A stretch of 64,000 bases of DNA from NCBI GenBank assembly GCA_004299305.1, contig SCPZ01000097.1:1-64000 (forward strand). The letters are read 5' to 3'. The position numbers were made by a program, and so were the translations under genes. A model generated the notes under the pieces. It made no database searches. It was not told where the DNA came from and was given only the letters and a program-made list of their open reading frames with translations. Origin of the DNA: Methylobacter sp. GTDB lineage: Bacteria > Pseudomonadota > Gammaproteobacteria > Methylococcales > Methylomonadaceae. How positions within the stretch are numbered: position 1 is the first letter of the stretch; the number at the start of each line of letters is the position of its first letter. Below are positions 1 to 64,000 of the stretch, one piece after another.

Positions 1-2124
1 TACAACTTGCTGCAACAAAGTGGCCTGACTGCTGACATCAGTAAGAAGGATCTCAGCGTCACCGGTCTTAGCGCCAGCAATAAGATCTACGACGCGAATA
101 CCGACGCGACCTTGACCGGCACCGCCGCAATTAGCGCGCTCAGCGGCGATGACGTGAGCTTGGGCGGGGCCGCCGTCGGCGTATTTGCCGATAAGAATGT
201 GGGAATCGGCAAAGCCGTCGCCGTCAGCGGCAACAGCCTTAGCGGTATCGATGCGGGCAACTACAACTTGCTGCAACAAAGCGGCCTAACTGCCGACATT
301 GCTGTCACAAACTTGGTCGTGACCGGCCTGACCGCAAACAATAAAGTGTATGACGGCGGGGCCTCTGCTATGTTGGTTGGTAGGGCATCGGTTGCTGGTT
401 TAGGTTCTGATGTGTTTACCTTGAGCGGAACCGGGACCGGTATGTTTATCGACAAGAATGTCGGCATTGGCAAGGCCGTCACTGTCACCGGCTACATCCT
501 CAGCGGCGCCGATGCAGGTAACTACAAGGTGGTGCAACCGATCGGACTGACCGCCGACATCGCTGCCGCTAACCTAGCCGTGACCGGCGTGAGCGTAACT
601 AACAAAGTCTATGACGGCACCGCCTTAGTCGATTTGAACGGTACGGTAGCCGTTTCGGCGTTGGGTAGCGACTCTGTCAGCGTGGTCGGCATCGGCATCG
701 GCGCGTTTGCCGATAAGAATGTAGGCACCGGAAAGGATGTCACCGTCAGCGGTTATGCCCTCAGTGGTGTGGATGCAGGCAATTATAAGGTGGTGCAACC
801 AACCGGGCTGACCGCAGACATCATTGCGGCGAATTTGACTATCACCGGCGTGAGAGCAAGCAACAAAGTCTATGATGCCACCAATAGTGCAGCTCTAACC
901 GGCACGGCAATCGTAACTGCGTTGGGTAGCGATAATGTCAGCGTGGGTGGTATCGGTAGCGGCCTATTCGATAACAAGAATGTCGGCATTGGTAAAGCTG
1001 TTACCGTCAGCGGTTACACTCTCAGCGGCGCGGATGCAGGTAACTACAAGGTGGTGCAGCCAACCGGCCTGACCGCAGACATCACCGCCGCTAATCTGGT
1101 CGTGACTGGCGTGAGCGCAAGTAATAAAGTCTATGACGCCACCACGGTAGCCGACTTGAGCGGCAAGGCGGCGGTCTCGGCATTGGCTGGCGACATTGTC
1201 AGCGTGGCGGGTATCGGCAGCGGTGCGTTTGCCGATAAGAACGTCGGAGCCGACAAAGCGGTAACCGTTAGCGGCTACAGCCTCAGCGGTGCGGATGCAA
1301 GTAACTACACGGTGCTGCAACCGGCTGGCCTGACTGCCGATATTACCGTAGCTAACCTAGACGTGACTGGGCTTACAGCTCTATCAAAGACCTATGATAA
1401 TTCCAACGTAGCTATTCTGGGCGGCACGGCTAAGATCACTGCGCTAGGCACAGACGAGGTCAGCTTAGGCGGAATCGCCGAAGGCCGGTTTATCGATAAG
1501 GACGTCGGCATCGGCAAGACTGTTATCGTCAAAGGCAACACTATCAGCGGTATTGATGCTGGAAATTACAATTTGGTTCAACAGACCGGATTGAGGGCTG
1601 ACATTAATCCTGCGAACGATCCAACTGTGCCGCCCACGGCCTATGATGCAATCCCGGTAACGTCTCTGGTCGACACCGGCAAATTCGTTACCGTTAGAGG
1701 CAACGCTATCAGCGGCATTGATGCTCGAAATTACAATCTGGGAGGCTGTCCGACAACTAATTTTATGCGCAATATAGTGTGGGTAACGAAACTAAAAAGC
1801 GCTATACATTGTGTAGATTTTGCATTGCCGGATAGTCTTTTAGTGCAACAGGGCGAGTTACGCGCGGATGTTAGTCAAGCAATCCCGTTAGTAACCGGCC
1901 TCACCGCACTGTCCAATATCTATGACAACTCCGCGGTCGTGACTTTGGCCGGCCCGGAAAAAATTACTGTGTTAGGCGCAGATGATGTCATCTTGGGCGG
2001 AACCGCTAAAGGCTGGTTTACCGGTAAGGATGTTGACAAGACGGTTACCGTAAGAGGCAATGCCAGTAGCGATACTCTAAATTACAGCTTGGTGCAACCG
2101 ACCGGCTTGATACCTCCGACATAA
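1..2124 (+). CDS. 3' part of a giant YDG-repeat exoprotein (adhesin-like)
   Basis: The frame is open from base 1, so the gene starts upstream and only about 707 codons are seen. The protein is built of 87-residue units, each with a VTGL..NK.YD motif, a DKNVG.GK.V.V.G segment and an SG.DAGNY...Q..GLTADI end. This is the YDG domain found in large filamentous-haemagglutinin-like secreted proteins. Six full units are followed by a shortened seventh unit with an insert and a shortened eighth, after which the chain stops without a visible anchor or autotransporter barrel. Family knowledge suggests a surface or secreted adhesin exported by two-partner secretion; no transporter gene lies in the window. 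The substrate is unknown. Confidence 0.85.
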   Translation, partial: YNLLQQSGLTADISKKDLSVTGLSASNKIYDANTDATLTGTAAISALSGDDVSLGGAAVGVFADKNVGIGKAVAVSGNSLSGIDAGNYNLLQQSGLTADIAVTNLVVTGLTANNKVYDGGASAMLVGRASVAGLGSDVFTLSGTGTGMFIDKNVGIGKAVTVTGYILSGADAGNYKVVQPIGLTADIAAANLAVTGVSVTNKVYDGTALVDLNGTVAVSALGSDSVSVVGIGIGAFADKNVGTGKDVTVSGYALSGVDAGNYKVVQPTGLTADIIAANLTITGVRASNKVYDATNSAALTGTAIVTALGSDNVSVGGIGSGLFDNKNVGIGKAVTVSGYTLSGADAGNYKVVQPTGLTADITAANLVVTGVSASNKVYDATTVADLSGKAAVSALAGDIVSVAGIGSGAFADKNVGADKAVTVSGYSLSGADASNYTVLQPAGLTADITVANLDVTGLTALSKTYDNSNVAILGGTAKITALGTDEVSLGGIAEGRFIDKDVGIGKTVIVKGNTISGIDAGNYNLVQQTGLRADINPANDPTVPPTAYDAIPVTSLVDTGKFVTVRGNAISGIDARNYNLGGCPTTNFMRNIVWVTKLKSAIHCVDFALPDSLLVQQGELRADVSQAIPLVTGLTALSNIYDNSAVVTLAGPEKITVLGADDVILGGTAKGWFTGKDVDKTVTVRGNASSDTLNYSLVQPTGLIPPT
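58..1623 (+). repeat. Tandem 261-bp coding repeat, six units
   Basis: Units begin at the VTG codons at 58, 319, 580, 841, 1102 and 1363, every 261 bases exactly (87 codons). Units 3 to 5 are most alike and share the NYKVVQP.GLTADI stretch. The seventh unit, from about 1624, has lost roughly 40 codons. Confidence 0.9.
1741..1842 (+). mobile_element. 102-bp in-frame insert in the YDG gene, MITE-like
   Basis: Where other units read NYNL-VQQ, this one carries 34 extra codons of unrelated, cysteine-containing sequence between NYNL and VQQ, keeping the frame. Its ends are imperfect inverted repeats: GGCTGTCCGACAAC at 1744-1757 and the complement of GACTATCCGGCAAT at 1824-1837 (10 of 14 alike, differences all transitions). 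A small non-autonomous element is the simplest reading. I see no clear target duplication. Confidence 0.5.
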
Positions 2125-2194
2125 TAAATTCGAAACGATTACCTTGGACGCGAACAAGTTTGAAACAACGAAATCCCTTGCTAGTCAAGGGCGG

Positions 2195-2229
2195 CTAAGT
2201 TTACAAAGGTATGCGATTTGTAAACTTAG
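2195..2229. terminator. Perfect 13-bp stem hairpin after the YDG gene
   Basis: CTAAGTTTACAAA pairs with TTTGTAAACTTAG around a 9-base loop, 70 bases past the stop codon. No T-run follows, so it may be a Rho-type or mRNA-stabilising hairpin rather than a classical terminator. Confidence 0.4.
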
Positions 2230-2247
2230 ATGGGAGTATTAACACAG

Positions 2248-2349
2248 TATGGATAGCTATCTAGCGTGGGATTGTGAGGCTATCAAAAGCATAATAACTG
2301 CATGATGATTTGGTGGTCGCGCAATGCTTACGTTAGATAGCTATCCGTA
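2248..2349. mobile_element. 102-bp MITE-like element with hairpin ends
   Basis: Both ends carry TA-Y-GGATAGCTATCTA-R-CGT in inverted orientation (2248-2267 and 2330-2349), and the core GATAGCTATC is itself a palindrome. It fills most of the gene-free stretch 2125-2469. No open frame of note lies inside. Apart from this element and the hairpin at 2195, I see nothing else in that gap. Confidence 0.55.
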
Positions 2350-2469
2350 TTTTTTAATTTATCGGCTATCGCAATGGTAAAAAGATCATGAAAAAAATAG
2401 TTCACTACACTGTGCGCGGCTATGAGATAGGCTCAGCGCCGTTGTTAATCAGGGTTTAAGGCGCTTTTC

Positions 2470-3291
2470 CTATCGTTTGGCCGGATAATAAAGCTGGTAA
2501 AACCAGGAGTAGGCCGTTTCGATCTGGGCCTGTATGCGAGGCGGGATATCATGTCTTTTGGGTTTGGCAATCCGCTCCGTCTGTTTGTGCGTGTATTTCA
2601 TGTGGTAATGGCTGTCGCTCTCTCGAATCCCGATTTCAAGCTTTTCAGGATTGATCTCGAACGGGGAAAGTCCCAGCCAGGCATAGATGTGCGACATACA
2701 GGCGACTGGTTGTTCGATTATGTCTTCGAATCGCACGAAATACAGGCGTTCTTGCACGGCTTTCGGCAAGTCCGGTACGGCATGTAGGGAGATCAACGGG
2801 GCCCCGATGGCTTTGTCTTTGGCGAACAGGATGTCGGCTCGCCCAAACCGGTCGTAGTCGGCCAGATGATCGATGAAATCGACCAGGATGGTGCGTTGAT
2901 GCTGTGCTTCTATGGAGCCGTAAATTTGTCCCAGCTCCCGTAGGCAAACAACTAATTTGGCATTAGGTTCGATGTGCAAGAGCAGTTCTATGGCGTGAAG
3001 CCAGGCGCGGTTTTTGTCTACTACGGCTTTTTTCCGGCAGTCCTGATTCCAGCCTCGTAAAAATCCCTGCATGGCGGAAGCTAAATGGGCATAGCTGCTT
3101 TCGAATGCGTTGTCGAGCTGGGAGAGGAAGAATTGGTCGTCGCTGATCATGCGCCGGATGCCCAGCAAGGTGTTGCATAGCGGCGAGCTGTGTCCTTCAC
3201 ACTGGATTTCAGGATGCTGTGCGAGTAGTTGGCAGAGTAATGTCGAACCCGCTCGCGGCAGTCCGGTCACGCCGATAAAATGAGGTGTCAC
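2470..3291 (-). CDS. Sulfotransferase family protein
   Basis: 273 residues. The N-terminal GLPRAGSTLLCQLL (residues 10-23) is the 5'-phosphosulfate-binding loop of PAPS-dependent sulfotransferases. R118 and S126, in a CLRELGQIYGSIE segment, fit the 3'-phosphate-binding site. The family moves a sulfuryl group from PAPS to a sugar, lipid or peptide hydroxyl. The acceptor cannot be told from sequence. No PAPS-synthesis or polysaccharide genes flank it, and it stands alone with its own short flanks. Confidence 0.8.
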   Translation of the reverse strand: MTPHFIGVTGLPRAGSTLLCQLLAQHPEIQCEGHSSPLCNTLLGIRRMISDDQFFLSQLDNAFESSYAHLASAMQGFLRGWNQDCRKKAVVDKNRAWLHAIELLLHIEPNAKLVVCLRELGQIYGSIEAQHQRTILVDFIDHLADYDRFGRADILFAKDKAIGAPLISLHAVPDLPKAVQERLYFVRFEDIIEQPVACMSHIYAWLGLSPFEINPEKLEIGIRESDSHYHMKYTHKQTERIAKPKRHDIPPRIQAQIETAYSWFYQLYYPAKR

Positions 3292-3367
3292 GGATGGTTT
3301 CCTTTTATTAAAAATCGAAAATAGGGCTTAAGGAACGGGAATTAAATAACTCATACATTTGCACAAA

Positions 3368-3387
3368 GGGCGACCAGCCGGTCGCCC
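3368..3387 (-). terminator. Hairpin downstream of the nfeD-like gene
   Basis: GGGCGACC and GGTCGCCC form an 8-bp GC-rich stem with a 4-base loop about 60 bases after the minus-strand stop codon, followed on that strand by CTTTG. It may be a terminator or a dispersed repeat palindrome; the T-run is short. Confidence 0.4.
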
Positions 3388-3445
3388 CGACGGCTTATCG
3401 TGTGTTCACGTCATTCCTAAACGAGAAGCATAAAATCGTGTCGCG

Positions 3446-3889
3446 TTATTCAAGTTTTTCTACGTCGAACACCGTGCCGCGAACCGCGATGACTTTTACT
3501 TTGGTGTTAATGTCGCAATCTTCGCCGTGAACTTTCCAGATGGAATCGTCTACTTTTATTTTCCCTTCGCCGTTTTCTATCGGCTTATACAGGCTAAAGA
3601 CTCTGCCGATGTATTGTTGGCCACGTTTGTTCAACAAGGGATGGTCGGTCGCTATGGGATGTTTTTTGCCGTAAATTTTCCAGACGATGATGAAAACGAC
3701 AGATAGTATCGAAAAAATCGATACCTGCAACTTTATGTCGATTGCAGGTATCAGTAATAGCAGGCACCCTGTTACAAGACCTGAAGCCGCCAACCACAGG
3801 AAGAAAAAGCCGGGAGCCAACAGTTCTACCACTAACAGGATGAGGGCTAATACCCACCAGTTCCAAAAAACAAGCTCTAGTTCAGCCAT
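3446..3889 (-). CDS. NfeD-like membrane protein
   Basis: 147 residues. Hydrophobic segments span about residues 8-65, and a C-terminal beta-rich OB-fold-like region (about 88-147, with GRVFSLYKPIENGEGKI) matches the short NfeD family (YbbJ type). It starts one base after the stop of the SPFH gene 4802-3891, so the two are surely co-transcribed. NfeD proteins are standing partners of SPFH/stomatin proteins in membrane microdomains. The lack of an N-terminal ClpP-like protease domain marks it as the short form. Confidence 0.85.
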   Translation of the reverse strand: MAELELVFWNWWVLALILLVVELLAPGFFFLWLAASGLVTGCLLLLIPAIDIKLQVSIFSILSVVFIIVWKIYGKKHPIATDHPLLNKRGQQYIGRVFSLYKPIENGEGKIKVDDSIWKVHGEDCDINTKVKVIAVRGTVFDVEKLE

Positions 3890-3890
3890 G

Positions 3891-4802
3891 TCAGCTCTTT
3901 TTAGTCATGGCTTCTTTGGCCAATTCGCTGATGCCGCCAATGGCGCCAATCACGCTTGACGAATCCAGCGGCATGAAAACCAGTTTGCTGTTGCTTGAGG
4001 CGCCTATATCTTTTAATGCTTCGATGTATTTTTGCGCGACAAAATAGTTAATGGCCTGAACATCGCCTTTGCTGATTGCTTCGGACACCATTAATGTCGC
4101 CCTAGCTTCGGCTTGTGCCAAGCGTTCGCGGGCATCGGCATCGCGGTAAGACGCTTCTTTTCTTCCCTCCGCTTCCAGAATGGCGGCCTGTTGGGCGCCT
4201 TCCGCACGTAAAATCTCGGACTGTCTGAGTCCTTCGGCTTCAAGAATTGATGCGCGTTTTAAACGTTCGGCCTTCATTTGTCGGCCCATGGCTTCGACCA
4301 AATCTTTGGGCGGGGCAATGTCTTTTATTTCGATACGAGTGACTTTAATGCCCCACGGCGTTGTCGCATCGTCGACAACGGACAGCAGTCGTGCGTTGAT
4401 GTCATCCCGGCGCGACAGTAATTCGTCCAGGTCCATCGAGCCCATGACGGTACGGATATTGGTCATCACCAGGTTCAGGATGGCCCAACCCAGTTGACTG
4501 ACTTCGTAAGCGGCTTTGGCGGAATCCATAACTTGGTAGAAAATTACTCCGTCCACGGTAACCATCGCATTATCTTTGGTGATGACTTCCTGGGATGGAA
4601 CGTCCATTACTTGTTCCATCATCACCATTTTTTTGCCGATGCGATCAAAAATTGGCCAGATAGCGTTAAAGCCTGGATCCAGGGTGCGGGTATATTTACC
4701 GAAGCGCTCGACCGTGTATTCCATGCCTTGTGGAACTGCCTTGACGCTCATAAATACCATCAAGACAGAGAAAATTAATAATGCTAAAGCAAAACCACCC
4801 AT
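3891..4802 (-). CDS. qmcA: SPFH/stomatin-like membrane protein (QmcA type)
   Basis: 303 residues. One N-terminal membrane segment (about 4-22) is followed by the SPFH/band-7 domain, starting at [15 protein letters not shown], and a long Ala/Glu-rich coiled coil (about 185-245, repeated AEGxxxxAxILEAEG). This is the layout of E. coli QmcA (YbbK). The family assembles oligomeric rings in the inner membrane and affects protease and membrane-domain function. The NfeD partner follows directly. The gene symbol rests on overall similarity and gene pairing. Confidence 0.85.
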
Positions 4803-5015
4803 AGAGCCCCCTGATTTTCGTTAGATGAAAAATTCAACAGATGAGAATTTTTTGATACAGGATGTATCAACTGTTCGCTGACTGAAATCATTGATGCCAA
4901 CAATTCAGACCCTGATAAAGTAAAACCGTTAAAATAACGTTACGGTGTGTTGCAAACAGCCGCACAACTAATAATAATATAAATCTATCTAAATGTAAGT
5001 TAACGAGAAATTATA

Positions 5016-5318
5016 ATGCTGATAAAAATCGCTTTTCATACAGGGATCTGGACCCTGCTTTTTTTCATAGTTGGGATGATTAAGCCGAAGTGGCCTTTAT
5101 TCTTTCTGAAAAAACCGGACAGATTTTTAGTTCTGATTATATCGACTGTCTTGTTTATGATTTCCGCTACGCTTTATGGCGAAGGCAACCGGCAAAGAGC
5201 TGAGGAGGAAAAGGCGACTAAAGACGTTGTATCCAAAATCGTGACGCCATCTTCCGCCCCAGTTCCTGTGCCGGTGCCCGATGTTCCTGCGACCAAAGCG
5301 GATTCTCCGAAGAATTAA
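5016..5318 (+). CDS. Small two-helix membrane protein, unknown function
   Basis: 100 residues. Two hydrophobic helices (about 8-25 and 38-55) are followed by a charged stretch (RQRAEEEKATKD) and a Pro/Val-rich tail. I do not recognise a family. It is preceded by a weak GAGAAA purine stretch and followed within 40 bases by the membrane methyltransferase gene on the same strand, so a two-gene operon is likely. Confidence 0.6.
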   Translation: MLIKIAFHTGIWTLLFFIVGMIKPKWPLFFLKKPDRFLVLIISTVLFMISATLYGEGNRQRAEEEKATKDVVSKIVTPSSAPVPVPVPDVPATKADSPKN

Positions 5319-5357
5319 CCCCTGACAACTTTATTCAAAGCGTTTGCTGCACAAGCG

Positions 5358-6056
5358 TTGGGCTTGACGTTTACGATCACGTTGGCGTGGATGTCGCCAG
5401 CGTTATTTCATGGCGTATGGCGGTTGGCGTTGGTGCAAGGCATTGCGGCTGTCTTGTGGTCCGGGATGTTACGTCAACCGTATTGGTGGTTTCCGATTCA
5501 TTTACTGTTTTTACCTACGGCAATCGCCATGCTCGCCTTGCAACTGCCTTCCTGGCTGTATTTGTTGGTTGTGCTGCTGCTGGCGCTGGTGTTTTGGGGG
5601 ACGGTCAAGGGCGATGTGCCGTTGTTCTTGTCTTCGAATGCGGTAGCGGATGAGCTTGCAGACATTGTTGAAAGAGAGAATGCGGGCGTGTTTGCTGATC
5701 TTGGTGCGGGAGTCGGCTCGGTAGCAGTGCCGCTGGCGCAACGTCGAGCTCTACGGGTCGATGCGTGGGAACGCGCACCGCTGCCGTGGTTTATCACCGT
5801 CTGGCGCTGCCGCAAGCTGCCGAATGCGAGCGTAAAACGCGCCAGTTTATGGGGTTGCGATCTTGTTCGTTATGATGTGGTGTTTGCCTTTCTTTCTCCT
5901 GCGGTCATGGCTGAGCTGGGTGAGAAAGTCAGGTGTGAAATGCGTCCCGGCAGTTTGTTTATTTCTTCTTCTTTCCCGATACCCGATTGGGAGCCTGAAT
6001 CGGTAGTGCGCATTGAAGACAGGCGCAGGACAATCCTTTTTTGTTACCGGATGTAG
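5358..6056 (+). CDS. Membrane-anchored class I SAM methyltransferase-like protein
   Basis: 232 residues from a TTG start. The first 85 or so residues hold three to four hydrophobic helices. The rest carries FADLGAGVGSVAVPLA (about residues 112-127), the glycine-rich SAM-binding motif I of class I methyltransferases. The substrate is unknown. The start is uncertain: the same frame runs 12 codons further up to a CTG at 5322, which would add a plausible TTLFKAFAAQA lead, and neither start has a clear Shine-Dalgarno site. It ends convergent to pyrR. Confidence 0.65.
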   Translation: MGLTFTITLAWMSPALFHGVWRLALVQGIAAVLWSGMLRQPYWWFPIHLLFLPTAIAMLALQLPSWLYLLVVLLLALVFWGTVKGDVPLFLSSNAVADELADIVERENAGVFADLGAGVGSVAVPLAQRRALRVDAWERAPLPWFITVWRCRKLPNASVKRASLWGCDLVRYDVVFAFLSPAVMAELGEKVRCEMRPGSLFISSSFPIPDWEPESVVRIEDRRRTILFCYRM

Positions 6057-6185
6057 TTTTTAGGCTTTTAGATAGTCCAGTCAAACCTGTTATGGCATAT
6101 AGATAACTAAGATAACCAGGCTTCCAAATTTAAGGCGGGACGTTACAGGTAACATCCCTTTGAAGGAGGTTATCTGTCCCATTGT

Positions 6186-6692
6186 TTATGTCGCCGCGTC
6201 AACGGTTTCCAGGTGGACAGCCAAGGGGTCAGGTCCGGTCAGTTTGATTCGTTGGCCTGCATTTAAGGTAATACAGGCGCCTGCGCAATCAGGTTTGAGC
6301 GGGATTTGCCTGCCGTCGCGTTCTATCAAAACAGCCAAAACGATCTGGTTTGGCCTGCCATAATCGAAAATCTCATTCATTGCAGCGCGTGTGGTTCTGC
6401 CGGTATAAAAAACATCATCGATCAAGATAATGTCGCGGCCTTCAATGTGGGGCGGCAACTGGCTGGGTTTTACATTGGGATTTACGCCGATTTGCGAAAA
6501 ATCGTCCCGGTAAAATGAAATATCCAGCAACCCTAAAGGTTCGCTGATATTCAAACGTTGATGCATTTGCTCGGCAATCCACACGCCGCCGCTATGAATG
6601 CCGATCATCAACGGATTAAGCAGCTTCCTTTCGTCGATAGTGTGTTTTAGTTCGGCTTCCAGGTTGTTTAATAATTCGGGGATTTTTAACAC
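6186..6692 (-). CDS. pyrR: PyrR-type uracil phosphoribosyltransferase / pyrimidine regulator
   Basis: 168 residues. The PRPP-binding motif IILIDDVFYTGRT lies at residues 88-100 in a type I phosphoribosyltransferase fold, with PyrR-like SFYRDD and NVKPSQLP segments. It converts uracil and PRPP to UMP, and in some bacteria it binds pyr mRNA. It abuts ruvX with no spacing. In Pseudomonas-type gene order pyrB and pyrC follow, but here the next gene is a convergent methyltransferase, so any regulatory target would be elsewhere. Confidence 0.9.
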   Translation of the reverse strand: MLKIPELLNNLEAELKHTIDERKLLNPLMIGIHSGGVWIAEQMHQRLNISEPLGLLDISFYRDDFSQIGVNPNVKPSQLPPHIEGRDIILIDDVFYTGRTTRAAMNEIFDYGRPNQIVLAVLIERDGRQIPLKPDCAGACITLNAGQRIKLTGPDPLAVHLETVDAAT

Positions 6693-7151
6693 TTAACAGT
6701 CCTTTTTGGTACGGTCATTTAGCCAGGTTTGCAAGATAAGCTGGGCGGCGAGTTGGTCTTGCACTTCCCATAGTTTGCTTGCACTAACGCTGACTTCATC
6801 AAATAACATTTGTTTGGCTTCAAATGTCGACAGGGTCTCGTCCTGTTGAAAAACGGGCAGTTGATAACGCCCTTCCAGCTGTCTGCAAAATTTTAACATA
6901 CGAGGTGTTACGGGGTTGTCCGAGCCGTCGGCCTGCTTTGATATGCCGACCACCAAACCGGCAGGACGCCATTCCTGTATCAGTTTGCCGATTATCTCCC
7001 AGTTGGGGTTTTGATTAATCGAGCGTATGGTTTGCAGCGGACTTGCGGTGGCGGTGAGTGTTTGGCCAACGGCAGAGCCTATTTTTTTAGTGCCAAAATC
7101 AAAGCCCAGGTAGGTATCGGTGTTGGTTCTTGCTAATAATGGGTCTTGCAT
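6693..7151 (-). CDS. ruvX: RuvX/YqgF RNase H-fold nuclease
   Basis: 152 residues. The N-terminal YLGFDFGTKKIG (catalytic D18) and the later VVGISKQADGS and QDETLST segments are those of the YqgF/RuvX family, linked to 16S rRNA 5'-end maturation and Holliday-junction resolution. It sits between yqgE and pyrR as in pseudomonads. A REP-like element ends about 10 bases upstream of its start codon, and no good ribosome binding site is visible there. Confidence 0.9.
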   Translation of the reverse strand: MQDPLLARTNTDTYLGFDFGTKKIGSAVGQTLTATASPLQTIRSINQNPNWEIIGKLIQEWRPAGLVVGISKQADGSDNPVTPRMLKFCRQLEGRYQLPVFQQDETLSTFEAKQMLFDEVSVSASKLWEVQDQLAAQLILQTWLNDRTKKDC

Positions 7152-7159
7152 AGTTTATA

Positions 7160-7208
7160 TCGCCAAGGATGGTGTGTATGCCGCAAACCTGCCGGGAGCA
7201 GGTGCGGC
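7160..7208 (-). repeat. REP-like palindromic element, copy A (intergenic)
   Basis: Lies between yqgE and ruvX. The right half folds as GCCGC-AA-ACCTGC, loop CGGGA, GCAGGT-GCGGC. It shares its whole length with copies at 8317-8355 and 8791-8842. Confidence 0.75.
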
Positions 7209-7262
7209 GTTTGGTTTGTTCTCATAAGAGGGTAGGGGGGCAAGAGGTTTATACAAGCCGAA

Positions 7263-7826
7263 TTAGCCATGCCCTGCCGGGGCGGTCAAGCGATTAATAT
7301 CAATGCCAATCAGTTCGGCGGCGGCTCGCCAGCGCAAGTTAACCGATGTATCGAACAAAACTTGTTTGCCGCAAGGTGTATTAAGCCAGGCATTATCCAT
7401 GATTTCTTTTTCCAATTGTCCAGCCCCCCAACCGGCGTAACCTAAAGCCACCAGATATTGTTCAGGGCCTTCGCCTGCTGCAATCGCTTCGAGCACGTCG
7501 CGTGAGGTGGTCAGTGAAATGGTCTCTGAAATAGGCATACTCGCATGCCAGTTTCCGCCTGAGGTATGCACCACAAAACCGCGTTCTTGTTGCACAGGGC
7601 CGCCTGCAAAAACAGGAGCTTCAGCTGCTGCGGGCGCGGCGACGATTATATCCATCTGTTTGAAAATTTCGCCAAGCTTCATGTCCGTCGATCTATTAAT
7701 GACGATGCCTAATGCACCGTCTTCATTGTGTTGACACAAATAGGCAACGGTATGAAAAAAATTGGGATCCGCCAGGGTGGGCATGGCGATAATAAACTGG
7801 TTCGTTAGGTAGGTAGCTTGGTTCAT
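7263..7826 (-). CDS. yqgE: YqgE/AlgH family protein (UPF0301)
   Basis: 187 residues from the ATG at 7826; a TTG five codons upstream is less likely, since the family starts with a short lead to FIIAMP. Family features are visible: NQFIIAMPTLADPNFFHTV, NEDGALGIVINR and GYAGWGAGQLEKE. AlgH/YqgE is a conserved small protein of unsettled function, tied in Pseudomonas to regulation. It is part of the gshB-tonB-yqgE-ruvX-pyrR run. Confidence 0.9.
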   Translation of the reverse strand: MNQATYLTNQFIIAMPTLADPNFFHTVAYLCQHNEDGALGIVINRSTDMKLGEIFKQMDIIVAAPAAAEAPVFAGGPVQQERGFVVHTSGGNWHASMPISETISLTTSRDVLEAIAAGEGPEQYLVALGYAGWGAGQLEKEIMDNAWLNTPCGKQVLFDTSVNLRWRAAAELIGIDINRLTAPAGHG

Positions 7827-7866
7827 GGGGCTTAGTATCAAAGTTTATAGTGACTTAAGCAACTGT

Positions 7867-8790
7867 TTATCGCGTGGTCATGCCTGATTCGTCAGAAAAT
7901 TTCCAAACTCGGGTAATCACCAGGACATCAAGTTCTTTCTGCAGGTCTGAGGGTAGTGGCGCAAAGGGCGCGCTCATGCGGACAATTCTTTTAGCGGCTT
8001 CATCCAATGCCGGATTTCCCGATGACTGGTTGATGCGTATGCTGTAAATGCTGCCGTCTGTTTTGATTCCGACATCCATGGTTAAGGTGCCGGAGAAATT
8101 TTTCTTGGCCGCCACTTCCGGGTAATTCAGGTTGCCGGTGCGCTCCACTTTATCTTCCCAATCCTTCATGTATTGGGCTGCGATGTATTTATGGGCGCTG
8201 ACCGATTCGACAAATTTTATCTTGGTTTGCTCGGCGCTTTGCTGGTTGAGCCTGATTTCGGTGCCCAATTGGGTGATTTGTTGTTGCAGCATCTCCGCCG
8301 ACAATTGCGGGTGTTTTATCGCCATGGACGGTGTGTATGCGGGAGCAGGTGCGGCGGCGTCAGTATGTTGCCCGGTATTCGGCTTGCTTGCGGTAAGGAT
8401 GCTTTTTTCTGCCTTTTTCTGGGTAAGCACTTTTTTCGCCGCTTTAGGCTCGCTTTGTTCGGGGATGCTCTTTTTTACCTGCTTGGCCTGGCTATTATTG
8501 CCGGGACTGGGCAGTTGTTGCGGCGGCGGTTCATGCTTTTTATTTTGTTCGCCGGTGCCCAGCTGATTTTCCTGGGCCAAGTTGTGCGCTTTTTCAGGCG
8601 CTTTTTGGGTCGGCATATTAACCAGGGTGATATCAATGGACCGGCTGACTTTCGCAGGTAAAGGTGTTGTGAAATTGATGCCTAATCCAATGATAATATG
8701 AACTATGGCCGCTAAAAATAAGGCAATCAATAATGAGTCGTTATTGGACAGCGGCGCAGGTGAATCAAATATTGCCTGATGTGTTCTCAT
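7867..8790 (-). CDS. TonB-family energy transducer
   Basis: 307 residues. An N-terminal membrane helix (about 21-40) is followed by a Pro/Lys/Gln-rich periplasmic spacer and a C-terminal TonB domain (about 230-300, with GTLTMDVGIKTDGSIYSIR and a closing RVWKF). Such proteins pass proton-motive force from ExbBD to outer-membrane receptors; no exbBD lies nearby, as expected for this locus. The spacer contains AAPAPAYTPSMAI, which is the translation of a REP-like element. Its start overlaps the 3' end of gshB by 26 bases. Confidence 0.85.
   Translation of the reverse strand: MRTHQAIFDSPAPLSNNDSLLIALFLAAIVHIIIGLGINFTTPLPAKVSRSIDITLVNMPTQKAPEKAHNLAQENQLGTGEQNKKHEPPPQQLPSPGNNSQAKQVKKSIPEQSEPKAAKKVLTQKKAEKSILTASKPNTGQHTDAAAPAPAYTPSMAIKHPQLSAEMLQQQITQLGTEIRLNQQSAEQTKIKFVESVSAHKYIAAQYMKDWEDKVERTGNLNYPEVAAKKNFSGTLTMDVGIKTDGSIYSIRINQSSGNPALDEAAKRIVRMSAPFAPLPSDLQKELDVLVITRVWKFSDESGMTTR
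8317..8355 (-). repeat. REP-like element, copy C (inside tonB, shortened)
   Basis: Same sequence as copies A and B but lacking about 12 internal bases, which removes the left arm of the hairpin. It is translated within the TonB spacer as AAPAPAYTPSMAI. Confidence 0.75.
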
Positions 8791-9784
8791 TTATCGCCAT
8801 GGCTGGTGTGTGTGCCGCAAACCTGTCGGGAGCTGGTGCGGCAAGGGTGGTTTCAATATGGTCCATTAGTTGACCGCAAATATTCAGTCCAAACTGGCGA
8901 TCCAATTCTTGAACGCAAGTGGGGCTTGTAACATTAATTTCGGTCAGCGTATCGCCAATCACATCTATTCCGACAAAAACCAGGCCTTTATCCCGCAATG
9001 TCGGTCCAACCTGCTCGGCAATCCAGCGATCCCGTTCGGTTAATGGCCGACCTTCGGCTCGTCCGCCCGCTGCCAAATTGCCGCGAGTTTCGCCAAGTGC
9101 GGGAATGCGCGCCAAAGCGTAAGGTATAACCTCGCCGTTAACCAATAATATACGTTTATCACCGTCTACAATTTGCGGCAGGTATTTTTGCGCCATTACA
9201 TAGCGACTGTTGTACTGGGTCATGGTTTCCAAAATCACGCTGAGATTGGGGTCGTCCTGGCGCAGATGGAAAATAGAGGTGCCGCCCATGCCGTCCAGCG
9301 GTTTTAAAATGATTTCGCCTTGTTCCAGTAAAAAATCCCTGATTCTGGTCGGTTCCCTTGCCACCAGGGTTTCTGCGCAGCACTGCGGAAACCATGCGGT
9401 AAAAAGCTTTTCATTGGCATCCCGCAACGACTGCGGTTTGTTGATTACATAAACACCCATACTTTCGGCACGTTCCAGTAAGTAGGTTGCGTAAATATAT
9501 TCCTGGTCGAAAGGCGGATCTTTACGCATCATAATCACATCCAGTTGATCCAATGGAATATCCTGCTCTGTGATAAACGCGTACCAATTTTTTTCATCAC
9601 GCTGAACCTTAATCGTCCGCGTTCTGGCATAAGCTCTGCCGTTTCGGAGGAACAAATCATTAAGTTCCATATAATGCAACTCCCAGCCTCTAGCCTGGGC
9701 TTCAAGTAACATCGCAAAACTGGTATCTTTTTTTATATTGATATGGTCGATGGAGTCCATGACCATGCCGAGCTTAATGGGCAT
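8765..9784 (-). CDS. gshB: Glutathione synthetase
   Basis: 339 residues from the ATG at 9784 (MPIKLGMVMD, the family start). It joins glycine to gamma-glutamylcysteine with ATP. The ATP-grasp core shows MRKDPPFDQEYIYATYLLE, LKPLDGMGGTSIF and NVTSPTCVQELDRQ. After HIETTL, where E. coli GshB nearly ends, come 25 extra residues (AAPAPDRFAAHTPAMAI and more), encoded by a REP-like element that also creates the overlap with tonB. No Shine-Dalgarno site is seen; a heptanucleotide array lies 10 bases upstream of the start. Confidence 0.95.
   Translation of the reverse strand: MPIKLGMVMDSIDHINIKKDTSFAMLLEAQARGWELHYMELNDLFLRNGRAYARTRTIKVQRDEKNWYAFITEQDIPLDQLDVIMMRKDPPFDQEYIYATYLLERAESMGVYVINKPQSLRDANEKLFTAWFPQCCAETLVAREPTRIRDFLLEQGEIILKPLDGMGGTSIFHLRQDDPNLSVILETMTQYNSRYVMAQKYLPQIVDGDKRILLVNGEVIPYALARIPALGETRGNLAAGGRAEGRPLTERDRWIAEQVGPTLRDKGLVFVGIDVIGDTLTEINVTSPTCVQELDRQFGLNICGQLMDHIETTLAAPAPDRFAAHTPAMAINENTSGNI
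8791..8842 (-). repeat. REP-like element, copy B (3' end of gshB)
   Basis: Full-length copy with an intact imperfect hairpin, starting from TTTATCGCCATGG on the plus strand. It is read in the same frame as copy C and gives AAPAPDRFAAHTPAMAI. Confidence 0.75.
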
Positions 9785-9793
9785 AATTATTTT

Positions 9794-9840
9794 AGGTTCA
9801 AGGTTCAAGGTTCAAGGTTCAAGGTTCAAGGTTCAAGGTT
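9794..9840. repeat. Heptanucleotide tandem array (AGGTTCA)n
   Basis: Six complete AGGTTCA units plus a partial one run without error, ending 10 bases from the gshB start codon. The inverted form ACCTTGAACCTTG follows at 9849-9862, so the array can fold back. Confidence 0.9.
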
Positions 9841-9895
9841 GTACCTTTTACCTTGAACCTTGCTCCTTTTATCTAAGTTATTTTATAGATTGTTG

Positions 9896-9924
9896 TTTAC
9901 CTTGAAAAGATTTTTTGGTATAAA
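9896..9924 (+). promoter_or_regulatory. Sigma-70-type promoter for rpmB-rpmG
   Basis: TTTACC (9896-9901) and TATAAA (9919-9924) with a 17-base spacer, about 45 bases before the rpmB start. Confidence 0.6.
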
Positions 9925-9967
9925 GCTCGGCTAACTTTTGAATTTAGGCACGCATTAGGGGTTAATC

Positions 9968-10204
9968 ATGTCCAGAGTATGTCAAGTAACAGGCAAAGGC
10001 CCAGTTACAGGTAACAACGTTTCACACGCTAACAACAAAACTAAAAGACGCTTTCTTCCAAATCTGCAACATCACAGATTCTGGGTAGAGAGCGAAAACC
10101 GCTGGGTTCGCCTCAGAATTTCCACCAAAGGCATGCGCATTATTGACAAGAGAGGCATCGATGCTGTTCTTGCTGATTTACGTAAAGCTGGCGACATCTC
10201 TTAA
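9968..10204 (+). CDS. rpmB: 50S ribosomal protein L28
   Basis: 78 residues: [20 protein letters not shown] at the start, then the Arg/Lys-rich body with [18 protein letters not shown], all typical of bacterial L28. It is a large-subunit protein needed for assembly. rpmG follows after 12 bases, the normal rpmB-rpmG pair. Confidence 0.97.
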
Positions 10205-10216
10205 GAGGATAAAAAA

Positions 10217-10372
10217 ATGCGCGATAAAATTAAATTGATTTCGACCGAAGGAACCGGACATTTTTATACAACAACCAAAAACAAACGGACTATGCCGGAA
10301 AAGATGGAGATCAAAAAATTTGATCCTGTTGTTCGTAAACACGTTATTTACAAAGAAGCCAAGATCAAATAA
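10217..10372 (+). CDS. rpmG: 50S ribosomal protein L33
   Basis: 51 residues starting [20 protein letters not shown] and ending [10 protein letters not shown], the usual gammaproteobacterial L33 of standard length. A GAGGA Shine-Dalgarno stretch lies about 7 bases upstream, just after the rpmB stop. It is co-transcribed with rpmB. Confidence 0.96.
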
Positions 10373-10433
10373 TTATTTAGTTTTAAAAGCTTCTGTTCGG
10401 TTTGTGCTTCGTAAGTACGAACTGATCGTATCA

Positions 10434-10465
10434 TAACCCGGCATTGTATTTTGACTGTCGGGTTA
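10434..10465. terminator. Hairpin between convergent rpmG and the CNB-rhodanese gene
   Basis: TAACCCGGCA pairs with TGTCGGGTTA (one G.T pair) around a 12-base loop. No strong T-run is present, so termination is only likely by position. Confidence 0.4.
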
Positions 10466-10509
10466 CGGTACCCTTCTTACGTCCTGTGGGCAAATCGGCC
10501 TGTCTGGTC

Positions 10510-11853
10510 TTACACTCCCTTTAGTTTATCCAGTACTTGGGTTAGCTTTTCCATTTGTTTGTGCAGTACCCGGCATTGCTTTTCAGCATTTTGTTTGTCA
10601 AATTCTAATTTCATGCACTTATCATTGAGCTGTTGGTTGGTATTTTTTAGCGCTTCATTTTCCAATTTAAGCGCTCTTATTTGATCCTCCAATATACCGG
10701 TAGAGATATTTGTAGTCTCATCGGCTGGCCGTGTTGGCTCAGTTTTTTCAGGATATTCTCCAGTGTGAATAGGCGCTTCGTTTTCCGGTTCAGGCGTAAC
10801 ACTTGGCTTTGGCGCAAGATTGTCCATCCCGCCTTTCAAAATCATTGCCTCAATTTTATGCCTGAGCAATAAAAATGCGGCGGCCTCACTGGTCTTGCCA
10901 TCCTGGCAAACAACAACGACCGGTCTTTCATGGCTAAATGATTTAAGCTGCATCCTTAAGGTGAAAAAAGGTGCGTTGATGCTGCCGTCAAGATGATGAT
11001 TTTCATAATCATCAGGTGAGCGGACATCCAGTAAAACGGCCCCTTGTTTTATCGCCTCCTGCATTTCTGCATAATCAATAAATTTTAAAGACGGCTCTTT
11101 TATTAAGGATATGAAGCGTTTTTTGTCCAAGCGCAATAAAACAATATCCGTTAACGCCGTAATAGTTACGTTTCTAGGTGCGCCGGAAAGCAGTGCGTCC
11201 TCGCCAAAGGTGTCGCCGTTGGCCAGTTGGGCTAATTTGATTTCTTTTGCATTGGGTGATGGCTTGCGCGTTAACAGGCAGTGTCCATTTTTAATCAAGT
11301 AGTAATAATCCCCTATGCCGCCTTGTTCGAGTATGATTTCACCCTTTTTAAAGTGAACGGCCTCCAGGCTCATTAATATTTTTTGTAAATTGGCAGGGGG
11401 AAGACGTTGAAAAATAGGCGATCTTAATAACGCTGTCATCCAGTCATCTGGATCGCCGTCAGTCTCGTCAATGACCATGTAGCTGTTGTCCTCTTTATAA
11501 ACAAGGGGGGGGGGATTATTAACAATATCAGCATTCAGTCGCAAAAAACGCACCCTCCCGTTTGCGACTGCATCGATTTTTCTTGGAATCTGGTGCGCCA
11601 GTGCGAACTTGGCGGAATCACTGCCAGCGGCAATAACTTCGACAACCAACCCAGCCGCCTGGAGGGTAACTTCACCGCTTATCAGATAAACAAGCTGGGT
11701 AGCTACATCGCCTTTTTTAAACAAAACCCCGTCTTGTATTTCTTCGATCGTTATCTTAGCGCATAACGCATTAAACTGAGCGCTCGGCAATGTCGCCAGC
11801 GGGATTAGCTTACGAATAATCAGTCCATCTTCAGAATTGACGTCTACGGCCAT
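10510..11853 (-). CDS. Tandem cyclic-nucleotide-binding / rhodanese / coiled-coil protein
   Basis: 447 residues in four parts. A degenerate cyclic-nucleotide-binding (CNB) domain covers about 20-120. A better one covers about 145-265 and holds FKKGEIILEQGGIGDYYYLIKNG and the phosphate-cassette-like FGEDALLSGAPRNVTITAL. A rhodanese domain (about 272-350) has the loop cysteine in VVVCQDGKTSEAA. A coiled coil (about 390-447) ends the chain. There is no DNA-binding or kinase domain. A cAMP/cGMP-sensing sulfur-relay or scaffold role is possible but unproven. It diverges from htrA. Confidence 0.8.
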   Translation of the reverse strand: MAVDVNSEDGLIIRKLIPLATLPSAQFNALCAKITIEEIQDGVLFKKGDVATQLVYLISGEVTLQAAGLVVEVIAAGSDSAKFALAHQIPRKIDAVANGRVRFLRLNADIVNNPPPLVYKEDNSYMVIDETDGDPDDWMTALLRSPIFQRLPPANLQKILMSLEAVHFKKGEIILEQGGIGDYYYLIKNGHCLLTRKPSPNAKEIKLAQLANGDTFGEDALLSGAPRNVTITALTDIVLLRLDKKRFISLIKEPSLKFIDYAEMQEAIKQGAVLLDVRSPDDYENHHLDGSINAPFFTLRMQLKSFSHERPVVVVCQDGKTSEAAAFLLLRHKIEAMILKGGMDNLAPKPSVTPEPENEAPIHTGEYPEKTEPTRPADETTNISTGILEDQIRALKLENEALKNTNQQLNDKCMKLEFDKQNAEKQCRVLHKQMEKLTQVLDKLKGV

Positions 11854-11986
11854 TTAAATATTTTAAGCAAGATAACAGTTAAATGACAGTGGTGATTATT
11901 TAAAAAATCTACTTTAACACACCTTGTATTAAACATTTTTACACATATATCGTGGTTTATGTATGTTTAACAAATAAAGGGAAACC

Positions 11987-13354
11987 ATGATGAATACTAA
12001 ATCGATAAAGCAGTTGTTGTTTGCAATAATTTTTTTCCCCGTTTACTTTTGTATGATTTCGGTTGCGCAGGCTGGTTTGCCTCTCTACGCAGAAGGACAG
12101 GCATTGCCGTCGTTGGCTCCGATGCTTGAGCGCAGTATGCCGGCGGTGGTCAATATTTCAACCTCGACCAATATTCTGGTCAGTGAAAATCCGCTGATGC
12201 AGGACCCGTATTTTCGCCAATTTTTTAATGTACCCAACCAGCAGCGGCAACAGCAAAAAAACAGCTTAGGCTCCGGCGTTATTATCGACAGCAACCAAGG
12301 CTTAGTCCTGACCAATAACCATGTTATTGATAAAGCAGATAAAATCATGGTGACCTTAAATGATGGTCGCCAACTTTCCGCTAAATTAATCGGTACCGAT
12401 CCTGAGGCCGATGTCGCTATCATCCAGATTGCCGCCGAGAACTTAACCATGTTGCCGATTGCCGATTCCAGTCAATTGAAGGTTGGCGATTTTGTGGTCG
12501 CTATCGGCAATCCGTTCGGATTAGGGCAAACCGTGACCTCCGGCATAGTCAGCGCCTTGGGTCGTTCGGGGCTTGGTATAGAGGGTTACGAAGATTTCAT
12601 CCAGACCGACGCTTCGATCAACCCCGGTAATTCAGGTGGCGCTTTGGTTAACCTGCGCGGTGAGCTTGTCGGTATGAATACGGCGATTCTCGCACCGAAT
12701 GGCGGCAATGTCGGCATCGGCTTTGCGATTCCATCCAATATGGTCGTCACCATCAAGGAGTCCCTGGTCAAGCACGGCGAGGTTCGGCGCGGTTTGCTGG
12801 GGGTAACTACTCAGGATCTGACGCCAGAGCTGGTCAATGCGTTTAATTTAAACAATAAACACGGCGCCGCGATTAGTCGGATTGAAAGCAACTCGCCGGC
12901 GGCAAAAGCAGGACTTGAGCCGGGCGACATCATTGTGTCAGCCAATGGTCGGCCCATTAAAAACAGCCATGACATACGCAATATCGTCGGCCTGATGCAA
13001 ATTGGCGATAATGTTGAACTGGAATATTACCGCGGCAACGAGAAAAAACAGGTTATCGCAACGATCGGCAAACAGGAATTGCCGCAACTGGCAGGAGATA
13101 AGCTGCATCGCGCTTTACAAGGCGTGCTGTTAAGTACGCCGCTAAAAAACCAAGTTGAAGGCGTTTTAATTGAAAAAATCGACACTTCGTCCAATGCTTG
13201 GCGTACAGGCTTGCGCCCCGGTGATGTTATTGTGTCGGCAAATCGCTATCGTGTCCGCAATCTTGAGGAGCTAAAGCAGGTGATCGATCCGAATGGCGCT
13301 TTGCTGATTAATATACAACGAGGACAGGAAGGGTTCTTTGTTGTGTTAAAGTAA
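11987..13354 (+). CDS. Periplasmic HtrA-type serine protease/chaperone
   Basis: 455 residues. A signal peptide of about 29 residues (cleavage after VAQA) leads to a trypsin-like domain with the triad H112 (TNNHVID), D142 (ADVAIIQI) and S216 (PGNSGGAL), then two PDZ domains (about 255-345 and 370-455). This is the DegP/DegQ layout, at the length of DegQ. It degrades or refolds misfolded envelope proteins. No RpoE-type promoter is obvious upstream. A long hairpin follows at 13365. Confidence 0.93.
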   Translation: MMNTKSIKQLLFAIIFFPVYFCMISVAQAGLPLYAEGQALPSLAPMLERSMPAVVNISTSTNILVSENPLMQDPYFRQFFNVPNQQRQQQKNSLGSGVIIDSNQGLVLTNNHVIDKADKIMVTLNDGRQLSAKLIGTDPEADVAIIQIAAENLTMLPIADSSQLKVGDFVVAIGNPFGLGQTVTSGIVSALGRSGLGIEGYEDFIQTDASINPGNSGGALVNLRGELVGMNTAILAPNGGNVGIGFAIPSNMVVTIKESLVKHGEVRRGLLGVTTQDLTPELVNAFNLNNKHGAAISRIESNSPAAKAGLEPGDIIVSANGRPIKNSHDIRNIVGLMQIGDNVELEYYRGNEKKQVIATIGKQELPQLAGDKLHRALQGVLLSTPLKNQVEGVLIEKIDTSSNAWRTGLRPGDVIVSANRYRVRNLEELKQVIDPNGALLINIQRGQEGFFVVLK

Positions 13355-13364
13355 TCAGGTAAAC

Positions 13365-13410
13365 GGCCAAAGGTTCAAGGTGCAAGGAGTGTGCTTTTGA
13401 ACCTCTGGCC
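13365..13410 (+). terminator. 14-bp stem hairpin after htrA, in the GGTTCAA repeat family
   Basis: GGCCAAAGGTTCAA (13365-13378) pairs with TTGAACCTCTGGCC (13397-13410) with one mismatch. It may act as a terminator. It uses the same AGGTTCAAGG words as the array at 9794. Confidence 0.5.
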
Positions 13411-13442
13411 TTGAGTCTTGAACCTTGGACTTTTCTTAAAAC

Positions 13443-13964
13443 ATGACTATAGATATAAATTTTATCCCCTTAAACATTGCAATCCTGGTGGTTTCCGACA
13501 GCCGCACCGACGCCGACGACATATCCGGCAAAATCCTGGTAGAACGAGCGGTCGATGCGGGCCATCAGGTTATCGAAAAGAAAATAGTGCCAGACAACAT
13601 TTATCAAATCAGGGCGGCTGTTTCACGCTGGATTGCCGCAGATGATGTTAATGTCGTGATCACTACCGGCGGCACCGGCGTAACCGGTAGGGACGGCACG
13701 CCTGAGGCGGTTACACCGTTGCTGGACAAGCTGCTGGACGGTTTTGGCGAAATATTCAGGATGCTGTCCTATCAGGATATTAAAACCTCAACCATCCAGT
13801 CCAGGGCGATTGCCGGAGTCGCTAACGCGACCTATATTTTTTGCCTGCCCGGTTCATCGGGAGCTTGCCGCACCGCTTGGGATGCGTTGATCAAGGAGCA
13901 GCTCGATCATCGCACCCGGCCCTGTAATCTGGTGCAGCTGATGCCCAGACTGCTGGAAAAATAA
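13443..13964 (+). CDS. moaB: Molybdenum cofactor biosynthesis protein MoaB
   Basis: 173 residues. MoaB/MogA fold with ILVVSDSRTDADDISG near the N-terminus, the TTGGTGVTGRDGTPEA molybdopterin-binding loop and LPGSSGACRTAWD near the end. The family adenylylates molybdopterin or has a related role in Moco synthesis. The stop codon is directly followed by the DUF423 start, so moaB, DUF423 and pepN form one unit. Confidence 0.93.
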   Translation: MTIDINFIPLNIAILVVSDSRTDADDISGKILVERAVDAGHQVIEKKIVPDNIYQIRAAVSRWIAADDVNVVITTGGTGVTGRDGTPEAVTPLLDKLLDGFGEIFRMLSYQDIKTSTIQSRAIAGVANATYIFCLPGSSGACRTAWDALIKEQLDHRTRPCNLVQLMPRLLEK

Positions 13965-14369
13965 ATGAAATCGACTTTCTTATTGCTCGGCGCCTTAAGT
14001 GCGTTGACCTGCGTCGGTATGGGGGCGTTCGGCGCTCATGGTTTAAAAAGCGTCATTAGCCCGGAAATGTTGACCGTCTACCAAACCGGCGTGACTTATC
14101 AAATGTATCATGCACTGGGCTTGATCGGCATTGCCCTGATCCAACAGCAAGCGCCAGGCTCCAGATTATTGCATTGGGCCGGATGGTTGATGTTCACGGG
14201 CATATTGCTGTTTTCCGGCAGCTTGTATGCTCTGGCGTTACTCAATCATACCTGGCTAGGCATGATCACCCCCATCGGCGGCGTTTGTTTTATAACAGCC
14301 TGGCTATTAATCACGCTGTTCGCCACCCCAAACATCAGATCTTCCGATCACAACAGCAGGTATAAATAA
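13965..14369 (+). CDS. DUF423 (YgdD-type) inner-membrane protein
   Basis: 134 residues with four hydrophobic helices. GAFGAHGLK near the N-terminus and YQTGVTYQMYHALGL are the DUF423 signatures. The function is unknown. It starts right after moaB, and its stop overlaps the pepN start (TAATG). Confidence 0.88.
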   Translation: MKSTFLLLGALSALTCVGMGAFGAHGLKSVISPEMLTVYQTGVTYQMYHALGLIGIALIQQQAPGSRLLHWAGWLMFTGILLFSGSLYALALLNHTWLGMITPIGGVCFITAWLLITLFATPNIRSSDHNSRYK

Positions 14370-17095
14370 TGCGCGACGCTAATCCCCAAACTATCTACTT
14401 AAAAGACTACACTGCACCTGAATACCTGATTCACAGCGTTGCCTTGAATTTCACACTGGATGACGAAAACACCCTGGTTAGTTCACGACTCACCTTGAGC
14501 CGTAATCCTGCCTGTCAGTCCCGCGACACATCACTGACCTTGTCGGGTGAAAACCTGAAACTGATACGCATTAACCTGGATGACGGCACAAATCCGTCTG
14601 GAACGGATTTGCATTTACCCGAAGGGCTCTGGGCAGGACAGCCCAGGGTGGGTGACTTAAGCAAAGATCAGTACCTGCAAACCCAGGATGCGTTGATCAT
14701 TAACAATGTTCCGCAGCAGCAACGTTTCGTACTGACTATCGAAAACACGATCAACCCGAAAGCCAACACCGCGCTGGAAGGATTGTACTTATCCAACGGC
14801 ATGTTGTGCACCCAGTGCGAGGCGGAAGGCTTTAGGAAAATCACCTATTTCCTGGATCGGCCCGATGTGATGACCTTGTTCACCACGACGCTGGTCGGCG
14901 ACAAAGACCGTTATCCGGTTTTATTGTCCAACGGCAATAAGGTTGCTCAAGGAGAATTGCCGGATAATCGCCACTGGGTGACCTGGGAAGACCCGTTCAA
15001 CAAGCCGTGCTATTTGTTTGCACTGGTTGCAGGGCGGCTCGAATGCATAGCCGATCGCTTTACCACGCAGTCCGGCAGGGATGTCGACTTGCAAATCTTT
15101 GTCGAAAAGCAGGATATCGATAAATGCGGCCATGCCATGCAATCCTTAAAAAACGCGATGCGTTGGGATGAACAAGTATACGGTCGCGAATACGACCTGG
15201 ATTTATACATGATTGTTGCAGTCGGTCATTTCAACATGGGGGCGATGGAAAACAAGGGTCTTAATATTTTTAATACCAAATTTGTACTGGCGCGGCCCGA
15301 TACCGCGACCGACTCCGATTATGAATCTATCGAAGCCGTGATCGGTCATGAATATTTCCATAACTGGACCGGCAACCGCATTACCTGTCGGGACTGGTTC
15401 CAGCTTAGCCTGAAAGAAGGTTTTACGGTGTTCCGCGACCAGGAATTTACCGGCGACCGCACGTCCAGGGCCGTTAAACGCATTGAAGATGTCAATATGC
15501 TGCGCACTCGCCAGTTCGCCGAAGATGCAGGCCCTCTGGCGCATCCGATACGTCCCGATGCCTACATAGAAATCAACAATTTTTACACCCTGACCGTGTA
15601 TGAAAAAGGCGCGGAAGTGGTGCGCATGATTCACACCCTGCTGGGAGCGGAAGGTTTCCGCAAAGGCAGCGACTTGTATTTTGAGCGTCACGACGGACAA
15701 GCGGTTACTTGTGATGATTTTGTTAGCGCGATGGAGGATGCCAACAGCGTTGATTTAAGCCAATTCCGCCGCTGGTACGCTCAGGCCGGAACACCGGTGC
15801 TAACTGTTCGGCAGCACTATGACTCATCGACACAAACCCTGACGTTGACCTTAAACCAAAGCTGCCCGCCGACTCCGGGACAAGCGGTTAAAGAACCGCT
15901 GCATATTCCGGTCACCATGGGTCTGCTTAACAAAGACGGTTCCGTCGCACCTTGCAAGCTGCCAGCCGACGCTCAAGCTAGCGATGAAGTCATTTTGCAG
16001 CTCACTGAGCCGGAACAAGTATTTACCTTTGAAGGCTTAGCCGAACAGCCGGTCGTTTCCATCCTGAGAGGCTTTTCAGCGCCTGTTAAACTGACAATGG
16101 AGCGCAGCCTGGATGAATTGGCGTTCTTGTTAAGCTACGACAGCGACACGTTTAATCGCTGGGAAGCCGGACAGCAGCTGGCCGGACAGGTTATTACGGG
16201 ATTGATTGCTGATTTTCAGAATGGCAGGGATATGCTTGTCAACCCCATTATGGTCGCCGCCTTTAAACAGGTACTGGAGCAGCCCTGGGATGATTTATCG
16301 TATTTTTCTTGGCTATTAAGCCTGCCTTCGGAAACCTATCTGGCTGAACAAATGGAGGTTGTCGATGTAGAGGCTATCCATGCCGCCCGCGAATTTGTCA
16401 TACTGACTTTAGCAGAACAGTTGCAGGCACAATTCCAGGCTTTATATTTGAAAAATCATAAGGATGAGTCAGGTAAATTCGACTCCGGCGCAATAGGTCG
16501 CCGACGTATCAAAAACACCTGTTTAAGTTATTTGGTCAAGCTGAAAAATCAGGATATTTATCACAAAGCACAGCAGCAATTTAGCGGCTCTAAAAACATG
16601 ACCGACCAAATGGCGGCGTTAACGGTTATTGTCAATAACCCGCATCCGGCTAAACAAGCCTGCCTGGATAGTTTTTATCATCAATGGCAGGCGGAAGCGT
16701 TGGTTATCGATAAATGGTTTACGCTGCAATCTACAAGCAGTATGCCCGATACTTTTGAGAGGGTGCTGGCGTTAATGGAACATCCGGCATTCGATTTAAA
16801 AAACCCGAATCGCGTCAGGGCGTTGATCGGTGCGTTTAGCCAGTCTAATCCGTTGCATTTTCATGCTGCCAATGGGCAGGGCTATCAATTTCTCGCCGAC
16901 CAAATTATCGCCCTGAATACCTTAAATCCGCAGATTGCGTCGCGCATGGTTGGCGCGTTAACGTCATGGCGCAGATATGACCAAGGCAGGCAAGCGTTGA
17001 TCAAGGCGCAACTGGAACGGATTATAACGACAGAGGCGATTTCCAAAGATGTTTACGAAGTGGCGAGTAAAAGTCTGGCTTACAAAGCCACGTAA
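14369..17095 (+). CDS. pepN: Aminopeptidase N (M1 family)
   Basis: 908 residues, close to the usual 870-890. GAMEN (291-295) and the zinc site HEYFH (327-331) with E350 identify an M1 metallo-aminopeptidase of the bacterial PepN type, which removes N-terminal residues from cytosolic peptides. It is the last gene of the moaB-DUF423-pepN unit. Nothing is missing from the catalytic core. Confidence 0.96.
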   Translation: MRDANPQTIYLKDYTAPEYLIHSVALNFTLDDENTLVSSRLTLSRNPACQSRDTSLTLSGENLKLIRINLDDGTNPSGTDLHLPEGLWAGQPRVGDLSKDQYLQTQDALIINNVPQQQRFVLTIENTINPKANTALEGLYLSNGMLCTQCEAEGFRKITYFLDRPDVMTLFTTTLVGDKDRYPVLLSNGNKVAQGELPDNRHWVTWEDPFNKPCYLFALVAGRLECIADRFTTQSGRDVDLQIFVEKQDIDKCGHAMQSLKNAMRWDEQVYGREYDLDLYMIVAVGHFNMGAMENKGLNIFNTKFVLARPDTATDSDYESIEAVIGHEYFHNWTGNRITCRDWFQLSLKEGFTVFRDQEFTGDRTSRAVKRIEDVNMLRTRQFAEDAGPLAHPIRPDAYIEINNFYTLTVYEKGAEVVRMIHTLLGAEGFRKGSDLYFERHDGQAVTCDDFVSAMEDANSVDLSQFRRWYAQAGTPVLTVRQHYDSSTQTLTLTLNQSCPPTPGQAVKEPLHIPVTMGLLNKDGSVAPCKLPADAQASDEVILQLTEPEQVFTFEGLAEQPVVSILRGFSAPVKLTMERSLDELAFLLSYDSDTFNRWEAGQQLAGQVITGLIADFQNGRDMLVNPIMVAAFKQVLEQPWDDLSYFSWLLSLPSETYLAEQMEVVDVEAIHAAREFVILTLAEQLQAQFQALYLKNHKDESGKFDSGAIGRRRIKNTCLSYLVKLKNQDIYHKAQQQFSGSKNMTDQMAALTVIVNNPHPAKQACLDSFYHQWQAEALVIDKWFTLQSTSSMPDTFERVLALMEHPAFDLKNPNRVRALIGAFSQSNPLHFHAANGQGYQFLADQIIALNTLNPQIASRMVGALTSWRRYDQGRQALIKAQLERIITTEAISKDVYEVASKSLAYKAT

Positions 17096-17196
17096 ACCTG
17101 GAAAATAGAGTTGGGCTACGGATAAGCGCGGATGGCAACGGCTTATCTGTGTAAATTTGTGGTTGACAAAGGTTTTAGGTTAAAAAAGCTAGATGG

Positions 17197-17934
17197 ATGT
17201 CCATGCGAAAAAATGTATTGATTACCGGCGCCGCTAAACGCATAGGTGCGGCTTGTGCGCGGCTTCTGCATGGCGAAGGCTATAATGTTTTTTTGCATTA
17301 CCGGTCTTCGGAGGCTGAGGCGCAGCAACTTTGCTATCAGCTAAATCAATTGCGGCCCGATTCGGCAAAAATAATGCAGGCCGATTTGCTGAACATGACC
17401 GAACTGGAGGCTGTCGCCAGGGAAGCGGTTATGGCCTGGGGTGGCATAGATGTATTGGTGAATAATGCTTCGTCCTTTTATCCAACGGCTGTGCTTGATG
17501 TGACCGAGCGGCAGTGGGATGAGTTGTTGGGCGGTAATTTAAAGGCGCCGTTTTTCCTGGCGAAGGCTTTAGCCGAGACCTTAGTCGATAATAAAGGCTG
17601 CATAGTCAATATTGTCGATATTCATGCCGAACGCGGCTTGAGCGGCTATCCGGTGTACAGCATCGCAAAAGCCGGGTTGGCTGCGATGACCAAGGTTCTA
17701 GCCAAGGAGTTGGGGCCTGTTGTCAGGGTTAATGGAGTAGCTCCAGGGGCTATACTTTGGCCGGAGAGCGAGTTATCTGAACCGGCCAAACTGGAAATTC
17801 TGCAACGAGTGGCCTTAAAGCGTAGCGGTGAGCCGGTTGATATTGCCAAGGCGGTGCTTTTTTTAATTAAGGATGCTGACTATATCACCGGTCAGATTTT
17901 GGCCGTTGATGGCGGGCGCACCCTATTTTGTTGA
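17197..17934 (+). CDS. Pteridine reductase (short-chain dehydrogenase)
   Basis: 245 residues. Classical SDR: TGAAKRIGAACARLL nucleotide loop (10-24) with an Arg in the NADPH-preferring place, NNAS (89-92), and catalytic Y154 and K158 in YSIAK. The Arg-containing loop, overall similarity and position point to a FolM/PTR1-like pteridine reductase acting on dihydropterins. It runs tail to tail with folK, overlapping it by 12 bases. The start ATG at 17197 may be replaced by the ATG two codons later. Confidence 0.82.
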   Translation: MSMRKNVLITGAAKRIGAACARLLHGEGYNVFLHYRSSEAEAQQLCYQLNQLRPDSAKIMQADLLNMTELEAVAREAVMAWGGIDVLVNNASSFYPTAVLDVTERQWDELLGGNLKAPFFLAKALAETLVDNKGCIVNIVDIHAERGLSGYPVYSIAKAGLAAMTKVLAKELGPVVRVNGVAPGAILWPESELSEPAKLEILQRVALKRSGEPVDIAKAVLFLIKDADYITGQILAVDGGRTLFC

Positions 17935-18423
17935 AGCCCAGGACGGAGTGACTCTCTTTTGTTTGAGCTCGGTCTTGTCGAACTTGTCCCAAAGTTCGGC
18001 ATAGCTGACGTGGCTGGCGGGATGTTTCAAGTTCGGGGCAATTTCCGCCAAAGGCTCAAGCACAAAAGCGTAATGCTCGATTTCATCCCGAGGTATCTGC
18101 AAACGGCCATCGTTGATGATCAGATCACCGTATAAAATCAAATCCAGATCCAGGGTGCGCGCAGCATATTTTCGGCTGTCGCGGGTGCGGCCATTATCCA
18201 GCTCAATTTGCCTGAGTTGTTTAGCAACAGCTTTCACTTCCTCATCGGAATCAAAACCCACCACCAGATTGTAGAAAACATCGCCGGTAAAGCCGACGGC
18301 TTCGGATTCGTAAATGCTTGAAATAGCCAGCTTGCCAAAGGCTTGTTCAAGCGCTCTGAGGCTGGCAGGGATATGCACATCCTTGTTTATGTTGCTGCCT
18401 ATGCTGATGTAGCCTCTGGTCAC
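17923..18423 (-). CDS. folK: 6-hydroxymethyl-dihydropterin pyrophosphokinase
   Basis: 166 residues from a GTG start. ISIGSNIN, FYNLVVGF and the RDSRKYAARTLDLDLILYGD block with PRDE are the HPPK signatures. It phosphorylates the pterin before dihydropteroate synthesis in the folate pathway. The start overlaps the folB stop (GTGA), so translation is coupled. Confidence 0.95.
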   Translation of the reverse strand: MTRGYISIGSNINKDVHIPASLRALEQAFGKLAISSIYESEAVGFTGDVFYNLVVGFDSDEEVKAVAKQLRQIELDNGRTRDSRKYAARTLDLDLILYGDLIINDGRLQIPRDEIEHYAFVLEPLAEIAPNLKHPASHVSYAELWDKFDKTELKQKRVTPSWASTK

Positions 18424-18779
18424 GATTTTCTTGCTCCTCGCTCAATGATAATGCCGACATCGCTGGCCCCTCTAATAGCGCCTTTTTTATTCAGGGTGAT
18501 TTTTACCCAAGGCACACTAAATTCGTTACGAATAATGTCGGCTATTTCCGAAATTAATTTTTCTACCAAGAAAAACTGGCTAGTCTCGACAAAGGAAACA
18601 ATGCGGTGTGAAACCGTTTTGTAATCAAGCGTATATTGAATGTCGTCGGTTTCTGCGGCTTTTTGAATATCAAAAGCCATCTCGATATCAAGAATGACGG
18701 TTTGCTTAGTCACTCTTTCCCAATCGTAAATGCCGATGATAGTTTCAATTTCCAGGCCGCCTAAAAATATGATGTCCAT
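18420..18779 (-). CDS. folB: Dihydroneopterin aldolase
   Basis: 119 residues. DIIFLGGLEIETIIGIYDWER at the N-terminus, the central catalytic E and the late VTLNKKGAIRGASDVGIIIER fit FolB. It cleaves dihydroneopterin to 6-hydroxymethyl-dihydropterin, the substrate of the next gene, folK. It diverges from plsY, a common gammaproteobacterial arrangement. Confidence 0.95.
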   Translation of the reverse strand: MDIIFLGGLEIETIIGIYDWERVTKQTVILDIEMAFDIQKAAETDDIQYTLDYKTVSHRIVSFVETSQFFLVEKLISEIADIIRNEFSVPWVKITLNKKGAIRGASDVGIIIERGARKS

Positions 18780-18873
18780 TATGAATTCCGGTTATGATGC
18801 GTGTTTTTTTAAAGCCGTAAGTATCAAGGAAACGCCCTTTGCTTACAAGTTCTGATGACGAAAAGGTTACGCA

Positions 18874-19461
18874 ATGGTTGAATGGTTGTTTGTTCCGGCC
18901 GCCTATTTGATAGGCTCAATTTCCAGTGCAATTATTATTTGCCGCATGATGGGGTTGCCCGATCCCCGCGAGCAAGGCTCGGGCAACCCCGGCGCTACCA
19001 ATGTGATGCGTATCGGCGGGAAAAAAGCGGCGGCGATTACTCTGCTGGGCGATTCGCTGAAAGGATTAATTCCGGTCTATGCCGCAAACGTGTTGGGCCT
19101 GCCCGCCGAGTTAGTTGCAGCAACCGGTTTGGCGGCGTTTATAGGTCACCTTTATCCGGTGTTTTTCGGCTTTAAGGGCGGCAAAGGCGTTGCTACATCG
19201 GTCGGCGTGTTACTTGGATTTTCCTGGCTGCTCGGTTTTGCGTTCATGGCAACCTGGTTTTTGGTTTACAAGCTGGGCAAGATTTCATCCTTGTCGGCAT
19301 TAGTCGCCTCGACCTTGTCTCCGGTTTTTGCCTGGTTTATAGTCGGTGATAAGGCTATCGTTGGCGCTTCCGTGGTGATGATGGTTTTCTTGTTATGGCG
19401 GCATAAGAGCAATATTCAGAGGTTGCTGGCAGGGGAAGAGTCGAGCAAGGCTAAAGGCTAA
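18874..19461 (+). CDS. plsY: Acyl-phosphate glycerol-3-phosphate acyltransferase
   Basis: 195 residues, membrane protein with about five helices. The cytosolic motifs GSGNPGATNVMR and GFKGGKGVATSVGV are those of PlsY, which makes lysophosphatidic acid from acyl-phosphate and glycerol 3-phosphate. The GC-rich segment at 18960 encodes the first motif. Normally tsaD would be the next gene; here a RES gene intervenes. Confidence 0.96.
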   Translation: MVEWLFVPAAYLIGSISSAIIICRMMGLPDPREQGSGNPGATNVMRIGGKKAAAITLLGDSLKGLIPVYAANVLGLPAELVAATGLAAFIGHLYPVFFGFKGGKGVATSVGVLLGFSWLLGFAFMATWFLVYKLGKISSLSALVASTLSPVFAWFIVGDKAIVGASVVMMVFLLWRHKSNIQRLLAGEESSKAKG

Positions 19462-19493
19462 AAATCAGCCGACAACCGATGTTTAGCAATCAT

Positions 19494-19510
19494 GGTACGC
19501 ATAGCGTGCC
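19494..19510. repeat. Short palindrome GGYACGC-ATA-GCGTGCC
   Basis: A 7-bp stem around ATA in the 78-base gap between plsY and the RES gene, next to the tRNA-like remnant. Probably a dispersed palindrome. Confidence 0.45.
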
Positions 19511-19519
19511 CTACAAGAC

Positions 19520-19548
19520 TTCGGCCCTATCCGACTGAGCTATCCATG
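19520..19548 (-). pseudogene. tRNA 5'-half remnant
   Basis: Read on the minus strand, GGATAGCTCAGTCGGATAGGGC has the shape of the tRNA D-arm (TA, GCTC, AGTCGGATA, GGGC), as in Arg- or Phe-type tRNAs. The anticodon and T arms that should follow are absent. The RES gene stop codon (TAG, 19540-19542) is the TAG of this D-arm sequence. Confidence 0.45.
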
Positions 19549-20682
19549 GCTTATGAAATCATCAGACCCAATACGATGAGATCCATTAGCAACTCGGTAT
19601 CCAGCTCCTAACTTGCTTCTAAGGGCATCAGCTTCTTCCTTGTAAAGAAATAGGCCTGCGAAGTGCCAAGGCGCACTCCGAATTACACCCCAACCTTTTA
19701 CCCAGCCAGGATTCGCAATATCTTCGGGAAAGTTTGAATATTTATTTTTCAAAGTTTGCTCACTGTTACCAGCGAAAGCTATTAGGTCTAGCATCAAATT
19801 CGGATCTTTCTCATCTCTTGAATTCGCAAAATCGATTTCTTCTTCGGTCAAGTCAAAGAGTAACGAATGTCGATCTGATGAGACGTTCCCCCAGACAAAG
19901 CAATTCGATTCGTTAATTTTTTCACAGTGTTTCGTAATTTCGTAATCGTAGAAGCCGTACGAATGAACGCTGTTAATTCTTATCACTTGAGAGCACACAA
20001 TATGCATGCCTGAATAATAGGCCTCGGGGAGAATACTCAGATTCATTCCGACATGATCTTGTACGCTTGGGTAAAACATACCGTCGGCTCCACTTTTTTC
20101 ATATGCAGTGGATGCAAGAATTCTAGTTGTTAAATAGTCGCTATCTTTAGCTTCCTTGTCCGCAAGAAGTTCGCCTAGAAAAGCATCGACATAAAGAATT
20201 CTTGTTGCGAGTTCTCTATCGGGATGGCTGTTTAACATCCGTGATAAAGCTTGATTAACTTCCCTACCTAGAAAGCGAGTTTTGCCTGTTTTGAACACAT
20301 TAAACAAATCTCCAATAGTAATAATCCGAATCGACTTTTCGGGTCGAATTCGAATTGCAACCACATGAAAATAGTCACCCTCTTTTGCGTCCAACTCCCT
20401 AAAAACTGTTGTTTTTCTTGTGGCTGCGTATAGGCAGGGAGCTCCTTTGTCATTGAGTCTTCCGGTGTTTGTAACCTCTGGAGGCGGGCAATGAAGCCTG
20501 TCAGCAGATGAAAATCCATCCGAAGTCGACTTCCGGCCTCGCCAATAAAAGCTTCCTCTTCCAAGTGAATAATTTAGAAGAGGGTAAAAATCGAATAACT
20601 TACGAAAGCCCGATGCAATAACTTCTGGTTCAGAAGATGACCGTATTTTATCGAATAGTCTATCGCAATCGGTCAGATTCAT
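19540..20682 (-). CDS. RES-domain protein, 380 residues
   Basis: The RES domain occupies about residues 40-230: the Arg pair R48/R50 in FYWRGR, GRLNDKGAPCLYAAT (74-88), E96, and a later DGMFYPSVQ near residue 200. Known RES toxins destroy NAD+ and pair with an Xre-type antitoxin. This one is about twice the usual toxin length, has a C-terminal extension of unknown kind and has no antitoxin gene beside it. Base composition is more AT-rich than neighbouring genes. It separates plsY from tsaD, so it is probably acquired. Confidence 0.75.
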   Translation of the reverse strand: MNLTDCDRLFDKIRSSSEPEVIASGFRKLFDFYPLLNYSLGRGSFYWRGRKSTSDGFSSADRLHCPPPEVTNTGRLNDKGAPCLYAATRKTTVFRELDAKEGDYFHVVAIRIRPEKSIRIITIGDLFNVFKTGKTRFLGREVNQALSRMLNSHPDRELATRILYVDAFLGELLADKEAKDSDYLTTRILASTAYEKSGADGMFYPSVQDHVGMNLSILPEAYYSGMHIVCSQVIRINSVHSYGFYDYEITKHCEKINESNCFVWGNVSSDRHSLLFDLTEEEIDFANSRDEKDPNLMLDLIAFAGNSEQTLKNKYSNFPEDIANPGWVKGWGVIRSAPWHFAGLFLYKEEADALRSKLGAGYRVANGSHRIGSDDFISHG

Positions 20683-20708
20683 ATTTCGTCTTGTACCTTT
20701 CGCCTGAT

Positions 20709-21713
20709 TTAATCCAATTCACTAATCGGCCAACGAGGCCGAGCATAAATCTCCAGCCCTTGTTGCTGGCCCGCCATTAAACGCTGGCAACCAGCATAAG
20801 CGATCATCGCGCCGTTATCGGTACAAAATTCGAGACGCGGAAAATAAAGTTGGGCGTTCTCCTTGGCAACCATTTGGGTCAAACTGGCGCGAATTTGCTT
20901 GTTGGCGCTGACGCCTCCGGCAATAACCAATCTTTTCAATCCAGTTTGCTGCAAGGCCCGTTTGCATTTGATGCTCAGCGTCTCTGCAACCGCCTGCTGG
21001 AATGCGGCGGCGACATCGGCTTTGTCCTGATCGGTTTTGCCTGAGGCGTTGATAGTGTTCATGGTGAATGTTTTTAAGCCGCTAAAACTAAAATCCAAGC
21101 CGGGGCGGTCGGTCATCGGGCGGGGAAATTTAATCTGCGGCGTGCCTTGTTCTGCCAATGCGGACAGTTTCGGCCCGCCGGGATAACCCAGGCCCAGCAT
21201 TTTGGCGGTCTTATCAAACGCTTCACCGGCGGCGTCATCAAGGGACTCGCCCAATAGCTGATAGCGACCGATCCCCTCAACCTGCACCAGCAGGGTATGC
21301 CCGCCTGAAATCAACAGTGCAACAAATGGAAATTCCGGCGGGTTTTCTTCCAGCATAGGTGCCAGCAAATGTCCTTCCATGTGATGGACGGCGATTGCCG
21401 GAATTTGCCACGCCCAAGCCAAGCTCCTGGCTGTTGCCGCGCCCACCAGCAAGGCCCCCATCAGGCCGGGGCCTGCGGTGTAGGCAATACCGTTAATGTC
21501 GCTGCCGGTCAATCCGCTTTCCTTTAGGCATTGCTTGATCAGCGGTATCAATTTCCGAATGTGGTCGCGCGATGCCAGCTCGGGAACAACGCCGCCATAT
21601 TCGCTATGCATGTCAACCTGGCTGTATAAAAGATGGCTGCTGAGGCCTTGTTCAGAGTGATAAATCGCGACGCCGGTTTCGTCGCAAGAGGATTCTATGC
21701 CTAAAACGTACAT
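20709..21713 (-). CDS. tsaD: tRNA N6-threonylcarbamoyladenosine transferase TsaD
   Basis: 334 residues. [12 protein letters not shown] at residues 7-18, the metal-binding H111 and H115 (VHHMEGH), LLISGGHT and VAGGVSANK fit the Kae1/TsaD family. With TsaB/C/E it makes t6A37 on ANN-decoding tRNAs. It diverges from the rpsU operon, the standard gammaproteobacterial order, with a consensus promoter for rpsU in the gap. Confidence 0.97.
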
Positions 21714-21720
21714 TGAGTTT

Positions 21721-21748
21721 TTGAAATTTATAAAAGTAAAGGTATAAT
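21721..21748 (+). promoter_or_regulatory. Strong sigma-70 promoter of rpsU
   Basis: TTGAAA (21721-21726) and a perfect TATAAT (21743-21748) with a 16-base spacer. Confidence 0.75.
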
Positions 21749-21819
21749 TAAGGGTTCTGTTTGTTCAGTGGATTTAAAAATCCTAACTTTTTAAATATTA
21801 ACATATTCGGGTCATTATA

Positions 21820-22053
21820 ATGCCGTCAGTAAAAATCAAAGAAAACGAACCATTTGATATTGCGATTCGTCGTTTTAAACGTGCTTGTGAAAAAGCAGGT
21901 GTGTTGGCAGAAGTGCGTCGTCGTGAGTTTTATGAAAAACCAACCGCAGAGCGTAAACGTAAAGGTGCGGCGGCTGTCAAGCGTCATTTGAAAAAATTGG
22001 CGCGTGAGCGTTACGCATTGAAAAACTTACGTCGCGGACGTCCTGCTCTGTAA
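21820..22053 (+). CDS. rpsU: 30S ribosomal protein S21
   Basis: 77 residues. [19 protein letters not shown] and [13 protein letters not shown] are near-invariant in S21. It is slightly longer than the 71-residue E. coli protein by a RRGRPAL tail. First gene of the macromolecular-synthesis operon; yqeY follows after 15 bases. Confidence 0.97.
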
Positions 22054-22068
22054 AATAAGGTTAATACG

Positions 22069-22518
22069 ATGGATTTGTTAACGGATCGTATCAAGGATGA
22101 TATGAAGGCCGCCATGAAAGGCGGCGATAAAGCAAGGCTCGGGGTGATTCGCTTGATTTTGGCTGCCATTAAGCAGGTCGAAGTCGATGAGCGCATTGTT
22201 TTGGATAATGAGCGGGTTATTCTTGTTCTTGACAAGATGCTCAAGCAGCGCCGCGAGTCTATTCGGCAATATGCCGATGCCGGACGACATGATCTGGTCG
22301 CTATTGAAGAGGCCGAAATCCCTGTAATTCAGGATTTTATGCCGCAGCCGCTGACTGAAATCGAAATTGACTCAATGGTTAAGGATGCTGTCACTGAGTC
22401 CGGTGCAGAATCGATTAAGGATATGGGCAAGGTTATGGCCTTGCTTAAGGCAAAAATGCAGGGACGCGCCGATATGTCGGTGGTGAGTATCAAAATCAAG
22501 GCAGCGCTAGCTGGATAG
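22069..22518 (+). CDS. GatB/YqeY domain protein
   Basis: 149 residues. The YqeY fold shows RIKDDMKAAMKGGDKARLGVIRLI at the N-terminus and MGKVMALLKAKMQGRADMSVVS near the end. It is related to the tRNA-binding tail of GatB; its role is unclear. It stands between rpsU and dnaG, common outside the enterics, and is followed by a terminator. Confidence 0.92.
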   Translation: MDLLTDRIKDDMKAAMKGGDKARLGVIRLILAAIKQVEVDERIVLDNERVILVLDKMLKQRRESIRQYADAGRHDLVAIEEAEIPVIQDFMPQPLTEIEIDSMVKDAVTESGAESIKDMGKVMALLKAKMQGRADMSVVSIKIKAALAG

Positions 22519-22560
22519 TTTCGTTGTTGATTTTTGTCTGGAGCTAATTGGCGTTGGTTA

Positions 22561-22587
22561 AGACGCCTGCTTTTGGCGTCTATTTTC
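22561..22587 (+). terminator. Terminator/attenuator between yqeY and dnaG
   Basis: AGACGCC, 7-base loop, GGCGTCT, then ATTTTCTG. Its place matches the partial terminator between rpsU and dnaG in the E. coli operon, which lowers primase output. Confidence 0.75.
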
Positions 22588-22615
22588 TGTGTCTTTGCAG
22601 TCGTCGGAGCATTAC

Positions 22616-24367
22616 GTGTCCGGTAGAATCCCTCGCGAGTTTATTGATGAGCTGTTGGTGCGGGTTGATATTGTTGATTTAATCGATTCGCACGTCCCTC
22701 TAAAAAAAACGGGTAACAATTTTGTCGCCCGCTGCCCATTTCATATCGAAAAAACCCCTAGCTTTTCTGTAAATCGGAAAAAACAATTCTTCCATTGCTT
22801 TGGTTGTGGAGCTAGCGGCAACGCTATCGGTTTTTTGATGGATTTTAGTCATCTGGATTTCGTTGAGGCTGTTGAGGACTTGGCGGGATTTGCCGGGCTT
22901 GAGGTGCCCAGAATATCTATTGATCATCAAGCATCCGGGTCAAGGAAAGACTTAAATAGCTTGTATGAGCTGATGGAGCAAGTTGCTGCGTTTTATGCGG
23001 ATCAGCTGCGGACTAGTGATGAAGGAAAAATAGCTGTTGAGTATTTAAAAAGCCGGGGTGTTAGTGGTGGTTGCGCCAGCGACTTCATGCTGGGCTATGC
23101 ACCTGATGAGTGGAAAGCATTGGCATCCCGGTTTGATCAGAAATTATTGCTCGAAGCAGGGTTGCTGGTTAGCAAAGAGGGAGGTCAGTTCTATGATCGT
23201 TTTCGCGGACGACTTATGTTCCCGATCAGGGATAGGCGCGCTCGAATTATAGGCTTTGGCGGGCGAGTCCTTGATGATTCTTTGCCTAAATACTTGAATT
23301 CCCCGGAAACGTCCCTATTTCATAAAGGCAAGGAAGTTTACGGCTTGCATGAGCTTCTGGAGAAGAATGCCAAGCCTCAAAGAATTTTGATTGTTGAGGG
23401 TTATATGGATGTTATTACCCTGGCTCAGTTTGGAATTCATTATGCGGTTGCAGCTCTAGGAACCGCAGCATCGCAAGCACACCTTGATTTATTGTTCCGA
23501 TTTTCCTCGGAGCTGGTGTTTTGTTTCGATGGTGACAAGGCAGGCCGGGAGGCGGCATGGCGAGCAATGGAGTCGGCATTTTCCAGTTTAAAGGATGGCC
23601 GACAGATTCGTGTCATGCTATTGCCGCAAAATCATGATCCTGATTCGCTGGTGCGAGAGGAAGGGGTTGATGGGTTTGTAGGGCGCGTACAGACTGCGGT
23701 AGGCTTGTCGGAGTATTTTTTCGAGCATTTTTCAAATGAGTTGAATCTGTCCGAAATGGAGGGGCGCGCGCAATTAGTAAGTAAAGCCAGGCCATATTTG
23801 GAGAGACTGCCGGAAAGTGTTTTTAAAGAGATGATGCTTGCACGGTTAAAAGAGCTATCTGGATGGGCTGGTCTGGATGTTTTGGAGAATGCGACTACAC
23901 TTGTTTCTAAACAAGGTTTGAAGCAATATCCAAGGGCTGATAAAAAGCGGACCCGTGATAATGGCAGGTTGTCCTCGGCGCGAGTCGCAATTGCCTTGTT
24001 GGTTCAGAATCCCAGGCTTATTGAGGCGCTTGATCAGCGACAGATTGATTGGGGTGCGCTGGAGTTTCCAGGTGTGGTCTTATTTAAGAGTATTCTGCAA
24101 ACAATCACAAATAAGAATCCGGCAAACACTGCTATTCTGATGGAGTGTTATCGAGGGGCTGTCGAGGAAAAATCCATAAAAGCATTGGCTCTTTTGGATT
24201 TGCAGGTTTCGGATGATAAGGTGGATGCGGTATTTTGTGATGCGCTCAACAGGCTGCTGACTCAGGCTAGGGAAATTAACTTAGCTAGGTTGCTGGATAA
24301 AGACAGGGTTGAAGGACTGGATGCACAGGAAAAAGAGCTGCTGCGTAAAATGTTGGCGGTCAAATAG
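22616..24367 (+). CDS. dnaG: DNA primase
   Basis: 583 residues from GTG 22616, chosen because GGAG lies 6 bases upstream and the product then begins SGRIPREFIDELL as in known primases; a GTG nine codons earlier has no such site. CHC2 zinc finger (CPFH...FHCFGCG) near residues 40-65, TOPRIM core with ILIVEGYMDVITLAQFG and CFDGDKAGR, and a C-terminal helicase-binding region. It makes RNA primers for replication. rpoD follows with its own promoter. Confidence 0.97.
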   Translation: MSGRIPREFIDELLVRVDIVDLIDSHVPLKKTGNNFVARCPFHIEKTPSFSVNRKKQFFHCFGCGASGNAIGFLMDFSHLDFVEAVEDLAGFAGLEVPRISIDHQASGSRKDLNSLYELMEQVAAFYADQLRTSDEGKIAVEYLKSRGVSGGCASDFMLGYAPDEWKALASRFDQKLLLEAGLLVSKEGGQFYDRFRGRLMFPIRDRRARIIGFGGRVLDDSLPKYLNSPETSLFHKGKEVYGLHELLEKNAKPQRILIVEGYMDVITLAQFGIHYAVAALGTAASQAHLDLLFRFSSELVFCFDGDKAGREAAWRAMESAFSSLKDGRQIRVMLLPQNHDPDSLVREEGVDGFVGRVQTAVGLSEYFFEHFSNELNLSEMEGRAQLVSKARPYLERLPESVFKEMMLARLKELSGWAGLDVLENATTLVSKQGLKQYPRADKKRTRDNGRLSSARVAIALLVQNPRLIEALDQRQIDWGALEFPGVVLFKSILQTITNKNPANTAILMECYRGAVEEKSIKALALLDLQVSDDKVDAVFCDALNRLLTQAREINLARLLDKDRVEGLDAQEKELLRKMLAVK

Positions 24368-24372
24368 TTTGG

Positions 24373-24401
24373 TGTAAAATAATAGGAATTTGTAGTATAA
24401 T
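24373..24401 (+). promoter_or_regulatory. Likely rpoD promoter
   Basis: TGTAAA (24373-24378) and a perfect TATAAT (24396-24401) with a 17-base spacer, about 45 bases before rpoD. The -35 is weak. Confidence 0.5.
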
Positions 24402-24447
24402 CTTCGGTTCGGTGAAGTCGGGCCGAAGCAGAGTCTTTCGCGAGTAA

Positions 24448-26259
24448 ATGATGAATCAAGAACAACAGCAGTCCCAGCTTAAACAATTGATAGCCAAAGG
24501 AAAAGTTCAGGGTTACCTGACTTATGCCGAGGTTAACGATCACTTGCCCAGTGATATTGTTGATCCTGAGCAAATTGAAGATATTATTGGCATGATCAAT
24601 GATATGGGGATTCAAGTTTACGAAGTTGCGCCGGACGAAGATTCCCTTATTACCGATTCTGCGGCCGTTACGACGGACGATGAAGATGCGGAAGAGGTCG
24701 CAGCCCTAGCTTCTGTTGATAGCGAATTTGGCAGAACCACGGATCCGGTACGTATGTATATGCGGGAGATGGGTTCGGTGGAATTGCTGACGCGTGCAGA
24801 CGAATTGAAGATCGCTAAGCGCATTGAAGAGGGGCAGCAGCAGTTGGTTAAGGCCATTGCTCGCTCTTGCGTCGTTGTTGAAGATTTTTTACAATCATTC
24901 GACGACATTTCCGGCGAAGAAGGCGGCGTTCGACTGACCGATTTAATTTCCGGTTTTGTCGATTTGAGCGAGCCAGAAGATTTTGTTACTGCCTTGCCGG
25001 TAGGCGAGGATGTCGAAGAAGCAGCGGACGAAGAAGAACCGAAGGGACTTAATTACGAAGAAGTCAAAGAAAAAGTTGAAATACTCAGGAAACAGTTGAA
25101 AACGGCTGCCTCGGCAATCAAGAAGCATGGCTACTCAAGTGATAAAACAGAAAAAGAGTTTGAGGCTTTGGCTGACCTGTTCATGGAGTTTAAATGGACT
25201 CCGCAATATTTAAAGAAATTGACAACTATTATTCCTAATGGCGTTGCTGCTGTGCGTGAGCAGGAAAAATTAATTATGGATGTTTGCATTAATCATGCAA
25301 AAATGCCGCGCAAGGAGTTTATTGTCTCTTTCCCTGAACATGAAGCCCGTTCAGAATGGTTTGATCAGTATTTGAGTGCAGGAAGCCAGTACTCGGTAGC
25401 ATTGAAAGAACGTGAAAAAGAGGTAAGAAAAGCCCAAAAGATATTGTCCGATATAGAGGCGGAGTATGGTTTAACCATTAGCGGGCTGAAAGATATTAAT
25501 CGGCGCATGTCTATCGGCGAAGCTAAAGCAAGACGCGCGAAAAAAGAAATGATCGAGGCTAATTTAAGACTGGTCATTTCAATCGCTAAAAAATATACTA
25601 ATCGCGGTTTACAATTTCTGGATTTGATCCAGGAAGGTAATATCGGCTTAATGAAAGCGGTCGACAAGTTCGAATATCGTCGCGGCTATAAGTTTTCGAC
25701 CTATGCAACATGGTGGATAAGACAGGCCATCACCCGATCTATTGCTGACCAAGCCAGGACTATCCGTATTCCTGTGCATATGATTGAAACGATCAATAAA
25801 TTGAACCGGATTTCCAGGCAGATACTTCAGGAATTGGGACGGGAAGCGACGCCGGAAGAGTTGGCGGAGCGCATGGAAATGCCTGAAGATAAAGTTCGTA
25901 AGGTATTGAAAATTGCCAAAGAACCCATTTCAATGGAAACCCCTATCGGTGACGACGAAGATTCTCATTTGGGAGATTTCATAGAAGATGCTAAAGTATT
26001 GTCCCCGGTCGAAGCAGCAACGATTGCTGGCTTGCGTGAGTCGACACAAAATGTTTTGGCGGGATTAACCGCAAGAGAAGCAAAAGTTTTGCGCATGCGC
26101 TTTGGTATCAACATGAATACCGATCATACATTGGAAGAAGTTGGCAAACAGTTTGATGTGACGCGCGAAAGAATCCGTCAAATTGAAGCCAAAGCATTAA
26201 GAAAACTTAGACATCCATCAAGATCAGAGCAATTGAGATGCTTTCTGGATGGCGAGTAA
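24448..26259 (+). CDS. rpoD: RNA polymerase primary sigma factor (sigma-70)
   Basis: 603 residues. Region 1.1 (about 1-80), region 1.2 with [11 protein letters not shown], a long non-conserved acidic stretch, region 2 with [19 protein letters not shown] and [15 protein letters not shown], region 3, and region 4 with [18 protein letters not shown]. This is the housekeeping sigma that directs most transcription. Two adjacent ATG codons compete as start; the first is listed. A CAU tRNA lies 11 bases after the stop. Confidence 0.98.
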
Positions 26260-26270
26260 ATAATATATAA

Positions 26271-26347
26271 GGGCCCTTAGCTCAGTTGGTTAGAGCGTCC
26301 GACTCATAATCGGCAGGTCGTAGGTTCAAGTCCTACAGGGCCCACCA
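26271..26347 (+). tRNA. tRNA with CAU anticodon, probably tRNA-Ile2
   Basis: 77 bases with encoded CCA. Acceptor stem GGGCCCT/AGGGCCC is perfect, D-loop AGTTGGTTA, anticodon loop CTCATAA (CAT at 26305-26307), T arm GTAGG-TTCAAGT-CCTAC, discriminator A. The arms resemble E. coli ileX (lysidine-modified Ile2, reads AUA) more than elongator tRNA-Met; it is clearly not initiator tRNA. The first anticodon-stem pair is a T-C mismatch. Confidence 0.93.
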
Positions 26348-26356
26348 TACACAACG

Positions 26357-26380
26357 AAGGCTGCCTATGCAGCCTTTTGT
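26357..26380 (+). terminator. Terminator after the CAU tRNA
   Basis: AAGGCTGC, loop CTAT, GCAGCCTT, then TTGT: an 8-bp stem with a short T-run, 9 bases after the tRNA. Confidence 0.75.
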
Positions 26381-26412
26381 ACATCTGGGTTTTACATTTT
26401 AAAGGTGGTATC

Positions 26413-27576
26413 GTGAGCAACAATTATACTTTCACATCAGAATCAGTTTCAGAAGGACATCCCGACAAGGTTGCCGATCAAATTTCAGATGCGGTGCTTG
26501 ACGCCTTATTAACACAAGATCCTCGCTCACGTGTGGCTTGCGAAACGCTGGTAAAAACCGGCATGGTCATTTTGGCGGGCGAAGTAACCACCGATGCTTG
26601 GGTTGATCTTGAAGCTCTGGTTCGGAAAGTCGTTTGCGACATCGGCTATGACCATGGCGACATAGGTTTCGACGGCCAAAGCTGTGCGGTTTTAAATGCG
26701 ATCGGCAAACAATCGGCCGATATTGCTATGGGTGTCGATGAGGCAGAAAACCACGAACAAGGTGCGGGCGATCAAGGTTTAATGTTTGGCTATGCCAGCA
26801 ATGAAACCGATGTGCTGATGCCGGCTCCGATTACCTATGCTCATCTGCTGGTTAAGCGCCAAGCTGAAATACGCAAAAATAAGACCCTGTCTTGGCTGCG
26901 TCCTGATGCTAAAAGCCAGGTGACCTTTCGTTATGAAGATAACAAACCCGTAGCAATTGACGCGGTTGTTTTGTCGACCCAGCATTCGCCTGAGATTGGT
27001 GCGAAAGCATTGCATGAAGCAGTAATGGACGAAATTATCCTGCCGGTTTTACCCAAAGAATGGCTGCATAAAGATACTAAATATTTCATTAACCCAACCG
27101 GTCAATTCGTTATTGGCGGTCCCGTCGGCGATTGCGGCTTAACCGGGCGCAAAATTATCGTTGATACTTACGGCGGCATGGCAAGACATGGGGGCGGTGC
27201 GTTTTCAGGCAAGGATCCTTCAAAAGTGGATCGCTCTGCGGCATACATGGCGCGCTATGTAGCAAAAAATATTGTTGCAGCCGGACTAGCTGAGCGTTGT
27301 GAAATCCAAGTCTCTTACGCGATCGGGGTTGCAGAACCTACATCTATCAGCATTGAAACCTTTGGCACCGGCAAAATCAGTGAAGACAGACTGGTGCAAA
27401 TTGTCAGGGATATTTTTGATTTAAGGCCCAAAGGCTTAATTGCAATGTTGGACTTGTTAAAGCCAATTTACCAAACAACGGCTGCGTATGGACATTTTGG
27501 TCGCACCGAAGATTCCTTTAGCTGGGAAAAAACCGACAAGGTTGATGCATTAAAAGATGCGGCCGGTCTTAACTAA
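26413..27576 (+). CDS. metK: S-adenosylmethionine synthetase
   Basis: 387 residues from GTG 26413, preceded by a GGTGG stretch; the open frame further up is non-homologous. [40 protein letters not shown] and [19 protein letters not shown] are the family motifs. It makes SAM from methionine and ATP. ahcY follows after 21 bases, forming the SAM cycle unit. No SAM riboswitch is seen in the short leader. Confidence 0.98.
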
Positions 27577-27597
27577 ATACTAAATAAAGGAAACGAA

Positions 27598-28890
27598 ATG
27601 AGCCAACCAGATTATAAAATTGCCGATATTGCCTTGGCGGAATGGGGCCGTAAGGAAATCAATATCGCCGAAACTGAAATGCCGGGCTTAATGGCTCTGC
27701 GTGAAGAGTTCGGTGCAGAACAACCATTAAAAGGCGCTCGTATCGCCGGTTGTTTGCACATGACTATTCAAACGGCGGTATTAATTGAAACCCTGACTGC
27801 ATTAGGCGCAGAGGTTCGATGGTCTTCTTGTAATATTTTTTCTACACAGGATCATGCAGCTGCGGCAATAGCGGCAGCAGGTATTCCTGTTTTTGCCTGG
27901 AAAGGCGAAACGGAAGAAGAAGCCGAATGGTGTATCGCTCAGACTATTGACGGTCTTGACGGCTGGCGTCCGAACATGATTTTGGATGATGGCGGCGATT
28001 TAACCGTCATGATGCATGAAAAATATCCCGAATTAATGGCCGATATTAAAGGCTTGTCCGAAGAAACCACTACAGGCGTACTGCGGTTGTATGAAATGGT
28101 TGCTAAAGGCACGTTAAAAGTTCCTGCATTTAATGTTAACGATTCGGTCACCAAATCAAAATTCGACAACTTGTACGGTTGCCGCGAGTCACTGGTCGAC
28201 GGCATTAAACGCGCCACCGACGTGATGATTGCCGGAAAAATCGCGGTTGTTTGCGGTTATGGCGATGTTGGCAAAGGTTGCGCTCAATCGTTGCGCGGCC
28301 TAGGAGCTACCGTATTGATTACCGAAATCGACCCGATTTGTGCATTGCAAGCAGCTATGGAAGGTTATCGCGTTGTAACCATGGAAGAAGCTGCACCGCT
28401 GGCTAATATTTTTGTTACCGCGACCGGCAACTTTAATATCATCACCCATCAACACATGCTTGCGATGCGGGATCAGGCGATTGTTTGCAATATCGGCCAT
28501 TTTGATGCGGAAATTGACATTGCGTCACTACGTCAATACACCTGGGAAAACATCAAGCCCCAAGTCGACCACGTAATTTTCCCTGACGGAAAACGCCTGA
28601 TTATTTTGGCTGAAGGCCGTCTGGTTAATCTGGGTTGTGCGACCGGACATCCAAGTTTTGTAATGTCTAATTCGTTCTGTAACCAGGTTCTGGCGCAAAT
28701 GGAACTTTGGAAAAATTCTTCCCAATACGAGAATAAGGTTTACATCTTACCTAAAAAATTGGACGAGAAAGTCGCCAGATCGCATCTTAAACAGTTGGGC
28801 GTGAAGTTGACTGTATTAACTGAGGAACAAGCCAAATATATTAATGTTCCGGTTGAAGGACCGTTTAAAGCCGATCATTATCGGTATTGA
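27598..28890 (+). CDS. ahcY: Adenosylhomocysteinase
   Basis: 430 residues. Catalytic Lys/Asp region [23 protein letters not shown]-binding [18 protein letters not shown] and the C-terminal [10 protein letters not shown] are diagnostic. It splits S-adenosylhomocysteine to adenosine and homocysteine, relieving methyltransferase inhibition. A GGAAACG site precedes the ATG. It is coupled to metK upstream; a 100-bp palindromic element separates it from metF. Confidence 0.98.
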
Positions 28891-28897
28891 TTCATCA

Positions 28898-28997
28898 TCG
28901 CTCCCACACTCTCCGTGGGAATGCGTTCCGTGCCGCTCTCAGCGGCACGGAACGCAATGCGTCCACAGCGGTATCCCGGCAGAAACCGTGGGAACGA
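28898..28997. repeat. 100-bp nested palindromic element between ahcY and metF
   Basis: Outer ends TCGYTCCCAC are inverted (28898-28907 and 28988-28997). Inside, GCGTTCCGTGCCGCT and its complement form a perfect 15-bp stem with a CTC loop (28923-28955). It may also act as a terminator or mRNA end for metK-ahcY. Confidence 0.7.
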
Positions 28998-29031
28998 ATA
29001 CATATTAGATTCCCGTTAGTGAGACCGTAAA

Positions 29032-29877
29032 ATGCAGTCACAAAAAAATCATTCCCAATTATTTAGTTTCGAATTTTACCCGCCAAAAACCGATGAAGGC
29101 GCGGCAAGCTTACAAGTTGTGCATAGCAAACTGGCTAAGCTCAATCCCGATTTTTTTTCGGTCACCTTTGGCGCCGGAGGTTCGACCCGCGACAAGACCT
29201 TCACAACGGTCATCGACATTCAAGCCAAAGGCATCCCTGCCGCGCCGCATTTGTCCTGCGTTGCCTCAACCAAAGACAATATTCGCGGTATCCTGAAAGA
29301 CTATCAGGATCATGGCATCACTAAAATTGTCGCCTTAAGAGGCGATTTGCCTTCCGGCATGATGTCGGCGGGGGAATTTCGCTATGCTAATGAACTGGTC
29401 GAGTTTATTCGCCAGGAAACCGGCGATCATTTCCAAATTCATGTTGCGGCCTACCCCGAAGTGCATCCGCAAGCGGTCAGCGCCGTGGAAGATTTTAAAA
29501 ACTTCAAGCGTAAAGTGGCTGCGGGCGCCGATGCGGTCATTACCCAGTATTTCTATAATGCCGAAGCGTACTTTCATTTTGTAGATAGCTGTGAGAAAAA
29601 CGGCATAACCATTCCAATCGTACCCGGCATTATGCCGATCACCCAATATACGCAACTATTCCGCTTTTCAGAAATGTGCGGGGCGGACATTCCTCGCTGG
29701 CTCAGAAAACGCCTGGAAAGCTTTGGTGATGACAGGGAAGCGGTACAAGCATTCGGCTTGGACGTAGTCAGTAATCTTTGTCAACGGTTACTGGATGGCG
29801 GTGCGCCGGGTTTGCATTTTTACACGATGAATCAGGCCGCGCCTACCTTGGCGATTCTGGATAATTTAAAGCGATGA
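29032..29877 (+). CDS. metF: Methylenetetrahydrofolate reductase
   Basis: 281 residues. FSFEFYPPKTDEGAASL, VTFGAGGSTRD, IVALRGDLP, DAVITQYFYNAEAY and VPGIMPI are the MetF motifs for flavin and folate binding. It makes 5-methyl-THF, the methyl donor for homocysteine, completing the SAM cycle begun by metK-ahcY upstream. Confidence 0.97.
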   Translation: MQSQKNHSQLFSFEFYPPKTDEGAASLQVVHSKLAKLNPDFFSVTFGAGGSTRDKTFTTVIDIQAKGIPAAPHLSCVASTKDNIRGILKDYQDHGITKIVALRGDLPSGMMSAGEFRYANELVEFIRQETGDHFQIHVAAYPEVHPQAVSAVEDFKNFKRKVAAGADAVITQYFYNAEAYFHFVDSCEKNGITIPIVPGIMPITQYTQLFRFSEMCGADIPRWLRKRLESFGDDREAVQAFGLDVVSNLCQRLLDGGAPGLHFYTMNQAAPTLAILDNLKR

Positions 29878-29962
29878 CGGAATGCATTTGCTAATGCTTG
29901 CGCGTAACTTTCTTTCAATCTGTAACGGATGAACCCGGTAAATATTCATTGAGGTAACCATT

Positions 29963-30556
29963 ATGGCACTGAAATTAAAACAAGAATCCGAGTGGATCAG
30001 CGAAGAAGCGTATTTACAAGGCGAACTGCTTAGCGAAACAAAGCACGAGTATATTGACGGCGCTGTTTACGCAATGGCGGGGGCGAGTAAAAATCACCAG
30101 CGTATTACGGCGAATGTCCTTAGCGAATTTTTGACACAGTTAAGAAATACGCCCTGCGAACCCTTCTCATCGGGCATTAAAGTTAAAGCAGGCAGCAAAT
30201 TCTTTTATCCCGATGTCATGGTGGTTTGCAAGGATGACGGTGGCAACGATTATTACACCGAAACTCCCGTTATTATTGTTGAGGTCTTATCAAAATCCAC
30301 TCGCAAAATGGATGAAACCGCTAAAAAATTCGCCTATCAAACCCTGCCTACGCTACAAGAATATGTGCTGATCGAGCAGGATTTTGTCGACGTCGAAGTT
30401 TGCCGACGTAGTGAAGGCTGGGTATCCCAGCATTATTTTATGGGTGACAATGTGACTTTCGATTCGGTGGGCCTAATCTTAACGGTGGCCGATATTTATG
30501 CTCGCGTTGATAATGAAGACGTGAGTTCTTTTGTTGCCTCGCTTAATCTATCTTAG
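29963..30556 (+). CDS. Uma2-family (DUF820) putative nuclease
   Basis: 197 residues. KHEYIDGAVYAMAGAS, a central YPDVMVVC and IIVEVLSKSTRKMD-(x)n-K form the PD-(D/E)xK-like pattern of the Uma2 family, abundant in cyanobacteria and seen in methanotrophs. The biological role is not known. It lies alone between metF and bioA, with a clean GAGG ribosome binding site ahead of the ATG. Confidence 0.85.
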   Translation: MALKLKQESEWISEEAYLQGELLSETKHEYIDGAVYAMAGASKNHQRITANVLSEFLTQLRNTPCEPFSSGIKVKAGSKFFYPDVMVVCKDDGGNDYYTETPVIIVEVLSKSTRKMDETAKKFAYQTLPTLQEYVLIEQDFVDVEVCRRSEGWVSQHYFMGDNVTFDSVGLILTVADIYARVDNEDVSSFVASLNLS

Positions 30557-30592
30557 CAACTAACGACGAGAAGTTTCCTCGGTCTTTCACCT

Positions 30593-31942
30593 GTGTCCAA
30601 CCAATCCCTTTCCAAGCGGGACCTTTCCGTTTTGTGGCATCCCTGCACACAAATGAAAGATCACGAGACCTTCCCGCTTATCCCAATCAAAAAAGGCCAA
30701 GGCGTTTGGCTCGAAGATTTTGACGGCAATCGCTATCTCGATGCGATCAGTTCATGGTGGGTGAATTTATTCGGCCATGCCAATCCCGCAATCAATGCTG
30801 CATTAAAAGACCAGCTCGATACTCTGGAACAGGTAATTTTTGCCGGCTTTACACATGAAGCCGCCGTCGAACTGGCGGAAAAACTGGTTGCAATCACCCC
30901 GAAAGGACTGAGTCGTTGTTTTTATGCCGACAATGGCTCTTCGGCTATAGAAGTCGCGCTCAAGATGAGTTTTCATTATTGGCGTAACCACGGACAGACT
31001 CAAAAAACCAAATTCATCACCTTAGAAAACAGTTATCACGGCGAAACCTTGGGAGCGTTGGCTGTCGGCAATGTGCAGCTCTATAAAGAAACCTACGCGC
31101 CGTTATTAATGGATGTCATTACGGTGCCTAGCCCAGACTGTTACCACCGCGACCCCGGCGAGTCATGGGCGGATTATTCCACCCGCCGTTTCGCGTTGAT
31201 GGAACAGGCCTTGCAACAACACAGCGATACGGTTTGCGCAGTCATCATCGAGCCTTTGGTGCAATGCGCAGGCAATATGCGCATGTATGATCCCGTGTAT
31301 TTGGAACTGCTGCGCGCCGCCTGCGATAAATACAACGTGCATTTAATCGCCGATGAAATTGCGGTCGGTTTCGGGCGGACCGGAACGTTATTTGCCTGCG
31401 AACAGGCGGCCATCAGCCCCGATTTCATGTGCCTGTCCAAAGGCTTGACGGGCGGCTATTTGCCGTTGTCGGCGGTGCTGACCACTGACCAGGTATATCA
31501 GGCGTTTTATGCCGACTATCAAGCAATGAGCGCATTCCTGCATTCGCACAGTTATACCGGCAATGCGCTGGCGTGCAGGGCAGGGCTCGCCACCATCGAT
31601 ATTTTCCAGCAACATGGCATCATCGAGAAAAACAAATCCTTGGCCGCTATTATGGCAAAAGCGACGATGCGTTTTCATGACCACCCGCATGTATCCGAAG
31701 TCCGGCAAACCGGCATGATGTTGGCGATTGAAATGGTCAAAAACAAGCACACCCGCGAACCTTATCCCTGGCAGGAGCGTCGCGGGCTTAAAGTCTATCA
31801 ATACGCGCTGTCTAAAGGTGTATTATTGCGGCCCTTGGGCAATGTCATTTATTTTATGCCGCCCTACATTGTTACCGAGGAAGAGCTAAGGTTAATCGCC
31901 GAGGTAGCTTGGCAAGGCATACAACAGGCGGTTAAGGACTGA
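30593..31942 (+). CDS. bioA: Adenosylmethionine-8-amino-7-oxononanoate aminotransferase
   Basis: 449 residues from a GTG start. LWHPCTQMKDHE and ISSWWVNLFGHANPAI near the N-terminus, DEIAVGFGRTGTLFACEQ, and the PLP lysine in CLSKGLTGGYLPLS are BioA hallmarks. It makes 7,8-diaminopelargonate in biotin synthesis using SAM as amino donor. rsmE starts two bases after its stop; no other bio genes are near. Confidence 0.95.
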   Translation: MSNQSLSKRDLSVLWHPCTQMKDHETFPLIPIKKGQGVWLEDFDGNRYLDAISSWWVNLFGHANPAINAALKDQLDTLEQVIFAGFTHEAAVELAEKLVAITPKGLSRCFYADNGSSAIEVALKMSFHYWRNHGQTQKTKFITLENSYHGETLGALAVGNVQLYKETYAPLLMDVITVPSPDCYHRDPGESWADYSTRRFALMEQALQQHSDTVCAVIIEPLVQCAGNMRMYDPVYLELLRAACDKYNVHLIADEIAVGFGRTGTLFACEQAAISPDFMCLSKGLTGGYLPLSAVLTTDQVYQAFYADYQAMSAFLHSHSYTGNALACRAGLATIDIFQQHGIIEKNKSLAAIMAKATMRFHDHPHVSEVRQTGMMLAIEMVKNKHTREPYPWQERRGLKVYQYALSKGVLLRPLGNVIYFMPPYIVTEEELRLIAEVAWQGIQQAVKD

Positions 31943-31944
31943 TT

Positions 31945-32730
31945 ATGCGAGTCTCCCGATTATATACGCCAGCGCCGCTGGTTACAGGCAAACTTATCGA
32001 ACTGGATGATGACAACGGGCATTATGTCAGGACGGTGTTGCGGCTAAAAAAAGACGCGCCGATTATTTTATTTAATGGTCATGGTGGGGAATATTTATGC
32101 ACCGTTGCTGAAGTCAGCCGGAAAAGCGTGCTGATTAATATTGAGCAATGGCATGACCGCAGTGTGGAATCGCCGTTGCAGGTAAGCTTAGGTTTGGGAA
32201 TCTCGCGGGGCGACAGAATGGATTTGACGGTACAAAAAGCCGTGGAGTTGGGTGTTAATCACATCACGCCGTTATTAACCGAGCGTTGTGTGGTGCAATT
32301 CAAAGGCGAAAAAAAGCCGCAACGCTGGTTGCATTGGCAAAAAATAGTGCAACATGCCGCCGAACAAAGCGGCAGAACCATCTTGCCTGCATTGCTGGAA
32401 GTCGAATCGCTACCACACTGGGTAGGCAAACAACAGGGCCTGAAAGTGTTTCTCGATCCTTATGCGGAAACGACATTAATGGAGTTAGAACCTGAAGTAA
32501 TGAAAGACTGTCCTGAGCATAGTCGACGGGTAACCTTGCTCACCGGTCCCGAGGGTGGTTTTTCCAGTCAGGAACGAGACGCGGCGAAAGCCTCAGGCTT
32601 TATTCCGGTTCGTTTAGGCGCCCGCATATTAAGAACTGAAACCGCGTCGCTTGCTGCTTTAGCTGCGGTGCAGATGCTGTGGGGCGATTTCGGCGGGGTT
32701 ACCGATCTGGGAATTGAGAGTCGGCAATGA
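31945..32730 (+). CDS. rsmE: 16S rRNA (uracil-1498-N3) methyltransferase
   Basis: 261 residues. N-terminal PUA-like region and C-terminal SPOUT knot with LLTGPEGGFSSQERD and LGARILRTETASLAALA. It methylates U1498 of 16S rRNA with SAM. Just before the knot sits KDCPEHSRR, encoded by a dispersed repeat (32506-32529). Its stop overlaps the next start (ATGA). Confidence 0.95.
   Translation: MRVSRLYTPAPLVTGKLIELDDDNGHYVRTVLRLKKDAPIILFNGHGGEYLCTVAEVSRKSVLINIEQWHDRSVESPLQVSLGLGISRGDRMDLTVQKAVELGVNHITPLLTERCVVQFKGEKKPQRWLHWQKIVQHAAEQSGRTILPALLEVESLPHWVGKQQGLKVFLDPYAETTLMELEPEVMKDCPEHSRRVTLLTGPEGGFSSQERDAAKASGFIPVRLGARILRTETASLAALAAVQMLWGDFGGVTDLGIESRQ
32506..32529 (+). repeat. Dispersed repeat translated inside rsmE
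   Basis: A 24-base GACTGTCCTGAGCATAGTC-type sequence, giving the peptide CPEHSRR. The word is a well-known intergenic repeat in many proteobacterial genomes; here it is in frame, in a loop ahead of the conserved SPOUT motif. Confidence 0.55.
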
Positions 32731-33611
32731 AACGATACCTTATTTATTTAATAGCTCCCTTGCTGGTCTTGCTGGTGGCTACGTCAACGGCTTGCGTGTT
32801 AGGTTATTTAATCGCGCTGGGATTGGACGATCAATCTATGTTGCGAAAACTAATTATCCGTTTGACACAGATATTCTTGCTGCTGAGTATTTTTCCGGCA
32901 ATGACTTATCTTAAGTTTAATAAAGAAGATTTGGGATTTACCGCAAGACCGGCGTTTTTAAAGCAGTTGCCGCAAGGGTTTGGGTTTGGATTAATTACCT
33001 TGGCCCCGATATTTATTATCCTGTATGTTCTCGGTATCAATATTATTGACCCGTTGCAGCCATGGACAGTCGGTTTAGCGGCTAAAAAAATGCTTATTTC
33101 ATTGTTACTGGCATTGTTAATTTCAGTCGTTGAGGAGTCCGTTTTTAGAGGGATGCTGTTGGCTGGATTAAAAAAAGGCCTGCCGGTCATTGCGGCAATT
33201 TTGATCAGCTCAACTTATTTTGCGGCCCTGCATTTTTTGGATAGCAAAACCGAAATACCCCCGCAGGAATTCAATATATTAAGCGGCTTTATCTTGTTAG
33301 GTGAGGCGTTTGCCAATGTGCTGAATCCGCAAAATGCTTCGGCATTTTTTTCGTTGTTGGCGGTTGGAATCTTTCTCGCGGTACTCAGGACGCAGGTAAA
33401 AGAAAGCTTAGGTCTATGTATTGGCTGCCATGCTGGTTGGGTGTGGCAAATAAAAATGAGCGGCAGCGTGTTTAATACGGATTTCAACTCGGAACATCTT
33501 TATTTGGTCAGCAGTTATAACTATGTCATCGGGCCTTTAGTTACCGGTTGGCTTAGCCTTGCCGTTATTGGTTATTTTATTTACAAAAAGACACAGCGTG
33601 AAGCCATGTAA
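32727..33611 (+). CDS. CPBP-family intramembrane metalloprotease
   Basis: 294 residues with about eight hydrophobic helices. EESVFRGMLLAG (the EExxxR motif), AALHFLDS and a late CHAGWVW supply the conserved Glu/Arg/His set of CAAX-protease/bacteriocin-processing (Abi) proteins. The substrate is unknown. It overlaps rsmE by four bases and is probably co-transcribed. Confidence 0.85.
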   Translation: MKRYLIYLIAPLLVLLVATSTACVLGYLIALGLDDQSMLRKLIIRLTQIFLLLSIFPAMTYLKFNKEDLGFTARPAFLKQLPQGFGFGLITLAPIFIILYVLGINIIDPLQPWTVGLAAKKMLISLLLALLISVVEESVFRGMLLAGLKKGLPVIAAILISSTYFAALHFLDSKTEIPPQEFNILSGFILLGEAFANVLNPQNASAFFSLLAVGIFLAVLRTQVKESLGLCIGCHAGWVWQIKMSGSVFNTDFNSEHLYLVSSYNYVIGPLVTGWLSLAVIGYFIYKKTQREAM

Positions 33612-33638
33612 AAGCGTTTTATCTAAGCCGGTAAGGGA

Positions 33639-33830
33639 TTAACCGGCTTTAGCTTTAGCCCAAAATAGCCCAGCTATAACCAACTGTAAAAATACCAGTC
33701 CCCAGAAATAAAGCCCGAAAAGCACCGCTTTAACCTGTATGGGTTGTTGAGACGAATTGCGCCTGACGATAACAACGCCGCCCAGAGTCGCTATCAGCAC
33801 AATGGCGACTCCAGTTAACGCAATGTTCAT
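33639..33830 (-). CDS. Small two-helix membrane protein downstream of ftsK
   Basis: 63 residues: helix at 3-22, RRNSSQQ turn, helix at about 33-57, basic tail. No family recognised. It begins two bases after the ftsK stop, so it is likely expressed with ftsK. In many relatives lolA takes this place. Confidence 0.6.
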   Translation of the reverse strand: MNIALTGVAIVLIATLGGVVIVRRNSSQQPIQVKAVLFGLYFWGLVFLQLVIAGLFWAKAKAG

Positions 33831-33832
33831 CG

Positions 33833-36142
33833 TTAATCCCTGACCGGAGCAGGCGCCAGCACGACTCTTGAGCCATTACTTTCCGCAGGACTAACAACGC
33901 CGGCCGCTTCCATATCTTCAATCATGGTTGCGGCGCGATTGTAGCCGACTTTAAAACGCCGTTGTACGCTGGATATTGAGGCTTTACGGGTTTCTGTAAC
34001 AAACTGCACCGCTTCGTCATACAGCGCATCGGTTTCGGAATCGCCATTACCGCTACCGCTGCTCGTACTATAGCCATCGCCGGAATCGGACGTTTCACGG
34101 GTGATGTCTTCCAGGTAATTAGGCGGCGCGGTTTGTTTTAAAAATTCCACCACGCGATGCACTTCATGATCATCGACAAACGCGCCGTGAGCACGAATCG
34201 GAATGCTGGTGCCCGAGGGCAAAAATAGCATGTCGCCGTTGCCGAGCAGGGCTTCGGCGCCGCCTTGATCGAGAATAGTGCGGGAGTCGATGCGTGACGA
34301 TACCTGGAAGGAAATCCGGGTAGGCACGTTAGCTTTGATCAGGCCTGTCAATACGTCGACCGATGGGCGTTGCGTGGCTAAAATTAAATGGATGCCAGCC
34401 GCTCGGGCTTTTTGCGCCAGACGGGCGATCAATTCTTCAACTTTTTTACCGACGATCATCATCATGTCGGCTAATTCGTCAATGACGATCACGATGCTGG
34501 GCAAGGTGCTTAAGGTCGGATACTCTTCGCCTTCTTCCAGCGGGTTGATCATTTGAAACATAGGGTCTCTGATGGTTTCGCCTCTTGCAGTTGCGTCTTC
34601 TACCAACTGATTGAATCCGGCCAGATTCCTGACGCCCATTTTAGACATTAATTTATAACGTCTTTCCATTTCCGCAACCGCCCAGCGTAATGCATTGCTG
34701 GCTTCCTTCATATCGGTTACCACGGGCGTCAATAAATGCGGGATGCCCTCATAAACAGATAGTTCCAGCATCTTCGGGTCGATCATGATTAAGCGCACTT
34801 GTTCCGGCGTCGCTTTATAAAGCAGACTGAGAATCATGGTATTGATGGCGACCGATTTACCTGAACCGGTGGTGCCTGCGACTAGGGCATGAGGCATTTT
34901 GCCGAGGTCGGCAACCATCGGCGTACCGGAAATATCCTTGCCCATCGCCAGAGTCAGCAGGGATTTGGATTTTTCAAACGGCGCTGACACCAATAATTCG
35001 CGCAAGGTCACCATTTCCCGTTCCCGGTTCGGAATTTCAAGACCGACTACCGATTTACCGGGAATAATTTCAACGATACGAACGCTGGTAACCGATAGCG
35101 CCCTGGCCAAATCTTTGGACAGCGTGCTGATGCGGCTGACCTTAACGCCTGCCGCAGGCTGTAATTCAAAACGGGTGATAACGGGGCCTGGATGAAAGCC
35201 GACCACGGAGACGGCGACATTAAAATCGGCCAGGATGTCTTCCACCAACCGCGACATCTCTTCCAAATCGGTTTGCGAATAACCTATAACTCGGGTATCG
35301 CGCTGATCCAGTAACTCCAGTGAGGGTAAAACGCCTTTGCTGACATCATATCGAACGGTGGGCTGTTTTTTAGGCGGGAGGCTGTTTTTTACGGGTTTCT
35401 CTACCGGTTTTTCGATATTGGCTGCGACTTTAACGCTGGGTTTTCTCTTAAGTTCCTGTTTTACCGGATTATTGATCGGCATTCGGCTGCGCTTGGCAGA
35501 GCGTTCCTGCAAAAACGCCCCGACGCTAGTGCAAAAAAGTTGATAGATAACCACGGTATATTTTCCGATAGCATCTATCAGCGCCACCCATGACAGCCCG
35601 GTAACCAAGGTCACGCCGGCCAATAAAACCACTAACAGGAATAACGTCGCCCCTGAATTACCGAATACGTGGAGCAAGGCATTGCCGGTTTCCTGGCCTA
35701 AAATACCTCCGGTATTGCTGGGCAGCTCAATGCCTATCCGCAACAGGTATAAATTCAATAACGCAGAGCCTGAAACAATGGTTGCTATAGACCCAATCCA
35801 TTGCAGACCGATAATCATTTTTTCGCGGCCTTGTCGGCCCTGTGTGTAAACTAAATAACCTTGCCAAAAGATAATGACCGGAAACAGGTAAGCGACCAAA
35901 CCGAAACAGCTGAGCATGAAATCAGCAATCCACGCACCAAAAACACCGCAAGCATTAGAGATTGTCTGCACTGATCCGCTATGCGTCCAGCCGGCATCCT
36001 CGTTGCTAAAAGTTATCAGTGAAATTAAAAAAAATAATGCGCCTGCAATGAAGCCTAATAAAGCGACTTCACGCAAGCCACGAAAGGTTTTTTCTTCCAT
36101 TACAGCAGCCATATTCAACAACTCGTCATATAAATTACTCAT
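33833..36142 (-). CDS. ftsK: DNA translocase FtsK
   Basis: 769 residues. Four to five N-terminal membrane helices (to about 190), a short basic linker, then the motor with Walker A ([16 protein letters not shown]), Walker B ([13 protein letters not shown]) and a C-terminal gamma winged-helix (about 705-765, with [21 protein letters not shown]) that reads KOPS. It anchors at the septum and clears or resolves chromosome dimers with XerCD; xerD is 6 kb away. The linker is much shorter than in E. coli, the common compact form. Confidence 0.97.
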
Positions 36143-36264
36143 AAAACATGATTATAGATGAATAATGAGATGTTTCACATTAATTATATCCACAATAAAC
36201 TCCAGCTCGCATTTCTGTAATTATCCGTCGACTATGCTGGGGCAATCGCGCTTAAATTTCAGTC

Positions 36265-36293
36265 TTTACATTAATCACGCATAGCGTTACTAT
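36265..36293 (+). promoter_or_regulatory. higBA promoter with embedded palindrome
   Basis: TTTACA (36265-36270), 17-base spacer, TACTAT (36288-36293). The spacer holds the palindrome ACGC-ATA-GCGT (36277-36287), a fitting HigA operator. The -10 is only 6 bases from the higB ATG, which implies a leaderless or near-leaderless transcript. Confidence 0.6.
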
Positions 36294-36299
36294 CTGATT

Positions 36300-36581
36300 A
36301 TGCCCATCAAGTCCTTTAAGTGCATTGATACCGAGAGCCTATTTAAACGGCAGCGCATAAGACGATTTACGAACATCGAGTCTGTGGCGCGACGAAAACT
36401 TGAGCAACTTGATTGGGCAGGCGTTCTCGATGATCTTCGTGTGCCGCCCGGTAATCGGTTGGAGGCATTGAAACATGATCGTGCAGGACAACACAGTATC
36501 CGCATTAACGATCAGTTTCGCGTGTGCTTTGTGTGGACGACCGATGGGCCAAAAGATGTCGAGATTGTTGATTACCATTAA
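36300..36581 (+). CDS. higB: HigB-type toxin (RelE/ParE superfamily mRNA interferase)
   Basis: 93 residues. IKSFKCIDTESLF, FTNIESVARRKLEQLD, RLEALKHDRAGQHSIRINDQFRVCF and the final VEIVDYH are typical of host-inhibition-of-growth toxin B, a ribosome-dependent mRNase. Toxin-first order with higA 12 bases downstream is the hallmark of higBA. It looks intact. Confidence 0.92.
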   Translation: MPIKSFKCIDTESLFKRQRIRRFTNIESVARRKLEQLDWAGVLDDLRVPPGNRLEALKHDRAGQHSIRINDQFRVCFVWTTDGPKDVEIVDYH

Positions 36582-36593
36582 TGGAGCATTATC

Positions 36594-36920
36594 ATGACCA
36601 AGACAGACAAGCTGCCGCCAATTACCCCCGGTGAAATGCTGCTCGAAGAGTTCCTGAAACCAATGGGGATTTCCCAATATCGGCTGGCTAAGGAGATTGG
36701 CGTCCCCGCGCAACGTATTGGTGAAATTGTCGCTGGTCGTCGTGCAATCACCGCCGACACCGATTTAAGGTTGTGCCGATTTTTCGGGCTATCAGAGGGG
36801 TGGTGGCTACGCGGGCAAGTGCGTTACGATACCGAGCGCACCAAAGATGCTCTCGCGACTACGCTAGCCAAAATCAGGCCGTGGACGGAAGTGGTCGCTG
36901 ATGCTGATGTCCATGCTTAA
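36594..36920 (+). CDS. higA: HigA-type antitoxin (Xre-family regulator)
   Basis: 108 residues. PITPGEMLLEEFLKPMGISQ leads into an HTH (about 27-50, with RLAKEIGVPAQRIGEIVAGRR) and the FFGLSEGWWLRGQ motif of HigA. It should bind and neutralise HigB and repress the shared promoter. GGAG-type sequence precedes the ATG. Confidence 0.92.
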   Translation: MTKTDKLPPITPGEMLLEEFLKPMGISQYRLAKEIGVPAQRIGEIVAGRRAITADTDLRLCRFFGLSEGWWLRGQVRYDTERTKDALATTLAKIRPWTEVVADADVHA

Positions 36921-36999
36921 CCGAAGCTCTGCGGTTTTCAAGCATTTTTAGCTAAGCTTAAAAACAGTTTACGAATCCTGCTTTCATCTTCATAATTAA

Positions 37000-37989
<990 letters not shown>

Positions 37990-38048
37990 GTGAAAGGTGC
38001 AAAGTGAAAAAACACCATTCAAATCAAGCCGCGTTTAGCCTTTCATAA

Positions 38049-38756
38049 ATGCAATTAACTGTTCTTGATCCGAATAACCCGGAGCAAGATTTTCCCTTGG
38101 TGAATAAAGCCCTCCGCAACCCGGAGGGTTTGCTGGCTGTTGGCGGTTGCTTGTCTCAACAGCGGCTGTTAAACGCCTATCGGCACGGAATATTTCCCTG
38201 GTATAATCCCGGCGAACCCATCTTGTGGTGGTCGCCGGATCCCCGCTTGGTTTTATTTCCCGATAAACTGATTATTTCCCGCAGTTTGCATAAAACCTTG
38301 CGTAAAAATATTTTTTCAGTCACCTTTGATCGGGCTTTTAATGAAGTTATTGCGGCTTGTGCGGGTCCTCGTAAAGATGCTGCCGGAACCTGGATAACAA
38401 CAGAAATCAACGCAGCTTATATTCAACTGCACCAAGTCGGCGTTGCCCATTCGGTTGAAGCTTGGCTGGACGATGAATTGGTTGGCGGGTTATATGGTGT
38501 TGCGCTGGGGCAGGTTTTTTTTGGCGAATCCATGTTCCACACCAGAACCGATGCCTCCAAAGCAGCCTTTGCTACCTTGGTTAAACAGCTTAACGCCTGG
38601 GGCTACCAGCTGATAGATTGCCAAGTACACACAAGGCACTTGGAAAGCTTTGGCGCTCAGGAGATTAACCGGGAGCATTTTACAAAATTACTCGACCAAT
38701 ATTGCGCCGCTTCTGTTCATCCATTCGCTTGGCAAAACTCTCCCTTTGTTCATTAA
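38049..38756 (+). CDS. aat: Leucyl/phenylalanyl-tRNA-protein transferase
   Basis: 235 residues. [51 protein letters not shown] and [20 protein letters not shown] are Aat signatures. It adds Leu or Phe to N-terminal Arg/Lys for ClpS-ClpAP decay (N-degron route). The stop overlaps that of the convergent HDOD gene by four bases. Confidence 0.96.
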
Positions 38757-40252
38757 CCGCGCTGCATACGGTAAATGGTAAGACCTATGTTGGCCTGTTG
38801 GGAAAAATATTTAAAGGTATTAAAGTCTTCTTCGGTTAACGGTTCTTTAGTGATACTGCGATCAGCATAAATTAAACCGATCGGTATTTTATTGGAAAAG
38901 ATAGGCATCATAAAACATTCGTTTTTTCCAATCGAATTAACATCCCTGAGTGTATACAACTTGGCATGATCTAAAGGCTTAGCCCAGAAAGCATGAGTGC
39001 CGGACAGGGCATGAAAAAAAAGATTGGCCGGTGTTTGCGAGATATTGAAAATGACCTTTTGATCATACAATTCTTTGCGCCAGCCTAACGACAGCTTTTC
39101 TTTGAGCGACTGTTTATCGGTAACTAACATAGAAAAGACGGTTCTATCCATACCGATACCCCGGTGTATCCCCTCAATCACCGTTTCCAGCAACAAGTTA
39201 ATGTCGAACCTCTCACTGATAATTGCCGTTATATCTTGTGAAATCTGGAATTGCAGTTGTTTTTTATCAATAACCGGCGTTGAGTCTTCCTCGTCAGCAG
39301 CTTGATTTGCACGGTTTTGAATGAGCATAGCCGCATCAGTAGCGCCAAATTGACAGGCAATGTCAGATGCAGCGCTGGTATTGGTTTTAAATGATTCAAC
39401 GATAACTTGTTTGGATTGCTTGGTCAGCGCCTCAACTTTCCTGATACAAGCCTCATATCTTTTTGAACCGATTCCCTCTTTTAACGACTCGGTGATTTCA
39501 TAACCTAATTGAACCAAGCCTACTCTGGGGTTTTTGGACAATCCACCGACTGCTTTGATCGATTCTTCAATCAGGCTGCCTAATTTCCAAGCGTGGCTTA
39601 AGCAAGCGCCCAGCTCTATCAATTTGAAGCCCAGTACTTTTTTCTCAGCTTCTTCGCGAGTGCAATTTCCTTTATTTATCAGGGCTTGAATGCGTTCTCC
39701 CTGTTCACCGCAAAAGCACCAAAAAGAAATGCTGCCAATGCGGTTAAGCAAGGTGGCAATAAAAACTTCTTCCGGTGATGGGTCGTTCATCGCAATCGCG
39801 ATGGATTTTGCATGTACTGCGGCATGAATGGCCTGGGCTATTTCTTCGTTGGCCTGTTGTTTGTTGATTGACGATAGAATGGATTCGAAAAAGGAGCAAA
39901 CCAGCGTTAATTCACGAATAATATCGGAACCAATCATGATAATGGCTCGCGATACCGTAACCATTTTATGGCGAGAAGGATTGTAATTGGGGCTATTGCT
40001 GATTTTTAATAACTTAACCGTCAGATTGGGGTCCTGCAAAATAACAGACGCCAATTCCATCGCGCCTTTTCTGTCATCACTCAAAATATTGTGAATGCTT
40101 AGCGCGGTATTGGAAAATATCGGCATTTCTTCATTGCACAGCACTTGCGTCCATTCGTTAAGAGAGCGAGGTTCTGTTATGACTTTGGGCGGGACTACCT
40201 GCAAGTCCATTGGAATTACAGTGAGATCCAGGGGGTTGTTGTTCGATGTCAT
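38753..40252 (-). CDS. HDOD-GAF domain signalling protein
   Basis: 499 residues. HDOD domain at about 30-230 ([52 protein letters not shown]), then a linker and a GAF-like domain at about 330-495 ([29 protein letters not shown], ending [11 protein letters not shown]). HDOD proteins lack the HD catalytic pair and act as signalling platforms, often with cyclic-di-GMP networks. No partner gene is adjacent. Confidence 0.85.
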
Positions 40253-40381
40253 TTTATTTTTTTACTATTAATGCATTAACTCTTGTCAAAACGAGCAATA
40301 TTTACTTGGCCTCACAAAGGCGCATAGTTGCTTTTTTGCTGACTCAGCTCATTACGTTAACCCTGTTTTATGAAGGAATGT

Positions 40382-40801
40382 TCATCGTGGTTGCTGTTGC
40401 AGATAGTTTTTTAGGAAATCTTTCCAGGTAACGATACCCAAAATAACCTTGTTGCCATCAACCACGGGCAGACAGGATATATCCGCATCCAACATTTTTT
40501 GTACGGCAATATTGCAATCGGTTGTCGGAGTCACGGTATCAATTTGGCGGCACATAATTTGATGCGCGCGTTTTTTTAAGGTTTCTATATCGCGTAAAGT
40601 TTCAGAGGCTGTATGAATATAAGGACTTAAAGCGCACAATAAATCACGGTCTGAAATAACACCGGCAATAGTATTATCCGATTCATCTTCAACCAGCAGA
40701 TGATGAAAATAGACGTGATCAAAAATTTCCTTGATCACTGATAGTTCGGTATCCATGGTAACCGTAACCGGGTTGGTGGTCATAATATCGGCGATAATCA
40801 T
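40382..40801 (-). CDS. CBS-domain pair protein
   Basis: 139 residues, two CBS motifs: IMTTNPVTVTMDTELSVIKEI...GVISDRDLLCALSP and IMCRQIDTVTPTTDCNIAVQKML...LPVVDGNKVILGIVTWKDFL. The pair forms a Bateman module that binds adenosyl nucleotides. Stand-alone form; target unknown. The gap 40802-41043 beyond it holds no gene. Confidence 0.88.
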   Translation of the reverse strand: MIIADIMTTNPVTVTMDTELSVIKEIFDHVYFHHLLVEDESDNTIAGVISDRDLLCALSPYIHTASETLRDIETLKKRAHQIMCRQIDTVTPTTDCNIAVQKMLDADISCLPVVDGNKVILGIVTWKDFLKNYLQQQPR

Positions 40802-41043
40802 AATCTGCAGGCCCCTATTTCAATCGGACATTCTACAATAACATGTCAGTAAATATAGCTGTTTTTACGGCAGGTTCGGGGATCTCCTAATCGGCTTAAG
40901 TTGGCTGAGGAGAATAAAATGCATAAGTCATTTCATGCGCATTCCTAAAAGCCGTTTGCGTTGCCAATGCTTTTGATGATCATCAGTCAGATGGGAGTAA
41001 ATTCACATTCAACGTTTTTCACCGTCCCTTTTTAGGCAAAAAA

Positions 41044-41814
41044 CTATGACACACCGACAAAGCCATGCAAACCGCGCTTGGACTTAACCGCTAACCAATC
41101 TTTTAATTGTTTTAAGTCTTCCGTTTCTTCTAAATCATCCAAGCTTTGCTTGTTTTTTAACAAACGAAATGCCGCCGACAGCACTTTATAACGCTCACCG
41201 GTAATGCCTGCACGTCTTAAGCCTACGGTGTTCAACTTGTAATGCCGAGCGGGACGCCCGCCAATCAACATAAAGGGAATAACATCCATATTAAGACCGG
41301 TTGTACCTTGCACTATCGCGAACGAACCGATTCTGCAAAACTGGTGCGCAACCACCGCACCACCGATGAAAACATTATTACCGACTTCGACATGCCCGCC
41401 GATCGCGACATTGTTAGCAAAAATAGTATTATTGCCGACTGTGCAGTCATGCGCGACATGACTGTTATTCATAAAGAAACAGCCTGAGCCGATGCGTGTT
41501 TCAGCATTTTCTTTTGAGGCACGGTGCGCGGTAAAGCCCTCCCTGAAAACGTTATTGTCGCCGCAAATCAGCCAGGAAACCGTTTCAGCCTTAAAGCTGG
41601 TATCTTGCGGCAATCCGCCTAATACGGCGTGCGGATGCAAAATATTGCCATCACCCATTTTTACGTGGCTATGTACCACGGCATGAGCGCCCACCTGGCA
41701 ATTAGCTCCCAGTTTCGCGCCTGTTTCAATAACGGCAAAAGGGCCTACGGTAATGCCGTCTCCCAGCGACACATCCGGCGCTATGTAAGCGGTCGGGTGA
41801 ATATTTTGAGCCAT
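41044..41814 (-). CDS. lpxA: LpxA-family acyltransferase (UDP-GlcNAc O-acyltransferase)
   Basis: 256 residues from ATG 41814; a longer frame upstream overlaps xerD and is not homologous. Left-handed beta-helix hexapeptides fill residues 1-190, with the catalytic-His motif NNSHVAHDCTVGNN. The C-terminal helical part has NTVGLRRAGI. LpxA puts 3-hydroxyacyl on UDP-GlcNAc in lipid A synthesis. It is not in the lpxD-fabZ-lpxA-lpxB operon, and REGFTAHRASKENAET differs from the usual VTINRGT, so it may be a paralogue with another acyl or sugar preference. Confidence 0.75.
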   Translation of the reverse strand: MAQNIHPTAYIAPDVSLGDGITVGPFAVIETGAKLGANCQVGAHAVVHSHVKMGDGNILHPHAVLGGLPQDTSFKAETVSWLICGDNNVFREGFTAHRASKENAETRIGSGCFFMNNSHVAHDCTVGNNTIFANNVAIGGHVEVGNNVFIGGAVVAHQFCRIGSFAIVQGTTGLNMDVIPFMLIGGRPARHYKLNTVGLRRAGITGERYKVLSAAFRLLKNKQSLDDLEETEDLKQLKDWLAVKSKRGLHGFVGVS

Positions 41815-41819
41815 CTTAG

Positions 41820-42704
41820 CTATCCTCTTGGATGATATTTTGAATGTAAGTCTTTGAGTCTTTCTCTGGCTATATGGGTGTAAATTTGCGTGGTCGACAA
41901 ATCCGAATGCCCCAGCAACAATTGCACAACCCGCAAATCGGCGCCATGATTCAACAAATGCGTGGCGAAAGCGTGCCTCAAGGTATGCGGTGATAGCGCT
42001 TTGTTGATCCCGGCTTTTTTTGCGTGGCGTTTGATAATATGCCAAAAGGCCTGTCGTGTCATGTTTTCCGCTCGGTTGGTGACAAACAGGTAATCGCATT
42101 GCCGCTCGCCGAGAATGGTCTTTCTGGCCTGGATCATATAATTTTCCAGCCAGCTCATCGCTTCTTCACCGACCGGCACCAAGCGCTCTTTGTTGCCTTT
42201 GCCGATGATCCTGACCACGCCTTGCCTGAAGCTGATCTGTTCAAATTTTAAGTTGACCAGTTCCGATACTCTAAGCCCGGTGGCATACAGCATTTCCAGC
42301 ATAGTTCTATCCCTAAAACCTAGGGCATTGGTGACTTCAGGCGCATCCAGCAGCAACTCGACATCTGTTTCGGATAGCGATTTAGGCAACAGTTGGCCGA
42401 TATGAGGCGATTCTATTAAGGCGGTCGGATCCGCTTGAATGCTGTTTTCCCGAATATAATAACCGTAGAAACGGCGCAAACTGGACAGAATACGTGCAGT
42501 AGACCGGCTACCTATACCTTGTTCATAGCGGCTAGACAGAAAATCGGATAACTGCCCACCGTCCACTTCCAGCATCGGCTTATCTTTTAGCCACTTGGCG
42601 AAAATCCTTAAATCGCTGCCATAGGCCGAAAGCGTATTTTCGCTTAAGCCCTGCTCGACCCAAACCGCATCGAGAAATTGATCTATCAAAGCCGTTGCGT
42701 TCAT
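41820..42704 (-). CDS. xerD: Site-specific tyrosine recombinase XerD
   Basis: 294 residues. SAM-like N-terminal domain with LSENTLSAYGSDLRIF; catalytic Arg in MLYATGLRVSELV, HTLRHAFATHLLNHGA (HxxR), a further His in LLGHSDLSTTQIYTH and the Tyr within it. It resolves chromosome dimers with XerC and FtsK. It is a housekeeping recombinase, not an integrase. Overlaps ogt by 4 bases. Confidence 0.95.
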   Translation of the reverse strand: MNATALIDQFLDAVWVEQGLSENTLSAYGSDLRIFAKWLKDKPMLEVDGGQLSDFLSSRYEQGIGSRSTARILSSLRRFYGYYIRENSIQADPTALIESPHIGQLLPKSLSETDVELLLDAPEVTNALGFRDRTMLEMLYATGLRVSELVNLKFEQISFRQGVVRIIGKGNKERLVPVGEEAMSWLENYMIQARKTILGERQCDYLFVTNRAENMTRQAFWHIIKRHAKKAGINKALSPHTLRHAFATHLLNHGADLRVVQLLLGHSDLSTTQIYTHIARERLKDLHSKYHPRG

Positions 42705-43186
42705 TTTGTATGGCTTGCTTCAAATTCCAGTAATTTATATTTTACCGCCATTAACGCGCCGTCGGTTTGCCCGCAATAACCGCCCAAACCGGAAGCAGAA
42801 ACTACCCGGTGACAAGGAATGAATAAAGCATAGGGATTGTCACGACAGGCATTGCCGACGGCCCGCGCCGATGAACCTATTTTTTTTGCCAGCGCCGAAT
42901 AAGTCATGGTTTCACCAAAAGGTATTTGACAAAGCGCGGCCCAAACCCGGTTTCGGTAGATACTGCCTTGTTTTAGCAATTTAATGTTAATGCGCTTATC
43001 GATATTCTGCCAATACTGATTTAATTCATGTTCACCAGACTGACTCAGGTAATTACTCAACTCCCAGTCTGTTTTGCGGATCACGCCGTGTTGGCTACAT
43101 AGAACAAGCAACCCTGCTGGCGTCTGAAGCCTTACAACTTCCTCGACTCCCGAACAACTATCCACCCACTGAATGATAAATGGCAT
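42701..43186 (-). CDS. ogt: Methylated-DNA-protein-cysteine methyltransferase
   Basis: 161 residues from ATG 43186, where CAGGA lies 8 bases upstream; an upstream in-frame extension is unlikely. PYALFIPCHRVVSASG holds the acceptor Cys, and FGETMTYSALAKKIGSSARAVG is the DNA-binding wing. It repairs O6-alkylguanine in a one-shot reaction. Grouped with xerD and the LpxA-like gene. The symbol ogt is by type; ada-like activator parts are absent. Confidence 0.9.
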   Translation of the reverse strand: MPFIIQWVDSCSGVEEVVRLQTPAGLLVLCSQHGVIRKTDWELSNYLSQSGEHELNQYWQNIDKRINIKLLKQGSIYRNRVWAALCQIPFGETMTYSALAKKIGSSARAVGNACRDNPYALFIPCHRVVSASGLGGYCGQTDGALMAVKYKLLEFEASHTK

Positions 43187-43286
43187 TAAACAAGTCCTGA
43201 ATAATTCAATTATTCGATCAAAAGATAAGCAAAAAAAGATCTGCAACTTTAGACTTAAATGTACAACCAAGCTAAATCATCAGCCA

Positions 43287-43316
43287 TAAAAAAAGGCAGC
43301 TCAAAGCTGCCCTTTT
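43287..43316 (-). terminator. Terminator of the rpsP-rimM-trmD-rplS operon
   Basis: On the minus strand, GGGCAGCTTTGAGCTGCC followed by TTTTTTTAT, 24 bases after the rplS stop. A strong intrinsic terminator. Confidence 0.9.
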
Positions 43317-43339
43317 GTATCCCACGAAAACCAGCTTAA

Positions 43340-43681
43340 TTAAAGTTTTTCTTTAATACGAGCCGCTTTACCGGTCAGGTCGCGCAAGTAATACAACTTG
43401 GCACGACGCACATCGCCACGACGCTTAACATTGATTTCGCTAATCAGTGGGCTATGAGTTTGAAACACACGCTCAACGCCAGTACCGTGAGAAATTTTTC
43501 TTACTGTGAAAGCCGAGTTTAATCCGCGATTACGTTTTGCAATTACGATACCTTCAAAAGCCTGAATTCTCTCACGCTCGCCTTCTTTTACCTTAACCTG
43601 TACAACAACCGTGTCACCTGGACCAAAGTCAGGAATCTGTTTCAGTTGTTCCGCTTCCAATTCATCAATAATATTGCTCAT
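43340..43681 (-). CDS. rplS: 50S ribosomal protein L19
   Basis: 113 residues from ATG 43681 ([23 protein letters not shown], cut here for length); ten more codons upstream are not part of the family. [20 protein letters not shown] and the final [14 protein letters not shown] are typical. L19 sits at the subunit interface. Last gene of the operon, 13 bases after trmD. Confidence 0.97.
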
Positions 43682-43694
43682 ACCACACCTTAAT

Positions 43695-44432
43695 TTAAAC
43701 CAACTCCACAATAAACTCTTTAAGCAAATTTTCCTGCTCTGCGCTCAAATTCTTTTTTTTTAACAAATCCGGTCGTCTCTGCCAAGTGCGACCCAAAGCC
43801 TGCTTCATTCGCCAGCGGTCTATATCCGCATGATTGCCGCCTAATAAAATTTCCGGCACCAAGTGTCCGTCAATCTGTTCAGGCCGTGTAAAGTGCGGAC
43901 AATCCAGCAAACCATCACTGTGAGAGTCCTGCTGGGCTGAATCCTCATCACCGAGCACACCCGGCAATAATCGCGTCACCGCATCAATTACTACCAGCGC
44001 AGCAAGCTCACCACCACTGATAACATAGTCACCGATAGACCATTCCTCATCGCAATCCAACTCGACAAAGCGTTCATCAATGCCTTCATAACGCCCCGCA
44101 ACTAAGATTATACGTTGCGCTTTACTGGCCTCGGACAACAAAGCCTGAGTAACCGGCTTGCCTTGCGGACTCAGATAAACCACTTTGGTAATTTCAGCGC
44201 CTGCCTGTTTTGCAGCGTTGACTGCATCATGCAAGGGCTGATATTTCATAACCATACCAGGGCCGCCACCGTATGGGCGGTCATCAACAGTCCTGTGTCT
44301 GTCGTGGGTATAATCCCGAGGATTCCATGCCGATAAACTGACGATGTTGCGCTCAATTGCCCTACCCGTTACGCCGTAACTTGCGGCCGCAGCCACCATG
44401 TCGGGAAATAATGTTACAACGTCAAAGCGCAT
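43695..44432 (-). CDS. trmD: tRNA (guanine-37-N1) methyltransferase
   Basis: 245 residues. [47 protein letters not shown] and [11 protein letters not shown] mark TrmD, a SPOUT enzyme that makes m1G37 and prevents frameshifting. Eight bases after rimM. Confidence 0.97.
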
Positions 44433-44440
44433 GCGGGTAA

Positions 44441-44947
44441 TTAAAATTCCGGGTCCCAGTCAACAACAATCCTGCTTGCATCTAAATCAACCTTGATTAT
44501 CGTTTGTCCTTGTAAAAACGGGATTACCCGTTCTCGCTCCCCTTGAACAATAACGACATCATTGGCACCTGTTTCCAGCAGGCTATCAACAACACCTAGC
44601 TGAACGCCATCAATGGTTTCAACATTCAGACCAATTAACTCGGACCAATAATATTCACCTTTAGCAGCTTTTGGCAGCTGGTCTTGGGTTATAAAAACAT
44701 CCCATCCCATCAGGCTTGCTGCTTGATCCCTATCATTAACGCCATACAGCTGGGCAACTATCGTCTTGCCCTGTAACTGTCCGTCAACAACGTTAACCGT
44801 TTTTGTCTCGTCGCCTTTTTTCAGCAACCAAGGAGAATAAGCTAAAATATTTTCCCTCGGATCAGTAAAGGAGAATACCTTAACCCATCCTTTTATACCA
44901 AAAAGGCCGGAAATTTTTCCGACACTTATATGCCGTTGCTCTGACAA
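44441..44947 (-). CDS. rimM: Ribosome maturation factor RimM
   Basis: 168 residues. [21 protein letters not shown] in the N-terminal barrel and [26 protein letters not shown] and IPFLQ in the PRC-barrel part. It binds S19 and helps mature the 30S head. Seven bases separate it from rpsP. Confidence 0.95.
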
Positions 44948-44954
44948 ATTAAGC

Positions 44955-45206
44955 TTATGCCGCCGCTTTTCGTGCGTCTTTAATCAACTTTACAACGCGA
45001 TCAGAAGGCTGCGCACCATTGGCTTTCCAATAATCAACACGTTCACAGTCTAAACGTAACTTTTCTTCATTGCCACGCGCCAACGGGTTAAAAAAACCAA
45101 GACGCTCAATATAACGACCGTCACGACCGCTTCTGCTATCGGTTACAACAACATGGTAGAAAGGACGATTTTTCGCGCCACCTCTAGAAAGACGAATGGT
45201 TACCAT
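44955..45206 (-). CDS. rpsP: 30S ribosomal protein S16
   Basis: 83 residues: [20 protein letters not shown] and [14 protein letters not shown] are diagnostic. First gene of the rpsP-rimM-trmD-rplS operon; GAGGAAC precedes the start. Confidence 0.97.
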
Positions 45207-45346
45207 CTAAGTTCCTCAAAAACATTTAGTCAAAATTTAATCGGCTCATTTTACGCGATTTTCCATACAAGTAAAGAACAACACGTAATACACCAAATTC
45301 ATTCACTCGAGCCACCGAATAAGCAGTCATTAGCTCCGCTAAAAAA

Positions 45347-46702
45347 CTACCTTCTCATACCGCGTACATTATTTTTTATGCCTCGCACCATATTCGCCAT
45401 ATTGCCTGTTTTGAAACGCTTCATCATTTTCTGCATCATCAAAAACTGCTTCAAAATGCGATTAACATCCGATAACTGCTGCCCGCAACCGTCAGCAATG
45501 CGTTTCTTCCTATTACCTTTAATCAAATCGGGATAACGTCTTTCTTTCATGGTCATTGAATTAATCACCCCAATCTGGCGTGATATTTCCTTATCATTAA
45601 CCTTATCCCTCATTTCCTGAGGAATATTATTCATCCCCGGCAACTTATCCAGCATCGAGCCGACCCCGCCCATATTCTGCATTTGCTGCAACTGCTCACG
45701 AAAATCTTCCAGGTCAAAAGACTTGCCCTTTTGCAGCTTTTTGACCAGTTTCTCTGCTTTTTCCTTATCAACCTTTTGCTCGATCTCTTCAATCAGGCTC
45801 AGCACATCGCCCATACCCAAAATACGGGAAGCGATACGATCGGGATAGAAAGGCTCCAAAGCATCGGTTTTTTCGCCCATCCCGATAAACTTGATCGGCT
45901 TGCCGGTAATATGACGTATAGACAACGCCGCACCGCCTCGCGCATCGCCATCCGCCTTGGTTAGGATAACCCCGGTCAACGGCAACGCATCATTAAAGGC
46001 TTTTGCAGTAATCGCGGCATCCTGCCCGGTCATGCTGTCAACAACGAATAAGGTTTCGACAGGATTGATCGCCGCATGCAATTCCTTAATCTCACCCATC
46101 ATTTCATCATCGATATGCAGACGACCTGCAGTATCGATAATAATGACATCGAGAAATTTTTTCTTGGCCGCCTCAATCGCGTTTTTAGCAATATCGACCG
46201 GTTTTTGCGACACATCGCTTTCAAAAAACTCCAAAGAAAGCTCGTTTGCCAGCATCTGCAACTGCTTAATCGCGGCCGGACGATAAACGTCGGCACTGAC
46301 CACGCCGACTTTTTTCTTTTGATTTTCTTTTAACCAGCGACCTAATTTGGCCACCGTCGTAGTTTTACCGGCCCCCTGCAAACCTGCCATCAAGATAATT
46401 GCAGGCGGAACGGCATTAAGGTTTAGCTTTTCATTGGCTTCGCCCATCACTGCAATCAGCTCGGCCTGAACCAACTTAATCAGCGATTGGCCGGGCGAAA
46501 GGCTGGACTGAACCTCCTGCCCTAATGCGCCCATTTTGATACGTTCAATGAAGTCCGTAACCACCGGTAAAGCGACATCAGCCTCAAGTAAAGCCATGCG
46601 CACTTCGCGCAGGGTTTCCTTGATATTGTCTTCAGTCAAGCGCCCCTGACCCTTAATTTTTTTAAGCGTGCTACTTAATCGATCGGTTAAATTATCAAAC
46701 AT
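45347..46702 (-). CDS. ffh: Signal recognition particle protein Ffh
   Basis: 451 residues from ATG 46702 (MFDNLTDRLSSTLKKIKG). N domain, GTPase with GLQGAGKTTTVAKLG, DTAGRLHID and TKADGDARGGA, then the Met-rich M domain that grips signal sequences and 4.5S RNA, with a Met/Arg-rich tail. It targets nascent inner-membrane proteins. It lies just upstream of rpsP on the same strand and diverges from ypjD. Confidence 0.97.
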   Translation of the reverse strand: MFDNLTDRLSSTLKKIKGQGRLTEDNIKETLREVRMALLEADVALPVVTDFIERIKMGALGQEVQSSLSPGQSLIKLVQAELIAVMGEANEKLNLNAVPPAIILMAGLQGAGKTTTVAKLGRWLKENQKKKVGVVSADVYRPAAIKQLQMLANELSLEFFESDVSQKPVDIAKNAIEAAKKKFLDVIIIDTAGRLHIDDEMMGEIKELHAAINPVETLFVVDSMTGQDAAITAKAFNDALPLTGVILTKADGDARGGAALSIRHITGKPIKFIGMGEKTDALEPFYPDRIASRILGMGDVLSLIEEIEQKVDKEKAEKLVKKLQKGKSFDLEDFREQLQQMQNMGGVGSMLDKLPGMNNIPQEMRDKVNDKEISRQIGVINSMTMKERRYPDLIKGNRKKRIADGCGQQLSDVNRILKQFLMMQKMMKRFKTGNMANMVRGIKNNVRGMRR

Positions 46703-46940
46703 ATCAGTGTCTTTATTGAATCTTAAGGAAACCACTCTCTAACACAAATGCGCTAGGACTATTTAGAGGGATATATTAACATAGCCATTAAGGCCTTTGC
46801 ATTAAACTCAGGGAATTTGTGGCGCGCCGTAAATACAACCTGCCGCATTAAGCGGAAGTTAGCGTAGCCTACCTGCATCTATATCAAGCAACGTGCCTAC
46901 ACAGCTGTCTATTGCTCACAAACCAATACAACCACCCCTA

Positions 46941-47735
46941 ATGAACGCTACACTCGCTACCCTGTCGATTTGCGCCTATCTGGCAAGCACGCTATTTCTT
47001 GTCCGAGACACTCGGCAGAATAAAACTGCACGAAGCTCGGTTTATCTGGCATGGATAGCGATAGCCTCCCACATTTCCTATATAACGACCATTTTTCAGC
47101 AAAACAACGACTTTAACTTTGGCTTTATCAGCACCGCTTCCCTGGTTTCACTAATTGTCGCCCTGCTGCTAATGATGGCGACAATCACCAAACCTGTCGA
47201 AAAACTAGGCATTGTTATATTCCCGATTGCCGCGATCATGTTGGCACTGGAACTAAACCTACCTGCGAAACCACATCTACTGCACACCCATAATTGGCAG
47301 ATGAGCGTCCACATATTAACGTCCATTATCGCATTCAGCCTGCTTAACATCGCCGCCTTGCAAGCCATTTTGCTAGCCATTCAAGACCAACAACTTAAAA
47401 GCCATCCGCCCAAACATTTCATCCAGTCACTGCCTGCGCTGCAAACCATGGAAGCCTTGTTGTTTCAAATGATTGGCGCCGGGCTCTTTTTCCTGAGCAT
47501 TTCCTTGGTCAGCGGCTTTATTTTTATTGAAGATTTATTTGCCCAGCATTTAGCCCACAAGACTATTTTATCCATTATTGCCTGGATCATTTTTTCCAGT
47601 TTATTGATAGGCAGACTACGTTACGGATGGAGGGGAAAAACCGCAGTTCGCTGGACGCTAACAGGTTTTGTTTTACTACTATTGGCTTATTTTGGCAGCA
47701 AGCTGGTGCTTGAATTGATTTTAAAGAAAACCTAG
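46941..47735 (+). CDS. ypjD: YpjD/CcsA-like cytochrome c assembly family membrane protein
   Basis: 264 residues from ATG 46941, matching the length of E. coli YpjD; a GTG 16 codons upstream is possible. About eight membrane helices, with NVH-type His residues in MSVHILTSIIAFSLL, TASLVSLIVALLLM and a GWRGKTAVRW motif near the end. The family resembles haem-handling CcsA/CcmC, but the role of YpjD is unsettled. It diverges from ffh, as in many gammaproteobacteria. Confidence 0.85.
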   Translation: MNATLATLSICAYLASTLFLVRDTRQNKTARSSVYLAWIAIASHISYITTIFQQNNDFNFGFISTASLVSLIVALLLMMATITKPVEKLGIVIFPIAAIMLALELNLPAKPHLLHTHNWQMSVHILTSIIAFSLLNIAALQAILLAIQDQQLKSHPPKHFIQSLPALQTMEALLFQMIGAGLFFLSISLVSGFIFIEDLFAQHLAHKTILSIIAWIIFSSLLIGRLRYGWRGKTAVRWTLTGFVLLLLAYFGSKLVLELILKKT

Positions 47736-47763
47736 CCAATAAACCTAGAAAAATCATTTCGTC

Positions 47764-47879
47764 CACGAAAAGCACGAAAAACTTCAAAAGGTTATCAAAC
47801 CGTAGGCCGTTACCCAAAGGGTGAGTGACTAAATTAATACAACATATTGTTTTATTTAGTGTCTTTCGTGCTTTTCGTG
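47764..47879. repeat. 116-bp inverted-repeat element after ypjD
   Basis: CACGAAAAGCACGAAA at 47764-47779 recurs perfectly inverted at 47864-47879. It fills the 300-base gap 47736-48036; no gene is seen there. Confidence 0.65.
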
Positions 47880-48036
47880 AATAAACTGCGGCCTTTAGGA
47901 TAAAGGCGTCCCGCTCATCCGAAACCTCATTGAACAAGCAAGAACAACTTTTTAGCCTCATGCACAACCCCAAGATCTGCGAATATTACACATAATCATG
48001 GGCAATGGATGCAATTTGCCGCCCTGCCAAAACACC

Positions 48037-50772
48037 TTAGAACTCTTCCCACTCATCGCTAGCTACAGATTTTGACTGCGATTTCGGTTTAACTAACGCT
48101 GAACTAAACGAACTACCGGCTTTGGGGCCATGATCCACTCTCGGCATTGCCGCAGTCGCGATTGAGCGCGAGCTTTGGTCACTAGTGGCGGCCTTCAATT
48201 TAAAATGCGCCACCGTAACCGCCAGATTTTGCGTTTGCTCTTCCAACGATTCTGCTGCGGCTGCGGCTTGCTCTACCAAAGCAGCATTTTGCTGGGTCAC
48301 ATCGTCCATTTGAGCGATGGCCTGATTGACCTGCTCGATGCCGGATGTTTGCTCCATGGAAGCGGCGCTGATCTCGGACATAATGGTAGTCACGCCACGA
48401 ATAGCGCTAACGATTTCCTCCATGGTTGAGCCGGCTTGAGCGACCAGCTTGGTGCCGTCTTCAACCTTTTCAACCGAATCGCCAATCAAGCCCTTAATTT
48501 CCGCTGCCGCCGCTGCTGCGCGCTGCGCGAGATTACGCACCTCGACAGCCACCACAGCAAAACCTCGACCTTGTTCACCGGCGCGGGCCGCTTCTACAGC
48601 CGCATTGAGCGCAAGAATATTGGTTTGAAAAGCAATGCCGTCTATCACCGAAATAATATCAACAACCTTCCGTGAAGATTCATTAATTTCTTCCATGGTC
48701 GAAACAACCTGACCAACCACCCTGACTCCCTTACCCGCAATGTCCGTTGCGCCGACAGCAAGCTGACTGGCATGTTTGGCGTTTTGACTGTTGGCCTGCA
48801 CGGTAGTCGTCAGCTCTTCCATGCTGGCAGCGGTTTCTTCCAGACTGGCAGCCTGCTCTTCGGTACGGTGCGACAGGTCATTGTTGCCTGCCGCAATTTC
48901 TTTTGCCGCAGCGTTAATCGCCTCGGAAGCTTCCTTGATTTGATTGACAATAAATTTCAGCGTTCCCACCGTATGATTTGAGTCGTCTTTAAGTTGACCG
49001 AAAGTCCCTGAATAATTATTAGTAATGGTTTCAGTCAGGTCGCCACGGGACAGCGCACCCAGCACGCGCACCACTTCATTCAGGCCGGTGGAACTGGTTT
49101 CCATGAGCTCATTAACACCCTCTGCCAATTGCAGAAAGAAACCGTCCTTGCCCTCCTCGTTAATACGTTGATTGAAATCACCTAACACAGCACCGCTAAC
49201 CACTTTAGCAACTTCCTGCTCGATAGCTACTTCATCCGTTCGATCCACCCATTCCACTACCGAGCCGATTCTCTGCCCCTGTTCATTGTTAATAGCATTA
49301 GCTATCAAACCAAAAGTACGCCTTCCAATCTGAATCTCACTGCGAAAAGTCGAACTTAAGTCGCTAAGCAATTGCTTCTGGTGTGCGGGATTCTTATGAA
49401 AAATATCCATATTGGCTCCCAATAATTTACTGGAATCAAACTTGGATAAGACCTGGCGTATGTCTGATTCGGCGCGTTGCAACATAGCCAGAGCCGCCGG
49501 ATTCATATAAATAATATTGCGCTCATTATCTGCCACCAGCACATTGGAGGTTATGCTATCCAGCGCAATTTTGATGCGCAGGGATTCGTCATGTTCTTTA
49601 CGATCCCTGGTTATACGCGCCAACAACTGTTGCTGCATTGAGCTCATCGAGCGAAACAACTCCCCAAGCTCATCCTTCTGCGAAAGGTCAATACTGGAAC
49701 ACAAATCGCCATTTTCAATAGCGCTAGCCACTTGCAAAAGCCTGTTAATCGAACTTAAAATTCCCCGACCGATAACAATGGACAATACAACCGTCACCAA
49801 GACAGACAGAACGGTTAGCGCAATGAAGAACACCGCCGTACGTTGAGCGTCGTTCTTAAGTTTGCTCGCGGCATCAAGAAGATCGCCTGAGAGCTTATTT
49901 TCAACTTCCTTGATCAGGTCAATTTTTTCGGTCACCGTTTTAAACCAGTAAACCGGATCAATACCAAGCCCAGGCTCAACACCTTTGTCCACGACGATTT
50001 TCTTTATCCGTGCGACCTCATCAATGGCTGGACCCGACACCTTTGCCCTGTAAAATGCCTTTTGACTGTCCAACGCGTAGACAAAAAACATATCCATATA
50101 GACATCCTGAGCTGACAAGTTTTTCAGGAATCGACTCTGGGCATCGGCGCTCATCTTGTCTGCGACAAACGCCGCAGCCAGCATGGCTCGCTCCATGCCG
50201 ACGCGCTCCTTGGCTTTGAGCAAACTTGAATACGAAGAAGCCAGACGGGAAATGTCGCTGTGGTTGCTAAGCGTGGAGACCTGGGCAGGAACATCGAGAA
50301 GGGAGCCGATGGTTTTACTGTAATAAGCGCTCGATTGGGTTCCCTCCATGCCAAAGGCGCTGATGATAGAACGCGTGGATGCCAACTCTCCCAGATTACT
50401 CACCGCATCGCCCAGCATAGCTTTCAGTCCGTCACTGTAACTACCGGGATCAAAGCTTTTAAGTGTCAATTGCAGCGTCTCAACAGACTTATCGGTTTTC
50501 GCGCGTTGCACCGGCAATTCGGAGGCGAATTTACCCCCCTTGCTACCGATAAAAGAGGCGCTCATGCCGCGCTCTTTCTGCATTTCATGCACCAACGCGC
50601 CAATTTTAACGGAAACATCGACCAGCGATTCCAGCCTAACCATTTCCGCCGAGACAGACAACCTCTCAAAAACGCCAGTCCCTGCAAAATAAAGCAAGGC
50701 GAGAGTCGGGATGAGCACGATCAAGATTAATTTAGCCCGTAGGCTAGATGTGAAAGTAATATTGTTTGGCAT
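48037..50772 (-). CDS. Methyl-accepting chemotaxis protein, NIT-HAMP-PAS type
   Basis: 911 residues from ATG 50772, with AAGGA 7 bases upstream. One N-terminal helix (about 12-32), a periplasmic NIT-like sensor (about 45-300, with [21 protein letters not shown]), a second helix (about 315-335), HAMP, a PAS domain (about 395-510), a further HAMP-like segment and the MCP signalling coiled coil (about 630-870, with [22 protein letters not shown]). The chain ends EWEEF, like the CheR/CheB tether. NIT domains sense nitrate/nitrite in known cases. No che gene is nearby. Confidence 0.92.
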
Positions 50773-51068
50773 CCTATATTCCTTGAGTAATATTTCTAAA
50801 ATATTTTGGAACATCTACATCTGTCGGATTATGCTTTATATATTCTTTGAGGTAAATCCAACTCCGGCTAAGCTCTACATTACCTAGCTCGCCTTAAAAA
50901 ATTGTAGCACCTAAAAGCCGGGCATTCGAGCAACAACGGCGACAACCCGGCGTTATCGACCCTATGCCGCCTAGCCTACCTTACGGGAATAAAACTTGTA
51001 CTCATTGAAGCACAAAACCTATCCGCTCTATTCAATTGACCGGAAAATTCCGGTCAATAAAAAAATAT

Positions 51069-52727
51069 TTATGCACATATCTTTAGAATATTCAGCTTCA
51101 CCAGCCACACCAAGGTGCGGAATACCTTAGCCTGCCGTTCAGGAGGAATAGTCTGAACTAAATCGATGGCCGGTCGGGGGCCGGATTTAACGCTAAAGAG
51201 CACAGCCAGTATTTCTGCCTCACTCGGCAACACCACCTTGGCAAAGTCGACCATCGCCAGTTGCCGGTAATCGGCCATGCGCGCGAAGGCCGTCTGCACA
51301 TCACTATCCACCAGACCGAGCACAGTCTGCGGCATCAAGATTTGACTTGGATAATTGGCAAAAGCATGGAACGGGTCCATACGCGCTGGCCAAGGCTGCT
51401 TCAAAAGCGTTAAGTCTTTGGCCTGGACAGAACGAATATCGGCCAGCTGCATCCACAGGGCTTCGTACTGAGGAATAATTGCCGCCCAATCGTACATCTC
51501 CCTGGCGCGTTGTCGCCCGGCATGACCCATCGTTTTGCATAACTCATGCGAAGAAAACAGCCGCATAAACGCTTGTGCCGCTGCCTCCACATCTACGGCC
51601 ACCAATGAGCAGCTATGCCCGCAATACATATCATAAGTATCGATCCCCAGCGCATGACGCTGAGCTAAATCGCCGCCCAATCCAACATCGGGCATCAAAG
51701 TCGGGATGCGAAAACCATCGACGCCATCGCGCACCGTGTCCTTGTAACCATCCCAATCCGAAACCACCACAGGCAAACCGGCGGCCATCGCTTCGATAGG
51801 CACGATGCCAAAGGTTTCCTGGATGTTGTCGGACAGCGAACAAAACACATCGGCGCCGGCCCAGGCGATTTGCCGATCCCCGGACTTGCGTCCATCCAAG
51901 GTCACCACCCGCACACTTGGACAAGCGAGCTTCGCCGCATCCGCATAAGACTTTTCGATGAGCTCGTTGGCATACCAACCACATTCCACCAACACCACCT
52001 TTTGCCCTGCCGGTAAAACTGCGGCAGCTTTCTCCAGCGCCTGATACATGGCTAGCGGATGCGCCTTGGCGTGAAAGGACAGCCGCCCCATAAACAGCAC
52101 AACATGCGTATTGGCGTCGGCCTTCAAGGCAACGCGGGCGGCGCTTTTTTGCTCATCGGTGAAGACAAAGTCTTGCGTGTGAATACCCAGAGGAATGATC
52201 GGCAATTGCGGTAACACCAGCTTCTGGATACCCAAACGAGCTTGCAGGTAGTCGGCCTGCATCTGCAATACGCGAGTGACATTATCCTTAACTGCAGTGC
52301 TGGTGCAGATAACCGCATCCCAGGGTTGCACCGGAGCAGTCAGGAGTTCGGTCAAGGCATCCATCGCCCCGGTCGAGGAGGTGGTGTGAGTAATACCGCA
52401 CAGGCTCCAGGCGCCGTGACCATGAACAGCGCGATGCCAGGCGTGTGCGCCAATACCGGGGTAGGGAAAATAAACCATACCGGACTGGGCCAAGGCCCCC
52501 AGACTGCTCTTATCCACCGCCTTGACCGGCTCAGCACGTCCGGCAGCCTGCGCAGCCCGGGCAAACACTTGGGCGTGCTCGGACATTTCCACCAGCACCC
52601 AAAATTCGTCGGCAGTGCTGTAGGCCAAGAATCCACGTAAAAAAGACTCACCTGCCGCGTTGCGGCCCATCAGCTTCGGGCCGCTGATAGAGTAAGCATC
52701 GGGGTAGAAATAGAGGGTCTGGATCAT
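51069..52727 (-). CDS. GT4-type glycosyltransferase
   Basis: 552 residues. The nucleotide-sugar half shows VVLFMGRLSFHAKAHPL, then DVFCSLSDNIQETFGIVPIEAMAAGLPVVVSDWDGYKD with the E-x7-E retaining-GT motif (about residues 300-340). About 130 residues after the GT domain are of unknown kind. Donor and acceptor are unknown. Last of a tightly overlapped operon (start overlaps the FkbM stop by 4 bases). Confidence 0.85.
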   Translation of the reverse strand: MIQTLYFYPDAYSISGPKLMGRNAAGESFLRGFLAYSTADEFWVLVEMSEHAQVFARAAQAAGRAEPVKAVDKSSLGALAQSGMVYFPYPGIGAHAWHRAVHGHGAWSLCGITHTTSSTGAMDALTELLTAPVQPWDAVICTSTAVKDNVTRVLQMQADYLQARLGIQKLVLPQLPIIPLGIHTQDFVFTDEQKSAARVALKADANTHVVLFMGRLSFHAKAHPLAMYQALEKAAAVLPAGQKVVLVECGWYANELIEKSYADAAKLACPSVRVVTLDGRKSGDRQIAWAGADVFCSLSDNIQETFGIVPIEAMAAGLPVVVSDWDGYKDTVRDGVDGFRIPTLMPDVGLGGDLAQRHALGIDTYDMYCGHSCSLVAVDVEAAAQAFMRLFSSHELCKTMGHAGRQRAREMYDWAAIIPQYEALWMQLADIRSVQAKDLTLLKQPWPARMDPFHAFANYPSQILMPQTVLGLVDSDVQTAFARMADYRQLAMVDFAKVVLPSEAEILAVLFSVKSGPRPAIDLVQTIPPERQAKVFRTLVWLVKLNILKICA

Positions 52728-53548
52728 AGCTTAGCCTCTGCCTTTGCCATCATAACCAACCAAGGCGTTGGTCCTGAGCGCCACTCCCATACCGCCAGCA
52801 ACTGATCGAGATGAGCTATATTGTTAAACCACCCAGAGGTATCGGCAAGCTGCCGCTGACCACTATCTTCGACCACAATAATGTCATGAGTTGCCGAAAA
52901 ACGATCGATCAGCAGTTTAGTGATGCCGGGAAGCAAACATTCGTGCGCTTCGACAATCACATCCATTCCTGCCAATCCCGGCGCCACCGAAGGATTGAGT
53001 AAATCACGTTCCGCACCTTCGATGTCGCACAACACCAGTACGCGTTGACTGGCATAGACGGAAAAATCCTCGGGCTTAAACAGGCCGCCAACGGTGACGC
53101 GCTCCGACACGCCATTTTTCGCGGCCAGATCAGCACAGGCTTGCTGAGCCTTCGGATTCAAATCGAAAGCCAGCACCCGGGTATTTGGCATCCTCCGAGC
53201 CATGCCTACCGCATAGTAACCTTCCGCGCAGCCGATATTGAGAATGACTGGATAGCCCGCCTGAATTGCAGTTTCGATATAGGGAAGTAAGGGTTGTTCA
53301 TAACAGCCCAGCAACTTCGGAATATGGCAACCTTCGGTCGACTGGGCCAAAAAATCCAGCCCCTTCAGCGGCCCAGCCATCACCACCGTGCCTTGGTGTT
53401 GCAACAGCGTGTTCTGGATTAACGCACTGCGCCATTTAGAAACCAGGCGCAAAGCGTTATTGAGCTGAACAACTTCATCGGACTGCGGCTGGGCAAGGCC
53501 GCCAAGCAATTGTTGGCGAATTTGACTATGCAGGGACATGCCGGTCAT
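52724..53548 (-). CDS. FkbM-like SAM methyltransferase
   Basis: 274 residues. SAM motif I ILNIGCAEGYYAVGMA (about 101-116), VLAFDLNPKAQQ (motif II acid) and LVLCDIEGAERDLL are typical of the FkbM/class I fold, commonly O-methylating sugars. The first 90 residues are helical and not recognised. Overlaps its neighbours by 4 bases on both sides. Confidence 0.78.
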   Translation of the reverse strand: MTGMSLHSQIRQQLLGGLAQPQSDEVVQLNNALRLVSKWRSALIQNTLLQHQGTVVMAGPLKGLDFLAQSTEGCHIPKLLGCYEQPLLPYIETAIQAGYPVILNIGCAEGYYAVGMARRMPNTRVLAFDLNPKAQQACADLAAKNGVSERVTVGGLFKPEDFSVYASQRVLVLCDIEGAERDLLNPSVAPGLAGMDVIVEAHECLLPGITKLLIDRFSATHDIIVVEDSGQRQLADTSGWFNNIAHLDQLLAVWEWRSGPTPWLVMMAKAEAKL

Positions 53549-54147
53549 TTCGGAAAATGAGCCAACGCCAAAACTCGCAGCTCTGCTTCAGACATTGACT
53601 GCACCGTCGCCAGCGCCCACAAATCGTAACTGGGATGCTCACGCCGCGTAGCAGCCACCGTAGCGAAACCGGCCGCCTGCAAGGTCCCGGTCAGCACCTT
53701 TTGTGTAAATCCACAACGATGCGCCATGTACAAATTGCCATGAGCCATAGCCGGACGATAGCCGTAGAGAATATCCAGGGGCGCAATAGGGCCGGCGGGA
53801 GAATCGTATGCGGGATCGGTCAGCTTGTCTTCAGCAATCAAGGCGCAAACCGACTGAAGATCGGGACAGGTAATCACCACAAAGCCATCGGGTTTCAACA
53901 CCCGCTTGAACTCGGACAGGGCCTTGGGCACTTCGTGGGGATAAAGGTGCTCGATATTATGACTGGAAAACAGAGCGTCGACCGAAGCATCGGCCACGGC
54001 TGACATATCCAGCATGGTGCCGACAATATCGGGAGCAACATTTTTATCGATGTCCAGGCGTAATTCTTGCCACTCTGGAACATTGAAACCGGGAGTGGTT
54101 TTATCTTTACGCTTGGGGCCGCAGCCAACGTGGAGGAAGGTTTTCAT
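53545..54147 (-). CDS. Class I SAM methyltransferase (small form)
   Basis: 200 residues from ATG 54147 (MKTFLHVGCGPKRKDKT). HVGCG is motif I, LRLDIDKNVAPDIVG motif II, SSHNIEHLYPHEVPKALSEF and VLKPDGFVVITCPDL the later Methyltransf_11 motifs. The frame is open a further 74 codons upstream to a GTG at 54369, but those codons are the C-terminus of a decayed O-GlcNAc transferase, so the internal ATG is preferred. Likely acts on a glycan with the two genes downstream. Confidence 0.78.
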   Translation of the reverse strand: MKTFLHVGCGPKRKDKTTPGFNVPEWQELRLDIDKNVAPDIVGTMLDMSAVADASVDALFSSHNIEHLYPHEVPKALSEFKRVLKPDGFVVITCPDLQSVCALIAEDKLTDPAYDSPAGPIAPLDILYGYRPAMAHGNLYMAHRCGFTQKVLTGTLQAAGFATVAATRREHPSYDLWALATVQSMSEAELRVLALAHFPK

Positions 54148-54585
54148 CAGGGAATTCTCGCTTTTTTCATAAGTGGATTGTTGGACACACCACTGCCGCC
54201 ACATTTCCCGATAAGCTTGTTCCATCTCACGGATAAAACGGGCCTCATCGGTCAACGGGGCGGCAGCCATACAGGAACGTAGCGACTGGCGCAATTGCAC
54301 AAGCCGGGGCGCATCCCCGGCAAGTTGCACGGCAATATTAACATATTGAGGCAAAGTCTCCGCCACCAACTCCGGTACGCCGATATTAGTTAGAAAAGCC
54401 TACCCCATCCGACTGGCAAAACGGGCGGGAAAGGTTTGAGATTCATCTGTAACAGATTTTGCGCTGCCGGTGACGGTAACCAACGGCACGCCCAGCCACA
54501 GGGTTTCGCAAGTAGTGGTGCGGTCGGCGAAAGAAAATGAAATCGGCGCGTGTTTTAAAAGTCTACCTAGCCAGAGCACGCGCAT
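54148..54585 (-). pseudogene. Remnant of a SPINDLY-type O-GlcNAc transferase (GT41)
   Basis: The frame reads DRTTTCETLWLGVPLVTVTG, then FASRMG, a TAG stop (54400-54402), AFLTNIGVPELVAETLPQYV and ends AYREMWRQWC. This is the C-terminal third of bacterial OGT-like proteins (TTT.E.LW.GVP, SR.G...L...G..ELVA, YR.MWR.WC). The TPR part and the first half of the catalytic region are missing, one in-frame stop interrupts it, and about 12 residues (SAKSVTDESQT) look inserted. The frame runs without stop into the methyltransferase. Confidence 0.75.
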
Positions 54586-54679
54586 ATAAACTAGGCATTA
54601 AAAACTGACAAGTAACATCATAACCTATTATTTTTTTAGCATAATCAAGACGCACACCCTTATTATTTCGAAAACCGAT

Positions 54680-54826
54680 GTGGAAAAATCATTGTATGAA
54701 TTAAGAAAATCCGGGCGCTTTGATGACGCCTTACTGGAAAAATTAGTCGCTATTGAATTGGACTTTTGTATAGGCACGCCTAAATTCAGCTATCACTATG
54801 CCCTAGGGTTGATTAAGCCGGAATAA
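54680..54826 (+). CDS. Possible 48-residue ORF, unknown
   Basis: GTG start; product VEKSLYELRKSGRFDDALLE and on to GLIKPE. The frame is open upstream to about 54601. No ribosome binding site or family recognised; it could be the tail of a decayed gene. It lies in the 331-base gap 54586-54916, which otherwise holds only the ndh leader. Confidence 0.25.
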   Translation: MEKSLYELRKSGRFDDALLEKLVAIELDFCIGTPKFSYHYALGLIKPE

Positions 54827-54916
54827 GCTAAGCCGACCAGTAAAATCGGTCACAATGAAGTTGATTCGATATAATGCTGCCGTGTAGAAAAATAATGGTT
54901 TTGGAGGGGGCTCACA

Positions 54917-56215
54917 ATGACCGATAAGAATAATGAAAAACACAAGATAGTGATTGTTGGCGGCGGGGCGGCGGGTCTTGAGCTTGCCACCAGTTTGGGA
55001 CAAAAACTAGGCAAAAACGGTGCGGCGGAGATTACCTTGCTGGACGCTTCGCCGACGCATATCTGGAAGCCGCTGTTGCATGAAGTTGCCGCCGGGACCT
55101 TGGATGAATCCGAACAGATTGAATATCTGGCCCAGGCGCATCGGAATCATTTCCGTTTCAGGCTGGGAAAGATGGAAGGCTTGAATCGGCAAAAAAAGGA
55201 AATTTATGTCAGTCCTACGCTTAGCGATAGCGGCGAAGAGTTAATCCCTAAGCGAACGTTCAATTACGATACGCTGGTGATGTCGGTCGGCAGTATCAGC
55301 AATACTTTTAACATCAAGGGGGTGGCGGAACACTGTTTGTTTCTGGATACCACCGCTCAGGCTTTTAAGTTTCAAAAACAACTGGTTGAATCGTATATTA
55401 AAAGCCATGCCGGTAAAACCGACAAGACCCTGTCCATCGTTATCATCGGCGCGGGAGCGACCGGCGTCGAGTTATCGGCGCAATTGCACGAGGTAACCAA
55501 TCTGCTGGCGGTTTACGGCCTGGATGAATCCAGTGATGTGAAACTGACTATTATTGAAGCGGCGACGCAATTATTGCCCGCATTACCCGGAAAACTGGCC
55601 CAAGCGACGCAACAACAGCTGGTCACGCTGGGCATTGACCTTAAATTGGGTCGCCGGGTGATTGAAGTAACCAAGGAAGGCGTTCATACCCATGATGGCG
55701 CTTTTATACCGGCGGATCTTAAAGTCTGGTCGGCAGGCATTAAAGCGCCGGATTGGATGAAAGACCTGGATGGCCTGGAAGTTAACCGGATCAACCAATT
55801 GGTGGTCGATGAAACCTTAAAAACCGGTGACGACAATATTTTTGCGCTAGGCGATTGCGCCGCCTGTCCGTGGCCCGGACACGACGGCAATGTGCCGCCG
55901 CGAGCGCAAGCCGCTCATCAGCAGGCATCGACCTTAAGTAAATCGATAGTTAATAGGTTGCAGGGCGGCAGCTTGGTGAAATATGTTTATCTCGATTACG
56001 GATCGCTGGTTGCACTCGGCAAGTACACCACTGTCGGTAACCTGATGGGCAATCTGATGGGATCGGTCAGCATCGGCGGCTTTATCGCCAGGGTGGTTTA
56101 TCTGTCCCTGTATAAAATGCACCAGGTGGCTGTACACGGTTATTTCAGGACGGCCATGTTGACGCTTTCTAACCTGTTCCGGCGTAGTGCCCATGCCAAA
56201 ATAAAAATGCATTAA
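54917..56215 (+). CDS. ndh: Type II NADH dehydrogenase (NDH-2)
   Basis: 432 residues. FAD motif IVIVGGGAAGLELATSLG, NADH motif IVIIGAGATGVELSAQLHE, FALGDCAACPWPG, and a C-terminal amphipathic/membrane-binding region after IARVVYLSLYKMH. It passes electrons from NADH to quinone without pumping protons. A strong GGAGGGGG site lies before the ATG. Confidence 0.93.
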   Translation: MTDKNNEKHKIVIVGGGAAGLELATSLGQKLGKNGAAEITLLDASPTHIWKPLLHEVAAGTLDESEQIEYLAQAHRNHFRFRLGKMEGLNRQKKEIYVSPTLSDSGEELIPKRTFNYDTLVMSVGSISNTFNIKGVAEHCLFLDTTAQAFKFQKQLVESYIKSHAGKTDKTLSIVIIGAGATGVELSAQLHEVTNLLAVYGLDESSDVKLTIIEAATQLLPALPGKLAQATQQQLVTLGIDLKLGRRVIEVTKEGVHTHDGAFIPADLKVWSAGIKAPDWMKDLDGLEVNRINQLVVDETLKTGDDNIFALGDCAACPWPGHDGNVPPRAQAAHQQASTLSKSIVNRLQGGSLVKYVYLDYGSLVALGKYTTVGNLMGNLMGSVSIGGFIARVVYLSLYKMHQVAVHGYFRTAMLTLSNLFRRSAHAKIKMH

Positions 56216-56275
56216 AATCCTTAGTTGCTTAACAGTTAGCTACTTTATTTATAACCCCTTACCAAGATCACAAAC

Positions 56276-56806
56276 ATGTTTGAAATTGAATATGAATTCC
56301 GCGAAGAAGATTTAATTCATTTTAATGAAATACAGTTCATGAGGAATGAAGAAATACAGAGCAATATAAGAAAAAACCGCTGGATAGTGCCGGGCATCAT
56401 GGCGCTTATCGGTTCATTTTATTATTTCTACTATGGCGACATGACCTCATCGGGATACATCATCGTTATTGCCGCGCTCTGGGCTTGGCTGTCGCCTAAA
56501 ATAATGATGCTGGATTTACGCAGGCAAATTCTTAAAAATTACACCCCTAAAGAAAAGATCAACATGTTCGGCACTTATACGCTGACTATAGATCCCGCCA
56601 ACCCCAATTACCTGCTGGAAAAATCACCCAGCGGCAAACACAAAATGGCCTGGGGCGATTTGGTCAGGGTGGAATACGGCAAACGCTATGTTTATATCTA
56701 TATCAATTTGAGCACTGCACTGGTTATTCCGGTGGAAACCGTTAAAAAAGGCAACCTTGAACAATTTGCCGAGCAGGCGGAAAAGATGATTGAGCGGTTT
56801 GCTTAA
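56276..56806 (+). CDS. YcxB-like membrane protein
   Basis: 176 residues. Two membrane helices (about 38-55 and 60-78) and a beta-rich C-terminal domain with LEKSPSGKHKMAWGDLVRVEYGKRY and a closing IPVETVKKGNLEQF. This fits the YcxB/DUF family of putative cytoplasmic-facing membrane proteins; the function is unknown. Confidence 0.7.
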   Translation: MFEIEYEFREEDLIHFNEIQFMRNEEIQSNIRKNRWIVPGIMALIGSFYYFYYGDMTSSGYIIVIAALWAWLSPKIMMLDLRRQILKNYTPKEKINMFGTYTLTIDPANPNYLLEKSPSGKHKMAWGDLVRVEYGKRYVYIYINLSTALVIPVETVKKGNLEQFAEQAEKMIERFA

Positions 56807-56902
56807 GGTTCACCAACATTTTTTGCCCTCGTTTCCACGTGCTGCGTTCATCGTTATACATGACTCCGCCCGAAAGCCGTTATACACAAGTGTCTGCGGT
56901 AG

Positions 56903-57052
56903 ACCGTCATTTCAGCAGGGATTGCCGGAATCCAGAAGCCACGGATGGTTGTAGAAGCTGGCAACGAGTTCTGCTACGCGGAATTGCTTAATGAAATCAA
57001 GCATTCACATTCCTGTGCTCTGGATCCCGGCAATCCCTGCCGGGACGACGTG
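56903..57052. repeat. 150-bp inverted-repeat element, MITE-like
   Basis: GCAGGGATTGCCGGAATCC (56915-56933) recurs inverted at 57022-57040 with one mismatch; the similarity extends outward (CGTCATTTCAGC against GCACGTCGTCCC, complement). It sits in the 436-base gap 56807-57242. The rest of that gap shows a near-direct repeat CGTTATACA (about 56847 and 56878) and, at 57231, a CCTTGAACCTT word beside the yheS start. Confidence 0.65.
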
Positions 57053-57242
57053 CTTTAAAATGCTTTAGCCGGAATACTGGATATAAACAGCAAGCTCAAC
57101 TTAGGTTATTCAAAAGTGGGTTTGTTAAATTTAATGGGTTATAGATATGCACATGAATGATCAAACATTTCTTCAGTTTATATTTAATGGTTACGCCTCT
57201 TGTTTTCATAAAAGTTTTTCCACATTATTACCTTGAACCTTA

Positions 57243-59135
57243 ATGCTAAATTTTAGAAATATAGCCCTACGCCGTGGCGCACGGGTGCTGTTCGCCAATT
57301 CTTCTTTCACTATTCATAAAGGCCAAAAAGCAGGATTTACCGGCGCGAACGGCGCCGGTAAATCCAGTTTTTTTGCCTTGGTTAGAGGTGAGCTACATCT
57401 TGATGAGGGCGACTTTTCGATGCCGCCGGGGCTGGAAATCGCCCATGTGGCACAAGAAACGCCGGCCGTTGCCTGTTCCGCAATTGATTATGTCATTGAC
57501 GGCGATCAGCCCTTAAGACGCTTGCAAGCCCAATTGCTTGCCGCCGAACAAGCCGATGACGGCTTGAAACAGGCCGAATTACATGCCGCCTTGGATACTA
57601 TCGGCGGTTATACCGCACAGGCCAGGGCCTCGCGGTTAATGAACGGTTTGGGCTTTAGCGCCGACCAGGAAAATAATGCGGTCAATTCGTTTTCCGGCGG
57701 CTGGCGTATGCGGCTTAATCTGGCGCAGGCCTTGATGTGCCGTTCGGACGTGTTATTGCTTGATGAGCCTACCAACCATCTGGATTTGGATGCGGTGATC
57801 TGGTTACAGGATTGGTTATGCAAGTATCCCGGAACGCTGTTGCTGATTTCTCATGACCGGGATTTCCTGGACACCATTACTTCTCATATCGTACATATTG
57901 AGCAGAACAAGGCCGAAATTTATACCGGCAATTACTCGGCGTTTGAACGGATGCGCGCCGAAAAACTCGCTCAACAACAATCATCGTATCTAAAGCAGCA
58001 GCGGGAAATTGCCCATATGCAAAGCTTTGTCGACCGCTTTAAGGCGCAAGCGACTAAAGCCAGGCAAGCGCAAAGCCGGATCAAGGCGTTGGAGCGCATG
58101 GAGCTGATCGCACAGGCGCATGTCGATTCGCCGTTCGATTTCAGCTTTGCTAAGCCGGGAAAAATGCCCAATCCGCTGTTGACGCTGGATAAGGTCGATA
58201 TTGGCTACGGGCAAACCTGCGTGATCAAACAGGCGGGATTGTCTATATCGCCGGGGGACCGTATCGGGTTGCTGGGGCCGAACGGCGCGGGTAAGTCCAG
58301 CCTGATTAAAGTGCTGGCAGGCGATATGCAGCCCTTATCCGGCAAAAGAAACGAAGCGGAAGCGTTGAAAATCGGCTATTTTGCCCAGCACCAACTGGAG
58401 CAATTACGTGTTGATGAAAGCCCATTGTGGCACTTGCAGCAACTGGACAAACAGGCGACCGAGAAGGATTTACGCAATTTTCTGGGCGGTTTCGATTTTT
58501 GCGGCGACAAGGTTCTGGAAGCCGTCAAACCCTTCTCCGGAGGCGAAAAAGCGCGGCTGGTATTGGCGCTGCTGGTCTATCAAAATCCAAACCTGTTGCT
58601 GCTGGATGAACCGACCAACCACTTGGACCTGGAAATGCGTCACGCCTTGAGTGTCGCCTTGCAGGACTATGAAGGCGCGATAGTGGTCGTCTCGCATGAT
58701 AGGCATTTGTTGCGCTCGGTGACCGATCAGTTATTATTGGTGTCAGGCGGCAAGGTGCAGCCTTTCGATGGCGATCTCGAAGATTATCGTCTGTGGCTGG
58801 CGGAACAGAAAAAAAGCGAAGAAAAAACCATCGTTGGTAACGTTGATAGCGTATCGAGAAAAGATCAGAGAAAGTTGGATGCGGAACGCAGACAACGGAA
58901 CAAACCTTTATTCGATGCCTTGAAAAAAGCTGAATTAGCCGTCGAAAAATATCATAATGAACAGCGGCAACTGGAACATCAATTGGCTGATCCTGCCATT
59001 TATGCAGAATCGGAAAAGGAGCAATTAAAAAAGTTGATGGAACGTAAAGTAAAAGTCGATAAGGCGCTGGATGACGCGGAAGCAGCCTGGATGGAGGCCG
59101 AGGAAAAAGTTGAAGCGGCCAAATATGATGCGTAG
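57243..59135 (+). CDS. yheS: ABC-F family ATPase YheS
   Basis: 630 residues, two ABC domains: Walker A GANGAGKSSFF and GPNGAGKSSLI, signatures FSGGWRMRLNLAQAL and FSGGEKARLVLALL, with LLLDEPTNHLDLD each time; an inter-domain linker and a C-terminal coiled coil (about 545-630). It follows E. coli YheS nearly throughout. ABC-F proteins act on the ribosome exit site to aid translation. CCTTGAACCTT sits where the ribosome binding site should be. Confidence 0.93.
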   Translation: MLNFRNIALRRGARVLFANSSFTIHKGQKAGFTGANGAGKSSFFALVRGELHLDEGDFSMPPGLEIAHVAQETPAVACSAIDYVIDGDQPLRRLQAQLLAAEQADDGLKQAELHAALDTIGGYTAQARASRLMNGLGFSADQENNAVNSFSGGWRMRLNLAQALMCRSDVLLLDEPTNHLDLDAVIWLQDWLCKYPGTLLLISHDRDFLDTITSHIVHIEQNKAEIYTGNYSAFERMRAEKLAQQQSSYLKQQREIAHMQSFVDRFKAQATKARQAQSRIKALERMELIAQAHVDSPFDFSFAKPGKMPNPLLTLDKVDIGYGQTCVIKQAGLSISPGDRIGLLGPNGAGKSSLIKVLAGDMQPLSGKRNEAEALKIGYFAQHQLEQLRVDESPLWHLQQLDKQATEKDLRNFLGGFDFCGDKVLEAVKPFSGGEKARLVLALLVYQNPNLLLLDEPTNHLDLEMRHALSVALQDYEGAIVVVSHDRHLLRSVTDQLLLVSGGKVQPFDGDLEDYRLWLAEQKKSEEKTIVGNVDSVSRKDQRKLDAERRQRNKPLFDALKKAELAVEKYHNEQRQLEHQLADPAIYAESEKEQLKKLMERKVKVDKALDDAEAAWMEAEEKVEAAKYDA

Positions 59136-59152
59136 GTTCGTGAAGAATTAAA

Positions 59153-59223
59153 CAGAACACGGATGACGCGGATAGTCACTGATTTATTTTAAAAATCCGC
59201 TTAAATCCGTCTAATCTGTGTTC
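59153..59223. repeat. Inverted repeat of the GAACACGGAT type
   Basis: GAACACGGATGACGCGGAT and, inverted, GAACACAGATTAGACGGAT bound a 71-base stretch between yheS and the next gene. A common dispersed repeat in bacterial genomes. Confidence 0.5.
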
Positions 59224-59241
59224 CATTATTAATAAATAATC

Positions 59242-59739
59242 ATGTTTGAAATCATAAAGCTATTATTCGATATTTGCCTGTTTAAAAAGGGCCCGCAGGA
59301 TTTACCTCCTTCTGTAGGCTTGTTGCGGATGCTGCTGGTGATTGATGTTATCGTCAGTTTTTCAATGATAAGTATGCATACGAACTTGGCTGTATCGCTA
59401 TTGCAAGCTATCGCCTCCGCCTTGCTGATTGCTGGGTTTAGCTGGTTTATGTTATATCTGGCTCGGAAATGGGAGCGATTTTATCAAACGACTAGCGCCT
59501 TGTTGGGTGCTGATGCCTTGATTAGTTTTTTCGCCCTGCCGGGAATGGCTTCAATGACGATAGGAATAGGCGCTTTGTTGGCATTTATTATAACAATAGC
59601 TTTAATGATTTGGCATTGGGCCGTTACCGGACATATCATTCGTAATGCACTGGGACAAACCTGGGCTTTTAGTTTAGGCTTGGCGTTTTTATACATAATG
59701 GGATCTTATCAGGTGATGGCTTTATTAAATCCCCCCTAA
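59242..59739 (+). CDS. Four-helix membrane protein, unknown function
   Basis: 165 residues with hydrophobic helices at about 28-45, 50-75, 90-125 and 138-160. No family recognised. The last codons NPP and the stop are part of the long palindrome at 59728, so the native C-terminus may have been replaced. Confidence 0.6.
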   Translation: MFEIIKLLFDICLFKKGPQDLPPSVGLLRMLLVIDVIVSFSMISMHTNLAVSLLQAIASALLIAGFSWFMLYLARKWERFYQTTSALLGADALISFFALPGMASMTIGIGALLAFIITIALMIWHWAVTGHIIRNALGQTWAFSLGLAFLYIMGSYQVMALLNPP

Positions 59740-59772
59740 CCCCCCTTTGCCAAAGGGGGGTTAGGGGGGATT
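59728..59772. repeat. Perfect long palindrome (CCCCCCTAACCCCCC type)
   Basis: A stem of about 21 bp: AATCCCCCCTAACCCCCC then TTTGCCAAA and the exact complement. It holds the stop codon of the preceding gene and ends 25 bases before uspA. Confidence 0.85.
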
Positions 59773-59796
59773 TTCGGCATTAAATTAGGAATAATC

Positions 59797-60240
59797 ATGG
59801 AAAGCTATAAACATATATTATTGGCAACGGACTTTTCCGAACACGGCGAAGCCGTTGCCGACCGAGCGAAGGATTTGGCTGATAAATATCAGGCAAAACT
59901 GAGTATTGTGCATGTGATGGACAGTTTGCTGCTTACCGATGCGGCTTATGGTTCGACTATTCCTTTTGATCTCGATTTAACTGCCGAATTAATGGCAGCG
60001 ACAAAAAAGAGATTGGCCAACTTAGCTGAAAAACTGAATATTACTGAAGACTGTCGGTATATGGAAACGGGTAGCCCTAAATTGGAAATAATCAGGGTAG
60101 CCGAAGAAAACCAGGTGGATTTAATCGTAGTCGGCTCCCATGGTCGACACGGATTTGCCCTGTTACTGGGATCGACCGCAAATGGGGTGCTGCATCATGC
60201 GTTGTGTGATGTCTTAGCTGTACGTTTGCATGATGATTGA
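59797..60240 (+). CDS. Universal stress protein (UspA family)
   Basis: 147 residues. ILLATDFSEHGEAVADRA at the N-terminus and VVGSHGRHGFALLLGSTANGVL, the G-2x-G-9x-G(S/T) ATP-binding motif. Cytosolic ATP-binding stress protein. A terminator follows. Confidence 0.93.
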   Translation: MESYKHILLATDFSEHGEAVADRAKDLADKYQAKLSIVHVMDSLLLTDAAYGSTIPFDLDLTAELMAATKKRLANLAEKLNITEDCRYMETGSPKLEIIRVAEENQVDLIVVGSHGRHGFALLLGSTANGVLHHALCDVLAVRLHDD

Positions 60241-60280
60241 GACTAAACTGTGGCGGCATTATTGTGTCCACAAGGAATAA

Positions 60281-60309
60281 AGGGCGATCAATGGGACGCC
60301 CTATTTTTA
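60281..60309 (+). terminator. Terminator after uspA
   Basis: AGGGCG, 10-base loop, CGCCCT, then ATTTTTAT. Confidence 0.6.
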
Positions 60310-60323
60310 TAGGTAGATGATAA

Positions 60324-60752
60324 ATGATTGGACAAATTGAAGCTTATGATCCCGACACCCAAACTGGGGTAATAAAAAGCGAGGAAACGTTGTTTACGTT
60401 TCATTTAGATGATTGGGTCGCGGACGTACCGCCGGATGAAGGCGATGACGTTAACTTTGAGGCTCATGGAACGATTGCCAGCAATATTAATCTAGTCGGC
60501 GCGTATTTGGAGCCGCCTAAAGCCGTTAAATACAAATATCTGGCGGCTGTGCTGGCGTTATTCTTGGGTTGGACAGGCGCTCATCGACTTTATTTAGGTT
60601 TTTACAGACTGGCTTTTATCCAGATAACCTTAACAGTGGTGCTTTATGTAACCGGACTGCCCGGATTTGCAGCTCTCTGGGGTTTTATAGAAGGCGTTCT
60701 GCTTTTTGGCGGACAGATCAATCAAGACGCCAAAGGCCGTCCTTTAAAATAG
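60324..60752 (+). CDS. Cold-shock-like domain fused to TM2 domain
   Basis: 142 residues. Residues 1-50 (IGQIEAYDPDTQTGVIKSEE, then DEGDDVNFE) look like a cold-shock/S1 nucleic-acid-binding barrel. Residues 72-130 form a TM2 domain (LAVLALFLGWTGAHRLYLGFY type, two helices). Function unknown; it could tether RNA-binding to the membrane. It converges on cspA across a shared terminator. Confidence 0.75.
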   Translation: MIGQIEAYDPDTQTGVIKSEETLFTFHLDDWVADVPPDEGDDVNFEAHGTIASNINLVGAYLEPPKAVKYKYLAAVLALFLGWTGAHRLYLGFYRLAFIQITLTVVLYVTGLPGFAALWGFIEGVLLFGGQINQDAKGRPLK

Positions 60753-60773
60753 TCTTTTTAGAAGTGATGGAAT

Positions 60774-60810
60774 AAAAAAAGCCCTTGTGAAACTCACAAG
60801 GGCTTTTTTT
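60774..60810. terminator. Bidirectional terminator between the TM2 gene and cspA
   Basis: AAAAAAAGCCCTTGTGA, loop AAC, then the perfect complement ending in seven T's; works for both convergent genes. Confidence 0.92.
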
Positions 60811-60831
60811 AAATCCGGTTATCCCTTTTTT

Positions 60832-61035
60832 TTATTTAGGATAAACATTAGTGGCAGTTAAGCCTTTGGGTCCTGATTCGATGTCAAAAGTGACCGTGTC
60901 GCCTTCAGTCAAAGTTTTGAAACCCTCGCCCTGAATAACTGAATGGTGAACGAAAACGTCTTCGCCGCCATCAGCAGGTGCGATAAAACCAAAACCCTTC
61001 GTGTTGTTAAACCACTTTACAGTGCCTGTTGCCAT
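60832..61035 (-). CDS. Cold-shock protein (CspA family)
   Basis: 67 residues from ATG 61035, with TAGGAG 7 bases upstream. [16 protein letters not shown] and [10 protein letters not shown] are the RNP1 and RNP2 motifs. RNA chaperone. The frame upstream of 61035 is leader. The leader of about 108 bases from the predicted promoter is like that of cold-induced csp genes. Confidence 0.95.
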
Positions 61036-61149
61036 TTTGAAACTCCTAAAATAAAAACTTACGGTTAACACAGAACTACAACATTGATAACCGGACAACC
61101 TAACAATTTAGGAATCCCTTAACTCAACATCTGTTTTCTGACGCGGTGT

Positions 61150-61179
61150 ATTGTACTGTTTTTTTTATGATACTGTCAT
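61150..61179 (-). promoter_or_regulatory. Predicted csp promoter
   Basis: Minus strand: ATGACA (61179-61174), 18-base spacer, TACAAT (61155-61150). It implies a long structured 5' leader before the start at 61035. Confidence 0.5.
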
Positions 61180-61293
61180 CAGCAGATTTTACAAAAGCCC
61201 GTCCAACGTCAAAGATTTGCTGCTTATGAATAAAGAGACAACGCCGCTAAGCTAAGCGATTGACACTGGATATTAGATCTATTAATCAGTAGT

Positions 61294-62334
61294 CTATTGT
61301 TTTAACCGTACTATCATGTTCTTAATCGCCGATTCCTGCCTCATAATGCATTCACATAACAGAAATTGATCAATAGCGCGTTGTAAGTTTTGCTCAGGCT
61401 CAGTCACCTTAAAATACCGATTTCCTTCCAGATAATCAGTATAAAACCGGACGCCTAATTCGAAAGGAATTAGTCTGATAGCAGGGTACAAATAATGGTA
61501 ATCGTGTTCGGTAAAAAATGAGCCGACTTCAGCCAGATAGCTTTTTAACAGGGCGGCACAAATATCCAGGTCGAATCCAACCGGCTCGGCACTGTAGCAG
61601 CAAGATCGAACACAATCGCCAATATCGTAATGAACCAAGCCCGGCTTGACCGTGTCAAGATCAATAATACTGACGATTTTTTTGCTGTGTCTATCAAAAA
61701 GGAAATTGTTTAATTTGGGATCGCCATGGATAACCCGCAAAGACAGCAAACCTTGTTGCTTAGCGGCCTCCAAATCATCGGCAATATGCCGGAACCGGGT
61801 GATAAATTCAGCGCAATACCGTATCGGCTTAATCGACCGCTGTAAAACATGCTGATAATGTTTTAGATATTCCGGCGCTATATGAAATCCGGGTAAGGTG
61901 TCATGCAAAATCAATGGATTAAGATCGCTAATTAAGCGATGAAAATGTCCCAGCGCATATCCGACCTGTTCAGCATCGCTGACAGCGCCTATAGCGTCTA
62001 TACTTTCGGTATTGACAATGAAACTCAAAGCTCGCCAGCAATCGCGGTTTTCATCCAGATAAAGTACGTCATTATCCGCAGTCTTTAAAATCTCCGGAAT
62101 TTGTAACCTAACTGAAGCGCTAACTTTTTGGGCTATATGCTGATTAAGCGCTGTCAAATTAACCATGATCTTTTCAGGTGCGGGAAAAACCGTTCGGTTA
62201 ATACGCTGTAGAACAAAGAAGGATGATTGTGTAGCCACCAAATAAGTATCATTGATCAAGCCATTACCCAGACGATTTATCCGCGTAATCGCCGTAGCAA
62301 ACTGATTGGCGATAGGAAAGAGTGTGTTCATCAA
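61294..62334 (-). CDS. APH-type sugar kinase, NahK-like
   Basis: 346 residues. Kinase fold of the aminoglycoside/choline kinase type: GNGLINDTYLV near the N-terminus, FVLQRIN, catalytic VIHGDPKLNNFLFD and metal site IIDLDTVKPGLVHYDIGD. The closest known type I can name is N-acetylhexosamine 1-kinase; the substrate is not certain. Stands alone. Confidence 0.78.
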   Translation of the reverse strand: MMNTLFPIANQFATAITRINRLGNGLINDTYLVATQSSFFVLQRINRTVFPAPEKIMVNLTALNQHIAQKVSASVRLQIPEILKTADNDVLYLDENRDCWRALSFIVNTESIDAIGAVSDAEQVGYALGHFHRLISDLNPLILHDTLPGFHIAPEYLKHYQHVLQRSIKPIRYCAEFITRFRHIADDLEAAKQQGLLSLRVIHGDPKLNNFLFDRHSKKIVSIIDLDTVKPGLVHYDIGDCVRSCCYSAEPVGFDLDICAALLKSYLAEVGSFFTEHDYHYLYPAIRLIPFELGVRFYTDYLEGNRYFKVTEPEQNLQRAIDQFLLCECIMRQESAIKNMIVRLKQ

Positions 62335-62430
62335 AATATTGTCGCGGCGCGGCTGGCATGATAATCAGGTGTTTGATTATCTCTTTGGATCAACTTAATA
62401 CGAACAAACTTATGTCGATTCCTATGCCTA

Positions 62431-62925
62431 TCAAAGAACATTGGATTCCAGAAAATCAGCCAATTGCGCGCTGGTAAGCCTAAGTCGCTGGCTCAGGGCG
62501 CGGGAAATATTCCAGATAATCTTAAATGCCAAGGCAGGGTTTCTATCGGCCAAAGCCAGCAGACTGCTTTTATCCAATGACAAAAAGACAGTTTCTCCTT
62601 CGGCGCGAGCAGTCGCTGATCGGGGTTGCGCGTCAATAACGGACATTTCCCCAAACGTGCGCCCAACGCGTAGCGTTGAAATAAGTTTATTATTTTTGTA
62701 AACACCAATTGAGCCCTTGACAATAATCCCCATAGACGTGCCAATCTCTCCTTCTTTATAAATCACCGTGCCATTCGATGCAGCATAAGGCTTAAAATAA
62801 TGGCTTATGACCTGTAATTGCTCCCATGAAAAATCTTCCCCCCAATGCGAAGCATCAAGTATTTGCGCGTTTGTTTGATGTGTGTTTTCAATAGTTATCA
62901 ACCGTGGAGATTTTGAATCAATCAT
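62431..62925 (-). CDS. Single cyclic-nucleotide-binding domain protein
   Basis: 164 residues from ATG 62925. CNB domain at about 35-150: FKPYAASNGTVIYKEGEIG, VKGSIGVYKNN and the phosphate-binding FGEMSVIDAQPRSATARA with the Arg that contacts the cyclic phosphate. No effector domain. Short C-terminal helix. Possible partner of other regulators, none adjacent. Confidence 0.82.
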   Translation of the reverse strand: MIDSKSPRLITIENTHQTNAQILDASHWGEDFSWEQLQVISHYFKPYAASNGTVIYKEGEIGTSMGIIVKGSIGVYKNNKLISTLRVGRTFGEMSVIDAQPRSATARAEGETVFLSLDKSSLLALADRNPALAFKIIWNISRALSQRLRLTSAQLADFLESNVL

Positions 62926-63210
62926 GATGGCGTAGCGAGTCTGGATTATATTTTTGCAAGATAATAGCATTTAACTCTTGCAAGCTTTATAAAAAACCAT
63001 GCGAATTTTGAGGCACTAAGATTAACAATTAATTCCTAACTTTAAAAACACAAGCCAGAATGCTTGATGAACAATGAAAGCAAATCTAGCGCCATGCGTA
63101 TATGCCTGAAATGGCAAGAGGATTAAATGTTACCGGAAATGATTTAAACAATCCGTTAGACCGGATACTTAAAACAAAAAATATTGAAAGGAAGGGGTAT
63201 TAAAGTGGGC

Positions 63211-63246
63211 AAAATACCCCCCGTCAAACAACGGGGGGTATTTTTT
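63211..63246 (-). terminator. Terminator after the small membrane protein gene
   Basis: AAAATACCCCCCGT and its exact complement around a 6-base loop; on the minus strand it ends in TTTT and lies 20 bases after the stop at 63267. A-tract on the other side makes it bidirectional. Confidence 0.88.
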
Positions 63247-63266
63247 AATTGACTGCGTTACCAGTT

Positions 63267-63458
63267 TTATTGCGCGGTTTTGTTGCTGGTTTTTTTCGCA
63301 TCTATTTTCGAGAACACTTCAGCGTTACTCGCTGCAACAGCACCACTTTGTAAATGCTTTGTTTCGTCTTGTTTCAACAACACAACCAAAACAATAACAG
63401 CAGCAATAGCAACACCAGCGATCAACCATGTGTTATCTTTTTCTTGTTCTTCAGCCAT
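63267..63458 (-). CDS. Small single-helix membrane protein
   Basis: 63 residues: acidic N-terminus (MAEEQEKDN), one helix WLIAGVAIAAVIVLVVLL at about 11-28, then a polar, Lys-rich tail. GAGG lies 8 bases before the ATG, and a strong terminator follows, so it is a real stand-alone gene. No family recognised. Confidence 0.75.
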   Translation of the reverse strand: MAEEQEKDNTWLIAGVAIAAVIVLVVLLKQDETKHLQSGAVAASNAEVFSKIDAKKTSNKTAQ

Positions 63459-64000
63459 TTTAAAATCCTCGAAAGTTTATTTAATTATATTGTTTTATTC
63501 CCTTTCCTCAAAGGGGCCGCTCAATAAATTGCTTTATTGAGTTGCTTGTCGAATTAAGTAATAAACGACAGAGTACTTTTTATCATGAGATACCGCGTTG
63601 TGTCAAAGCTATAAATAAAAAAAACACCGTTTTTATTAGGTTTTATGATGATAAGAGGGCTGTTAACGATTAAAAAACAGCACCGCATTATGCAGTAAGC
63701 AAATGAAAATTAATGCAAATATTTTTACGCGACTACTGCGAACACAAACCGGGCAAAAGATATTGTTGAGTATAAAATGTCGCTGCTTAAGCCATGCAAC
63801 TTGAAATAAAAATTACCTGGATTGGGAACACCCAAACTGCTATTGCAGCAAAAAAAACATGAGGCCTGTGCTTTTGGAAAGATAGTGTTTTGCAAAATGC
63901 ATCGAAACGTAGCTCTCTTTGGCATCGGCCTCGACTAAAAATCGGGCCTATACGGGACACTAATTTAGAACGAACGATTTTATTTTACCGGGAACTACTT
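63459..64000. other. Gene-free end of window
   Basis: AT-rich, no convincing ORF, tRNA or repeat. A 66-codon frame at 63725-63925 (minus) has no ribosome binding site and an improbable composition. The promoter of the small membrane protein should lie at 63480-63560. Confidence 0.5.

Follow-up and report, generated by a model that had tools for sequence, protein, structure and literature searches.

Comparative analysis of a glutathione synthase operon in Methylobacter sp. and of the repeats embedded in it revealed a 51-bp palindromic element, here termed E51, that appears to be mobile and to be carried as an in-frame protein insert in many genes, a reading supported by comparisons of DNA and predicted proteins across the genus. 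Taken as a whole, the family is best explained as REP/RPE-type mobile DNA, short and non-autonomous, with a probability of roughly 0.85. On this explanation, the top strand would fold as single-stranded DNA, and a trans-acting transposase, perhaps an HUH/Y1 enzyme, would move the element without avoidance of genes. Because the length of 51 bp is a multiple of three and no stop occurs in the consensus, genic insertion would usually leave the frame open and add 17 residues. Inserts encoding a neutral, cysteine-free peptide, or falling in loops, linkers or protein ends, would survive more often, others being purged.

The window, i.e. the whole stretch of 64,000 nucleotides that was analysed, harbors a minus-strand operon with the gene order gshB, tonB, yqgE, ruvX and pyrR, the gene names being backed by NCBIfam and Pfam. 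The genes and element copies under study are as follows:

6693–7151, minus strand: ruvX, neighbour of copy 1 (NCBIfam/Pfam)
7159–7209, plus strand: element copy 1, intergenic between ruvX and yqgE (R1 model match at 7158–7209 of 81.1 bits and repeat family)
7263–7841, minus strand: yqgE (AlgH-like), neighbour of copy 1 (NCBIfam/Pfam)
7867–8790, minus strand: tonB-family gene, the insert preceding the C-terminal TonB domain at residues 220–285 (NCBIfam/Pfam)
8318–8356, plus strand: element copy 2, within tonB (repeat spanning 8317–8356, R1 match at 8317–8353 of 27.4 bits and repeat family)
8765–9784, minus strand: gshB, with a C-terminal tail encoded by the element (NCBIfam/Pfam)
8793–8843, plus strand: element copy 3, at the overlap of gshB stop and tonB start (R1 match at 8792–8843 of 69.6 bits)

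Sequence matches confirmed the three copies that the original prediction had placed in this operon, and a model search of the 64-kb window at E values up to 0.01 returned no fourth. All three share one orientation, with the top strand antisense to the operon genes, and copy 1, a unit of 51 bp, is 90% identical to copy 3 across 51 nt. Copy 2 is shorter by 12 nt, lacking the 5′ arm of hairpin 2, and remains in frame. As had been proposed, the tonB and gshB copies are read in the same orientation and frame, minus-strand translation giving AAPAP-AYTPSMAI for copy 2 and AAPAPDRFAAHTPAMAI for copy 3. The predicted 25-residue GshB tail and 26-bp overlap with tonB were likewise recovered: the glutathione synthase model stops at residue 315 of 339, the tail comprises the 25 residues beyond IETTL, and the overlap spans positions 8765–8790. 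In a structure model of GshB (35 sequences, mean pLDDT 77.8), residues 323–339, which make up most of the tail, lie past the last helix with pLDDT values below 50. In this operon, the element would have lengthened GshB, created the 26-bp gshB/tonB overlap and given TonB an extra segment. The nearest gshB loci from named genomes belong to Methylobacter sp., M. tundripaludum and Candidatus M. oryzae, several of them with 94–96% protein identity. Immediately upstream of gshB (9794–9862), we observed a heptamer tandem of AGGTTCA with 6.7 perfect copies, followed by a short TTGTACC repeat.

Of 35 copies listed for the source genome, 31 were aligned and yielded the consensus TATCGCCAGGGATGGTGTGTATGCCGCAAGCCTGnCGGGAGCAGGCGCGGCG. 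The unit, running from ATCGCC to GCGGCG and equal to 17 codons, was set at 51 bases because tandem copies recur every 51 bases. A genome-wide copy count, set beforehand as a test of the prediction, revealed more than 30 additional copies in the source genome. Covariance-model search gave 33 matches at E<1e-8 plus a tail of degenerate matches, and the head pattern occurred 32 times versus 0 for the reversed pattern; this repetition places the element beyond chance. Across the genus, 22 of 23 genomes had matches at E≤1e-7, summing to 692, with five matches or fewer in three of the 22 carriers. Matches were usually few beyond the genus: 52 of 151 Methylomonadaceae genomes (source genome included) had them at E≤1e-4, and five of 274 gammaproteobacterial genomes (source included) at E≤1e-6 under stricter filters. 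Some weak matches are accounted for by a second subfamily of the same layout, with the unit GACTGCCATGG...TGCGACC in tandem at 51 bases.

Further observations concern the diversity and orientation of such repeats. The second, two-hairpin 51-bp subfamily, with the unit GACTGCCATGGATGG...TGCGACC and again in tandem, was seen at loci L228, L231, L233, L235 and L239 (about positions 1501–1552), and some second-subfamily copies lie in predicted coding frames, e.g. of TAMDGGSAATGREP-like peptides. One genome of the same family and another genus (G075, 2.1 Mb) contained 36 weak matches with a best E value of 8e-7, suggesting another abundant subfamily, and related elements (L372–L375) were found in two further gammaproteobacterial families. 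On contig 11 of genome G389, two successive matches are spaced by 53 rather than 51 bases. Around gshB (13 of 80 gshB loci, L090–L105 neighbourhoods), all 38 element matches run antisense to the gene, many of these being orthologous sites and hence few independent cases. Along the large contig of M. tundripaludum SV96, inspected with replication-strand bias in mind, element orientations are mixed.

For an account of gene context, 150 strong non-overlapping copies were placed, 30 from the source genome and 120 from relatives, the latter being the highest-scoring ones; the shortened tonB copy scores too low for this set. Orthologous sites were merged to 91 clusters, or to 79 upon strict merging (by either flank or tandem array), with gene calls based on codon usage and open frames, not annotation. 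The chi-square test of frames, the empty-site counts and the length counts rest on the 91-cluster set. Most strict clusters turned out to be gene-internal (56 of 79), the others lying at a 3′ end (5), on the 5′ side (6) or in intergenic or unclear positions (12). The corresponding numbers were 64, 7, 7 and 13 for the 91 clusters and 17, 4, 4 and 5 for the 30 copies of the source genome; in M. tundripaludum SV96, 14 of 21 copies were gene-internal. Twenty-seven internal clusters were common to at least two loci.

The predicted host proteins include DnaN, ValRS, LeuRS, UvrD, AroA, SufB, RNase R and RapA, as well as MinC, oligopeptidase A, GlnE, YhdP, a ComEC-type protein and a lytic transglycosylase. 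ValRS of the source genome has two predicted inserts (L009/L013). The RapA gene at locus L255 also contains two, at separate places and in opposite orientations. When aligned to solved homologues, the insert corresponds to an exact gap of 17 residues for AroA (5buf) and for oligopeptidase A (4ka8). DnaN also has 17 additional residues, which the aligner split, and for ValRS and UvrD the alignment was looser at the insert. All but one of 30 scanned host proteins match a Pfam family. The original suggestion that the palindrome spreads as a protein linker agrees with TonB, MinC and the GshB tail, but does not extend to the at least 15 of these 30 hosts in which, by our reading of the matches, the insert falls inside one continuous Pfam domain match.

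Inspection of cluster boundaries shows an exact 51-bp insertion after the T of WT^NNNGH, with no duplication and in either orientation relative to genes. Among 77 array ends, with each strict cluster represented once, position –1 was T in all cases, –2 was A or T in 74, +4 was G in 64 and +5 was a base other than G in 74. The left end of the element, T^ATCGC, itself matches a WT^NNNGH-type target, which would explain the head-to-tail tandems.

Filled and empty versions of the same sites were found in relatives for both gshB and tonB, as the original prediction would have it. Among 28 GshB proteins (27 of the 80 loci plus the source), six have the AAPAP-frame tail, three (L099, L101 and L102) have the element read in a different frame, and 19 have neither tail, most of them ending in IExxLQ or nearly so; the usual C-terminus in relatives is IETTLQ. 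At the DNA level, the gshB site of M. tundripaludum SV96 reads CTGCAATGA, and the source genome has the element between both halves; further empty gshB sites are present in L095, L098 and L104. The tonB insert is present, in a single frame, in three of 43 informative sequences (the source, L099 and L102) and absent from 40; L129 tonB is truncated at the insert position. L099 and L102 contain a full-length copy there, the source copy being short by 12 bases. More distant gshB and tonB orthologues lack the peptides; with the further genome copies, neither of the two outcomes named beforehand as refuting the prediction was obtained. More generally, a search for empty homologues of the 91 clusters gave 17 ungapped results among the loci compared, and, after three tandem artefacts had been discarded (L010 and two L294 rows), a clean empty junction without target duplication for 14 site clusters (21 to 29 of 30 bases identical). 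A tree built from 24 gshB rows, with weak support at 10 of its 21 inner branches, requires the gshB copy to have been gained or lost four times, and at least two of these events are forced by well-supported branches; this implies that the site was either filled repeatedly or emptied exactly.

Genes with a Y1_Tnp domain are present in all 23 genus genomes searched, a point that, together with the hairpins and the copy number, speaks for E51 being a classic REP family, moved in trans by a RAYT and mostly extragenic, with coding copies as exceptions. We consider this doubtful. The RAYT/TnpA-REP partner that had been envisaged did not turn up: the flanks of 78 Y1_Tnp loci (10 from the source genome, 28 from the genus search and 40 others, together a part of the genus's Y1 genes), scanned over about 1–1.5 kb or less at contig ends, contained no strong copy and three weak matches of 23–26 bits. 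The majority of E51 copies are intragenic, and the consensus, starting with ATCGCC and ending with GCGGCG, has no GTAG tag. A survey of REPs (PMC3733652) describes them as mostly intergenic, with a subset of GTAG/CGTC REPs lying inside genes of several species, UvrD/REP helicase and tRNA synthetase genes among them, and reports that most genomes show head-to-tail tandems of GTAG REPs less often than expected or not at all. E51 resembles the GTAG/CGTC REPs so described in being a short repeat with an imperfect stem-loop, some copies of which lie in UvrD and tRNA synthetase genes, but differs in lacking both terminal tags, in its mostly intragenic location, in its head-to-tail tandems at 51-bp spacing and in having a target motif of its own. 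The CGTC REPs of the same description have a CGTC tag, a stem of 8–9 bp and a loop of 4–5 nt (PMC3733652), from which the E51 consensus and its two-helix structure depart.

A parallel for the coding copies is offered by the RPEs, described in two reports as palindromic repeats of about 105–150 bp lying in frame within conserved protein genes of Rickettsia (PMC2229807, PMC10969869). Like these, E51 is palindromic, repeated and predicted to be inserted in frame in conserved protein genes that tolerate it; unlike the RPEs as published, it measures 51 bp, has two hairpins and a target motif, and resides in a free-living gammaproteobacterium. Judged on these descriptions, it looks like a family separate from the RPEs. 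Enterobacterial RU-1/2/3 intragenic repeats, as outlined in PMC2229807, span 103–168 bp and contribute open frames fused to host genes; E51 shares the fused open frames, but is shorter than the repeats in that outline and has neither terminal inverted repeats nor target duplication. A search of an open-access library for methanotroph palindromes and for the peptides yielded no description of E51.

Classical MITE traits were not apparent either, as the ends of the E51 consensus are not inverted repeats and the 14 empty-site clusters are free of target duplication. Miniature elements of the IS200/IS605 type have one-strand hairpins, a T-rich left target and no target duplication, their defining feature being insertion after a fixed left target without such duplication. 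E51 likewise inserts after a fixed left target without duplication, but its target is also constrained at the +4 base on the right, and none of the 78 Y1_Tnp loci scanned has a strong copy beside its transposase gene. The absence of duplication, the T-rich left target, the one-strand hairpins and the tandems are compatible with a single-strand HUH/Y1 route, from which the right-hand target G is not readily derived.

As for the fold, the palindrome of about 50 bp originally described held in size (51 bp) but not as a single simple palindrome, two hairpins being found instead. Support was obtained for two helices, CGCCA/TGGTG and GCCGC-AA-GCCTG/CAGGC-GCGGC, the latter with a two-base bulge. In an alignment from relatives (124 rows, 86 distinct) that had been fitted to the structure beforehand, 98.1% of cells were paired, both-side changes occurred in 8 of 15 pairs, and 89 cells were changed on both sides versus a shuffled mean of 23.0; the signal was lost when partners were slid out of register. 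The unfitted 31-row alignment exceeded all shuffles in three of five structure measures, namely pairing (94.2%), both-side changed cells (29 vs. 8.1) and the covariation score, and did not do so for the number of both-side-changed pairs or for further pair types. G-U cells outnumber A-C mismatches on the consensus strand as written, which makes this (top) strand the likelier folder. Covariation in the hairpins and G-U wobble on one strand, together with the operon location, would also be expected of a structured RNA or regulatory element (an attenuator or a processing site, for instance) merely located in transcripts. This interpretation is improbable given that copies face either way with respect to the gene and also lie within conserved domains, and that a search of window positions 6500–9500 against Rfam produced no match at E values up to 1.

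Reading-frame usage was tabulated for the 56 internal strict clusters. The commonest frame reads the top strand as IARDGVYAASLSGAGAA (36 clusters); the bottom-strand frame AAPAPDRLAAYTPSLAI, i.e. the AAPAP frame of tonB and gshB, accounts for seven, and other frames for eight, three and two, with the YRQGWCVCRKPVGSRRG frame missing from all 56. The Pro/Ala frame highlighted by the original prediction is used by both neighbouring genes, but is a minority choice among these clusters. Expected shares were derived by counting the target motif over six phases in the 45 genes of the 64-kb window only; relative to these, the main frame was overrepresented (36/56 vs. 30.5%, P=2e-7), as were the two mild frames IARDGVYAASLSGAGAA and AAPAPDRLAAYTPSLAI combined (43/56 vs. 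41.6%, P=9e-8), and the whole distribution deviated in the 91-cluster set (chi-square P=4e-8). In the whole genomes of the source and SV96, whose copies were not selected by score and have some sites in common, the bias was weaker, with the main frame at 15/31 (P=0.028; SV96 alone, 4/14) and the two mild frames at 22/31 (P=0.0009). The frame bias is real and its size uncertain; the relatives' cluster set, drawn from top-scoring copies, may overstate it, and target phase accounts for part of it.

The IARDGVYAASLSGAGAA and AAPAPDRLAAYTPSLAI peptides are neutral and free of cysteine, and the other four are cationic, three of them with cysteine. In all three cases of the bottom-strand off-1 frame, the second base before the unit is A, where a T would make a stop. 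Depletion of cysteine-bearing, cationic or stop-making frames suggests selection. The main frame was used in 22 of 37 unshared and 19 of 27 shared clusters (91-cluster set), with no clear difference and, consequently, no direct sign of selection over time. One might suppose that selection acts on the peptide itself, which would have spread as a functional tag or linker because of its role in proteins; the predominance of the two mild frames and the sharing of internal clusters among loci would allow this. That E51 inserts are read in five frames across both strands as unrelated peptides, that the element at the gshB site is read in two frames among relatives, that the scanned hosts have no obvious common pathway and that copies of the same length also lie between genes makes this very improbable. 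Recombination or gene conversion among existing copies, without transposition, could produce tandems at 51-bp spacing, but is hardly credible in light of clean insertions in unrelated genes at a common target motif with no duplicated flank.

Returning to E51 as mobile DNA, its fit to coding sequence deserves comment. A length of 51 bp was found for 63 of 64 internal and for 12 of 13 intergenic or unclear representatives of the 91 clusters; because the latter are also 51 bases long, genes alone do not set this length, which is intrinsic to the element and, by chance or by evolution, suits coding sequence. The consensus contains no stop in any of the six frames, a property shared by 9.6% of shuffled sequences of the same composition and by 0.5% of random sequences drawn at genome composition, so that openness beyond composition is suggestive, not conclusive. 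The intrinsic length, retained even between genes, gives ground for the tentative idea that E51 is adapted to intragenic life, combining whole-codon length, six open frames and a WT^NNNGH target that prefers the phase NWT-NNN-GHN, the sense insert thereby tending towards one of the mildest of the six peptides. We regard such adaptation as possible, though less than even.

Foreign peptides in essential enzymes are usually assumed to be harmful. Here, a 17-residue peptide is predicted in a sliding clamp, in a tRNA synthetase (twice), in EPSP synthase, in a helicase and in many other proteins. The hosts span a free-living genus with cultured members, and their filled and empty orthologues constitute natural experiments on loop tolerance. 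E51 would show how a mobile element can become compatible with coding sequence, and it would widen a phenomenon best known from Rickettsia to a free-living methane-eating bacterium.
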